From NCBI RefSeq assembly GCF_900094935.1, contig NZ_FMBA01000016.1, forward strand, positions 1-49,858: 49,858 bases of DNA, read 5' to 3'. Under the pieces are notes generated by a model that worked only from the letters and a program-made list of their open reading frames with translations, was not told the DNA's origin and ran no database searches. Made by a program: the position numbers and the translations under genes. Position 1 is the first letter of the stretch, and every line of letters starts with the position of its first letter. The DNA comes from Gilliamella intestini (GTDB lineage Bacteria; Pseudomonadota; Gammaproteobacteria; Enterobacterales; Orbaceae). This document shows, one piece after another, positions 1-49,858 of this stretch.

Positions 1-164
1 TCGTAAGGGGTGCCAGTATAAAGGCCATAAGGCGTTTGCGAGCCATCGGTAATATAGTAGTTTTTAACGGCTTGCGCATCACTGACGTTAGAAAGCACCG
101 CATATAAAGGCATAGACGAGGTGGCGGTAATGGTGCGCCAGTTAGCTAGTGGCATATCTAACAT
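1..164 (-). CDS. DUF4123-type T6SS adaptor protein, N-terminal fragment (runs off left edge)
   Basis: Only the first 54 codons lie in the window. The minus-strand ATG at 164 is preceded by GGAG about 10 bases upstream, and an in-frame stop sits just above it, so this is a true N-terminus. The fragment contains PLYAVLSNVSDAQAV followed by YGLYTGTPY, which resembles the start of DUF4123 domains (a short hydrophobic strand ending in 'LYA', then 'LyaGTp'). DUF4123 proteins (Tap/TEC) are chaperone-adaptors that load a toxin onto a cognate VgrG, and they are normally encoded between vgrG and an effector gene. The effector would therefore lie to the left of this window. By count the fragment is about 48% G+C (78 of 164), far above the AT-rich DNA just after it, which suggests a transferred cassette. 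The family call rests on a short stretch. Confidence 0.55.
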   Translation of the reverse strand, partial: MLDMPLANWRTITATSSMPLYAVLSNVSDAQAVKNYYITDGSQTPYGLYTGTPY

Positions 165-618
165 AATATGCTTACTCCATGAAATAAAACAAAATAATAA
201 TTAACATTATGATTTATCAATATCACCAACAACATCCCCACCATAGAGCCGTTAAGAAATCGAAAATAAATGCATTTGCTTATTTAAAATACGTTATTTT
301 TGTTATTGAAACAATATTTTTGAACGATATTATTTCAATAATCTTTTTTTAGCGCTTATTGTTGTATAAATTATTTTGTTTATTTAACATCGGTATTATT
401 GTTATAATTTATTAGGTTATTGCTTAACTAACTAAATTATAAATAATTTTAATATTTATCTTTGGTGTTATTTTTTATTGTTATAAATCGAACAAAATTA
501 ATAATGAATTTTTATGGTAATGTTTGTTTTATTACGTTAGGATTATCTTATTTATGTAATAGAATGTAAAGTATTAGAAAAAATTTTGTCATCTATTCAA
601 ATAAGGGCAAATAACATC
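165..618. other. AT-rich divergent intergenic region
   Basis: No gene was found here. The stretch separates the minus-strand DUF4123 gene from the plus-strand lipoprotein gene and is extremely AT-rich, so it presumably carries both promoters; no convincing -35/-10 pair could be singled out. It contains one notable hairpin, listed separately (303-348). A longer reading of the lipoprotein gene would begin at a TTG at 586. Confidence 0.5.
303..348 (+). terminator. Hairpin plus T-run, terminator-like, without an upstream gene
   Basis: The arms at 303-317 and 327-341 pair over 15 bases with one mismatch around a 9-base loop, and a run of seven T follows at 343-349. The shape is that of a plus-strand intrinsic terminator, but the stem is almost all A-T and no plus-strand gene lies upstream of it in the window. 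Confidence 0.35.
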
Positions 619-1386
619 ATGCAAAAAATAGCCAAATTAGTAAATTTTATAATTATTTCATTTTTAAGCTTTTTCTTGATAAATTGTTCATCCTCTCAAA
701 TGGTAAAAAATCCAGCTTATAGCGCAGCAAAAGTGGCTAAAGTACAGTTAACAGATAAAGATATTTTTGATGAAGAGTTGGATAAAGAGATTACGGATTA
801 TGACATTCAAGAGGCCGCTTATTTGGCTAAAAAAGGATTCCATGTTCCTCTTAAATCTTCTATTATTCTTGTGCAGTCTGGGGAAAGTGTACCAGATGCC
901 ACAATGCAGTTAGAAATGTCAAAGTACTATCAGGTTTCGGTTTATAATGGTTTTCCAAAAACAAAAACATTATCAAACCGCCGAAAAAGCAAAGATTCAG
1001 ATCATGTCATTTATAATAATTACATGAAACAACTGCGTCTTATCGCTGCCAAAGGAGGTCAACGCACCATTGTTGTTTATTGGGGAGAGCTTGAAAACGG
1101 TGTTCTTGACGAAAAAACAAACATTGTAAATTGGCGTTTGTATTCTGGTGGTAAATTACCGAGTAATACCAAATCATTACGTTATTTACTAAAATTTACA
1201 TTAGTTGATGTTGTAACTGGTAATTGGTCAACATATTCACCTATTAATGTTGAGGTAGATTATATTCCTCCTAAGTTCCGTAATAATGTAACGGATATAG
1301 CTCAGATTGATCAACTTATCCATAAATCATATGCTAACGCAGCTTTATTATTAGCTGAAAGATATAAAGGTAAATCAGTAAAATAA
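619..1386 (+). CDS. Putative lipoprotein of unknown function beside orphan tssF-vgrG
   Basis: A protein of 255 residues with a lipoprotein signal peptide: MQK, a hydrophobic segment of about 15 residues, then the lipobox L-I-N-C with Cys at about residue 23 and a Ser-rich +2 region. It is probably anchored to the outer membrane. An 11-codon longer form from a TTG at 586 is possible, but the ATG at 619 places the signal peptide correctly and has AAGGG about 12 bases upstream. The mature part contains a stretch around VVYWGELENG and a later LVDVVTGNWSTYSP that I vaguely associate with uncharacterised enterobacterial lipoproteins; no function can be given. It precedes an orphan tssF and a vgrG on the same strand with 155 bases between, so co-transcription is plausible. 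It is not recognisably a TssJ, which is encoded in the main cluster. Confidence 0.6.
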   Translation: MQKIAKLVNFIIISFLSFFLINCSSSQMVKNPAYSAAKVAKVQLTDKDIFDEELDKEITDYDIQEAAYLAKKGFHVPLKSSIILVQSGESVPDATMQLEMSKYYQVSVYNGFPKTKTLSNRRKSKDSDHVIYNNYMKQLRLIAAKGGQRTIVVYWGELENGVLDEKTNIVNWRLYSGGKLPSNTKSLRYLLKFTLVDVVTGNWSTYSPINVEVDYIPPKFRNNVTDIAQIDQLIHKSYANAALLLAERYKGKSVK

Positions 1387-1441
1387 CTTTCTTTAAATCA
1401 AATAACTATTTATCTTTTGTAATATAATTAATTGTGGTTTT

Positions 1442-1451
1442 ATGTTAACAT
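1442..1451. promoter_or_regulatory. Short palindrome upstream of orphan tssF
   Basis: ATGTTAACAT is a perfect 10-base palindrome. It sits in the AT-rich gap before tssF-vgrG, inside a looser dyad TATGTTA/TAACATA (1441-1447 and 1455-1461). It could be a regulator site, but the DNA is so AT-rich that chance is a real alternative. Confidence 0.2.
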
Positions 1452-1541
1452 CAATAACATAATTATATATAAATAACACTTAAAGATGTTAACTGTATTT
1501 GAAATGTCTTAGTTAATCTAAGTCAAAAGGGTTTGAAGGGA

Positions 1542-3308
1542 ATGGAGTTAAAAGATTTTTATCAAGATGAAATTTCATACATTAAACTATTAGCTCGTCA
1601 TTTTGCTGAAAAACATCCTGAGTTAGATGCATTTTTTTCAGCATCAACTGACGATGCTGATGTTGAACGAATATTAGAAGGTAATGCTCTTTTAATTGCG
1701 CGTTTGCGCCAGAAAATTGATGATGCTTTTCCTGAAATAACCCATGCCTTACTTGATGAAGTTTGGTCAACGCCAATTAATCCTATTCCTGCAACAACGG
1801 TTTTTGAGTTTATTCCAGAAAGAAATGGTGAGATAATTTATATTCCTCCTGAAATACATGTACAAAGTTCGAAAAATCCAGGAACTAAGGACCATTATAT
1901 TTTTCAAACAAGACGAGATGTTAGAATATTACCACTACAAATCATTAATCGTAAAATTGTACATAGTAATAAAGGCTCTCAGCTTACTTTAACGTTTGAA
2001 TGGTATGGCAATTCAAATCAAATTGATTGGGAGTTTAAATTATTACCGCTATTTTTAGGGGAAAATAAACAGACAGCCGGATTATTATTGTTATGGTTTT
2101 CACATTATTTAGAAAATATCCAAATTAGAGTGGCAGGAGAGGAATATTCGTGCTCCAACAACTTGGTTAATATTAAACCCTCTACGGAAGAAAATTTACT
2201 TTTACCATGTAATGGTTCTCCTTATTGGCGTTTGCAACTATTGCAAGAATATCTCTATACCGATCATGTTAATGATTTTATTGAATTAGATATTAGTTAT
2301 ATAAAACCATACATTCTTCAAGGTGAGAATGCCTGTTTTGATGTGGTTTTTGATTTTAACCAAGCATTTCCTTTCGACAATCTTATTGATGAGCATGTGT
2401 TTCGTTTATATTGCGTGCCTGCAATTAATAAATTTTCAACAGTAAGTTATCCTATTTCCTTTGATAGCGCACAAAGAACCCCAACAGGCTTTGTTATTAA
2501 ACCAACCAATCCTTTGCATGAAATTTATCGTATTTTGAGAGTCTATTCACCAGCAGAGGCACATCGATTAGGTCGTGGAGTCTCCATTGAATATAAACCG
2601 ATTACTAAATTTTCTCCTACACGGTTTACATTTAATGACGCTGATATTTTTTATAAAATAGAGCGAGAACATGATGTTATTGGTAATGTCATTTATAAAC
2701 TCTCTTTTTTTGATCACCAAGGTAAACCTACTGATGTGACCGATATAAATTATTTTATTTGTGAGCTTGAGTGTATTAATCGTCAAGAAATTACAGGGCT
2801 GAACATAAATGAAATTTCAACATCCACAGGCGAGGTACCGAGTGGTGTTGCATTTACCAATATTACTAAAGTCAGTAAGCCTTTTTTACCTATAATATCA
2901 AGCCATGTCCATTGGCCATTAATTTCACACTTATCATTAAGCCCTATTTTTTTAAATGATATTAATGTTATTCGTCAAGTAGTACAAGATTTTGATATTC
3001 ATAGTAAGTCTAATCGTCCTGCTCATAATCGTTTAAAACAATTTTTACTTGGTATAGAAAATGTAATAAGTCATCCTGTTGACAGACTTGTTAATGGATT
3101 ACCTTTAAGAGGTGTTCAACTAGAATTTTATTTAGATCCTGATTTTTACCCAGATAAAGGAGAAATGTTTAGGTTAGGATCGTTACTAGGAAATTTTTTT
3201 GCTTATTGTATTACTAATAATAGCTTTTTATTAACTAAAATAATCAATACACAAACTAAAGAATGTTGGACATTACCCCAAATTAGTGGCAGTAAAAAAC
3301 AAATATAG
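1542..3308 (+). CDS. tssF: T6SS baseplate protein TssF (VasA/ImpG), second orphan copy
   Basis: A 588-residue TssF-family protein. Its N-terminus MELKDFYQDEISYIKLLARHF followed by ADVERILEGNALL is the typical TssF opening, and it has the family's usual length. TssF forms the wedge of the T6SS baseplate with TssE, TssG and TssK. I chose the ATG at 1542 because AAAGGG lies 10 bases upstream; a TTG at 1533 would add three residues. The main cluster in this window carries its own tssF (21486-23237), and the two proteins clearly differ: the motif region is DADVERILEG here and DPDVERLIEG there, with little identity elsewhere by eye. This copy lies 9 bases before vgrG and so is linked to the tip protein rather than to tssE/tssG. 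It could be an alternative baseplate subunit or a non-functional paralogue; the reading frame is intact. Confidence 0.85.
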   Translation: MELKDFYQDEISYIKLLARHFAEKHPELDAFFSASTDDADVERILEGNALLIARLRQKIDDAFPEITHALLDEVWSTPINPIPATTVFEFIPERNGEIIYIPPEIHVQSSKNPGTKDHYIFQTRRDVRILPLQIINRKIVHSNKGSQLTLTFEWYGNSNQIDWEFKLLPLFLGENKQTAGLLLLWFSHYLENIQIRVAGEEYSCSNNLVNIKPSTEENLLLPCNGSPYWRLQLLQEYLYTDHVNDFIELDISYIKPYILQGENACFDVVFDFNQAFPFDNLIDEHVFRLYCVPAINKFSTVSYPISFDSAQRTPTGFVIKPTNPLHEIYRILRVYSPAEAHRLGRGVSIEYKPITKFSPTRFTFNDADIFYKIEREHDVIGNVIYKLSFFDHQGKPTDVTDINYFICELECINRQEITGLNINEISTSTGEVPSGVAFTNITKVSKPFLPIISSHVHWPLISHLSLSPIFLNDINVIRQVVQDFDIHSKSNRPAHNRLKQFLLGIENVISHPVDRLVNGLPLRGVQLEFYLDPDFYPDKGEMFRLGSLLGNFFAYCITNNSFLLTKIINTQTKECWTLPQISGSKKQI

Positions 3309-3317
3309 GAATTAGCT

Positions 3318-5693
3318 ATGAATAATAATGGGCTTCATTTTACGTGCAAAGTTGGTGAGCTTTCTGATGATACTTTTTCAGTGTATAAATTTACCCATGA
3401 AGAGGCACTATCAGAGCTATTTACACTTACTCTATATGTCGCAACCAAAGAACCATTATCCGATCTGAGTAGTTTAATTTTACAGCAGGTAACATTTAAA
3501 GTTAATGCCAGTGGTGAAGAACAACGAACCATTTCTGGCTTGATAGAAACTATTGAACAGGGAAAGTCTGGGTTCAGACGTACTCATTATAAAATTGTAG
3601 TGCGACCTTCAGCATGGTTACTTACGCTACGCAAAGATAGTCGTATTTTTCATTTTAAAAGTATTCCTGAAATTATAGAAAGTATGTTTTTATATCATAA
3701 TATTCAATTTGATAGTCAACTTAATGACGAACATCTAATTCGGGAATATGTAACACAAAAACGAGAAACAGATTATCAATTTTTTGAACGTATCGCCGCA
3801 GAAGAAGGAATAACTTTTTGGTTTGAGCAAATTGATGATAAAAATCAGAAACTGTTTTATTCAGATAGTCGGTTAGGGCAAAAATCAGGTGCCAGTTTGA
3901 TCTATAATACGCATCCTCAAACGGCCGAAACGGGTGATTTGATGAGTGATTTAACCTTTTCGGTAACCATGAAACCAAATATGGCGATTCATAAAGATAG
4001 AAATTACACAAAACCAGCTTATGAATTAATGCATCAGTCATCGACTCAACAAGGTAATGAGCATTTTGCTTTTTTTGAAAGTTATGGACGCTTTGAAGAT
4101 GATAAACCTGGAAAAAACTTTACGCAATATCGTTTAGATGCACTACAGGCTGAATCTGAATTAGGGTGTGCAACAACAAATTGTATAAAATTGATGCCAG
4201 GGACAATTTTTACGTTAAGTGAACATTCAGATAATAAATTAAACGCCAAATGGCAAGTTGTTAGGGTTAATCATCAAGGTTATTGTCCTCAAGCATTAGA
4301 AGAAGAAGCTGATGGTGGTGTAACAGTTGTCAGTAATCACATTGAATTTATTTCAGCTGAAAAAGAGTGGCGACCTGCTTATATTCATAAACCAGTCCCT
4401 GATGCCAATGAAATAGCCGAAGTTGTTGGTCCTGCTGGCGAAGAAATACATACGAATGAATATGGATGTGTTAAAGTTCATTTTCACTGGAATCGTTATG
4501 ATCCCGCTGATGATAAAGCTTCTGCTTGGGTAAGAACAGCCAATCAATGGGCTGGCAATGGTTTTGGTAGTGTTACATTACCGCGTATAGGTCAAGAAGT
4601 GATAATTACCTATATTGATGGCGATATTGATCGCCCTATTATTAGTGGTCGATATTATAATGCTCTTAATAAACCACCTTATAAATTGCCTACCCATAAA
4701 ACCAAAATGGTTTGGCGCTCTAAGTCACATAAAGCAGAAGGTTATAACGAAATTTCATTTGAAGATGAAAGTGGTCAAGAGGAGATTTTCATTCATGGGC
4801 AGAAGGATTTTAATGCCCTTATCAATAATAATACAACATGGGATATTCGTAATGATCATAAAAGCAAAATAGCCAATAATAGCACTATTGAAATCATTGG
4901 TAATAGTGATGTTTCAGTCAAAGGAGAAACTCGGATAAAACGTGAGTCGAGTAAATCAGAAAAAATTAGCAATGAATTTCATCTCAAAGTTGGCACAGAT
5001 TACGTAATTAATTCTGGTAGTGAAATATCAGCTAAGGCAAACTCAAAAATAACATTAGATGCTGGGACAGAACTAACCATTAAAGCTGGTGGGCAATTTA
5101 TTGTATTAAAACCATCAGGTATATTTACTTCTTCTCCATTTAATATTGGAGCTGGTTCTCCTGGTAAAGGCAAAAAACTTAATTTAAAAATTCCAGGATT
5201 TATCGCTACTTTAGTTGCTCCTAGTCTTGTTCAGCAAGGAACAATTAAAAAAAATGCACCTTTTTGCGAAGAATGTGAAAAATGTAAACAAGGTCAATGT
5301 GATATAGGTGTTACACCATCAGATATGCCTGATAATTCAGCAAAAGTACAAAATATAATTTCGGGGGGTGGGTTTGCTGGTGGTTTAAGTAATCCTAATA
5401 TGATAATGAATGGTGGATTTACTGGTGGCACAATGCCAAATATGGATATATTTGATAAAACATCAATATTAAATAATATAGTCAATAAACTTGGATTCAA
5501 TAATCAATTCCAATTTTTATCAGGAGCATTTGATAGTGCATCACAACTTAGTAATAATATAAAAAATGTTGAACAAATGCTTAAAATGCCACAAGGTATC
5601 AATGGAGTAGCTAAGAATATACTTGGTAATGCATCTACACCAATGAGTTCATCTGGAACTAATTATAATGATATGTTAAAAAAAACATTCTGA
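3318..5693 (+). CDS. vgrG: T6SS spike protein VgrG (TssI) with Cys-rich C-terminal tail
   Basis: A 791-residue VgrG. The first roughly 370 residues match the gp27-like base (FTHEEALSELFTLTLYV; VTQKRETDYQFFERIAAEEG). An OB-fold gp5-like domain follows at about 374-450 (GEEIHTNEYGCVKVHFHWNR, LPRIGQEVIITYIDGDIDRP), then the repetitive beta-needle with N/S/T-rich repeats to about 620. Beyond the needle is an extension of roughly 150 residues with no recognised toxin domain. It begins with a Cys cluster (C650, C653, C656, C661) and continues as a Gly/Asn/Met-rich region. VgrG trimers cap the Hcp tube and carry effectors. The gene follows orphan tssF by 9 bases and is convergent with a PAAR gene. 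The Cys pattern could bind a metal ion or seat a partner; that is inference. Confidence 0.93.
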   Translation: MNNNGLHFTCKVGELSDDTFSVYKFTHEEALSELFTLTLYVATKEPLSDLSSLILQQVTFKVNASGEEQRTISGLIETIEQGKSGFRRTHYKIVVRPSAWLLTLRKDSRIFHFKSIPEIIESMFLYHNIQFDSQLNDEHLIREYVTQKRETDYQFFERIAAEEGITFWFEQIDDKNQKLFYSDSRLGQKSGASLIYNTHPQTAETGDLMSDLTFSVTMKPNMAIHKDRNYTKPAYELMHQSSTQQGNEHFAFFESYGRFEDDKPGKNFTQYRLDALQAESELGCATTNCIKLMPGTIFTLSEHSDNKLNAKWQVVRVNHQGYCPQALEEEADGGVTVVSNHIEFISAEKEWRPAYIHKPVPDANEIAEVVGPAGEEIHTNEYGCVKVHFHWNRYDPADDKASAWVRTANQWAGNGFGSVTLPRIGQEVIITYIDGDIDRPIISGRYYNALNKPPYKLPTHKTKMVWRSKSHKAEGYNEISFEDESGQEEIFIHGQKDFNALINNNTTWDIRNDHKSKIANNSTIEIIGNSDVSVKGETRIKRESSKSEKISNEFHLKVGTDYVINSGSEISAKANSKITLDAGTELTIKAGGQFIVLKPSGIFTSSPFNIGAGSPGKGKKLNLKIPGFIATLVAPSLVQQGTIKKNAPFCEECEKCKQGQCDIGVTPSDMPDNSAKVQNIISGGGFAGGLSNPNMIMNGGFTGGTMPNMDIFDKTSILNNIVNKLGFNNQFQFLSGAFDSASQLSNNIKNVEQMLKMPQGINGVAKNILGNASTPMSSSGTNYNDMLKKTF

Positions 5694-5847
5694 TATGATT
5701 GATATGAACTAAATTATTACTAAATAATGTACAATAATTAGCAAACTGAATAAAACTATTTTCTTTATTTAATATTGATTAGTATTTATATAGATATCAT
5801 CATTTGTTTGAAAATACATTTGCTAAAATAAAACTTTATCAAAATAT

Positions 5848-5882
5848 GGCAATAACTTACGTTAAATTGGTAAGAGATTGCC
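5848..5882. terminator. Hairpin between convergent vgrG and PAAR genes
   Basis: The arms 5848-5860 and 5870-5882 pair in 11 of 13 positions around a 9-base loop. The location between converging genes suggests a shared terminator, although the T-tracts on both sides are weak. Confidence 0.45.
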
Positions 5883-5898
5883 CTAATTAAATAATATT

Positions 5899-6162
5899 TT
5901 ACCCTACACTAACATCACTTGTGGTTGAAATTAATGTGCAACCACAAGCGCTTTTATGACCATCTAAGGCGACAGGTTTTCCTTCATCTTTAAAATTAGC
6001 TTCGCCTTCAACTATAGGATTATTACCGTGTTCTGGTATAGGACATGACACCAAATCACCAACACGAGCGACAGGTTTTCCTTGTATTATAGTTTTTGTT
6101 GATGCCGTTATGACTCTTCCACCATGACTTGTTGGATCGCCAAGTCGAATTACTCCGCGCAT
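5899..6162 (-). CDS. PAAR-repeat T6SS spike tip protein
   Basis: An 87-residue stand-alone PAAR protein. It starts MRGVIRLGDPTSHGG and contains GKPVARVGDLVSCP and a C-terminal HKSACGC, the standard PAAR layout. Likely zinc ligands are among H13, C40, H45, H69, C73 and C75. PAAR proteins sharpen the VgrG trimer and can carry effectors; this one has no toxin extension. A strong ribosome binding site (AAGGGGGGA) lies just upstream of the ATG. It is encoded opposite to vgrG and hcp and shares a divergent promoter region with hcp, so it is probably regulated separately from vgrG. Confidence 0.92.
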   Translation of the reverse strand: MRGVIRLGDPTSHGGRVITASTKTIIQGKPVARVGDLVSCPIPEHGNNPIVEGEANFKDEGKPVALDGHKSACGCTLISTTSDVSVG

Positions 6163-6358
6163 AGTTTCCCCCCTTAAAGTAAGATATTGTTACACATGAT
6201 TACTATATGAAAAAAATAAGATATACTAATTTATTTATTTTTTATAAATTTTTTGATCCATTTTATTATAAATAATGTAAAATAGATAACATAAATAATA
6301 TAAGCACATTATTTAAATTATTCTTATAACTAAATTCATTATAAAAAAGGGGATTATT

Positions 6359-6877
6359 ATGCCAACTCCATGTTATATTTCTATTGAAGGGAAAACACAA
6401 GGAAACATCACTGCTGGTGCTTTTACTGCTGAATCAGTGGGGAATATCTATGTTAATGGTCATGAAGATGAGATGTTAGTACAAGAGTTTTTACATAATG
6501 TTACTGTACCTACTGATCCTCAATCAGGACAACCATCTGGTCAACGTGCTCACAAGCCATTCCAATTTGTTGTTGCTTTAAATAAAGCTGTTCCTTTGCT
6601 TTATAATGCGCTAGCATCTGGCGAGATGCTACCAAAAGTACAATTAAAATGGTATAGAACTTCTATAGAAGGCAAGCAAGAACACTTTTTTACTACCACA
6701 CTTGAAGATGCAACTATTGTAGATATGGATTTACATATGCCTCATTGTCAATCACCAAGTGATAAAGAGTATACTCAATTATTAAAAGTATCTTTGGCTT
6801 ACCGCAAAATTATTTGGGAACATACTGTTGCTGGTACATCTGGATCTGATGATTGGAGAGCTCCAATAGAATCCTAA
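6359..6877 (+). CDS. hcp: T6SS tube protein Hcp (TssD)
   Basis: A 172-residue Hcp, the usual length. It opens with MPTPCYISIEGKTQGNITAG and contains HKPFQFVVALNKAVPLLYNAL and LKWYRTSIEGKQEHFF, all typical of the family. Hexamers stack into the inner tube that is expelled by sheath contraction, and some effectors travel inside it. The gene stands alone with an AAGGGG ribosome binding site and its own terminator, and lies divergent from PAAR and convergent with the main cluster. A single-gene unit fits the high dose of Hcp that T6SS needs. There is no C-terminal extension, so it is a structural rather than an effector-fused Hcp. Confidence 0.95.
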   Translation: MPTPCYISIEGKTQGNITAGAFTAESVGNIYVNGHEDEMLVQEFLHNVTVPTDPQSGQPSGQRAHKPFQFVVALNKAVPLLYNALASGEMLPKVQLKWYRTSIEGKQEHFFTTTLEDATIVDMDLHMPHCQSPSDKEYTQLLKVSLAYRKIIWEHTVAGTSGSDDWRAPIES

Positions 6878-6894
6878 TTAACTTAACTTAAATT

Positions 6895-6951
6895 AAAGGT
6901 TAAAAGTGAAATTTGGCTTTTAACCTTTATCAATAAGACTTTTTTAAGTCT
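6895..6951. terminator. Bidirectional terminator between hcp and the T6SS core operon
   Basis: A perfect 12-bp stem (6895-6906 with 6917-6928) has a 10-base loop. A second small dyad, AGACTT-TTTT-AAGTCT, follows at 6936-6951. It lies between the converging hcp (+) and vasL-like gene (-) and can serve both. Confidence 0.75.
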
Positions 6952-6964
6952 CGTAATTATTATT

Positions 6965-8329
6965 TTAATTATCCTTATCGGTTTGGTAGTATCTAGTCAT
7001 AATGGCTTTCAGTTTTCGATTAAGTTTTTGTTTAAGTTCAGTTGTGACCTCTTTTCCATTTTGCTGAAGCTCTTCAATTTGACGTAGCACTTCTTCAATA
7101 GGAGGCTCACTATCTAGTTCTTTTTGAATATTATCGAGCATTGTACGTAATTGATTAATTGTAATATAGCGATCTTCTGATATTGCATTATCTACTTTAT
7201 TTATTAAGCTTTGTAATTGCATTTTCGCATTATGATAGTTTAAGGTGTTAATTTTATAAGCAACATTAGCTTGCAATTGATTCTGCCAATAATTATCCAA
7301 CTGCTTATATTTTTCCTCTTCTGGCCATAGCCGTTGAACATTTTTCAATAAATTATTGATATAATAATAAGAACTAATAGGCGATAATGATGAAATATCA
7401 TGAATTTGTTTTTCATAATGTGTCAATATAAAGGAGCGTGTTTTTTCATTATTGATCAAAGAAATATTTGGTTGTTTAGATGAATCCCTATCAAACCAAG
7501 ACAAATTTGGCCCCATTAAATCTAACATTTGTGCATGTTGGCAATTAAAAAATTCCATTACACAAAAACTACAAACAGAAGCTAAAATAACGCCAAACGC
7601 AAAACTCCACCATGAAAATCGCTTTTTACTATGATATTCTAATGATATAGTCGATACATTTGGGGATATTTCTGTTATTTTATTTGTTTGGTATTGATCT
7701 TGTTCTATATCTTTATCAGATAAATCTTGCCTATTAGAAGTTTCCGGAAGATAAAGTAGTATTTTTTTGATTGATTTTTTTGGTTCTTTTTTCGGAAAAA
7801 TGATATGTTTTTTTTCTAAAATTTTTATTTTATTTTCTATATAAAATAACAGGTTATCAATTAGAGGGGATTTTTCAAATGGTACTTGATATAATTTATC
7901 TATTACTTTTTGAAGAGCATCGCAAGCACGTTGCAATAAGGCTATATCTTTGATAGTGAAGTCTTGTTGGCGAATCAAAGAACCGAGCCGGGAATTAAAC
8001 CAATTTAATGCATCTACTCGAAAAACAGGGTTAGTAGGCCATAATTCTTCCCATTGATAACAAATAAGTGATTTAAGAAGTTCACAACCTTCAACAAAGC
8101 CGCTCAAACCATAACGGTGGTATCTTGCAAGGGTATAATAACTAATCGATAATAAATCAATTCCATTTTTTTCAAAAAGTATCAGAGCATTATTTTCTAT
8201 CAATGCCCAATCAATAATTGGATGTTTAGGATGACTTAATTTATTAATTTCTGATTTTATAGTTTCGAACTCATCAAAATGAGAGGGATCTTTTCCCATT
8301 TTAATAATGTGAATATTATTTTGTTCCAT
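6965..8329 (-). CDS. vasL: VasL/TagA-type TssA-like T6SS protein, membrane-anchored
   Basis: A 454-residue protein. Residues about 20-150 resemble the ImpA N-terminal domain (YYTLARYHRYGLSGFVEGCELL, YQWEELWPTNPVFRVDALNWFNSRL). One transmembrane segment lies at about 240-261 (WWSFAFGVILASVCSFCVMEFF) and a helical C-terminal part follows. This architecture and its position after tssM match VasL of the Vibrio cholerae cluster. Its homologue TagA caps the distal end of the growing sheath at the opposite membrane. It is the last gene of the core operon, 52 bases after tssM, and is followed by a strong terminator. A canonical TssA-like gene (11911-13323) lies upstream, so this is the second ImpA_N protein of the system. 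Confidence 0.8.
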   Translation of the reverse strand: MEQNNIHIIKMGKDPSHFDEFETIKSEINKLSHPKHPIIDWALIENNALILFEKNGIDLLSISYYTLARYHRYGLSGFVEGCELLKSLICYQWEELWPTNPVFRVDALNWFNSRLGSLIRQQDFTIKDIALLQRACDALQKVIDKLYQVPFEKSPLIDNLLFYIENKIKILEKKHIIFPKKEPKKSIKKILLYLPETSNRQDLSDKDIEQDQYQTNKITEISPNVSTISLEYHSKKRFSWWSFAFGVILASVCSFCVMEFFNCQHAQMLDLMGPNLSWFDRDSSKQPNISLINNEKTRSFILTHYEKQIHDISSLSPISSYYYINNLLKNVQRLWPEEEKYKQLDNYWQNQLQANVAYKINTLNYHNAKMQLQSLINKVDNAISEDRYITINQLRTMLDNIQKELDSEPPIEEVLRQIEELQQNGKEVTTELKQKLNRKLKAIMTRYYQTDKDN

Positions 8330-8381
8330 CGCACAATCTCAATAAACAGATCCATAATAAAATTAGGATCTGTGTCATTTT

Positions 8382-11300
8382 TTAATAAAGAGTATCAGAA
8401 AGTTTAAATTGGCTAAATAACCCACCAGCAAATGGATTTTCTGCACTATCAACTTGAATACGATAAATAACAGAACCTCCATCAATATCGTAACGTATAT
8501 CAAAAGATGAATCAGTTATATTAGTTAATTTACCAATATCAAATAATCTAAATTGTCCCCAAAACCCAGAACGAATTAAAGTTCTAGAACTTTGATTCGT
8601 GTTTGAAATTAGTGTTAATTTGCTTTCAATTTCCTCTCGCATTGTGTTTGGCCAAATTATTTGAGTTTGAATACTTTTACCATGGCTATAATCAACCAAC
8701 TGTCCATCAAGATTTAAAATACTACGACGTTTATTCGCTGACATAGAAATAGGTTTAATGGTATATTGAACATTCAAGGCATTTTGTGCATCAAAAAATG
8801 TCCTTCTAATCTTATCTGCCACTTTTAGTTGCGCTAATACATCTGATCTAATTAGTCTTTTATCATTAGCATCTTTTAATAAATTATTATCAACAAAAAT
8901 TTTTAAATTTTCTTGATAAAAACTATCAATCACTCCTCCATTTTTGAAGAAACGTTGAAACTCACTGAGTGAAACATCATGATTAGATGCAGTGTTAAAT
9001 GGATAACGGTTAGCAAGGTTTAAATTAAAATCTTTGACTACTTTCTCGTTCCATTCAACTTCCAATGAACGTATAGCTTCAGTAATAATAACATCCCAAA
9101 TTTGTTTAGATAACTCATTTAGCCATCGTCCCAACGGTTCAGGAGCTGTTTTAGCTAATTGTTGAATCTCAATGATAGGATCACTACTATTCTGATTCAT
9201 ATGCAGTTGTACTGCTTTTAGTGCGGCCTTACCTGGAGAAGGTGAATTCTGTATCATCAGCAAATAACGATGTAGATCACCTAATTTTTGAGAAGCATTT
9301 TGAATAGTGCTTAATTGTTGATTATTATCTTGTAATACTGAAACAGCTTTTGAAAATTCACGATGAATACTATTGATTAGTGTTCGCTCTTCATTAGTAA
9401 ATTCCGTTTTATTAGTTTTTTTGTTATTTAAATCAGATACAGGTAAGGCTTCGGAATTATTTTTTATAAGCATAATTGCTTTTTTCAACGGTTGTTCACT
9501 ACTATTAATGCTCTCCAATGTTTCTATAGCATTAGCAATACTATCAAAATCCTTTATGATTAAATTATCATAAGCTTTATGCCAAGTATTTATATAATCA
9601 TTCATATATAAATCAATAATATAATGCTTAATATTTTCCCTATCAGCATGGGTATATTTAGTACTTTTAGATATACCTAAAACCCAACTGTCTAATGCTG
9701 TTAAGTCTATAAAGCTTTCATCTTGTTTAAGAAAATAATTAATTAAACTTTCATAAGTCAAAAATTGAGGAATAGTTAATTGTTTTTCATTGTTTACTTT
9801 ATAAACCAAATTAAACGATGCACCAATTTCAGTTTTAATATTTAAATCTGTAGGTAATATATTAGCCAATTTTAGTCGTAAATTTTGATATATACGTTGA
9901 TAAATGGAAAGTTTTCTTAATTCAATCTGAGCTTGTTCTATAAATGGTTTAAATGGCATAAAAGCATCTATAGCCATTTTATCACCACTATTTCGTTCTT
10001 TCTTCCATTGGTTATGGATTAATGCATAATCCAAATGTTGTATTAGTTGATCTTGTTTATCTTGTTGTCCAATAAATAGATCACTCCAACGGTTACTCAT
10101 ATAATTTAGTACTAGCTCTTTATCACGTCCTGATTCATCTTCAATCATTCGCATAATACGTAGCACACCTAGTTTTTGTTCACTTTCTTTCGGTGCCAGT
10201 TGGAGTTCATCGGTTAATCCATGCATAATATCCGGTAAATATCTCTGTTGAAGCAGTTTTAAATACATAGATTCTATAGATGGCGCTATTTTATAGCCTT
10301 GATAAAATCCAAAATTAGATAAATAACGATTATATTCATGATAATTACCATAAGCAAACATCGCCTCACGCAGAGGATTAAGCTTTGGTAATTCCGAATC
10401 GCCGTAAATATCTTTTTGAGCCATAGTAGGAATTTGTATATACTGTTTCATTTGAGCTAAAACAAGATCGCCAGCATCATAGTTTTTCTTATAATAATAG
10501 TGAAATGTTGCAATTAGACTTATTGAGCAAAATATTGCTACAGCTGAAAATAATTTAATTTTACGTTGATAATGCTGCTTAGATTTTAAGTTATAACCTG
10601 CAATATTTGGTTCCGCTAATAAAACATCTTTAAATAATCGTGTTGAAAAGTAAGGTTGAGTTCGTAATATTGGCCATGTTGGATAAGGTTGTACATTTAA
10701 ATGATATTGTGATGCTGTCGTTTTAACAAAAATATCACCCATTTGTCCTTTTTGCGTTGAAGAAACTAAATATAAACCACGAAGAATAAACATCTCTTTA
10801 TCTTGATTTAGCAATAAATAATTGATGATATAGCGTAAGTAATCATGTATGCCATGCATCTGGCGACTAAAAGAAAATAATGCACTACGTTGCTCAATAT
10901 CAACACTATTTAACATCATATCAGGTATTGCCTGATTCATCTGTTTGCCCCAATTTAGCCAGAACATGCTAAATTCTTCATTCCATTTTTTCTCATCATC
11001 AAAGGTGACACCTAAAATACTATCTCGTTGGTGTTTATCTAATTTTTGGTACATAGCTTCAAAACCGTAAAATAGATCTAGTTTTGTGAAAACAACATAT
11101 ACTGGTAATTTACACTGTAAAGTTTTATAAATATCGAATATTCGTTGATGTAAATTAGATAAGATTTCATCTTGTCGTCCCTTATTAGAAGAGACGAAAT
11201 CGTATAAATCAATAGTTAAAATAATACCATTTAACGGTTGATTACTACGTTCTTGTAATAACCAATTTAAAATTGAAAACCATAATCGGCTATATAATTT

Positions 11301-11894
11301 TGGTTTTCCCAAATCATCAGTATTAGGTTGATTAATTAGTAATCCATTTACATCAAAAATAACAGCTTGTTCACCTAATAGTGGCTTAATTAGCGGTTTG
11401 TCCTTTTCATTTAAATCTGGTTGGTAAAGTGAAGTTGTAGAATAGCTTTCCTCTAAAAATAAGCTTTTCCCACTCTGTGATTCACCAATCATGACATACC
11501 ACGGTAATTGATAAACACTATCTCGGTTATTATTAAAATGTTCTTTTAATTTAATTATCCAATGTTTTAAATAACGTATTTGTATACTAATATCCTCTTT
11601 AAGAGGATCTTTTACTTTTTCTTTATGATCTTTTTGTCTGTTTTCGTATTGTTGTAATTTTCTGATAACGATATAAAATCCCCAACAGAAAAAAACAATA
11701 ATGTACAATGCTGTAATTAATAACCGAATTTCTAGTGATAAAAAGGGTTGATATTCGGCAATGGTCCATTCTGCTCCTGATATCCAAAGCCAAATCAATG
11801 ATACAACAGCTATAAGGATAACGAGTAATGTTACTGAAGGTTTAAGCCGAGGTAACTTTGAGCCGATTAATTGAAATATTAGTGGTAATTTCAT
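8382..11894 (-). CDS. tssM: T6SS membrane complex protein TssM (IcmF/VasK)
   Basis: An 1170-residue IcmF-family protein of normal length. Two transmembrane helices (about 21-38 and 57-77) flank a short loop. They are followed by a cytoplasmic NTPase-like domain with the Walker A motif GESQSGKS at 137-144. A third transmembrane helix lies near residues 445-465 (KLFSAVAIFCSISLIATFHYY), and then comes the large periplasmic domain. TssM spans the inner membrane and contacts TssL in the membrane and TssJ in the periplasm, forming the docking channel. The intact P-loop suggests it may bind nucleotide. The start ATG has AGGA upstream. It sits between tssA (16 bases upstream) and the vasL-like gene. 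Confidence 0.95.
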   Translation of the reverse strand: MKLPLIFQLIGSKLPRLKPSVTLLVILIAVVSLIWLWISGAEWTIAEYQPFLSLEIRLLITALYIIVFFCWGFYIVIRKLQQYENRQKDHKEKVKDPLKEDISIQIRYLKHWIIKLKEHFNNNRDSVYQLPWYVMIGESQSGKSLFLEESYSTTSLYQPDLNEKDKPLIKPLLGEQAVIFDVNGLLINQPNTDDLGKPKLYSRLWFSILNWLLQERSNQPLNGIILTIDLYDFVSSNKGRQDEILSNLHQRIFDIYKTLQCKLPVYVVFTKLDLFYGFEAMYQKLDKHQRDSILGVTFDDEKKWNEEFSMFWLNWGKQMNQAIPDMMLNSVDIEQRSALFSFSRQMHGIHDYLRYIINYLLLNQDKEMFILRGLYLVSSTQKGQMGDIFVKTTASQYHLNVQPYPTWPILRTQPYFSTRLFKDVLLAEPNIAGYNLKSKQHYQRKIKLFSAVAIFCSISLIATFHYYYKKNYDAGDLVLAQMKQYIQIPTMAQKDIYGDSELPKLNPLREAMFAYGNYHEYNRYLSNFGFYQGYKIAPSIESMYLKLLQQRYLPDIMHGLTDELQLAPKESEQKLGVLRIMRMIEDESGRDKELVLNYMSNRWSDLFIGQQDKQDQLIQHLDYALIHNQWKKERNSGDKMAIDAFMPFKPFIEQAQIELRKLSIYQRIYQNLRLKLANILPTDLNIKTEIGASFNLVYKVNNEKQLTIPQFLTYESLINYFLKQDESFIDLTALDSWVLGISKSTKYTHADRENIKHYIIDLYMNDYINTWHKAYDNLIIKDFDSIANAIETLESINSSEQPLKKAIMLIKNNSEALPVSDLNNKKTNKTEFTNEERTLINSIHREFSKAVSVLQDNNQQLSTIQNASQKLGDLHRYLLMIQNSPSPGKAALKAVQLHMNQNSSDPIIEIQQLAKTAPEPLGRWLNELSKQIWDVIITEAIRSLEVEWNEKVVKDFNLNLANRYPFNTASNHDVSLSEFQRFFKNGGVIDSFYQENLKIFVDNNLLKDANDKRLIRSDVLAQLKVADKIRRTFFDAQNALNVQYTIKPISMSANKRRSILNLDGQLVDYSHGKSIQTQIIWPNTMREEIESKLTLISNTNQSSRTLIRSGFWGQFRLFDIGKLTNITDSSFDIRYDIDGGSVIYRIQVDSAENPFAGGLFSQFKLSDTLY

Positions 11895-11910
11895 TGCATC
11901 GTCCTATTTT

Positions 11911-13323
11911 TTAGTTATTAGTCTTTGTTAATTGAATTAACGTTTCAATGAAAGAAGGTTCCCATTCCGTTAACGTTATATTTTTGCATGCGGTTAAGAT
12001 ACTTAATGCCTGTTGTTTTGCGGTAGTTTCAAATCCAGCATGTTTTAGAAGTTGTGCATTAATTTTTTGATAATAATAATTATCTCTTAAATCTTTAGAA
12101 TAGTTATTTTCTTCAAGCAATTGGATTGCAGCTTCTAACCCCTTTTCCTTATAACACTCAAAAATAGCTTGTTCTAAATCGGTTTGTGAATTTTGAGAAA
12201 GTGAATTTTTTGATATCAACCATTTTTTCATACTGTCACTAATAAATGATGTGTGATCACTGTATTTTAAATCATATAATTTAGGTAACCGATTTAATAA
12301 AGTCTGTAATTCATCACGAATAGCTTCAGCTACGTTATTAAAACCTAAATGGTGTGCCATATTGGCTGAAATAAAATGCCCTTCTAGCCAAAATGGCATA
12401 AGAGTCAACTCATTTTCTATTTTTGCCCACTGTTGTATTGTTGATGTAGCTATATTCGCTTTATATTCATTAATACGATCTATGGGAACAGGCATTAAAT
12501 CTGTTATATCATTATTATTGAGTGGTTCAGTGAGCGAATAAAATATAGCATGTCGCCTTAAACGAATACTTATTGGGTTCTCTGGATGTTTTTCAAATAA
12601 TATTTCTGCAACTTTTATTAATGTCCGCTTCCATTCAACTTGTGTTTCATGATTGATATTCACTGATTGAAGCGGTTCTTGAACCACTGAATTTGATTTA
12701 TTTTCAATGTTATTAACAACTACTTTCTTATTGACAGATTTATTATTTGATGAAGGTATTTTACTTTCATCTTTAGGATTAGATGACTGCAAAGAAAAGC
12801 GTTGATATGTTGTCAATAACTGCTTAAATTCTTCATCACAAGTCAGTTTATTTGTATCAAAAAATTGTTTAATTGATAATAAGTAATTATATGCTAACTG
12901 TTTTTCTATTGCGGTTGCTTCTTCATCAAAGATTTTATTAGCTTGTGAAAATCGTTGAATAATTTGCTTAAATAACCTTGCCTTTAGTTTAGGTTGTGGT
13001 GCAGAAATTAGCCAATATTTTGCAATATAAATTGACAATAAATAAATAGCCAACAAAATATTTTGAGGTTTTTTGGCATGTTGTAAAGTTCTTAATAAGT
13101 GCACTATGATGCGTGTATCTTTACTATCTTTTAATAATATTAATGCATTTTGTTGCACCTTTTCGATATCAATTTGCCCATGGCTAATGGTTCCCATGCT
13201 TGCAATTGCACTATCAATATATTCCCAAACTGGGTTATTCTCATCAATGGGTAATGTAGGATCTTCTATTTCACTCAATATAGGCTCAACCCAAGGATGA
13301 TTTTCTAATTCTTTCACGGTCAT
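11911..13323 (-). CDS. tssA: T6SS protein TssA (VasJ family)
   Basis: A 470-residue protein with an ImpA_N-like N-terminal region (HPWVEPILSEIEDPTLPIDENNPVWEYIDSAIASMG) and a helical C-terminal domain. The place between vasI and tssM matches vasJ of V. cholerae. TssA primes the baseplate and tail assembly and then coordinates sheath growth. The start ATG has a clear AAGGAG and lies 6 bases after the vasI stop, indicating translational coupling. It is distinguished from the other ImpA_N protein in the window by lacking a transmembrane segment. Confidence 0.85.
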   Translation of the reverse strand: MTVKELENHPWVEPILSEIEDPTLPIDENNPVWEYIDSAIASMGTISHGQIDIEKVQQNALILLKDSKDTRIIVHLLRTLQHAKKPQNILLAIYLLSIYIAKYWLISAPQPKLKARLFKQIIQRFSQANKIFDEEATAIEKQLAYNYLLSIKQFFDTNKLTCDEEFKQLLTTYQRFSLQSSNPKDESKIPSSNNKSVNKKVVVNNIENKSNSVVQEPLQSVNINHETQVEWKRTLIKVAEILFEKHPENPISIRLRRHAIFYSLTEPLNNNDITDLMPVPIDRINEYKANIATSTIQQWAKIENELTLMPFWLEGHFISANMAHHLGFNNVAEAIRDELQTLLNRLPKLYDLKYSDHTSFISDSMKKWLISKNSLSQNSQTDLEQAIFECYKEKGLEAAIQLLEENNYSKDLRDNYYYQKINAQLLKHAGFETTAKQQALSILTACKNITLTEWEPSFIETLIQLTKTNN

Positions 13324-13329
13324 TACTCC

Positions 13330-14010
13330 TTACCAATGACATGCTGTTCTTAATACTTTTATTGAGGAATTTAATGTTGATACATTAAACACTAAGTCGT
13401 TTAACATAGGATCGTCTGATTTTAGTGTTAATGATTTAGCATTAAGAATACGTTTAATTTGTTCTATACCAAGTAATCCTCTACTTGATTCAAAAATAAA
13501 ACCATTGTCTCTGACAAACCAATTGGCTTTTACCACATCGTTCTCAGTAACTAATTTTAGTTTTGTATTTTTATGGTTTATTGGATTAAATAAAACGATT
13601 TGCATACGTGTAATATTATCAATGCAACTAAAAGCTAAAATCGGCCTTGGCGGTTGAAGACCAATCGCATAGGTCGTTAATAAAATCTGAGAGTCATTAT
13701 TTGAAGTATTTAGAATAAAATAAGGACTATCTTCCTTACGTGTTTTTTCTTGTTCAACAATCGAAAACCAAAGGGGACTATGTTGCGGCACTTCTTCTTT
13801 TTGTAAAGGAGTTTTACTATTTGGATATAAGATTTTATCGTAACATTCTAATCGTGTAAGTGCCGATGTTTCTTTGGCGCATTGAGCTAATAAATTAAGT
13901 GTTTCTTTATCATTTAATGTCGCATTAGCTACATTCATCAAATGAATGCCTAATACCATAAAAAAGAAATACCGAATATAACTAAGATCAAAATGATAAT
14001 TTTTACGCAT
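13330..14010 (-). CDS. vasI: T6SS-associated VasI/TagO family protein
   Basis: A 226-residue exported protein. The N-terminal hydrophobic segment (YIRYFFFMVLGIHLMNVANA) is a likely signal peptide, cleaved near residue 30. The mature start, CAKETSALTRLECYDKI, carries the short Cys-containing motif seen at the front of VasI/TagO proteins and many other small periplasmic proteins. The role of VasI is not well defined; it is encoded at this place in the V. cholerae cluster. It lies 3 bases after clpV and 6 before tssA. In V. cholerae, vasH lies between clpV and vasI, and here there is no room for it. Confidence 0.75.
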   Translation of the reverse strand: MRKNYHFDLSYIRYFFFMVLGIHLMNVANATLNDKETLNLLAQCAKETSALTRLECYDKILYPNSKTPLQKEEVPQHSPLWFSIVEQEKTRKEDSPYFILNTSNNDSQILLTTYAIGLQPPRPILAFSCIDNITRMQIVLFNPINHKNTKLKLVTENDVVKANWFVRDNGFIFESSRGLLGIEQIKRILNAKSLTLKSDDPMLNDLVFNVSTLNSSIKVLRTACHW

Positions 14011-14013
14011 CAG

Positions 14014-16629
14014 TTAATTAATCTCTGCTGTGAATTGATTATTATTAACACTAAAGTGAATAAGTGCTATTTTTTCGTTTGCGGATACTTTTTTGAGTAA
14101 TTGTAACGAAACAGGTGGTAATAAAAAACCATCAATGATTGATTCAAGCATTCTAGCTCCATTTTCGCTTCGGTTTGCTCGGTTAATTATTTCTTCAGCC
14201 ACCTCTGTATCGAATATAACATCAGCCTTAAAACGAGTATGGAGAACGTTGTGTAATCGAGTTAACTTATCGACAATGATTGATTTGAGTATATCTTCTG
14301 ATAAGGGTAAGTAGGGAACAATTTCCATCCTTGCAAGTAATGCAGGTTTAAAGAAATTAGCCAACTCTGGATATAACTTATCTACAATGTTTTCGGGTTT
14401 ATTAGCATTCTGAACAATGCTTTGATACCCTAGATTTGAAGTTAAAAAGAAAACCACATTTTTACAATCAATTATTCGCCCTTCGCCATCAGCTATTTCG
14501 CCTTTATCAAAAGCTTGATAAAATAAATTTAATACATCTGGATGAGCTTTTTCAACCTCATCTAATAATACAACAGAATAAGGTTTTTTTCGGATTGCTT
14601 CAGTTAATACGCCACCTTCTCCATAGCCAATATAACCAGGTGGTGAACCAATTAAACGAGAAACGGTATGTTTTTCTTGAAACTCAGACATATTTATTGT
14701 TGTTAGATACTGAGTTCCACCAAATAATAAATTAGCAATTTGTAATACCGTTTCCGTTTTACCAACACCACTTGGCCCCACTAGTAAAAAAGCACCTAGT
14801 GGTCTACCAGGCCTTCTTAAATCAGCCCTTGAAGTTAATAAATGCTTATGTAAATGAGCGATAGCAAGATCTTGTCCTTTTATGATCTGATTTAAATAAG
14901 TAGGGAGATCAGTAATAATCTTTAATTCATCTTGAGAGATCTGCCTAATGGGGACACCTGTCCATTCAGCAATAACATTTGCAATTTGTGATTTATCAAC
15001 ATGAGGAGAGACTAGATGAACTTGAGCCTCATTTAGTTGTTTAGTTAGTTGTTTTAGTTGAGAAGTCAGTTTTATTATTTCTACTTCTTTTGTATCATCT
15101 ACTGTTTCACAACTACTATCTTCAAGTTGTAATAGTTGTGTACGTATACTAATTATTTTCTCAACTAATTGTTGCTGTTGCTGCCATTGAGCTTCAAGTT
15201 GTTGTAGTTCTTCCGTTAATGATATATTTTGTGCCTTTAACTCCGACAAACGTTCATCGTAATTATCTAATCCTAAATACTGTTGACGTGTTAACAACTG
15301 GATTTCAGTGTTATTCTGATGCAACCTATTTTGTAATGCACAAACACGTTTTGGTGGGGTTGTTAGATTAATTGCAATACGCGCACAGGCTGTGTCCAAT
15401 ACATCAATAGCCTTATCTGGTAATTGTCTACCAGATAGGTAGCGATCACTTAATATAGCGGCCGCTTTCAAAGCATCATCATCTATTAAAACACCATGTG
15501 CATTTTCATAAATAGCTCTTAAACCTCTAAGAATAACAATTGCTTCTTCTGCACTAGGTTCATTAACCTGTACAAGTTGAAATCGTCTAGATAAAGCTGC
15601 ATCTTTTTCAAAATATTTTTTATACTCACTCCAAGTCGTTGCTGCTATGGTTTTTAATTCACCTCGAGCTAAAGCCGGTTTTAATAAATTAGATACATCT
15701 AAACCTCCAGCACTATTTCCTGCACCTATTAGTGTATGTGCTTCATCAATAAATAAAATAATTGGTATTGCAGATTCGATCACCTCTGACATGATTCCTT
15801 TGAATCTTTTTTCAAATTCTCCTTTAACTGATGCGCCAGCTTGCAATGCACCAAGATCAAGATTCATTAGCTCAGTGCCTTTAAGTTTATCAGGAACTTG
15901 CTCATTAATAATGCGTAATGCTAACCCTTCAATTAATGCACTTTTCCCAACACCGGCTTCACCTACAATAATAGGGTTATTTTTACGCCTGCGACACAAT
16001 ATGTCGATCATTAAATCTATTTCTTCATCACGACATAGTACAGGATCTAATTTGTGTTGCCTTGCAAGTTTAGTAACATTAGTTGCATAACGATCTAGTA
16101 AGGTGAGTTCACCAAAGGAGGTTGATGATGACTTACCTTTTTCATCATCTGAAATATTTTCAGCTGAACCTTGCGTCCACTGCTCAAATTGATCTTTTAA
16201 TAATTCTTGATTAATTACTTTAAGATGCTGAGAAAGCGGTATTGAGACATATCTGGTAGGATTTTGAAGTAGAGCAAGTAATAAAGCACCTGTTCTAATT
16301 TGAGGTTGTTTTAATTCAATTTGAGAAATTAATAAGGCTTCTTGAAACCATTGAATTAATAAAGGTGAAAATGGTGGCGTCTCATCCCATTGAGTATGCA
16401 TAAAAGCACTTTCATCTAATAATTGCTTTAATAGCTGATAATCAATTTTAGCTTTGTCTAAAATTATTCTTATGTCATTTAATGGTGTGTCTAAACATTG
16501 AAATAAATAATGTGATACTGTAATTTCAGGTTGTTTTTTACTAACACATAACGTTGCTGTTGTTTCTAAAATTTGTTTGCTTATAGGATGAAATTGAGCA
16601 ACTAATTTTGGTAAATCGATTTTAATCAT
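14014..16629 (-). CDS. clpV: T6SS sheath-recycling AAA+ ATPase ClpV (TssH)
   Basis: An 871-residue Hsp100/ClpB-type protein. The N-domain (1-160) is followed by AAA1 with Walker A GEAGVGKS at 223-230 and Walker B IILFIDEAH. A coiled-coil middle segment follows (Q/L-rich, about 430-560). AAA2 has Walker A GPSGVGKT near residue 617 and LDEVEKAHPDV. ClpV unfolds contracted TssB/TssC sheath so that subunits can be reused. The divergent N-domain (start MIKIDLPKLVAQFHPISKQ) and the operon position separate it from a housekeeping ClpB. It starts 15 bases after tssL and its stop is 3 bases before vasI. Confidence 0.95.
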   Translation of the reverse strand: MIKIDLPKLVAQFHPISKQILETTATLCVSKKQPEITVSHYLFQCLDTPLNDIRIILDKAKIDYQLLKQLLDESAFMHTQWDETPPFSPLLIQWFQEALLISQIELKQPQIRTGALLLALLQNPTRYVSIPLSQHLKVINQELLKDQFEQWTQGSAENISDDEKGKSSSTSFGELTLLDRYATNVTKLARQHKLDPVLCRDEEIDLMIDILCRRRKNNPIIVGEAGVGKSALIEGLALRIINEQVPDKLKGTELMNLDLGALQAGASVKGEFEKRFKGIMSEVIESAIPIILFIDEAHTLIGAGNSAGGLDVSNLLKPALARGELKTIAATTWSEYKKYFEKDAALSRRFQLVQVNEPSAEEAIVILRGLRAIYENAHGVLIDDDALKAAAILSDRYLSGRQLPDKAIDVLDTACARIAINLTTPPKRVCALQNRLHQNNTEIQLLTRQQYLGLDNYDERLSELKAQNISLTEELQQLEAQWQQQQQLVEKIISIRTQLLQLEDSSCETVDDTKEVEIIKLTSQLKQLTKQLNEAQVHLVSPHVDKSQIANVIAEWTGVPIRQISQDELKIITDLPTYLNQIIKGQDLAIAHLHKHLLTSRADLRRPGRPLGAFLLVGPSGVGKTETVLQIANLLFGGTQYLTTINMSEFQEKHTVSRLIGSPPGYIGYGEGGVLTEAIRKKPYSVVLLDEVEKAHPDVLNLFYQAFDKGEIADGEGRIIDCKNVVFFLTSNLGYQSIVQNANKPENIVDKLYPELANFFKPALLARMEIVPYLPLSEDILKSIIVDKLTRLHNVLHTRFKADVIFDTEVAEEIINRANRSENGARMLESIIDGFLLPPVSLQLLKKVSANEKIALIHFSVNNNQFTAEIN

Positions 16630-16644
16630 ATAACTTGCCTAATA

Positions 16645-17379
16645 TTAATGTAACAATAGATTTAATTGATTAATAATTTCTTGCGTTTGATTATTTAATT
16701 TCAAGGTATAAATTAAGTAAACTACAGATAAACCTATAATTAAAAATATTGAAAGCGTTGTAATAGAAATTTTTTTCTGCAACTTGTAAGGGCTTTTTAT
16801 GCTTTCCCCTTGTGATAATACTATATTGCTAGATTGCCCCTGCATTGAGTAAAGCAAATCATGTAATCGTCGAAAAATTTTGTTAAATTCTTCTGTATGT
16901 CCAATACCGACTTTGTAACGACCGCGAAAACCAAGGCAAAAACAGATATATATGAACTCAAGTAAGTCTTTATATTTTTGTGGTTCACTTATTAAACGTT
17001 CAAGTAATAAATAAACCCTCTCTCCTCCCCATGATTCGTTATGAAATCGGACTAGTAATGAATGAGCTCCCCAATTATTTTGAGTGTTCCATGGATGTTG
17101 CATCGCAAGTTCATCAATAAAGGTGCAAAGTACATAACGGAAAGAAATAACTGCACTTGATTCATACCCTTTAGTTTGTAAAATATGCTCAATGGCCAAA
17201 ATATCGTTTACAACCTGTTTATAAACTTCTTCAGCATTATCCAAGTTTGTCATGTCTCTTAAACGTTGGGTCATACCAAGTAATGGGGTTGCAGCATCAA
17301 TCATTGGGTTGATACTGTTACCTCTTAGAATAAACGTTTGCTGTATTGTATCTTCATGATGAAAAATCGTATTTTGCAT
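16645..17379 (-). CDS. tssL: T6SS inner-membrane protein TssL (DotU/VasF)
   Basis: A 244-residue protein of the DotU family, with the cytoplasmic hook domain first and one C-terminal transmembrane helix at about 204-226. Family signatures visible are FIDELAMQ (about 87-94) and GFRGRYKVG (150-158). There is no OmpA-like peptidoglycan-binding extension, so anchoring to the wall must come from another protein, if at all. TssL binds TssM and contacts the baseplate through TssK. It begins 2 bases after the tssK stop. Confidence 0.93.
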   Translation of the reverse strand: MQNTIFHHEDTIQQTFILRGNSINPMIDAATPLLGMTQRLRDMTNLDNAEEVYKQVVNDILAIEHILQTKGYESSAVISFRYVLCTFIDELAMQHPWNTQNNWGAHSLLVRFHNESWGGERVYLLLERLISEPQKYKDLLEFIYICFCLGFRGRYKVGIGHTEEFNKIFRRLHDLLYSMQGQSSNIVLSQGESIKSPYKLQKKISITTLSIFLIIGLSVVYLIYTLKLNNQTQEIINQLNLLLH

Positions 17380-17381
17380 TA

Positions 17382-18725
17382 TTATTTACCTCGAATAGCC
17401 CAAAATTGCAAATCAAGTTCAGGAAAATCTCCTGCTACGTGGAAAGCAATAGCACCATTAGTAATGATATCTTCCCAAGCCGGTGCATTAGTATCTAACT
17501 GAAAGTAGGTATAACCAGAATGGTGTGGTAATTGTGAAGGAGCCGCACTGAGTGCTTTAAGAGGAATACCTAAAACTTGTATACTTACAATCTCTCGAAT
17601 TTTATTTGGTGTTGATACTTTCGTTTGTTGTACAAATAATCGTAATAAAGATTCTTGTGGTACACGAGCTTTTACCGCCAGAATAAAATCTGCAGTACGT
17701 AATAAGGTCTTATCATGAATAACGCCATCATATACACCATGAGATCGTTTTGATAATTGAATAGAAACCGCTCTAGGCATTAATACGGTGCTTAATGCAC
17801 GTCGAGTAATTAACATTAAGTCATAAAAAGTAGTTGTAAGATCATCATGATTATAATGCTCAAAAAATGGGCTAATACGTGACTCATCTGTAAATGTCAT
17901 CAGTTCACCACAGATTAAAACTAATTGGCGATAAAGATCTTCTGGATGTACACTGGTACGCTTTGCTAAATGGATAAAAATAGGTTTTGCTCGATTAAAT
18001 AGTTGTAGCATTAGAAACTCAGCTACATCAGCAACACCTTGTTGATTTGGCGCACTAATCCTCTGTGATATCTGCTTACCTCGTTCGGTGATTAATCCAG
18101 CAACTTCACTTAAAAAATCATATAGCAAATACGAAACACTAATTGAATTACACGTTGGAATAAAATATTCATCTAAAACAAGTGTACCATCCGCTTTTTT
18201 TTCTTTAATTCGACAAACTGGTAATACGGTATAAGCACTAAGGTCGTCTGAACCTTGCATTAAGCGTGGCGATAATTTAGCAATAGGAACTTCACGGATC
18301 TCGCCATTTTTACTGAAAATATCGCGAACATTTATCTCATCATGCACATATCTTGTGTCTCTCATTTTATTATCTTTTGCAATATCTATCGCAGTGACTG
18401 ACTCACTTCGATTTGGTAACACAAGATAGATATTATGACTTTCAGCTGTATCTAATTTCTTTATTTCAATGGGATCAGGTAATTGATCTTGAAAGGGAAT
18501 ATCGAATAATGTGCCATCTGGCATTAATCCAAGTGCAGAAGATAATCCCACGCGTCCTAATCGTAGAAATTCGCGATTGAGTTCTAAGGTACTAAACCCA
18601 TAAAAATAGTTATTGATAAGGTTTAAATGGTGACTTAATAAATAGTCATAATAACGCTGTTGTTGCTGAAAATTCTGTGGGCGAACCGCCCCATTTACCC
18701 AAATAACATTGCTATGAGTACCCAT
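17382..18725 (-). CDS. tssK: T6SS baseplate protein TssK (VasE/ImpJ)
   Basis: A 447-residue TssK of standard length, with typical opening VIWVNGAVRPQNFQQQQRYYDYLLSHHL and central ERGKQISQRISAPNQQGVADVAEFL. TssK trimers link the TssF/TssG wedge to the TssL-TssM membrane complex. Its ATG overlaps the tssJ stop (TAATG), so the two are translationally coupled. The tssL start follows within 3 bases. Confidence 0.95.
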   Translation of the reverse strand: MGTHSNVIWVNGAVRPQNFQQQQRYYDYLLSHHLNLINNYFYGFSTLELNREFLRLGRVGLSSALGLMPDGTLFDIPFQDQLPDPIEIKKLDTAESHNIYLVLPNRSESVTAIDIAKDNKMRDTRYVHDEINVRDIFSKNGEIREVPIAKLSPRLMQGSDDLSAYTVLPVCRIKEKKADGTLVLDEYFIPTCNSISVSYLLYDFLSEVAGLITERGKQISQRISAPNQQGVADVAEFLMLQLFNRAKPIFIHLAKRTSVHPEDLYRQLVLICGELMTFTDESRISPFFEHYNHDDLTTTFYDLMLITRRALSTVLMPRAVSIQLSKRSHGVYDGVIHDKTLLRTADFILAVKARVPQESLLRLFVQQTKVSTPNKIREIVSIQVLGIPLKALSAAPSQLPHHSGYTYFQLDTNAPAWEDIITNGAIAFHVAGDFPELDLQFWAIRGK

Positions 18726-19255
18726 TATTTTTCTTCCTTCTTAATTAAAACTTCATTGGCTTTTATGTGTATTAGATAGGTTGCTTTTTTGCCTATAGCT
18801 TCTACTTCGGCAATGTCAGCCCAATAAGAATTGTTAATATCACCATAATGTGCTATTACGCCAATAAATCGTGTTTTTTCATTGATTTTCAGTGGTGGTA
18901 AAATTTTATATTGGTCTGGTAATAGTGTGTAATCTTGATGATCAACATAATTCTTGCCGAGTGCTTTTTCAGGTCCTTCGATCAACAGCTGATCATAATT
19001 AGCGCTTAAAAAGTGTGAGTCTTCGTTAAGGTAAATAACTTGTAATTCTATTGGTGAGGCTTCTCCTTCCTGATTTTGATTGATATCTTCACCAGATAAG
19101 AAAGTCAGGGTTACTTCAGTTGGGTTCTCCGATGGATAGCCAACAGGAACATTGGGATCGCTGATTACCTCAAAAATTTTTTTTGTTGTTTCACAGCCAA
19201 AAAGGTTCAACGATATAAGAAAACAAAAAGATATTCTCAACAAACGGTTATGCAT
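18725..19255 (-). CDS. tssJ: T6SS outer-membrane lipoprotein TssJ (VasD)
   Basis: A 176-residue lipoprotein. The signal peptide MHNRLLRISFCFLISLN is followed by the lipobox L-F-G-C. The mature domain has the TssJ beta-sandwich look (PVGYPSENPTEVTLTFLSGEDINQ, IELQVIYLNEDSHFL). The open frame extends a further 50 codons upstream through the end of the fha gene, but the ATG at 19255 is chosen because it puts the signal peptide at the N-terminus and has GGAG about 10 bases before it. The start lies one base after the fha stop (TGAAATG). TssJ holds the periplasmic tip of TssM. Confidence 0.9.
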   Translation of the reverse strand: MHNRLLRISFCFLISLNLFGCETTKKIFEVISDPNVPVGYPSENPTEVTLTFLSGEDINQNQEGEASPIELQVIYLNEDSHFLSANYDQLLIEGPEKALGKNYVDHQDYTLLPDQYKILPPLKINEKTRFIGVIAHYGDINNSYWADIAEVEAIGKKATYLIHIKANEVLIKKEEK

Positions 19256-19256
19256 T

Positions 19257-20534
19257 TCAAATACGCTCCTGGTTAAGCCGTCGCAATTGCTTGTCATATT
19301 CTTGATCATAATGTTCCCAGAACAATTTTTCGAAGCCTTGTTGTCGATTCGATGACAGCTCCTTGTAATAGCTACAATACATATTCCAAGACCATGTTCC
19401 ATCATGCTCCTTCACTTTTCGACTATTACGATAGATTTCAAAGCGACTTGATAGCTGGTCGGGTGAAAAAGCATCTAACATGGCAGAAAGTGCGTATTTA
19501 GTTGCAATTTCACTGGCTTTATTATGGATTGCGACATTTTCCAATGATTCTTTTACTGCTGCTGGCGCTGATAAATAAACAGTACAAAGCTGTTCAGAAA
19601 ATAGTAATGCCATTGTGTCAGAATAGTTTTGATTCAATCGTAGCGGGTTATCTTCTATTGGCCTTAAATTTTTATTTTTTAAAACATCTTTTGACAGGTT
19701 TAATTTTAATAAACCTTCAACGGTAGCTTTAAGGGTTTCCCCCAATTCTTCTAAAAGAGCATTTGCTTCATCTGTATTATGAATATTTAAACTAACTCCT
19801 AATCCTCGAAGAAAAGGAACCAAACTTAAATTTACATTTTCGATGGTATATGTATTATCATCATGTAACGTTGAATCACAATTGGGAACTTCGATAAAAT
19901 TATTGTTCATTAGGCTTCCTTGTTTTACATTATAGTCTACTAATGATTTGTTTTGTTCTGATGGATTATTTTCATGTTCTGATATATTTTTATAAAAATC
20001 AGATAATACATCGCTAGAGTCTTTTTCTATTGCTTTAAATGGATCAACAATTTCACTTTTTTGCTCTGTATCATTACTATATAGATGTGAAATAGTGTTT
20101 TTATCTTCGGTATCAAACATGTCATTCAATGATATCTCATTGATTGATATAATTTGTGAGGGTGATTTATCTAAAGGATCATCTAATAACTGATGAAGAT
20201 CAGTTCCAATTCTGGCATGAATAATTAGGTTACCAATTCTTATTTCATCCCCATGCTGTAACTTAACAGAACCAGTTTGTGATGATATTTCAGACTGATT
20301 AATGAATAATTTATTTTCTATTGGCTGAATAAAATAATAACCATCTTTATTATTTATTTGAGCATGAATACCTGAAACACTGTTATAGAAATCTTGTATT
20401 TGCCATTCAACATTCTGATGACTGCCAATAATACCTCCGTTAAGATTAAATACATGCTCCCTTGTGTTACCACTATGAAGTGCTTCAGTATTTCTTATTT
20501 TTAATTGTAAAATTTGATGATTGATTTGCTCCAT
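19257..20534 (-). CDS. T6SS-associated FHA-domain protein (VasC/TagH)
   Basis: A 425-residue protein. The N-terminal FHA domain (about 1-105) shows the usual pattern: a GGIIG strand, SVSGIHAQI in place of the common SxxH motif, then LQHGDEIRIGNLIIHARI. After an acidic, Asn/Ser-rich linker, the C-terminal region (about 220-425: VPFLRGLGV..., then FEIYRNSRKVKEHDGTWSWNMYCSYYKEL) matches the conserved T6SS FHA-protein domain. FHA domains bind phosphothreonine, and in some systems the kinase PpkA acts on them; no kinase or phosphatase gene is in the window. The start at 20534 (MEQINHQ) is 4 bases after the tssG stop; a longer reading from 20588 would overlap tssG. Confidence 0.85.
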   Translation of the reverse strand: MEQINHQILQLKIRNTEALHSGNTREHVFNLNGGIIGSHQNVEWQIQDFYNSVSGIHAQINNKDGYYFIQPIENKLFINQSEISSQTGSVKLQHGDEIRIGNLIIHARIGTDLHQLLDDPLDKSPSQIISINEISLNDMFDTEDKNTISHLYSNDTEQKSEIVDPFKAIEKDSSDVLSDFYKNISEHENNPSEQNKSLVDYNVKQGSLMNNNFIEVPNCDSTLHDDNTYTIENVNLSLVPFLRGLGVSLNIHNTDEANALLEELGETLKATVEGLLKLNLSKDVLKNKNLRPIEDNPLRLNQNYSDTMALLFSEQLCTVYLSAPAAVKESLENVAIHNKASEIATKYALSAMLDAFSPDQLSSRFEIYRNSRKVKEHDGTWSWNMYCSYYKELSSNRQQGFEKLFWEHYDQEYDKQLRRLNQERI

Positions 20535-20538
20535 GATT

Positions 20539-21522
20539 TTATTCTCGCATACAAATAGTGATACTTGGATAATCTGGCATTTCACCAATAAATGTAGTCC
20601 ATCCTAATAAACAACTTATTTCATTACCTAAATTCATTTCATCCAATTGATCTTTAGCTAACGAGAGCCTCACATCAAATGCAAGTTGATCTCGCAAAAT
20701 AAATGTGACCAATGTCTTTAGTGGTTCAAATAGTTCCCCAGAAGGTAAAAAAGAAAGATAGCGTTTAACAGTTAACTGATTTAAACATAAAAGAAATTTG
20801 CCATTGCAGTCATCAATATTATCACCAATGACAAAATTTTCACCTAATTCAGAATTGATTTTACCTAAAAAAGTTTGCTGATCAGGTTGGATTGGTACTA
20901 TTCGTTCTTGCCATGGCATAATAGAAACATCATCTAAATCAAAACAGTGTGCAATTAATCCGCTAATTACTTCTGGAGAGCGAGCTGTACCTGAAAGTAA
21001 ACCTACATATGACAGCATTTTGCTATGATTAATTTGTAATGTTTTCCTTAAATTGGGATTTTCTAAACCAACAAAAGCAAACATACGCTGTGAAAAGCTA
21101 TCTAATCCATTATTGTAAGATATATAATAGCGATATTTACGCCAAATACGATGAAATAGGGTAATAAATCGATGATTAAACAAATCAAGAAAATGATTTA
21201 AACCAGATTCATCTTGAGTATAACTCCAAGCAAATTTTTCTAAATAAAAAGTTGGCAAAGGTGACTGACTTCCTTGCAATCCTAAAAATGTTGTTTCTAA
21301 TAAATATTTCCCATCATCAGTTTCTTTTAAATTTGATATATCACTTGTAGGGAAAGCTAGAGTTCCATTTGCTTTAAAACGGACTAATTCATCCTCAGGA
21401 AAACCATCTTTATTTAAATCATTCTGCTTATTATGTGTTTTATAAATTAACTCAATCAGTTGATTAAAGTTATATGTTTTGGCATTTATATCAGCAAGTG
21501 CTGACCGACTTTTACTGGCCAT
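20539..21522 (-). CDS. tssG: T6SS baseplate protein TssG (VasB/ImpH)
   Basis: A 327-residue TssG. The segments ELVRFKANGTLAFPTSDI and LETTFLGLQGSQSPLPTFY are family hallmarks, followed by HFLDLFNHRFITLFHRIWRKYRY. TssG pairs with two TssF copies to form the baseplate wedge. The gene overlaps the end of tssF by 37 bases; this is supported by AGGAG 9 bases before the ATG at 21522. It ends 4 bases before the fha start. Confidence 0.94.
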   Translation of the reverse strand: MASKSRSALADINAKTYNFNQLIELIYKTHNKQNDLNKDGFPEDELVRFKANGTLAFPTSDISNLKETDDGKYLLETTFLGLQGSQSPLPTFYLEKFAWSYTQDESGLNHFLDLFNHRFITLFHRIWRKYRYYISYNNGLDSFSQRMFAFVGLENPNLRKTLQINHSKMLSYVGLLSGTARSPEVISGLIAHCFDLDDVSIMPWQERIVPIQPDQQTFLGKINSELGENFVIGDNIDDCNGKFLLCLNQLTVKRYLSFLPSGELFEPLKTLVTFILRDQLAFDVRLSLAKDQLDEMNLGNEISCLLGWTTFIGEMPDYPSITICMRE

Positions 21523-23237
21523 GTATAATGCTCCTGATTATCAATGTTCACTATAACTAATAGATGAAATGAGTTTAATGCAGCTTGTTGAGCTAAAAAA
21601 TGAGCGAGTACTGTCCCCCAAAGGTAAAGATCTCCTTCTGATTTAAAAACTGATTGACTTAAATGTATATACGTCTTTACACCTTGAACAACCATTTTAT
21701 TTGCTAATTTACGTTTAACTTGACAAGATTCAATTTTGACAATACCACTAAGAATTTTTAATAATGTTCTTTCTTGCTGCGGATTATGCATCGCTGGAAA
21801 ATGATAACTTTGAAAAATCTGTTTTAAGATATCTTGTTGTAGTAATGATTTGTAATTTTTTGCCAAATTGGAGATGGTTGTCCAATATTGACTTTCATCA
21901 ATCATTGGGACTAATTGCAAGGTTGGGCGAATAATATTTTTGAGTGTAATTTGACTTTTATCATCTATAGAAATAACTTGTTTTAAATCTCCAATTTTTA
22001 ATTCAGATGGTTTATCTTTATTTGAACAAAGTAATCTAACTGATATGGTTTCGATATTATTAATCCAATCCTTTTCATCATTACGCACAAAAGAAATCCA
22101 GTGACGAATAGTTAATGTTCGCTTGTCTTGTGTTTGTGTGATATTGTAAAAACGCTTGTTTTGATCTTTATATAATTGATTTTTATGTTCAAAACTATTA
22201 AAATCGCAATACTCTACTATCTCATTTTTTTTTGTTCTACTTTCAACCCGTACTACTGAGTAAATTTCAAAGTTATCTCTATACTGGTAATTAGCTTCTA
22301 AAGGATATTTTTCTTTTTTTCCATCTAAGAGAATTGGTTCCGCATCATGATAAAATAAATTTATTGCAGGTACACAATTAATTTTTATCATATGTTTACG
22401 TAGTTTAATTTTAGGATCAATATCGCAATTAAAATTAATTTTTAATTGAAAATGAGTACAATTAATGCTTGTGGGAAATAAGTTATTATCGTCATGTAAA
22501 ATTTGTAAAAAAAGAAATCCCTCAGGAAAGGCAAAATATTCATGCAGTGTTCTAAATCCCTTATTGGTATTATCTGCATATGGTAATAGAGTTTGTTCAT
22601 GATTAAAACCGATAGGATTGAACCGTAAATTAGTTAAAGGTAATTCTACACCATTAACAATGATACAGCCTGATGTTACATAATTTAATAACATCATATA
22701 TAAAATACTACCGACATAGCTATCATCACCAAGATAAAATTGAAGAGCATTCAGATTATTTAGTTTTAAATGTGGATCCAATGCAAAATCAATAATAAGA
22801 GAGTTTTGTTGCAATTGATGCGATAGTTTTATATCTTTAATAACTAATGGTGTAACCAACAAATCACGGCAAGTTTGAAATGTATACGAAGCTGTACTTG
22901 TAGCTTGATGCTTGATTTCACTTCCTTTTAGTAACATGGCGTTTGTCGTTTTATCGTGAATGGATGCCTCTAGAATAGTTAAACTTGGAATAGGTTTTAA
23001 ATAATTTGGCCATAATAAGACTAAAAGTGACTGAATTAACTCCGGTAAATCATATTTTAATTTTAATTTAAGTTGGCTGGTGATATAAGCAAGACCTTCA
23101 ATCAGTCTTTCAACATCAGGATCTTTTTCATCTTCAATGATAAACTGTAACAATTGAGGATGCACTTTTGCAAAGTCATGTGCAATATCTCGAATAAATA
23201 CAATTTCATCATGGAACTGTTCCGTAATTAATGACAT
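21486..23237 (-). CDS. tssF: T6SS baseplate protein TssF (VasA/ImpG), main-cluster copy
   Basis: A 583-residue TssF: EQFHDEIVFIRDIAHDFAKVHPQL at the start, DPDVERLIEGLAYI near residue 45, and LWPNYLKPIPSLTI after it. I take the ATG at 23237; a TTG five codons upstream (23252) directly follows the tssE stop and is also possible. This is the wedge subunit that works with the adjacent tssE and tssG. It is the more divergent of the two TssF proteins in the window in its central region, rich in Asn/Lys/Asp. Its last 37 bases overlap tssG. Confidence 0.93.
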   Translation of the reverse strand: MSLITEQFHDEIVFIRDIAHDFAKVHPQLLQFIIEDEKDPDVERLIEGLAYITSQLKLKLKYDLPELIQSLLVLLWPNYLKPIPSLTILEASIHDKTTNAMLLKGSEIKHQATSTASYTFQTCRDLLVTPLVIKDIKLSHQLQQNSLIIDFALDPHLKLNNLNALQFYLGDDSYVGSILYMMLLNYVTSGCIIVNGVELPLTNLRFNPIGFNHEQTLLPYADNTNKGFRTLHEYFAFPEGFLFLQILHDDNNLFPTSINCTHFQLKINFNCDIDPKIKLRKHMIKINCVPAINLFYHDAEPILLDGKKEKYPLEANYQYRDNFEIYSVVRVESRTKKNEIVEYCDFNSFEHKNQLYKDQNKRFYNITQTQDKRTLTIRHWISFVRNDEKDWINNIETISVRLLCSNKDKPSELKIGDLKQVISIDDKSQITLKNIIRPTLQLVPMIDESQYWTTISNLAKNYKSLLQQDILKQIFQSYHFPAMHNPQQERTLLKILSGIVKIESCQVKRKLANKMVVQGVKTYIHLSQSVFKSEGDLYLWGTVLAHFLAQQAALNSFHLLVIVNIDNQEHYTWPVKVGQHLLI

Positions 23238-23252
23238 AAGCTCAGTTCCCAA

Positions 23253-23681
23253 TTATTCAAAAAAATAACGTTGTCTATCATTAAAATAAACTTTAAACTC
23301 TATGTTATTTGTACCAAACTCGTCCTTTACAATTGCTTGAATTGTAAATTGCATTGTAAGCAGATTGCTATCATTTGCCCGAGCAATTACGGTAACTTGC
23401 ATAATACGTGGTTCATATTTTTCTATACAATTTTTAATTTCTCGGCAAATTTCAGCTTTAATTTCCGAAGAGTTCATCGTTGCATCATTCAAATCAACAA
23501 TCCCCATTGAATAGGAACTTTGGCAGCCACCAGGACGACTATTAAGAATCCTAGATAAATTAAATTTAATCGAATCCAAACAAGTTTTATCAAATTGATA
23601 ATCATTTTGATCCGACTCCGTATGAATTCGATCAAATAAGCTTTGTTGATGATTTTTTTGCCACTTTAATAATGCTGCCAT
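23253..23681 (-). CDS. tssE: T6SS baseplate protein TssE (gp25-like)
   Basis: A 142-residue protein of the phage T4 gp25 family. It has the family signatures LFDRI at the N-terminus, SVKFNLSRILNSRPG-like region (here KFNLSRILNSRPGGCQ) and KYEPRIMQV with the conserved EPR motif. TssE starts sheath polymerisation on the baseplate. It lies 11 bases after tssC and directly abuts tssF. Confidence 0.94.
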   Translation of the reverse strand: MAALLKWQKNHQQSLFDRIHTESDQNDYQFDKTCLDSIKFNLSRILNSRPGGCQSSYSMGIVDLNDATMNSSEIKAEICREIKNCIEKYEPRIMQVTVIARANDSNLLTMQFTIQAIVKDEFGTNNIEFKVYFNDRQRYFFE

Positions 23682-23692
23682 AATATTAGGTA

Positions 23693-25174
23693 TTATTCTT
23701 TATCTAAACGACCAACAAGTGATAACTCAAAATTAGCACCCATATATTTAAAATGAGGTCGAACTAATAATCCAACTTGATACCAACCTGGATCACCTTC
23801 AACATCAGAAACAGTTACACTAGCTGCTCGCAATGGTTTTCGACTGCGAACATCAGCAGGCGGATTTTCTTGATCTGCAACATACTGTTTAAGCCAAACA
23901 TTTAGCTCACGCTCTAAGTCAGCTCTTTCTTTCCAAGAACCAATTTGCTCTCGTTGTAATACCTTAATGTAGTGTGCCAATCGATTAATAATAAACATAT
24001 AAGGCAACTGCGTACCTAATTTGTAATTAGTTTCAGCTTCTTTACCTTCTTTGGTATTAGGAAAACGTTTAGGTATTTGAACTGAGTTAGCCGAGAAAAA
24101 TGCAGCATTATCCGATCCTTTTCTCATTGTTAATGTAATAAAACCTTGTTCAGCTAGCTCAAGTTCTCGACGATCTGAAATAAGTGTTTCTGTTGGAATT
24201 TTCGCTTGAAGTTCACCCATTGACTCATAAAGATGTACAGGTAAATCTTCAACGGCACCACCACTTTGTGGACCAATGATGTTGGCACAAAAACGGTATT
24301 TTGCAAAACTATTAGTAATACGAGTTGCAAACGTAAATGCTGAATTAGCCCACAAAAAATGGTTATGATTATCGTTGACTTGTTCATTATAATTAAATGT
24401 TTTTACAGGGTTATCTGAAGTTGAATAAGGTAGACGAGCAAGATAATTACCAGCTAGCAAACTACAATATCTAGCATCTTCAGACTCTCTAAATGAACGC
24501 CATTTAGTATATGCAGGGCTTTCAAAAATTGAACTAAGCTCTTTAATTGATGACATTTCAGTATAGCTATCGATTCCAAAAAATTTAGGAGAAACAGATG
24601 AAATAAATGGCGCGTGAGCCATTGCACCAACAGCAGTGACATATTGCATTAACTTAATATCTTGGCTACCTGGAGTGAATGCATAGTTTCCAATTACAGC
24701 TCCAACAGGTTCACCACCGAACTGGCCATATCCTGCTGTATAGATATGTTTATAAAATCCACTTTGAACAATTTCTGGGGCATATTCAAAATCTTCTAAT
24801 AATTCTTCTTTTGTTGCATGCATTAACTGAATTTTGATATTTTCACGAAAATCAGTTCGATCAACGAGTAATTTTATTCCACGCCATGCACTTTCAACTT
24901 GTTGTAATTTCTTATGATGTAAAATCTCATCCATTTGTACTGAGATCTTTTTATCTAGTTCAGCGATCATTTGATCAACAAGTATCTTATTGATAGGCTC
25001 TTCTTTACTATCATTCTCTAACATTTTAGCAATAAAAGCTGCTACTCCTTTTTTAGCTGTTTCATACCCTTCTTCTGCAGGCGTTAACCTTGATTTTGAC
25101 ATAATTTGATCAAGCAAACTGCTTTCGTGAATAGTACTAGGTTCTTGAAGAGCATTATATTCTGCTTTAGACAT
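23693..25174 (-). CDS. tssC: T6SS contractile sheath large subunit TssC (VipB)
   Basis: A 493-residue EvpB/VipB family protein with WRGIKLLVDRTDFRENIKIQL near residue 90, SVSPKFFGIDSY, and the C-terminal VSDVEGDPGWYQVGLLVRPHFKYMG. TssB and TssC interlock into the sheath whose contraction drives the Hcp tube. The length is standard and the frame intact. It follows tssB after 64 bases. Confidence 0.97.
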   Translation of the reverse strand: MSKAEYNALQEPSTIHESSLLDQIMSKSRLTPAEEGYETAKKGVAAFIAKMLENDSKEEPINKILVDQMIAELDKKISVQMDEILHHKKLQQVESAWRGIKLLVDRTDFRENIKIQLMHATKEELLEDFEYAPEIVQSGFYKHIYTAGYGQFGGEPVGAVIGNYAFTPGSQDIKLMQYVTAVGAMAHAPFISSVSPKFFGIDSYTEMSSIKELSSIFESPAYTKWRSFRESEDARYCSLLAGNYLARLPYSTSDNPVKTFNYNEQVNDNHNHFLWANSAFTFATRITNSFAKYRFCANIIGPQSGGAVEDLPVHLYESMGELQAKIPTETLISDRRELELAEQGFITLTMRKGSDNAAFFSANSVQIPKRFPNTKEGKEAETNYKLGTQLPYMFIINRLAHYIKVLQREQIGSWKERADLERELNVWLKQYVADQENPPADVRSRKPLRAASVTVSDVEGDPGWYQVGLLVRPHFKYMGANFELSLVGRLDKE

Positions 25175-25238
25175 ATACCTAAATTCCTTATTTAATTGAC
25201 TATTAATAATTTAATAACTAGAGGTACCAATAAAGATA

Positions 25239-25730
25239 TTAATCTTTATCAGAGATTTGTAGTTCATTTAATAAATTTTTTCTTGCTTTATCATCTGATA
25301 ATACATGCGCAATCGCTTCTCTGAAAGCCTTAATATTGCCCATCGGGTTTTTTAAAGCTGTGAGAGCTTCACGTAATTGAATTAAATTATTAATCTCTGG
25401 TACTTGTTTTGCTATTTGATCAGGATTAAATGAATGAAGATTTTTAATATCAAGATTGATTGATAGCTCTTCATCATTATCTTCTTGTAACTTATTTGGT
25501 ACGTTAAAAGTTAATTTTATATTCGATTTTTCCATTACATCGTTAAAATTATTTTTATCAATAGAAACTAATTGACGTTCTTCAATTGAAGTATCTTCAG
25601 TTCTACCTTTATGGTCACCTACTATAACGAGATTTAATGGAAGTTCTTTTTCTTCAACTTGATCACCTGTGGCTGGTACATACTTAATATTAATTCTTTC
25701 TTTTGGGGCAACGCTTGCACTTTTACTCAT
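25239..25730 (-). CDS. tssB: T6SS contractile sheath small subunit TssB (VipA)
   Basis: A 163-residue VipA-family protein: ERINIKYVPATGDQVEEKELPLNLVIVGDHKGR then IEERQLVSIDKNNFNDVMEKSNIKL. The C-terminal helix, which ClpV-like ATPases recognise in TssC and TssB partners, is present in length. It is the first gene of the core operon with a strong GAAGGAAGG ribosome binding site. The promoter must lie in the AT-rich region beyond 25730, but none could be pinpointed. Confidence 0.96.
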   Translation of the reverse strand: MSKSASVAPKERINIKYVPATGDQVEEKELPLNLVIVGDHKGRTEDTSIEERQLVSIDKNNFNDVMEKSNIKLTFNVPNKLQEDNDEELSINLDIKNLHSFNPDQIAKQVPEINNLIQLREALTALKNPMGNIKAFREAIAHVLSDDKARKNLLNELQISDKD

Positions 25731-25995
25731 AGATACCTTCCTTCAATGGATTAAAAAATACAACAAAATTTTAACTAATTATTTACTATTTCTATTATAT
25801 GTTAATTTTTCTACAGTTCAAACATAAAAATATACAATATAGATTAACTTTTTCATTCTATTGTTTTTGTTATTGATTAATGTAACCGTAATTTACTTCT
25901 AAAAGTTGTTCGTTTGAGGGAAGATATAGTAATAATTACTATATTTGAGCCTTTTAATCGAAACACGATAAGTATTGAGGTTTGTAGAATCGGTT

Positions 25996-26032
25996 ATTTG
26001 TAGCAATTCCTCGTGTTGTTTACCGTAATTTG
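25996..26032. repeat. Left arm of a 37-bp imperfect inverted repeat
   Basis: Its reverse complement matches 27109-27145 without gaps at 30 of 37 positions. The heptamer TTTGTAG within it also occurs 16 bases earlier (25981-25987). The two arms enclose about 1.15 kb with an orphan ORF. Confidence 0.6.
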
Positions 26033-26210
26033 AGAAATTACTGTAATAAATATCCATAAAAAACAAAATTAACGTCCTATCACAGACACGCGATAAGGGC
26101 TGATACCAAAGATTTGCTTTTACTTAAAAATCAAACGAAGCAGCAAATTAGAAAATATTATTAATGTATTTATATGATTTTTTTAATATTTATACATAAA
26201 CGTGGTGCAC

Positions 26211-26228
26211 TCCTGAAAGTTTTTGACA
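26211..26228. repeat. 18-bp element end shared with the lac/gal upstream element
   Basis: TCCTGAAAGTTTTTGACA is the exact reverse complement of 44966-44983 and differs by one base from 45163-45180. In this copy the element would lie to the left, so it marks a separate decayed insertion rather than the end of the transposase fragment to the right. Confidence 0.5.
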
Positions 26229-26315
26229 AAAAATTCTACTGTCTTTATTTGTTTAGATATACTGCGTAATAACCATCATATCAATCAACAATTCAACAAA
26301 TCCTCCTTGCCATAA

Positions 26316-26515
26316 ACCAATGGGAAAGTCGAAATGGAGATGTGCGTGATGCATATGTTTATGTTAATGAATGTTGCAAAATCACTAGCTAGTAACTATT
26401 TAAAAATAAAAAAGATAGAAAAAATAAGTTTAATCGTTTTATTGATTTTCATAATACTGTTAAAACCCATAAAATGATTTCAGGGAAAACGTCTTATGCG
26501 TTTTTAGTGAATTAA
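26316..26515 (+). pseudogene. Decayed DDE transposase (rve/IS3-IS481-like) remnant
   Basis: Two short stretches in different frames look like the end of an integrase-core transposase. At 26316-26333 the frame reads TNGKVE, a motif next to the catalytic Glu. At 26429-26515 another frame reads FNRFIDFHNTVKTH, then GKTSYAFLVN and a stop, resembling the common 'Y-N..RPH..L.gkTPyefl' C-terminus. The intervening region has stops and a frameshift. No intact start or upstream domain is visible. Confidence 0.45.
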
Positions 26516-26603
26516 TTGAATCATGAAGTATAAATAACTCGACGTTTTTCTACAGTCAAGAAAATTTAGATATAATACAAACTCAGCTTGAGGTTAAATG
26601 ATT

Positions 26604-26981
26604 ATGAAACCAATAAAGTTAAAACCACCATTACTAACTATGTTAAGAAATAGATTTAGTAAACATTTTAAAATGCTAGAAGTTTTTAATTATAGTGCTG
26701 ATTGGTTCGAATTTTTTGAAAAAAATAAATTTAGTGAAAAGTTTATTATGAAAGATTTGAATTTTTCTAATCTTAATATATTAGTTGATAAATTTACAAT
26801 TCAATTACATGTAAAATTAGAATCAATTTTCCATGAAAATAATTATCATTATAAAGAACATTTTTTGATTAGAGAAATCCAATATCAATATATGTTTTAT
26901 ACGCTAACAAGGAAAGCATATATTAAATGCATAGCTGAAGTGAATGCATCTATTGAAAGAAATGGATGTGCTTTTTTTTGA
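26604..26981 (+). CDS. Orphan hypothetical protein
   Basis: A 125-residue protein that I do not recognise. It is Lys/Phe/Asn-rich and basic, predicted mostly helical, with no signal peptide or membrane segment, and ends RNGCAFF. The ATG at 26604 is preferred over 26598 because GAGGT lies 9 bases upstream of it. Codon use is extremely AT-biased, even compared with the neighbouring T6SS genes. It stands alone between transposase debris on the left and mutT on the right, inside a pair of 37-bp inverted repeats. It could be cargo of a small mobile element, or an accessory gene of the T6SS region. A T6SS effector or immunity role cannot be supported from the sequence. Confidence 0.5.
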   Translation: MKPIKLKPPLLTMLRNRFSKHFKMLEVFNYSADWFEFFEKNKFSEKFIMKDLNFSNLNILVDKFTIQLHVKLESIFHENNYHYKEHFLIREIQYQYMFYTLTRKAYIKCIAEVNASIERNGCAFF

Positions 26982-27108
26982 TTTAAATAGGAAGCCACAT
27001 ATGTATTTTGGAAGAATCAATAATTGCAACTATCTCATAGTTAGTGCAAAATTTGCGTAGAAAATTACGTTGTCAGTTTTAGTGTTTTATATTCAATGGG
27101 AGTCTTGT

Positions 27109-27145
27109 CAAATTACTACAAACAATGCGAGCAATTCCTACAAAT
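27109..27145. repeat. Right arm of the 37-bp imperfect inverted repeat
   Basis: It pairs with 25996-26032 (30 of 37 positions). It begins right at the mutT stop codon, so the repeated segment ends exactly where coding sequence starts. Confidence 0.6.
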
Positions 27146-27549
27146 TAGATCTGTTTATCTAAGTTCTTTAGCATCTCAATAATTGGTCTATTAGCATCTG
27201 GAAACTCATCGGCATTCAGATCTTCTTGGTCAACCCAACGACTTGGTTGGCCTTCTTTAGCAAAAGGGAAACCATCCCATTCTTCAACTAAATACGCATG
27301 AATTGTGATATCTCGATCATCATAACTGTGTTTAAAGATATCTAAAAATTGAGCTTGGTGGATATGGATGTCAACTTCTTCAGCTATTTCTCGTTGTAAG
27401 GTTTGATATGGAGTTTCTCCGACCTCGATTTTTCCACCAGGGAATTCCCAAAAACCAGCAAGATGCGAGTCTTCCCCGCGTTGGGTAATAAATATTTGAC
27501 AATTTTGTGAACGAATAATACCTACAGCAATTTCAGTATGTTTTTTCAT
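27145..27549 (-). CDS. mutT: Nudix hydrolase MutT (8-oxo-dGTP diphosphatase)
   Basis: A 134-residue Nudix protein. The Nudix box GGKIEVGETPYQTLQREIAEEV is at about residues 37-58 and fits G-x5-E-x7-RE-x2-EE, though the final Gly of the box is Asp here (EEVDI). WEFPGGK immediately before it is typical of MutT. The enzyme hydrolyses 8-oxo-dGTP to prevent A:T to C:G transversions. It follows secA on the same strand as in E. coli (secM-secA-mutT), which supports the assignment over other Nudix families. Confidence 0.9.
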   Translation of the reverse strand: MKKHTEIAVGIIRSQNCQIFITQRGEDSHLAGFWEFPGGKIEVGETPYQTLQREIAEEVDIHIHQAQFLDIFKHSYDDRDITIHAYLVEEWDGFPFAKEGQPSRWVDQEDLNADEFPDANRPIIEMLKNLDKQI

Positions 27550-27607
27550 AATCCTGTTTGTTTATTTGTAAACTTAGGGAAAGTTAGTACTTCCCCGTTT
27601 TTGTTCT

Positions 27608-27629
27608 ATCACCGACCTTAATCGGTGAT
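27608..27629. terminator. Hairpin between secA and mutT
   Basis: A perfect 8-bp stem (27608-27615 with 27622-27629) has a 6-base loop in the secA-mutT gap. There is no clear T-run after it on the minus strand, so it may attenuate, or stabilise the mRNA, rather than terminate fully. Confidence 0.4.
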
Positions 27630-27667
27630 TTAGGCATTGATTTATTAAATAATACTAAATTTTTGTT

Positions 27668-30397
27668 TTAATTAACAGCACCATGACAATGTTTATATTT
27701 TTTACCTGAACCGCAAGGACATGGATCGTTGCGTCCTACTTTGGCTTGTGCTTTTACCATTGGTTGTGGCGAACCAGTTAATTGCTCTTCACTTTCACCA
27801 CTTATGCCTGCTAGTGATTCATGGTTAGCTTGTTGTTTAGCCATTAATTTTTCCATTTCGGCAAGACGTTGTCGTTCGGCTTCGTCTACTTCTTCTTGCG
27901 AGCGAATTTGTACACGGCTTAAAATACCAATAACATCATATTTTAACGATTCTAACATGCTAGCAAACATATTAAATGACTCTCGTTTATATTCTTGTTT
28001 TGGATCTTTTTGCGCATAGCCACGTAAATGAATACCTTGGCGTAAGTAATCCATCGAGGCTAAATGCTCTTTCCAAAGCGTATCAAGGGTTTGTAGCATG
28101 ACGCTTTTTTCAAAATGTCTAAATGCTTCAGCACCTGCGATGTTTTCCTTTTCTAGATATCTGTCTTGCGCCATTTGTAAGATACGTTCACGCAAGGTTT
28201 CTTCATGCAGATTTTGCTCTTCATCTAACCATTTTGCTATTGGTAAATCTAAATCAAAGTCTGTTTTTAGTGCCGATTCAAGCCCCGGAATATTCCACAT
28301 TTCTTCAATTGATTGTGGTGGAATGTATTGGTCGATTAAGGTGTTAAATACATCACCTCGGATCGAGTCTATGGTCTCTTTTATGTCGCTGTTATCAAGT
28401 AAGCCGTTTCGTTCACGGTAAATAACTTTACGTTGATCATTGGCAACATCGTCATATTCTAGGAGTTGTTTACGAATATCAAAGTTACGACTTTCGACTT
28501 TCTTTTGTGCGTTGGCAATGGCTTTGGTTACCCATGGATGTTCAATAGCTTCTCCTTCTTTCATGCCTAGTTTGCGCATCATGCCTCCAATGCGGTCTGA
28601 TGCAAAGATTCGCATTAATGGATCTTCAAGCGATAGGTAAAAACGTGAAGCTCCTGGATCACCTTGACGACCTGCACGACCACGCAACTGATTGTCGATA
28701 CGACGTGATTCGTGGCGTTCAGTACCTAAAATATACAGCCCTCCTAATGCAATCACTTCTTCGTGTTTTGCTTGCCAAGCTTGTTTGGCTAGCTCAATGT
28801 CTTCTGGGGTTGGGTTTTCTATTTTTGCTATTTCGCTTTGCCAGTTTCCGCCTAGCATAATGTCGGTACCACGCCCAGCCATATTGGTCGCAATGGTTAC
28901 TGCGCCTTTGCTACCAGCATTAGCAATAATTTCGGCTTCTTGAGCATGGAATTTGGCATTTAAAACATTGTGTTTAATACCTGCTTTTTTAAATGCTTGT
29001 GAAACAAGCTCTGATTTTTCGATCGAGGCGGTACCAACAAGGACAGGTTGTCCGCGTTTTACACACTCTTGTACATCGGCCACAATTGCGTTGATTTTTT
29101 CTTTTTCTGTCATGTAGACAAGATCGGATTGATCTTTTCGTTGCATTGGGCGATTGGTTGGGATAACAATGGTATCTAAACCATAAATTTGATTAAATTC
29201 AAATGCTTCAGTATCTGCCGTACCAGTCATTCCAGCAAGTTTTTCGTATAAGCGGAAATAGTTTTGGAAAGTGATTGAAGCCAGTGTTTGGTTTTCGTTT
29301 TGGATTTTAACGTGCTCTTTGGCTTCAACCGCTTGGTGTAAGCCATCAGACCAACGACGGCCATCCATGGTACGACCTGTATGTTCGTCAACGATGATGA
29401 TTTCATTGTCTTTAACAATGTAATCAACGTCGCGGTGGAATAGGTGATGGGCGCGTAAAGCAGCATTAACATGATGCATTAATACGATGTTGCTTGGTGC
29501 GTAAAGTGATTCTTCACCTTTCATGATGCCTTGTTTTATGAGCAATTCTTCAACTTTAATTAATCCACGCTCGGTTAAGTTAACTTGGCGAGATTTTTCA
29601 TCAATCGAAAAGTCTCCATCGCCTTGGAATTGTTCAGAATCTTCTTTTTCTTGTCGAACTAGGTGTGGAATTATTTTGTCGACACTAATGTATTTGTCTG
29701 AGCTGTCTTCTGCTTGTCCTGAAATAATCAGGGGCGTTCTGGCTTCGTCAATAAGGATTGAGTCAACTTCATCGACTAAAGCGTAATGCAGTGGGCGCTG
29801 TACGCGTGATTCTTTGTTAAATACCATGTTATCACGCAGATAATCAAAGCCATATTCATTGTTGGTACCATAGGTGATATCAGCATTGTAGGCATCACGT
29901 TTTTCGTGTGGCGGCATGTTTGGTAGGTTGATGCCAACGGTTAACCCTAAAAATTCAAATAATGGGCGGTTATTTTCAGCATCACGCTGTGCTAAATAGT
30001 CATTGACGGTAATGACATGTACCCCTTTGCCTGTTAAAGCATTTAAATAAGCAGGTAGTGTTGCTGTTAAAGTTTTACCTTCACCAGTGCGCATTTCGGC
30101 AATGCAACGTTCGTTTAATACCATACCGCCAATTAACTGTACATCAAAATGACGCATACCAAACACACGTTTGCTTGCTTCACGCACTACGGCAAAAGCT
30201 TCTTCTAAAAGATCGTCTAATTGGGTTCCAGTGGCAAGTTTTTCCTTAAATTCTATGGTTTTGGCTTTAAGCTCGGCATCTGATAATGCTTCCATTGCAG
30301 GTTCAAGGGCATTGATTCTTTCTACTCGTTTACGCATGTTTTTTAATACACGCTCATTACGGCTACCAAATACTTTTGTTAATAATTTTAATAACAT
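27668..30397 (-). CDS. secA: Preprotein translocase ATPase SecA
   Basis: A 909-residue SecA. The start [18 protein letters not shown] matches the E. coli N-terminus, so the ATG at 30397 is used and not one seven codons earlier. Motifs seen: Walker A GEGKT at 105-109, a [15 protein letters not shown] motor segment, [10 protein letters not shown], and [21 protein letters not shown]. The C-terminal zinc-binding tail [14 protein letters not shown] binds SecB and phospholipid. SecA drives post-translational export through SecYEG. Its translation is expected to respond to the upstream secM. Confidence 0.98.
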
Positions 30398-30474
30398 AAC
30401 TGTTCTCTTATTTTTCAATACGGATTTTAAGGCATTTGCCTTGTATAAAAATTAGTTTTATTTGAGTGTAAATT

Positions 30475-30819
30475 CTAAGAGGTAGTCTTTGGCCCAGCTC
30501 GTATGCCGTTATAAGGGGATAGTCGGATCGCCTTGCTAGGGGAAAGATCATCATAATTAGGCGTTATTAAAAATGCTACAGTATGCTGCTTTTTGGAAGA
30601 TGCTAGTGTTTGTGACGTTCTTTTTGTTGTTTCTTGGTGATCTTGTTCAAAAGATGCAATGGCACTAATTCCACTATGCGAAACGTCAGATTCCGATGGA
30701 AGCGCTTCGTTTTGACATAAACCAAATCCAGCAGCAATCACACCTAATAATAAGTGCGATAAAGCGGTTTTGATAATCAACCGTTTGCTGAGTTTTTGCC
30801 AGTAGTTAATGACGATCAT
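30475..30819 (-). CDS. secM: Secretion monitor SecM
   Basis: A 114-residue secretion monitor located just before secA. It has a long N-terminal signal (basic start, then LIIKTALSHLLLGVIAAGFGL) and ends NGIRAGPKTTS, containing the core of the E. coli arrest sequence, GIRAGP, at residues 105-110 (30507-30490). In E. coli the nascent peptide stalls the ribosome until SecA pulls it, exposing the secA ribosome binding site. Here the upstream part of the arrest motif differs: the positions of E. coli F150 and W155 are Pro and Arg. The protein is shorter than the 170-residue E. coli one. The secA start follows 77 bases after the stop. Confidence 0.9.
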   Translation of the reverse strand: MIVINYWQKLSKRLIIKTALSHLLLGVIAAGFGLCQNEALPSESDVSHSGISAIASFEQDHQETTKRTSQTLASSKKQHTVAFLITPNYDDLSPSKAIRLSPYNGIRAGPKTTS

Positions 30820-30915
30820 AATCCGTGCATTTTAGCATTTTTTAGCAAAAGAAAAAACCCTTATTACAAAGGGAATAATGTGATAAAAGGAATTTTAATA
30901 AGATGATAGGTTTAT

Positions 30916-30954
30916 AAAAACTCGCTTTTTTTCGGTAGTAATAAGCGAGTTTTT
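30916..30954 (-). terminator. Intrinsic terminator downstream of the multicopper oxidase gene
   Basis: A perfect 12-bp stem (30916-30927 with 30943-30954) has a 15-base loop and T-runs at both ends. It lies 71 bases past the oxidase stop and before secM, so it ends the copper transcript. Confidence 0.8.
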
Positions 30955-31024
30955 GTTAATTTATCTTCCCTTAATCCAACCATACGAAAAAATTGAATTA
31001 AGGAAAGAAATATAAAGAAGGAGG

Positions 31025-32584
31025 CTATTCCACCATTAATTGCCCCATCATGCCAGTTGTTTCATGTTCAATAATATGACAGTGATACATGCGAAGCCCA
31101 GGAAGGTTTTGCTGTATTTTGATGGTGAGTTTTTCGTGTGGTCGCAAATTAATGGTGTCTTTTAAGGCTATGTACTCAGGCTGAGTTTTTTTACCATTTA
31201 ATTCGTGCGATTGTACAATAAATTGTGCTCCATGGATGTGGAAGTTGTGATCCATATGGGAGTTGTTGAATATTGTCCATTCTTCAATATCATGAATTTT
31301 GCTTTTTAGATCAATTCGCGACATGTCATGACGTTTACCATTAATTAAAAATAACACACCCCCGCGTGGCTCTTTCATGTCCATTACTTCGGTATATTCC
31401 AGTAATTTATGGGCGACAGCAGGCCCCATGTTAGGTAGGTGGTTTAGTGTGTTTGGTAAGGTAATTGGTTCAGATTTAGTGAGTGTTAACTCGCCCAGTA
31501 TTATATCTTGTTCTGGTGGTACATTGCCCATTTTATTGCGATCGTATCCGATTGATTGTAAATAGACGGTACTAGTTTGTTTTGGCATTATGATTAATTC
31601 AGCACGTTCAGCTGGGGTTAATAATAAGGGTTTAGTAAGCAAATAAGGTTTAGCTAATAATCCGCCATCAGTGCCAACTAAATAGACGTCACAGTTAGGG
31701 ATAGAAAGATTAAGATATCGACCTGAACATGAATTCCATACTCGGATTCGTGTGGCCGAGTCTATTTTGATTTTTGGGCGGTAACAGCCATTTATCAATA
31801 CAAATTGGCCTTCACGTCCATTCATCCAATCAAGCATTGAGTTATCAGCAATTTGGCCTTTATCAGTTAATTTCAAGTCTGAAAAGAACCAATGTTGTTC
31901 AGGGAGTGATGCTAGTGGATCGTGTTTGCTGCGAACAATAAATGTACCTGCTAAACCGCGATAAACTTGTTCGGCTACTGTATTGTGTCCGTGAGGATGG
32001 TACCAATAAGTGCCAGCAGTGCCTTTAGGAATGGTAAATTCATAAGTTCGACTGCCTCCTGCTGGAATTTCGTTTTGTGGATTGCCGTCTTGATCAGATG
32101 GAATGAGCAATCCGTGCCAATGAACCGTCGTTGGTTGAGTAAGTTCATTTTTTACAGTGATTTTGACATGGTCTTCTTCAAATACTTCGATTTTAGGGCC
32201 GGGTATCATTCCATTATAGGTCCAAAATTCTGTGGTTAAATCTGGCGTTAAGGTAATTTTGGTTGATTTTAGATGTAATGTTGCTTCAAAAACACCTTCT
32301 TGGTTACTTTCATTTTTTAAGTTAGCCAAAGTTGGTAAATTCATTCCTTGTGGTAGTGCTGAAGTTGATAAAAGTTTTTGTGACATTGGGCTGTTGTTGC
32401 TCATGTCCATATTCATGTTCATGTTCATGTGTTGGTGCATATTACCCCCTTTTTGACATTTATCAGAATTAGTGTCACACATTGTCTCATGCATGTTATT
32501 GTCCCCCATTTTGGCTATAGCTTTAGTTGCGACCAATCCACCAATAGCTGCGGTAATATTTATCAAAAAATTTCGACGTTTCAT
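31025..32584 (-). CDS. Tat-exported multicopper oxidase (CueO/CopA-like)
   Basis: A 519-residue multicopper oxidase. The N-terminus KRRNFL followed by a hydrophobic stretch ending in AIA is a twin-arginine signal, so it folds with copper before export. All four copper-binding motifs are present: HWHG, WYHPHGH, HNFHIHG and HCHIIEHETTGMMG, giving type 1, 2 and 3 sites. Between signal and core (residues about 31-67) lies a Met/His-rich segment with C36 and C43 and MHQHMNMNMNMDM. This differs from CueO, where the Met-rich helix is inserted near the type 1 site. The likely role is oxidation of Cu(I) to Cu(II) in the periplasm for copper tolerance. A small Cys/His protein gene precedes it. The name cueO is not used because the Met-rich module is placed differently. 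Confidence 0.88.
   Translation of the reverse strand: MKRRNFLINITAAIGGLVATKAIAKMGDNNMHETMCDTNSDKCQKGGNMHQHMNMNMNMDMSNNSPMSQKLLSTSALPQGMNLPTLANLKNESNQEGVFEATLHLKSTKITLTPDLTTEFWTYNGMIPGPKIEVFEEDHVKITVKNELTQPTTVHWHGLLIPSDQDGNPQNEIPAGGSRTYEFTIPKGTAGTYWYHPHGHNTVAEQVYRGLAGTFIVRSKHDPLASLPEQHWFFSDLKLTDKGQIADNSMLDWMNGREGQFVLINGCYRPKIKIDSATRIRVWNSCSGRYLNLSIPNCDVYLVGTDGGLLAKPYLLTKPLLLTPAERAELIIMPKQTSTVYLQSIGYDRNKMGNVPPEQDIILGELTLTKSEPITLPNTLNHLPNMGPAVAHKLLEYTEVMDMKEPRGGVLFLINGKRHDMSRIDLKSKIHDIEEWTIFNNSHMDHNFHIHGAQFIVQSHELNGKKTQPEYIALKDTINLRPHEKLTIKIQQNLPGLRMYHCHIIEHETTGMMGQLMVE
32402..32431. repeat. Hexanucleotide repeat in the Met-rich segment
   Basis: Five imperfect tandem copies of a CATGTT-like hexamer lie inside the oxidase gene and encode the alternating Asn-Met run. 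Copy number changes by multiples of six would keep the frame and change the number of Met residues. Confidence 0.6.
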
Positions 32585-32705
32585 GATGTTCCTCGAAAAT
32601 AGTTAAGTTTAACAATAACCTACAGGCTATGCTGATAAAACAAATATCAATATAATTCGGTTATTGCGTATTGTGTTACTTACTGCTTTTATTTACATAA
32701 ATCAA

Positions 32706-33083
32706 TTAAACAGCTTGTGGTGGTCTTAACTCTGGAATAAATTCGTTATATTGTGAAATGGGCTTTATAGGCAGATATCGTTCACTGCTAGAGGAAATAT
32801 AAAGTCTTATAGGGAAATTAGAAGCTAAAATATTGTAATTTAAACACTGATGAAATAAAGCACAAGCTGACATAACTGGTTTTTTTGGTAGAATCAAAAC
32901 TTGCTTTTGAGAAATAGGTTCGTGTTTAGTTGTTAATTCAAATGCGGAATGAGCAGAATGACAAGTTAAAGCTGGTGATAATCGTAAGTTGGATAAATGC
33001 CATGAAGAATAACTAAACCAAAATAGCATTGATGCTAATACAATTATTGGGCTAATTAGTTTATTCTGGGACGTTATAGGCAT
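32706..33083 (-). CDS. Small membrane-anchored or exported protein, possibly copper-related
   Basis: A 125-residue protein with one N-terminal hydrophobic segment (about 10-27: ISPIIVLASMLFWFSYSSW) and no lipobox. The rest contains a few Cys and His (TCHSAHSAF; SACALFHQC) and ends ELRPPQAV. Size, anchor, scattered Cys/His and the nearby multicopper oxidase remind me of DUF2946-type proteins found with copper genes, but the match is loose. It lies 121 bases upstream of the oxidase on the same strand and may be co-transcribed. The frame is intact; the function is unknown. Confidence 0.5.
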   Translation of the reverse strand: MPITSQNKLISPIIVLASMLFWFSYSSWHLSNLRLSPALTCHSAHSAFELTTKHEPISQKQVLILPKKPVMSACALFHQCLNYNILASNFPIRLYISSSSERYLPIKPISQYNEFIPELRPPQAV

Positions 33084-33259
33084 CTTGAGATCTCACTATT
33101 TTTGTAAAATAAATAATAGTCCTGCTTAAAGTTTTAACATCACCCTGACATAACTAGTTTAATTTAATTGTGTTGATTTGTCGACTTGTCTATTAATATA
33201 TTAAAAACACTGAAATTTTAAGTTAATGCGCAAAAAAATAAGATAATTATGACGTCTTC

Positions 33260-33268
33260 TGGTATGAT
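33260..33268 (+). promoter_or_regulatory. Candidate extended -10 promoter for the glycosyltransferase-folA unit
   Basis: TGGTATGAT fits an extended -10 element (TGnTATAAT) 33 bases before the glycosyltransferase ATG. No good -35 is visible, which is usual for extended -10 promoters. Confidence 0.4.
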
Positions 33269-33301
33269 ATTTATCAATAATAATTGACGAATAATACAGA
33301 T

Positions 33302-34366
33302 ATGAAAATCCTCTTTGGTGTTCAAGGAACAGGAAATGGCCATGTCAGTCGTTGTAGAACTTTAGCTAAAGCGTTAAAAAAAGCTGGAGCTGATGTTGAT
33401 TATATTTTTAGTGGTCGTGATCCTAAAGACTATTTTGATATGCAAGATTTTGGCGATTATAAAACTTATCGCGGCGTCACTTTTGCTACACTTAATGGTA
33501 AAATCAATTTTCGCAAAACGGTACAACGGATTCGCGCTTTCAGGCTGATTAAAGATGTACGTGAGCTTGATTTGTCAAAGTATGATTGCATTATTAGCGA
33601 TTTTGAACCAGTTAGCGCTTGGGCTGCGCATCATCAACACCGTGAATGTTTAGGAATAAGCAATCAAGCTGTATGTCAATATCTTAAGCCTAAAGAATAT
33701 GGATTAGTCGCTAATGTCATTATGAAATATTATGCGCCAGTTACTAAACCAATTGGTCTACATTGGTTTCATTTTGGGCATAAGTTACTACCGCCAATGA
33801 TTGATTCATTTCAAGCTGCACCAACAGAAGATGGCAATATTGTGGTTTATTTGCCGTTTGAAGGCTTGGATGAAATCATTGCGATGTTAAAACAATTTCA
33901 GAATTATCAATTTATCTGTTTTCATCCTGATATAAAATTAGAATCTCAACAAGGTAATATTCATTTTCATCCCCTTGGTCGTGATAATTTTACCAAAGCG
34001 TTAGTAAGTTGCTCTGGGATTATTTCAAATACAGGTTTTGCATTGATTTCTGAAGCATTAACACTAGGCAAAAAGATTCTTACTAAACCTGTTGCTGGTC
34101 AATTTGAACAAATTTATAATGCTCAATGTTTACGATCTCTTGATATGGCAACAATTATGGAACACTTAAATTGTATCAAGCTTAAGTATTGGTTATCGTT
34201 ACCTTCTCCAAAGCCAATAATCTATCCTGATGTTGCTACCGAACTAGCCAATTGGATCGTTGCAGGGCAAAAAGAGTCATTACTTTCTTTAAGTGAGCGA
34301 CTTTGGAGTCAAACTATTTTTCCTGAAAATGTTAACCAGCAAATAAAATCTTTAGGGTATGTGTAA
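33302..34366 (+). CDS. MJ1255/VC2487-type glycosyltransferase
   Basis: A 354-residue protein of the GT-B fold. The N-terminus MKILFGVQGTGNGHVSRCRTLAKAL has the Gly-rich loop of UDP-sugar transferases of the MurG/UGT kind. The C-terminal region GIISNTGFALISEALTLGKKILTKPVAGQFEQ matches the donor-binding segment. I recall this arrangement from the MJ1255 family of uncharacterised glycosyltransferases. The start is placed at the ATG at 33302; a TTG at 33284 would add six residues. The acceptor is unknown; a lipid or cell-surface sugar is likely. It is followed by folA with an 11-base gap and probably co-transcribed. Confidence 0.75.
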   Translation: MKILFGVQGTGNGHVSRCRTLAKALKKAGADVDYIFSGRDPKDYFDMQDFGDYKTYRGVTFATLNGKINFRKTVQRIRAFRLIKDVRELDLSKYDCIISDFEPVSAWAAHHQHRECLGISNQAVCQYLKPKEYGLVANVIMKYYAPVTKPIGLHWFHFGHKLLPPMIDSFQAAPTEDGNIVVYLPFEGLDEIIAMLKQFQNYQFICFHPDIKLESQQGNIHFHPLGRDNFTKALVSCSGIISNTGFALISEALTLGKKILTKPVAGQFEQIYNAQCLRSLDMATIMEHLNCIKLKYWLSLPSPKPIIYPDVATELANWIVAGQKESLLSLSERLWSQTIFPENVNQQIKSLGYV

Positions 34367-34376
34367 AGGATTGAAT

Positions 34377-34886
34377 ATGATATTAAGTATTATTGTAGCC
34401 ATGGCTAATAATCGTGTAATTGGCTTAAATAATCAAATGCCTTGGCATTTACCTGCAGATTTGGCATGGTTTAAAAAAAATACGCTTAATAAACCTGTTA
34501 TTATGGGGCGTAAGACATTTGAGTCTATTGGACGCCCGTTACCTGCTCGACACAATATTATTATTTCAAGACAAGCCTTTCATGACTCTAATTTAGTTTC
34601 AAATGTTAGTTGGGTACAATCGATTGATACGGCTATATTATTAGCTCAAACGCAGGATGCTGATGAGGCATTTATTATTGGTGGTGGTAATATTTATCAT
34701 CAAGCATTACCTTTAGTCGATCGGCTGTATTTGACTCATATCGATGCTAAATTGCAGGGTGATACTTATTTTCCTGATTATTTAACTGAACAGTGGCAAG
34801 TTATTCATCAAGAAATCCATCAACCTGATGATAAAAATCGTTATTTATGCCGATTTGAAATTTTAGAAAGAAAGTCTAAAGGTTAA
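34377..34886 (+). CDS. folA: Dihydrofolate reductase
   Basis: A 169-residue DHFR. MILSIIVAMANNRVIGLNNQMPWHLPADLAWFK contains the substrate loop (N-x-MPWHLPADL) with the catalytic Asp in PADL. GRKTFESIGRPLPARHNIIISR binds NADPH. It reduces dihydrofolate to tetrahydrofolate. The ATG at 34377 has AAAGGA seven bases upstream; an earlier ATG six codons before lies inside the preceding gene's end. It is convergent with relA, with a terminator between. Confidence 0.97.
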   Translation: MILSIIVAMANNRVIGLNNQMPWHLPADLAWFKKNTLNKPVIMGRKTFESIGRPLPARHNIIISRQAFHDSNLVSNVSWVQSIDTAILLAQTQDADEAFIIGGGNIYHQALPLVDRLYLTHIDAKLQGDTYFPDYLTEQWQVIHQEIHQPDDKNRYLCRFEILERKSKG

Positions 34887-34898
34887 GGATTGCCATTC

Positions 34899-34929
34899 AA
34901 TCGCCACTAATATTATAAAAGTGGCGATT
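34899..34929 (+). terminator. Terminator between folA and relA
   Basis: A perfect 10-bp G-C-containing stem (34899-34908 with 34920-34929) with an 11-base loop is followed by TTTT on the plus strand. It lies 13 bases after the folA stop. Confidence 0.7.
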
Positions 34930-34939
34930 TTCATGTTAG

Positions 34940-37198
34940 TTAGCCTTGAAAACGTTTTGCTTCAACAACATCGGGTAGTTGTTTGATTTTATTGAGTACT
35001 CGATTTAACGAGTCTTGGTCAAATATTTCCATATCGACATCGATTGTTGCTAGTTGTTGTTTCATATCTGAGCGACTAATTAGTCCTAGAACATTTACCT
35101 TTTCATTAGCCAAAACAGTAGTAATATCTCGTAATAAACCACTTCGATCGTTTGCAACAATTTGTACTACCATGGTGTAGCTTGAGTAGGTATTGCTGTT
35201 CCATACTGCATGGGTAATACGTTCAGGAGCATGATTTTTAAGCTCTTGCAATTGTTCACAATCAGCACGATGAATTGAGATCCCTCGTCCTTGGGTAACA
35301 AATCCTGCAATGGGATCACCAGGAATAGGGCGACAGCAATTTGCTATGGTGTACATTAAATTACCCACACCCTCAATAATAATTTCACTTCCTTTTTTAT
35401 TATTAGTTTTATTGGTATTTTTAGTTTGTATATTTGATTTTTGAGCAATTTGTTTTAATACAGCTTCGTCGGCTTCTTCAGCAGTGGGTTTATTAAATTG
35501 TGCATTGATGAAGTTAACTAATTGGTTAATTCTTACATCACCACTACCAATACCAGCAAGCACTTCGTCAAATGAATGTGCGTTATATTTGTTGATTAGG
35601 ATTTTTTCAACACTTTTTATACTAATATTTAAAGGTTCAAGCTCATGCTCTAAAATTTGTTGACCAGCAGCAATATTTTTATGTCGATCTTGTTTTTTAA
35701 ACCAAGTTTGAATTTTAGCTCTGGCTCGGCTACTGTTAATAAATCCTGTGTTAGGATTTAGCCAATCACGGCTTGGGTTAGGATGTTTTTGAGTAATAAC
35801 TTCGATTTGATCACCCATTTTTAAGCGGTAGGTAAATGGTACAATTCGTCCACTAACTTTTGCACCAATACAACGGTGTCCAACATCACTGTGAATATGG
35901 TAAGCGAAATCAAGCGGAGTTGAACCTGCTGGTAAGTCAACCACATCACCTTTAGGCGTAAATACATAAACTCGGTCATCAAAAATTTGACTACGGACCG
36001 CTTCCTGGATTTCGCCGCTTTCTGACATTTCTTGTTGCCATGTTAATAATTTACGCAGCCAAGAAATTCGCTGATCATAAGCGGTCATTTTATCCGTACT
36101 GCCTTCTTTATACTTCCAATGAGCGGCAACGCCTAGTTCTGCATCGTTGTGCATTTGTTCAGTACGGATTTGAATTTCAATTGTTTTATCTTGTGGACCA
36201 TAAACAACCGTATGAATTGATTGATAACCATTCGGTTTAGGGTTGGCAACATAATCATCAAATTCTTTGGCGATATGTTTGTAATGACTGTGCACAATGC
36301 CTAATGCGTTATAACAATCTTCGATACTATCGCTGATAATACGCACAGCCCGAATATCATAGAGATCTTCGAACTTAAGATGTTTATGTTCCATTTTCCG
36401 CCATATACTATAAATATGTTTTGGGCGACCATAAACTTCAGCACGAACGTGATCTTGGTTCATTAGATCTTGTAAATGATTAACAAATTGGTTGATATAT
36501 AATTCACGATCTAATCGTTTTTCATGTAATTTTTTAGCAATAAAATGATATTCATTAGGATGTAAATAGCGGAAGCAAAAATCCTCTAGCTCCCATTTTA
36601 ATTGTCCTATGCCTAAGCGATTAGCTAAAGGTGCATAGATATTAAAACACTCTTTAGCTGCAAGCACTTGTTCTTCTTGCGGTGCATTGATTAAATTGCG
36701 CAAATAGGTAATGCGTTCTGCCAATTTTATAATAACACTGCGAAAGTCATTTGCCATTGCCAGTAACATGCGGCGAATACTATCAATTTGTTCAGTGGTT
36801 GCACTGCCGCTACGAATTGCGCGTAGTTGGCGAATTTCTTTCATTCTGACAATGCTTGAAATAATATGAGAAATTTCACGATCGAAATCTTCAGGAATAT
36901 CTTCTCGACGAATTATTTTGCTATCAACAAAAGGAAGTAATAAAGCAGCACATAAGCTATTGATGTCCATATTAAGTGTTGCTAATATTTCAACCATTTC
37001 TATTGAGTTTTGAAAACAATAGACTTGCTCAGGTGCGCCTGCGCTACTTTCAAAACAAAAGTCCCAGACTTCTCTAAATTTTGTATAAGATGCGGGGTTA
37101 GTTAGTAATAACTCTTGTTTTGCCCATCGTTCAACATCAAACTGGGTAAGTGGATAATGTTCTTCGCTATGTTGGTGTGCGCCTCTAATCGATACCAT
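34940..37198 (-). CDS. relA: (p)ppGpp synthetase I RelA
   Basis: A 752-residue RelA. The HD hydrolase motif is absent: where SpoT has 'LLHDVIED', this protein has LLLPFVDS (about 86-93), so it should make but not degrade ppGpp. The synthetase has YGRPKHIYSIWRKM at 256-269 and the acidic EFDD at 312-315, the signature of monofunctional RelA. TGS (DRVYVFTPKGDVVDLPAGSTPLDFAYHIH), a Cys-Cys zinc-finger region (ANCCRPIPGDP) and a C-terminal ACT domain follow. RelA senses uncharged tRNA on stalled ribosomes. It starts 3 bases after rlmD, an arrangement shared with E. coli. Confidence 0.97.
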   Translation of the reverse strand: MVSIRGAHQHSEEHYPLTQFDVERWAKQELLLTNPASYTKFREVWDFCFESSAGAPEQVYCFQNSIEMVEILATLNMDINSLCAALLLPFVDSKIIRREDIPEDFDREISHIISSIVRMKEIRQLRAIRSGSATTEQIDSIRRMLLAMANDFRSVIIKLAERITYLRNLINAPQEEQVLAAKECFNIYAPLANRLGIGQLKWELEDFCFRYLHPNEYHFIAKKLHEKRLDRELYINQFVNHLQDLMNQDHVRAEVYGRPKHIYSIWRKMEHKHLKFEDLYDIRAVRIISDSIEDCYNALGIVHSHYKHIAKEFDDYVANPKPNGYQSIHTVVYGPQDKTIEIQIRTEQMHNDAELGVAAHWKYKEGSTDKMTAYDQRISWLRKLLTWQQEMSESGEIQEAVRSQIFDDRVYVFTPKGDVVDLPAGSTPLDFAYHIHSDVGHRCIGAKVSGRIVPFTYRLKMGDQIEVITQKHPNPSRDWLNPNTGFINSSRARAKIQTWFKKQDRHKNIAAGQQILEHELEPLNISIKSVEKILINKYNAHSFDEVLAGIGSGDVRINQLVNFINAQFNKPTAEEADEAVLKQIAQKSNIQTKNTNKTNNKKGSEIIIEGVGNLMYTIANCCRPIPGDPIAGFVTQGRGISIHRADCEQLQELKNHAPERITHAVWNSNTYSSYTMVVQIVANDRSGLLRDITTVLANEKVNVLGLISRSDMKQQLATIDVDMEIFDQDSLNRVLNKIKQLPDVVEAKRFQG

Positions 37199-37201
37199 AA
37201 C

Positions 37202-38539
37202 TTATGTCCCTGATTTTATTAACAACAACATTGATTCAATGTGTTTGGTTTGCGGAAACATATCTAAAATAGCAACTTGAGCAATTTGATATCCTGCATC
37301 GATAAGTTCTTTGCTATCTCGTGCAAGTGTAGCAGGATTACACGATATATAAACAATTTTTGACGGAGCCAATTTTGCGATTTCAATTGTTGCATTAAAT
37401 GCACCAGCTCTTGCTGGATCTAATAATACTTTATTATATTGTGATTGACTCCATATCGAAAATTGTTGAGTATCATCTAAATTGCTAGTTAAAAAATTGG
37501 TTTCCGCACAAATCTCAGTATTATTTAATATAGTGTTGAATTTTGCTTTTTCAACCAAGGTATCAACGCCTTCAACACCCGTTACAGTTTTACTTAGTTT
37601 TGCTATAGGTAACGAAAAATTACCCATTCCGCAAAACAGATCTAAAACCCGATCTGTTGGTTGTAACGTTAGCCAGTTAAGCGCCTGCTCGATCATCTTT
37701 TGATTAATTTTACAATTTACTTGAATAAAATCGAGAGGACTGAATGTTAATTTTAAATGATTAATTAAATAAAAATGCTCAGTATTACCGGTAATATGTA
37801 TTAAATCGTTGCCGTGAAAATAAAGTGAAATATTGTTATTTTCAGCGAATTCTTTTAATAGGTTAACATCATGATTGCTTAGAGGTATAGTGTGCCTTAA
37901 AACAAGAATAATACCGCTATCGACCGAAATTAGTTCAACGTGACCCAGTGCTTTCTTCTGTTTTATGTTATTGAGTATGCTTTGTAATGGCGTTAGCAAT
38001 GAATCTAATTCGTCAACTAATACTGGACAATGTTCGATATTGATTATTTGATTGGATTCTGCTTGGCGAAATCCAATTGCTAATTGGCCTTTAACGATAT
38101 TAATTGAAATTCTTGCCCGTCGACGATAATGATAAGGCTGATCGGCAATAATATGTGGTGAATTTTTAACGATATTTGTTAAAGGTTGTCCTGTTTCTTT
38201 TTGTAGTAGATTTATTAACGCATCGTATTTTGCTTGTTGTTGCATCTGTGGTGCAATATGTTGTAGCTCACAACCTCCACATTGTTGATAATATTCACAT
38301 AGAGGTTTAACGCGGTATTTGCTTTGATTATGATATTTAATGACTTTGGCTTTAGCATAATTTTTTTTATTTTCAGTTAACTCAATATCAACGGTTTCAT
38401 CAGGCAAGGCTGATTTTACAAAAATTGTTTTACCTTTATGATTGGCTACGCCTTGCCCAAAGGCATCTAAAGATGAGATAGTTACTGTCAATTTTTGTGA
38501 TGTAAACTTTTTTCTTTGTGGAGTATAAAAATTAACCAT
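37202..38539 (-). CDS. rlmD: 23S rRNA (uracil-1939-C5)-methyltransferase RlmD (RumA)
   Basis: A 445-residue protein. A TRAM RNA-binding domain lies at about 14-70, followed by [4Fe-4S] ligands C81, C87, C90 and a fourth Cys near 170 (IEHCPVL). The SAM-dependent methyltransferase domain has LDLFCGMGNFSLPIA and ISCNPATLARD, whose Cys is the catalytic nucleophile. It modifies U1939 of 23S rRNA. The intact Fe-S cluster motif distinguishes RlmD from TrmA. It lies 12 bases after coaD and 3 before relA. Confidence 0.95.
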   Translation of the reverse strand: MVNFYTPQRKKFTSQKLTVTISSLDAFGQGVANHKGKTIFVKSALPDETVDIELTENKKNYAKAKVIKYHNQSKYRVKPLCEYYQQCGGCELQHIAPQMQQQAKYDALINLLQKETGQPLTNIVKNSPHIIADQPYHYRRRARISINIVKGQLAIGFRQAESNQIINIEHCPVLVDELDSLLTPLQSILNNIKQKKALGHVELISVDSGIILVLRHTIPLSNHDVNLLKEFAENNNISLYFHGNDLIHITGNTEHFYLINHLKLTFSPLDFIQVNCKINQKMIEQALNWLTLQPTDRVLDLFCGMGNFSLPIAKLSKTVTGVEGVDTLVEKAKFNTILNNTEICAETNFLTSNLDDTQQFSIWSQSQYNKVLLDPARAGAFNATIEIAKLAPSKIVYISCNPATLARDSKELIDAGYQIAQVAILDMFPQTKHIESMLLLIKSGT

Positions 38540-38551
38540 AGACGTTTTTAT

Positions 38552-39040
38552 TTATGTTAAGCGTTTTAATAATTCTGTTTTGACATGCAGTGGTACTAAA
38601 TTTGTTATATCGCCACCATGGTAGGCAACATCTTTTACTATTGTCGATGAAATAAATCCCATTGCAATTGATGGCATTAAAAAGATAGTGTCTAAATCAG
38701 ATTTTAATGCACGATTCATTTCGGCAAGTTGCCTTTCGTATTCAAAATCATGTGTTGTACGAACGCCTCGAACGATAACTGTGGCATTATGGGTTTGTGC
38801 AAAATTAGCCATTAAATTGTCAAAGCCAATAACTTCGACATTGAGTAAATGTTCGACTGCTGTTGACGCTAAATTTACGCGTTCTTCTAAAGTAAAGAGT
38901 GTTTTTTTATTAGGATTTTCGGCAATAGCGACAATTAATCGAGGAAATAGTAACGAAGCTCGTGTAACAAGATCAATATGACCATTAGTAATGGGATCAA
39001 AAGTACCCGGGAAAATAGCAGTTAAACTTTTGCTTTTCAT
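38552..39040 (-). CDS. coaD: Pantetheine-phosphate adenylyltransferase CoaD
   Basis: A 162-residue PPAT. FPGTFDPITNGHIDLV has the nucleotidyltransferase T/HxGH motif, and a C-terminal PSIAMGFISSTIVKDVAYHGGD carries the ISST(I/V)K signature. It converts 4'-phosphopantetheine and ATP to dephospho-CoA, the penultimate step to CoA. The ribosome binding site GGATAA directly follows a perfect palindromic hairpin in the leader. It is the first gene of coaD-rlmD-relA. Confidence 0.96.
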   Translation of the reverse strand: MKSKSLTAIFPGTFDPITNGHIDLVTRASLLFPRLIVAIAENPNKKTLFTLEERVNLASTAVEHLLNVEVIGFDNLMANFAQTHNATVIVRGVRTTHDFEYERQLAEMNRALKSDLDTIFLMPSIAMGFISSTIVKDVAYHGGDITNLVPLHVKTELLKRLT

Positions 39041-39054
39041 ATTTAATATTATCC

Positions 39055-39084
39055 ATTAGGTATGATGACTGTATCATACCTAAT
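39055..39084 (-). promoter_or_regulatory. Perfect 12-bp-arm palindrome/hairpin abutting the coaD ribosome binding site
   Basis: ATTAGGTATGAT (39055-39066) and ATCATACCTAAT (39073-39084) pair fully around a 6-base loop. On the minus strand the stem ends immediately before GGATAA, the coaD ribosome binding site, and lacks a following T-run. It could be a leader hairpin, an operator, or the end of the gal transcript. Confidence 0.5.
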
Positions 39085-39209
39085 TTTACTTAGGATTGTT
39101 AGTTTAGCCGTGCAAAATTCTTTTGCTCAATTTACTGGATTTCTAGTAATGTAAACATGAAAAAACTAGATGTTATTAATATACGGCAATAATTAAGTCA
39201 AGTAACTTA

Positions 39210-40208
39210 TTAATTTATAAAAAATTGGTAAGCAGTGTGATGTTCATATATTTGTTTTGGTTGTAAAAAGCAGCTTGGTTGTGGCCAGTCTGGGTGATTA
39301 GGGCTGTCCGGTAAAAATTGGCTTTCTAATGCTATGCCAGCAAAATTTCCATATTCACTATTATTCCGGTTTGGTGTATGTTGTAAAAAGTTACCTGTAT
39401 AAATCTGTAATGAAGGTTTGGTTGTAGTAACATTCATTGTTACTTTTTTATCAGATGAAATGAGCTGAGCGGCTATAGCTTGATTTTTATCCAATAAATA
39501 AGCGTGATCGTAACCGCTAGTAATTTGTCGATCAAGGCTTGCTAATAATCTGTCAGATATTAGCCTTGGTTTACGCAAATCCATATCATTTTGGGTAACA
39601 CAAACCAAATCATTACTCGCAATACCATTGCTATCAACAGGTAGGTATAAGTTGGCATTAACTTGCAAGGAGTGATTAAGGATATCTTTGCTAGTTTCTC
39701 CATCCAGATTAAAGTAAGCATGATTGGTTAAGTTAACTGGCGTTGTTTTGGTTGTTGTTGCTTTAAATTTGATAACAACTTTATTGTCATCAGTCAATTG
39801 ATAGATAGCTTCAACATTAAGTTCACCGGGGAAACCTTGATCGCCATCGGGGGATGTTAAAGTAAATGTGATTTGTTGATCAGATTGAGATTGAATGTGC
39901 CATAGTTGTTTATCAAAACCTAACTTGCCTCCATGTAACTGGTTTACACCTTGATTAGCCACAAGTGGGTAGTGTCTATTGTCAATATCAATTGTCGCAT
40001 TGGCAATACGGTTAGCGTATCGGCCAATTGTAGCACCTAAATAAGCATCTTGCTTTTCATATTGTTCGAAAGTTTGGCAACCCAGTAATACTTCACGGTT
40101 TTGTCCATCAACAGGCAATATACAAGAGAGCCACGTGGCACCCCAGTTTGATAGTTTAATTTGCATACCGTGCTTGTTTGAAAGTGTGATTATCTGTTTT
40201 ATAGGCAT
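39210..40208 (-). CDS. galM: Aldose 1-epimerase (mutarotase) GalM
   Basis: A 332-residue mutarotase. [13 protein letters not shown] and [13 protein letters not shown] carry the first catalytic region. [12 protein letters not shown] contains the catalytic His, and a C-terminal [19 protein letters not shown] holds the catalytic Glu. It interconverts alpha- and beta-galactose, supplying the alpha form to GalK after lactose is split. It overlaps galK by 10 bases and is the last gene of the lac/gal operon. Confidence 0.95.
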
Positions 40209-41356
40209 ATCACGTTAGCTCCTTCACTTGGGTGGCAGATATAGAAGTCTTCTTTAATACCAAACTTTTTAACATAATTGTGGTTAACTATCGTTTTAAC
40301 ATCGTCAACTTTATCTTTTAACACTAAAGCGACCACACAACCACCAAAGCCTCCTCCAGTCATACGTACGCCACCTTGTTCACCAATAACATTGTGGATA
40401 ATTTCAACAAGGTAATCAATAGCAGGTACGGTAATTTCGAAATCATCGCGCATGGAATTATGGCTTTGTGCCATTAGATTTGATAATAATTTATAATCAC
40501 CATTTGTAAGGGCTTGGGCTGCTTTTATCGTCCGTTCGTTTTCAGTTATCACATGGCGAGCACGTTTATAAGCAATTGGATCGAGCGTACTTTCAATTTG
40601 TTTTAAATCATCTAACGATGCATCACGTAATGCTTTTACACCAAGCGCTTTAGCTGCGGCCTCGCATTGCTTGCGTCGGGTATTATATTCGCTATCAATT
40701 AATCCACGTTTGATATTTGAATTGATGATAACCACAGCAAAATCTTTAGGAATTGAGACAGGTTTAACTTCTAATGAACGACAGTCAATTAACAATGCAT
40801 GTTGGCTTTGTCCAAGAGCGGATATTAGTTGATCCATGATGCCACAATTGCAACCAACAAATTGGTTTTCAGCCTCTTGACCAATTAATGCTAATTTGGT
40901 GCCATCTAAAGCCAAGTTGTAAAGGACTTGGAACATTTTAGCTACCGCAACCTCTAGAGATGCTGATGAACTTAGTCCTGCCCCTTGAGGAACGTTTCCA
41001 CTAATAGCAAAATCGACGCCATGGATATTATTTGCATATTTTTTTAAGTGTTTTACCACTCCACGTATGTAGTTAGCCCACATATAATCCGAATGCTTTT
41101 CAATAGGAGAATCTAAAGAAAATTCATCTTGTTGATTATCGTAATCAACCGCAATAACTCGAATAAGATTATCTGAACGTTTGTGACAACTTATTATCGT
41201 TTGATAATTGATAGCACAAGGTAAAACAAAACCATCATTATAATCGGTATGCTCGCCAATCAAATTTACACGACCGGGGGCTTGTATAAGTGTATCGGGT
41301 TTATAGTCAAATTTAGATTCAAATGCTTGTGTAGTTGCTTTGATTAATGCGTTCAT
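40199..41356 (-). CDS. galK: Galactokinase GalK
   Basis: A 385-residue GHMP kinase. [18 protein letters not shown] (26-42) is the galactokinase signature, [18 protein letters not shown] is the ATP-binding motif, and [13 protein letters not shown] is the third GHMP motif. It phosphorylates alpha-galactose to galactose-1-phosphate, the first committed Leloir step. The ATG is 1 base after the galT stop. Confidence 0.98.
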
Positions 41357-42406
41357 CTATTTATCCTTTTTGTCTTTATAATGCACATCACTAACGTTAC
41401 GTAATCTTTCAGCTGCTTGCTCTGGGGTTAAATCACGTTGTACTTCGGCTAACATTTCGTAACCTACCATAAATTTTTTTACTGTGGCGGAACGTAATAA
41501 AGGGGGATAAAAATGTGCATGTACTTGCCAATAATCATTTTTATCTTGTATAAATGGCGCACCATGCCAGCCCATAGAGTATGGGAAAGAACAATGAAAT
41601 AAATTATCATAGCGACTCGTTAATTTTTTGAGCGCAATAGCTAAATCACTTTGTTGTTCGTCATTTAATTGGGTTAATTGTGGAATGTGAATTTTTGGTA
41701 ATAATAAGGTTTCAAATGGCCATATTGCCCAAAAAGGAACAACGGCTAGCCAATACTTAGTTTCTACAACGATTCGTTCACGATTAATAAGTTCCTTTTG
41801 GGCATAATCAACCAATAAATTGCGATGATACTTTTCAAAGTAATTACGCATATTTAGATCTTCGCACACAATTTCATTCGGTAAAAAACTATTAGCCCAA
41901 ACTTGCCCATGTGGGTGAGGGTTAGAGCACCCCATTGCTGATCCTTTGTTTTCAAACACTTGTACCCAAGGATAGTTTTCGCCTAACTCTTGCTGCTGTT
42001 TTATCCAAGTTTTAATTACTCCTTCAATTGCTGGTAAATCAAGTTCAGGTAATGTTTTGCTGTGATCGGGTGAAAAACAGATAACTCGACTAGTACCTTT
42101 TGCACTTTGCATTTGGAATAATGGATCGGTGTTTTTGGGAGATTCTGGTGTATTTTCCATTAGTGCTGCAAAATCATTTGTAAAAACAAATGTTCCCTTA
42201 TAATTAGGGTTGATATCTCCAGTTACCCGTTTATTACCTGAGCACAAAAAACAAGTTGGTTCGTAACTTGGTTTTTGTTCTTCGTTTAATACTTCTTGTT
42301 GTCCTTGCCATGGGCGTTTTGCCCTATGAGGTGAAACAAGCACCCATTGGTTGGTCAATGGATTATAACGACGATGAGGATGGTCAACTGGGTTAAAAAT
42401 ATCCAT
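41357..42406 (-). CDS. galT: Galactose-1-phosphate uridylyltransferase GalT
   Basis: A 349-residue HIT-superfamily transferase. [12 protein letters not shown] carries the catalytic HPH motif, FLCSGNKRV contributes zinc-binding Cys residues, and [10 protein letters not shown] is a later His site. It swaps UMP between UDP-glucose and galactose-1-phosphate, yielding UDP-galactose and glucose-1-phosphate. It is 44 bases after galE. Confidence 0.98.
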
Positions 42407-42450
42407 TTTTGCCTCTTCTGTTAATTTTGTATGTTTTATGAAATGTATTA

Positions 42451-43467
42451 TTAATCAGGATAGCCTTGAGGGTTATTTGATTGCCAATTCCATGAATCTT
42501 TTACCATGTCATCAAGCGTGAGTTTGGTTTTCCAACCTAATATTTGCTCAGCTTTATTCGCATCAGCCCAGAATGCTGGTAAATCACCTGCTCGTCTTGG
42601 AGCAAAATGCCAATTAAGAGGTCTTCCTGATGCTTTTTCAAAAGCTTTAATGACTTGTAATACGCTATAACCAACACCTGAGCCTAAATTGTAAATATGC
42701 ACACCAGCTTTATTTTGATCGGTTTTGAGTGCTGCGATATGCCCATCGGCCAAATCAACAACATGGATAAAGTCACGAACACAAGTGCCATCCGTTGTTG
42801 GATAATCATTACCAAAAACAGCTAATGATTCACGTTTGCCAACAGCAACTTGGGTAATATAAGGCATAAGATTATTAGGAATACCAAGTGGATCTTCACC
42901 CATTAATCCGCTTGGGTGTGCGCCAACAGGGTTAAAATAGCGTAGTAAAGTCAGTGACCAATCAGGTTCAGCAACGGCCAAATCCATAATACATTGCTCT
43001 ACCATTAATTTACTTTTTCCATATGGGCTAGTTGGTAAACCTTGTGGTAATGTTTCAACATAAGGTACAGGAGCAAGTTCGCCATAAACAGTGGCCGACG
43101 AACTAAATACTAACTGTTTAACGCCTGCAGCTCGCATTGCCTTCATTAGTACAATACTGCCGTAAACATTATTTTCATAATATTCTAGCGGTTTGTGAAC
43201 CGATTCACCGACTGCTTTTAAACCAGCAAAATGGATCACCGCTTTAATGTCATGTTCTGAAAAAATCTTAGTTAATAGTTTTTCATCGCATACATCGCCT
43301 TGATAAAAAATGACAGATTGCCCAGTAATTTTTTGCATTCTATCTAGTACTGATGCTTTGCTGTTAAACAAATTATCAATAATAATTGGTGTGTAGCCAG
43401 ATTTAATTAGTTGAACACATGTGTGACTTCCTATATATCCACAACCACCAGTTACTAATATTTTCAT
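42451..43467 (-). CDS. galE: UDP-glucose 4-epimerase GalE
   Basis: A 338-residue short-chain dehydrogenase-type epimerase. The NAD-binding GGCGYIGSH is at the N-terminus and the catalytic SSSATVYG with YGKSK near residue 150. It interconverts UDP-galactose and UDP-glucose. The gene follows the lacY-like permease by 45 bases. Confidence 0.98.
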
Positions 43468-43512
43468 AATAAAACCTTCATCTAATTCAATAATAGTTAT
43501 AGTGAGTGTCTG

Positions 43513-44787
43513 CTAATCTTCAGACCCTTCACTGCTTTTATGTTTCCACAGATCCCATGGTCCACGCCCTGATAATGTAAAGGATGAAATAAGCGTAAAA
43601 CTAAATGCGATCAAGCCAAGGATTAAATATGCTCCTTCGAAACCTATTTTAACATACATTAACCCCGCAAAAGTGGACATAAACATGATAGATAATTGTT
43701 TTGCAAAACAAAATGCAATTAAGTAAACAGTTGCCGATAAGCGAATAGGAAAGTGTTTAGTAATATATTTAAAAGCGCCAACAAGTAATAAAGGTGCTTC
43801 GAACATATGCAAAGTTTTGAGTATAACAACTTCAACTGCTGAGCTAGCAAATGCCGATCCCGTAATACGAATAGACATAATAGTGCCGGCAACAAGTAAT
43901 GTATTTTTACTGCCAATTTTCTTTACAATCAGTGGTGCAAAAAACATAACAGTGGCATTTAAAAACTCACCAAGCGTTGTGACATAACCGAATGCTTCTC
44001 GTCCGGCTTGTTCACTAGAAAAAAATGAGGTAAAAAAGTTAGCAAATTGTTGATCAAATACATCATAAGTACAGGCAACGCCAATAATGTATAGCATAAA
44101 AAACCAGGTTTTGCGCATTTTTAGCAAATTAATGGCAAGTTTTAAATTAAATGGTTCAGGTTTATTTAGCCCCATTTGCTCAACAACTTCAGTCGTTGTT
44201 GTTTTTGCTGGATCAGCAATTTTGACTAAAAATAAAAGAATCAATGCAAATCCTGAACATAACCAGTAAACAGCATTGACATCTTTAGAAATCATAATTC
44301 CCACAAATGAAGCACAAATTGCCCAACCAAAACAACCAAACATACGGCTACGACCAAATTCAAATCCACTGCGCCGACTGATTTTTTCAACAAGCGCTTC
44401 AATGGCTGGTGCTCCACCACTAAAAACCATACCAAGATAAAGCCCTCCAACAATTGCGCCCAAGGTAACATTAAATTGAAGTAATGGTCCCAAAACGAAG
44501 ATAAAAAATGGACCAAATAGTACAAGAAGTAGTGTGATAGCCCAAAGAAGATGTTTTTTTAATCCTAATTTGTCAGAAATCAATCCAAACAAAGGTTGAA
44601 AAAAAAGCGCAAATAATGAAATAAATGAAAAAACGTATCCAGTATTTGCTTCATCTAGACCATTCATTTTTAACCAAACAGGAAAAAATGGGAAATATGC
44701 GCCCATAATAAAAAAGTAAAGAAAGAAGTAGATACTAAATACCCAATAATTCTTATTACTTAGTGATAATTTTGTTTTTTGATTCAT
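43513..44787 (-). CDS. lacY: Lactose permease LacY family (H+/galactoside symporter)
   Basis: A 424-residue, 12-helix major facilitator protein clearly related to E. coli Lac[16 protein letters not shown] at the start and [17 protein letters not shown] in the middle. All residues known to be essential in E. coli LacY are seen at equivalent places: E130 (E126), R148 (R144), E274 (E269), R307 (R302), H327 (H322) and E330 (E325). It should import lactose or a related galactoside with a proton. It heads the operon with galETKM and has AAAGGAAG as ribosome binding site. No beta-galactosidase gene is in the window, so the substrate must be split by an enzyme encoded elsewhere, or the permease serves another galactoside. 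Confidence 0.93.
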
Positions 44788-44831
44788 AATGAACTTCCTT
44801 TGTTAGGCTTTAAATGATTAACACACCCATT

Positions 44832-44847
44832 TAGAAATCGATTACAT
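44832..44847 (-). promoter_or_regulatory. GalR/LacI-type operator O1, downstream of the promoter
   Basis: TAGAAATCGATTACAT matches the GalR/GalS consensus GTGNAANCGNTTNCAC at nearly all the fixed core positions (G3, A5, A6, C8, G9, T11, T12, C14, A15). Centred about 38 bases downstream of the predicted start and 99 bp from O2. Confidence 0.65.
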
Positions 44848-44883
44848 TTTTTTTAAGATTAGGAAAATTATTTGTTAAAAGAG

Positions 44884-44889
44884 ATAATA
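44884..44889 (-). promoter_or_regulatory. Candidate -10 of the lacY-gal promoter
   Basis: TATTAT on the minus strand. A start about 7 bases further on (near 44877) places the CRP site centre at about -41.5, the class II position. No good -35 is present, as expected for a CRP-dependent promoter. Confidence 0.5.
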
Positions 44890-44907
44890 ACATTAAAGAA
44901 GGTTGTA

Positions 44908-44929
44908 AAAAGTGATCTAGATAACATTT
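44908..44929 (-). promoter_or_regulatory. CRP (cAMP receptor protein) binding site
   Basis: AAAAGTGATCTAGATAACATTT agrees with the E. coli CRP consensus at 20 of 22 positions, including GTGAT in the left half and a one-base-altered right half. It should make the operon sensitive to glucose. Confidence 0.8.
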
Positions 44930-44930
44930 T

Positions 44931-44946
44931 ATGAAATCGTTTACAT
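44931..44946 (-). promoter_or_regulatory. GalR/LacI-type operator O2, upstream of the promoter
   Basis: ATGAAATCGTTTACAT is the best match of the three to GTGNAANCGNTTNCAC. It is one base from the CRP site and centred near -61, as galOE is in E. coli. Confidence 0.7.
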
Positions 44947-44965
44947 TAAGTGTTATAATTGATTC

Positions 44966-45182
44966 TGTCAAAAACTTTCAGGAAAGGTGTGTGTTTATGT
45001 ATAATCTTAATCTTTTTATGATAATAACCATCATGATTTATGAGTGGTTTACTTAAAAAGAAGATTTAGGTTAATTAATTAGAATAGATTTTAGCCAATA
45101 AAACGCAATCTTTCTTAAAATCGATTACATTTCGTGTTTGTTTTATACTGAAACGAATACCTTTCCTGAAAGTTTTTAACAA
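44966..45182. mobile_element. Small MITE-like element with 23-bp terminal inverted repeats
   Basis: The ends 44966-44988 (TGTCAAAAACTTTCAGGAAAG then GT at 44987) and 45160-45182 are inverted copies matching at 22 of 23 positions. The interior encodes no transposase. One end sequence also occurs at 26211-26228. Target duplications are not obvious. It could be a non-autonomous derivative of an insertion sequence. Confidence 0.5.
45115..45130 (-). promoter_or_regulatory. GalR/LacI-type operator O3, inside the small element
   Basis: TTAAAATCGATTACAT shares AAATCGATTACAT with O1 and lacks only the G of the left half-site. It lies 184 bp beyond O2 within the inverted-repeat element and could act as an auxiliary looping operator. 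Confidence 0.45.
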
Positions 45183-45263
45183 AATTTTTGTTATTATAAT
45201 CTTTGTTTGTTTATCGTTATTAGCTTATTCAATTTTAGGCGACATTGAATAATTTAACGATAA

Positions 45264-46427
45264 TTAGTTAATTTTGAAAGATTTTATTCGTTCCTCAAAA
45301 TCTGACCAACTATAATAACCCTCATTATTAATCGCTGCATTTTTTAGTTGAAGTTGATAATGCTGTGGTGGATTATCCGCATTCAGTACTTGTCCATTAT
45401 GGAGTTGTTCAAAGCTTTGATAAATATATTCAGCTTTAAAAAAGTATTCTCCGGTAGATAGGTGACGAAAACGTTGTAAAGCGACTTTTCCACCTATTGG
45501 TGTGCTTTCAAATTGCTTTGGTAGTTGATAAGTTTCAAACTCTAATGCCCCTAGCAATGATGCAATTGTACTATCGTGCCCTACAAGTAAGTTTACTGTA
45601 TTATCTTGTTGCATAAGATTGTCTATAGTATTGATGATGGGCGTAGCAGAATGTTTTGCCAGTGTTTTAGTGTGGCATATTAAATTAATATATTGATTAC
45701 GAAGCTGAACGATTTGTTGCCACTGGGCTAAGTCATTTATTCTTCCCCATGCAATATGTTCTTTAGGAAATGCTGAATAATATTGTAATAAAAAGGCATC
45801 AACCGCTGATGCGCCTATCGCTAGTGCGCCAAGTAATGCTGGCTCTTCATTTTTTTCCAGATGAAGCTTAAGCGGAATATCAGCTAATGGGCATTGGTGT
45901 TTAGCATATAATGTTGAATGTCGATAATCTAAAATATCAGATAAAACTTCATAAGCGGAAGCTAAATTTTTAAAAATGGACTCTACTTGATTGGTTTGTT
46001 CAATGTCATGTAATACTGCTTGTTTTAATTCTGGTGAATCATCTCTTAGGCTTGGATCAAAAATAGGATCCATCTTTTCGATTGGATATTTATGGTTAAT
46101 TGCAATATCATAACCTGCATAAGCACCGGCAATAATAAATTGTGCGGTTGCGACTGTTCTTTGTAGGCTATTAGCATAAACAAATATTTTTGGAGCAATT
46201 ACCGAAAGTTTTATGTTATGGGTTTCAAGCCATTGTGATAAATAGTGTCCAAAATAGACTTCTAAAGCACCCCCTCGGGTTGTTAAATAACCATAAGGGT
46301 GTTGCCATTTAGGCCATTTAAATGGTGTTGCTTGTTCAAGAAGTTCAAGTGTATTTTGTAACGGTGTGCGAATACCATGACGACTTAATATAACAATTTT
46401 ATCTAATTGGTAGTGCTTGTTTATCAT
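45264..46427 (-). CDS. Glucose-1-phosphatase-like histidine acid phosphatase without signal peptide
   Basis: A 387-residue protein of the histidine acid phosphatase family, most like E. coli Agp: RHGIRTPL at 16-23 (catalytic His), then KWPKWQHPYGYLTTRGGALEVYFGHYL, YANSLQRTVATAQFI and LLVGHDSTIASLLGAL (proton donor Asp). E. coli Agp is periplasmic and has a cleaved signal and disulfides. Here the protein begins MINKHYQLDK directly before the catalytic motif, and an upstream in-frame stop shows there is no hidden signal. Most Cys residues are also missing. It is therefore predicted to be cytoplasmic. It lies upstream of the lac/gal operon on the same strand. Confidence 0.8.
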   Translation of the reverse strand: MINKHYQLDKIVILSRHGIRTPLQNTLELLEQATPFKWPKWQHPYGYLTTRGGALEVYFGHYLSQWLETHNIKLSVIAPKIFVYANSLQRTVATAQFIIAGAYAGYDIAINHKYPIEKMDPIFDPSLRDDSPELKQAVLHDIEQTNQVESIFKNLASAYEVLSDILDYRHSTLYAKHQCPLADIPLKLHLEKNEEPALLGALAIGASAVDAFLLQYYSAFPKEHIAWGRINDLAQWQQIVQLRNQYINLICHTKTLAKHSATPIINTIDNLMQQDNTVNLLVGHDSTIASLLGALEFETYQLPKQFESTPIGGKVALQRFRHLSTGEYFFKAEYIYQSFEQLHNGQVLNADNPPQHYQLQLKNAAINNEGYYSWSDFEERIKSFKIN

Positions 46428-46600
46428 TTTTGAACCAACCTTATTTATGTAGATAATCTAAAATAAAATCGTGCTACTTGAATAATAGATTATTTTTACC
46501 TGTGTTAATGGGGTTGAGTTATAAGCTTCAACAGGGCGACGGTAATAAATCAATTATTTCATTTTGTATAATGGTTCCTTAATGGATTGCTATTTATCCA

Positions 46601-47302
46601 TTATTTTTTCATAAATTGCAAATCCCAAACACCATGACCAAGATTTTTCCCTCGCTTTTCAAATTTTGTAATTGGCCTATCATCTGGTCTAGGAATGTAA
46701 TCTCCCGTTGGTGATAAATTTTCAAATCCTTCCGCTTGGGTTAAAACTTCTAACATATGTTCTGCATAATGTTGCCAATCAGTAGCTAGATGCAAAATCC
46801 CACCTAATTTTAATTTTTGTCGAATTAACTGTACAAATTGGGGTTGAATAATGCGGCGCTTATTATGTCTTGCTTTATGCCAAGGATCAGGGAAAAAAAT
46901 TTGTACTTTGTCTAATGTATGATTAGGGATCATATTTTCTAATACTTCAACAGCATCGTGACACATCACTTTTAAGTTTGATAATTGATTTTCTTCAATT
47001 GCCATTAAACAAGCACCAACGCCGGGTTTGTGGACTTCGATTCCTAAAAAATTTTTATCAGGTGCATTTTTAGCCATTTCAATTAACGAAGCACCCATAC
47101 CAAATCCAATTTCAAGAACAGCCTGTTTGTTAGATTCAAAAACTATTGGTGAATTTGCATCATATTTAATACCAAATACCGGCCATAAACTTATTAATGC
47201 CTGTTCTTGGCCTTTTGTTAAACGACCTTGCCGCAAAACAAAACTACGAATGGCTCTTTTGGTGTTGATATTTGGGTTATTAGTTTTTAATTGTTCATTC
47301 AT
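46601..47302 (-). CDS. trmB: tRNA (guanine-N7-)-methyltransferase TrmB
   Basis: A 233-residue Trm[34 protein letters not shown] (SAM motif), [32 protein letters not shown] and [17 protein letters not shown] are all family landmarks. It makes m7G46 in tRNA. The ATG at 47302 is preferred because it gives the E. coli-like length; a GTG at 47380 would add 26 residues without family support. Confidence 0.95.
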
Positions 47303-47430
47303 TACATTATCTACTTTGCTTATGGAATTTCTACAGCTAATTGATAGTTTATTTGTTAGTTTACCCGATTTTAAGTTCACAACATATCAAAAATAATTTA
47401 GGAAATGAAAAAAGATAGTCAAGACTCAAT

Positions 47431-47477
47431 TTACTGCACAGTAATTAGTTTTATTCAAACTTTCACTGCACAGTGAA
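47431..47477. promoter_or_regulatory. Two tandem dyad sites between dauA and trmB
   Basis: TTACTGCACAGTAA (47431-47444) and TTCACTGCACAGTGAA (47462-47477) have the same form, arms of 6-7 bp around a CA centre. Their centres lie 32 bp apart, about three helical turns. Similar flanks (AATTAGTT) make this a tandem repeat of about 31 bp. A two-site operator for an unknown regulator of trmB is possible. Confidence 0.4.
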
Positions 47478-47484
47478 TTAGTTA

Positions 47485-49164
47485 TTAAGGCTTAGTTTTA
47501 TCTTTCAGTGCTTCATCTAATGTTGAATAGAACATCAGTTTATTAGAAATAGGAACTATTTTTGCACGAGCTAGTGTCTTTAGTGGTTGAAATTGTAACT
47601 CACAAATTGATAAATCAACATCTTCAGGTAGTTCATCAATAAAATGTATTAAAGCATTGAGCCCACCAGCATCAAGAATAGGTACAGCATCCCATTGTAG
47701 CACTATGTGCTTATATCCATTAATCTTTTGATAGATCTCTAAAAATGTGCGTTCAGCAGCAGCAAAAAACAGTGGCCCATTAATACGTAACACTAAAGTT
47801 TTATCGTCACTGCGATTTAGCTCAACTAAGCGAGTCATTCGAGCAATACGGCGCATAAATAGAATTGATGCAAGCACAATCCCAAGTGTAATTGCAATCA
47901 CCATATCAAATAGTACTGTGAGCGACATGCAAATAAGCATAATCAATATATCATCTTTTGGCGCATATTTTATAATATAAATGACGCGTTGAACCGCGCT
48001 CATATTCCATGCGACGATAAGTAACAATGCCGCCATAGCAGAAAGTGGGATAAACGATAATGCAGGTGCAAAGCAAATTAGTGCAAGTAACACAACGAGT
48101 GAATGCAAAACGGCAGCAATCGGCGATGTTGCACCGGCTTTGACATTTGCCGCCGACCGCGCGATAGCTGCTGTTGCTGAAATGCCACCAAAAAAGGGTG
48201 CAATAATATTTCCTAACCCTTGGCCAATCAGTTCGCTATTTGAGTGATGTTTAGTGTGTGTCATTTCATCTAATACGACAGCACAAAGTAGTGATTCAAT
48301 TGCGCATAACATTGCCATGGTTAACGAAATCGGTAATAAGGCGGTCAGTGTTGACCAATCCCAATTAAATTCAGCATGCTGCCAAGGTAAAACAAATTCT
48401 GGTAATACAGAGGGTATGCCATGACCTATCGTATTATCAGCTAGTGTATAGGTAAATCGTGAACCAATCGTTTCAATTTGATAGCCAAATTGATTAAAAA
48501 TAAACATGACAATAACGCCAGCAATCAGTGCCGGTAAATGTCCTGATATTTTAAGCCTTAGTTTTGGCCATACGATTAACACAGTCAGTGTTACTACACC
48601 GACCATAGTGTCAGCAATATTAATAGTTGGTAGCGTTTTAATTAGTTCAATAACTTTACTAATATAACTTTCTGGCATATGTTCAAGCGTTAAACCAAAA
48701 AAATCTTTTATTTGCATGGTCGCGATAGTGATAGCAATGCCTGAAGTAAAACCTAATACAACCGGTAATGGGATATATTCAATTAATCGACCTAATCGAA
48801 TCAATCCCATTAATACAAGAAATATACCAGACAGTAATGTTGCAATAAATAACCCCGATAATCCATATTGTAATGATACAGGATATAAAATAACTACAAA
48901 GGCTGCTGTAGGCCCAGAAACACTAAACTTTGAACCACCTGTTAATGCAATTACAAATCCCGCTATAATTGCAGTATATAGGCCATGCTGAGGAGGTACA
49001 CCACTAGCGATTGCCAGTGCCATTGCTAATGGTATTGCTATAATACCAACAGTTATTCCGGCAATTAAATCTTTTATAAAACGAGTAGTGTTGTAAGGGG
49101 TACTTATACATGCAGATATCAATGCACAGCTAATTTTAGTGTTAGAAAGGCCATATAATTTCAT
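47485..49164 (-). CDS. dauA: SulP-family transporter DauA (C4-dicarboxylate/anion) with STAS domain
   Basis: A 559-residue SulP/SLC26 transporter. [29 protein letters not shown] opens the membrane domain of 10-14 helices, and [20 protein letters not shown] and EIIGQGLGN-type stretches (here [18 protein letters not shown]) are diagnostic. The C-terminal STAS domain runs from about residue 440 ([36 protein letters not shown]). It is very close to E. coli DauA (YchM), which imports aspartate and succinate at acid pH. The substrate here is inferred. It lacks a good ribosome binding site before the ATG. Confidence 0.9.
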
Positions 49165-49185
49165 TTTTTAATCAATTAGGGGAAA

Positions 49186-49218
49186 ATTATCTTAAGTGTC
49201 TAATAAGATAATCTTTTT
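49186..49218. terminator. Hairpin with T-run between dauA and the IS
   Basis: ATTATCTTA (49186-49194) and TAAGATAAT (49204-49212) pair over 9 bp, then CTTTTTT follows on the plus strand. No plus-strand gene lies before it; on the minus strand it sits in the dauA leader. Confidence 0.3.
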
Positions 49219-49286
49219 TACAGAAAATAAAAGTGTGTTATGAAAATAAACCTCTTTTTATAGAATCTTTATGTAGATAAAGATTA

Positions 49287-49858
49287 GAGCGTGTTGATCT
49301 TCCGTGATTATTTTTTAGACGGCATGATGTGAGTTATAATAATTCTGCAAAAAACAACCATAACTCGATTCATCATGCCAAGAACAATGCTAACAGATAA
49401 ACGGTGGGAAAAGCTACTACAAATAATGAAAAATACCGGCCGAGTTTATAATAAATCCGAGCATCGGATGACGTTTGAAGGGATCCTTTTCCGAATGAGA
49501 ACCGGCGGTATTGCTTGGCGAGATTTGCCAAAAGAGTTCGGTGAATGGAGCACCGTCTATAGACGATTTAATTTGTGGTCTAAAAAAGGAATATTAGTTG
49601 ATATTTTCAAACATTTATCACAACTAGCGGATTTTGAATGGGTGTTCCTAGATGGCTCAATTATCAGGGCTCATCAACACAGTACAGGCGCTGCAACGGA
49701 GCATTGTGAGCAAATAGGTCAGAGCTGTGGTGGTCATTCAACTAAAATTCATCTTGCGGTTGATAGTGGTGGTTTGCCTATTTGTTTTGAGCTTTCTGAA
49801 GGACAACGACATGATATCACTTATGCAGAAAACCTAGTTGAAAAGCTCGATGAAGTCA
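49287..49858 (+). mobile_element. IS5-family insertion sequence, left part
   Basis: A probable left end begins GAGCGTGTTGATCTTCC at 49287, like the terminal repeats of many IS5-group elements, and is preceded by TTA, a possible target site. The transposase frame starts 88 bases later. The right end lies outside the window. Confidence 0.65.
49375..49858 (+). CDS. IS5-family transposase, partial (runs off right edge)
   Basis: 161 codons are open to the window edge. MPRTMLTDKRWEKLLQIM opens an IS5-type N-terminal domain, followed by FEGILFRMRTGGIAWRDLPKEFG and VYRRFNLWSKKG, the conserved helix-turn-helix part. The catalytic core starts at FLDGSIIRAHQHSTG with the first Asp, then KIHLAVDSGGLPICFELSEGQRHD. 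G+C is clearly higher than in the neighbouring genes. Such elements are often split into two overlapping frames joined by frameshift; no break is visible in this part, so it may be intact. Confidence 0.88.
   Translation, partial: MPRTMLTDKRWEKLLQIMKNTGRVYNKSEHRMTFEGILFRMRTGGIAWRDLPKEFGEWSTVYRRFNLWSKKGILVDIFKHLSQLADFEWVFLDGSIIRAHQHSTGAATEHCEQIGQSCGGHSTKIHLAVDSGGLPICFELSEGQRHDITYAENLVEKLDEV

Follow-up and report, generated by a model that had tools for sequence, protein, structure and literature searches.

A putative GalR-repressed and CRP-activated promoter of the lacY-galETKM operon in Gilliamella intestini, with related promoters across the Orbaceae

The lacY-galETKM operon of Gilliamella intestini is very probably driven by a class II promoter that is activated by CRP and repressed by GalR, and this promoter appears to be one of at least three—those of lacY-gal, lacZ and the α-galactosidase gene—that make up a galactoside regulon lacking LacI. 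The window, i.e. the whole stretch of DNA that was analysed (49,858 nucleotides), contains the operon on its minus strand. In the proposed mechanism, cAMP-CRP at -41.5 would bring in RNA polymerase at a promoter that has an extended -10 but no -35 element, and GalR dimers would repress from the operators OE (-61.5), OI (+38.5) and O3 (about -245), probably by looping OE to either OI or O3. Free galactose would release GalR from the operators; LacY would import galactosides, LacZ or the α-galactosidase would split them, and the galactose thus freed would induce the whole set. The choice of galactose as the inducer follows the orthology of the regulator to E. coli GalR; binding of GalR and CRP and the start site are likewise predicted, and looping is postulated from the positions of the sites.

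Table 1 Features of the lacY-gal locus in the window (site centres relative to the predicted start)
Feature	Coordinates	Strand	Sequence	Remark
lacY	43513..44787	-		LacY-family galactoside/H+ symporter, heads the operon
galE	42451..43467	-
galT	41357..42406	-
galK	40199..41356	-
galM	39210..40208	-
Downstream operator OI	44832..44847	-	ATGTAATCGATTTCTA	centre +38.5; in the lacY 5' UTR
Predicted +1	44877	-		from -10 and CRP spacing
Extended -10	44884..44892	-	TGTTATTAT	TG precedes the TATTAT hexamer 44889-44884
CRP site	44908..44929	-	AAATGTTATCTAGATCACTTTT	centre -41.5
GalR-type operator OE	44931..44946	-	ATGTAAACGATTTCAT	centre -61.5
Far-upstream operator O3	45115..45130	-	ATGTAATCGATTTTAA	centre about -245

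Architecture of the lacY-gal promoter

The coordinates of the operon genes and promoter elements are collected in Table 1. The CRP 22-mer agrees at 20 of its 22 positions with the CRP consensus. The position of a -35 hexamer reads CTTTTT and matches at only one of six bases, so that the promoter looks activator-dependent; a poor -35 element is to be expected where a promoter depends on CRP at -41.5. The start codon of lacY lies at about +91 relative to the predicted start. At the place of a P2 -10 element, 5 bp upstream, the hexamer is AATGTT (3/6, with a range of 2-4/6 over the 24 genomes described below), the mean match over these genomes being 3.0/6 for P2 versus 4.6/6 for P1. The lacY promoter, having no -35, is not among the hits of a sigma-70 scan, the top hit of which, a plus-strand TATAAT at 44954-44959, was discarded as within chance (three found, 4.8 expected); an Rfam search of 44700-45400 gave no matches.

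Concerning the operators, OE fits the GalR consensus GTGNAANCGNTTNCAC, as stated in the accessible part of PMC5110547, at all positions except the two outermost ones (A/T for G/C), and OI and O3 have one or two more misfits than OE; the operator sites of the window score 13-23 bits. OE and OI are 99 bp apart, and O3 is found 184 bp upstream of OE. The first-pass annotation had given the CRP site, the TATTAT -10, both proximal operators and their spacing with the right coordinates, and the gal-type layout that it described stands, with CRP at -41.5 and operators at -61.5 and +38.5 relative to the predicted +1 at 44877; it had, however, recognised two operators only, O3 being the third.

The closest known counterpart is the P1 promoter of E. 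coli galETKM, for which the available portions of PMC5110547 and PMC4693257 give OE at -60.5, OI at +53.5 and CRP at -41.5, the former also describing a loop between sites 113 bp apart. Both promoters have CRP at -41.5, an operator near -61, a downstream operator, an extended -10 and orthologous GalR and CRP proteins. They differ in that lacY is the first gene here, the operators are separated by 99 instead of 113 bp, OI is situated in the 5' UTR at +38.5 and not inside galE at +53.5, a third operator is present at about -245, and the P2 -10 position is poorly kept.

Conservation of the sites and chance occurrence

An orthologous lacY (at least 80% identity) was found in 24 of 35 genomes of the genus, which constitute the lacY+ set; it should be kept in mind that these genomes are related and that the counts are not independent events. 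The operator pattern by itself is weak evidence, whereas its conservation and position are strong evidence. With up to one mismatch allowed, the window contains four strand-hits versus 1.35 expected, 8 of 100 shuffles being as good, and in 11 of 12 genomes the genome-wide counts at the same tolerance are not above those of a reversed-pattern control (71 versus 77 in G000, the genome of the window; 80 versus 79 in G029). Since the motif is thus common by chance, conservation was relied on instead.

Over the 24 genomes, the commonest base reaches a mean of 0.91 in the operator, 0.95 in the CRP site and 0.88 in the extended -10, versus 0.49-0.62 in the neighbouring columns. OE and the complete operator-CRP module are present in all 24 genomes, with a centre spacing of 20 bp in 22 of them and 19 bp in two (OE at -61.5 versus -60.5). 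A pattern with fixed operator-CRP spacing matches 22 of 44 genomes of the family; the lacY+ genomes it misses, G027 and G032, have a gap one base shorter. In 24/24 genomes the distance between the CRP centre and a TGnTAnnAT -10 is exactly 29.5 bp, in a search that allowed offsets of -4 to +4 at a small penalty, and the CRP centre is at -41.5 relative to the predicted -10 in every one of them. The first-pass annotation had let its reading depend on conservation of the CRP and operator sites in relatives, and the CRP site and OE are conserved throughout the lacY+ set.

Exact matches to the operator pattern were searched for in 12 genomes and, among the matches listed, those located at the promoters of lacY-gal, lacZ and the α-galactosidase gene amount to four of five in G011, four of six in G002 and both in G026. 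The other exact matches (one in G011, two in G002) fall within coding sequence or within a CRISPR-like array and were set aside as chance. The array, recognised by eye at L243:3435-3520 in G002, has an exact operator motif between its repeats, probably by chance.

GalR and the remaining LacI-family proteins

The presence of a GalR orthologue and the lack of a recognised LacI support GalR as a fitting regulator of the lacY-gal promoter. The genome encodes a CRP orthologue (89% identity to E. coli CRP) and eight LacI-family proteins, none of which reaches the cut-off of the LacI model (best 182 versus 340 bits). The GalR orthologue shares 66% identity with E. coli GalR, versus 28% with LacI, and it scores 547 bits versus the cut-off of 557 of the curated NCBIfam GalR model. 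Its gene is positioned between a GH36 α-galactosidase gene and, past a gene for a LamB-like porin, lacZ.

With eight proteins of the family in the genome, and with a CG-centred palindrome common to LacI-family operators according to the available part of PMC4052901, a different repressor, e.g. that encoded next to another LacY-like permease (L062), might bind the operators in place of GalR. We consider this very unlikely: the recognition segment VSVATVSRVINN of the GalR orthologue is unchanged from E. coli GalR, the gene lies between two target genes, three of the other family members are named by model as TreR, Cra and GntR, and the remaining four match no named model above its cut-off. GalR also accompanies lacY in 23 of 24 lacY+ genomes, the exception being G014 (74% complete), yet it is retained in five lacY-less genomes as well (G003, G006, G025, G030 and G031, the G025 copy with stops).

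Auxiliary operators and possible looping

Upstream operators and OI were scored with a matrix built from OE sites only. An upstream operator of at least 12 bits is present in 22 of the 24 intergenic regions, versus 0.08-0.22 expected from shuffles, and was not seen in those of G034 and G010; it lies 173-206 bp above OE in 20 of the 22, at 129 bp in G021 and at 22 bp in G029. OI scores at least 9 bits in 15/24 genomes (0.085 expected from shuffles) and at least 12 bits in 8/24, being absent or weaker than 9 bits in nine.

That OI and O3 act as auxiliary sites, raising the local GalR concentration or binding it independently without a DNA loop, is a distinct possibility, albeit one we judge somewhat less likely than a loop. 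Such a role would agree with the nine genomes with OI below 9 bits and with the loop-interface residue 230 of E. coli GalR (E), which is not conserved (S in 21 of 26 sequences); of the other interface residues, position 258 is D in 23/26 and E in 3/26, and position 325 has K in place of R in 26/26. The 10.5-bp phasing of the O3-OE distances, although suggestive, is also weak when each distance is counted only once: p is 0.0004 over the 21 values and 0.023 over the 14 distinct ones, with kinship ignored. Against a role without looping, O3 stays 173-206 bp from OE in 20 of 24 genomes. The galP gene of E. coli, a lone permease gene, offers a parallel. Its distant operator pair, 182 bp apart according to the accessible part of PMC5110547, resembles O3-OE. 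Looping is plausible, since the E. coli gal promoter forms an HU-assisted GalR loop over 113 bp and the galP sites are 182 bp apart, and a loop is the reading we prefer. With its three operators, the promoter allows GalR looping to be probed at spacings absent from E. coli gal.

The operon as a unit and its partial losses

Beyond the 476-bp intergenic region 5' of lacY lies a gene resembling that of glucose-1-phosphatase, whose best NCBIfam score of 402 is under the cut-off of 425. LacY is 62% identical to E. coli LacY, and lacY is 97% identical to that of the closest named relatives of the genome, which are Gilliamella isolates. The E. coli residue is retained at 14 of the 15 functional LacY positions checked, N119 being the exception, and E126, R144, E269, R302, H322 and E325 are all present.

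It is unlikely that lacY and galETKM are separate units, with galE transcribed from an internal promoter and the switch controlling lacY only. The successive intergenic distances are 45, 44 and 0 bp, galK and galM overlap by 10 bp, the order lacY-galE-galT-galK-galM is found in 15 of 16 Orbaceae loci (the remaining one without galE), and some 120 bp around the lacY end contain no operator in 24/24 genomes (best score 3.1). In favour of separate units, galE is kept in all six lacY-less genomes examined, in which no more than fragments of lacY and at most a fragment of galK remain, so that galE can be expressed without the lacY promoter. A single unit is, nevertheless, the arrangement that these data favour, and the earlier proposal of import and Leloir genes behind one promoter is supported.

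The lacY-less genomes of the genus number 11, and the galE region was examined in six of them (L068-L073: G006, G025, G033, G017, G022 and G030). Fragments of lacY remain in five; galK was not found in five and is a fragment in G017, the stretch from G006 reaching only 1.3 kb beyond galT. Fragments of galT were observed at two of these loci, G033 and G017. The whole interval between the phosphatase gene and galE contains no operator above 5.2 bits in any of the six; degraded operator-like sites with two mismatches occur in three (G006, G025 and G017) and CRP-like sites in two (G017 with two mismatches, G030 with three), all of them possibly relics. G010, which branches early, has the start of lacY some 290 bp past the predicted +1, and its galE is outside the operon.

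The wider galactoside regulon

The wider survey covered 22 galR- or gal-bearing loci of enough length, taken from 29 family genomes with GalR. Of the 16 loci with lacZ, 14 (not those of G010 and G031) have an operator-CRP module in front of it, with an OE-CRP spacing of 19-20 bp; the α-galactosidase gene is preceded by one in 15 of 16 loci (not in G010), with a spacing of 20-22 bp. At none of 21 loci did the 330 bp 5' of galR contain an operator. Galactoside uptake and use therefore look like one regulon in Gilliamella-type bee-gut bacteria; the regulon of import and Leloir genes proposed by the first-pass annotation holds in that respect, but it extends further, lacZ and the α-galactosidase gene carrying the same module. 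As an α-galactosidase belongs to the same regulon, sugars of the melibiose or raffinose type are as plausible as lactose as substrates of LacY. In G006 (L145:6601-6616) and G025 (L153:1546-1561), in neither of which lacZ was found, an operator lies 270-285 bp 5' of the LamB-like porin gene, and the porin may be a GalR target.

In the genome studied, lacY and lacZ occupy different contigs, and in the single-contig genome G011 they are about 200 kb apart. A broader and more tentative reading, to which we give somewhat less than an even chance, is that in the Orbaceae the lac operon has been dissolved into a GalR-CRP regulon: lacY would lead the gal genes, lacZ and the α-galactosidase gene would flank galR, a three-operator GalR loop would act on lacY-gal with its far arm shifting in approximately helical-repeat steps, and galactose would be the common inducer for α- and β-galactosides. 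In that case, lactose or raffinose could induce only after some basal hydrolysis, because the common inducer is the product.

Origin of the arrangement

Among the best 80 of 372 LacY relatives from named genomes, a galT gene less than 7 kb away, checked where the contig extends that far, accompanies 16, and all of these are Orbaceae; the other 64 have no galT nearby, 59 of them having lacZ nearby. In G063, representing another Orbaceae genus, lacY adjoins lacZ and galR, galETKM is elsewhere, and operator and CRP sites are present at lacY, lacZ and galE alike, the promoter of lacY showing an operator-CRP-operator layout. Since lacY of this genome already has such a promoter apart from galETKM, lacY was probably under a GalR-type switch before it joined galETKM, as judged from this one outgroup genome. 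The first-pass annotation, which had lactose permease placed under a gal-type switch, thus probably had the order of events wrong. Scored against the two G063 promoters, the window-type promoters of all 24 genomes come closer to that of lacY than to that of galE, a signal that comes mostly from the binding sites and the distances between them; outside these sites, the promoter DNA fits lacY better in 14, equally in two and worse in eight, and does not discriminate descent from the lacY or the galE promoter.

Relation to known systems

Like E. coli lacZYA with LacI, the Gilliamella system contains relatives of LacY and LacZ and appears CRP-dependent, but no LacI is recognised, the operators are of the GalR type, CRP is at -41.5, and lacY and lacZ are separate. 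In the accessible part of PMC2996990, GalR sites are predicted for the omp-lacZ-galTK-galP-galE operon of Shewanella baltica, which is likewise a gammaproteobacterial GalR regulon uniting galactoside and galactose genes, but its permease and outer-membrane transporter are different ones and lacZ is within the operon. GalR-controlled lac/gal operons have thus already been predicted there. The open-access literature searched contained no paper on Gilliamella with GalR and none on an Orbaceae galactose operon.

The genus would offer a natural case of lac permease under GalR and not LacI, with repeated natural losses for comparison, and the regulon suggests a way in which Gilliamella of the bee gut could sense galactosides. 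According to the available part of PMC12198164, α-galactosides of Camellia oleifera nectar are harmful to bees and G. apicola is commoner in bees long kept in Camellia oleifera forests; the enzyme family reported there as enriched is GH4, versus the GH36 α-galactosidase here.

Dispersed repeat and other features of the window

O3 is surrounded by an inverted repeat (44962-45004 and 45143-45185) belonging to a dispersed, possibly MITE- or REP-like family, a further copy of which is at 26191-26229. Its core CTGAAASTTTTTRACA has 79 exact hits in G000, versus 0 for a control pattern, and is absent from three of 14 genomes (G026, G029 and G063); being dispersed genome-wide and missing from these three, it was ruled out as a gal-specific regulatory site. 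Three copies spaced 188 bp were seen in G011 and G002, and in several relatives one copy directly adjoins a gal operator. By eye, a plus-strand ORF of 19 codons at 44997-45056 follows AGGAAAGG, beginning in a repeat arm and exiting it, and another ORF, at 49375-49857, runs off the contig end and resembles an IS transposase.
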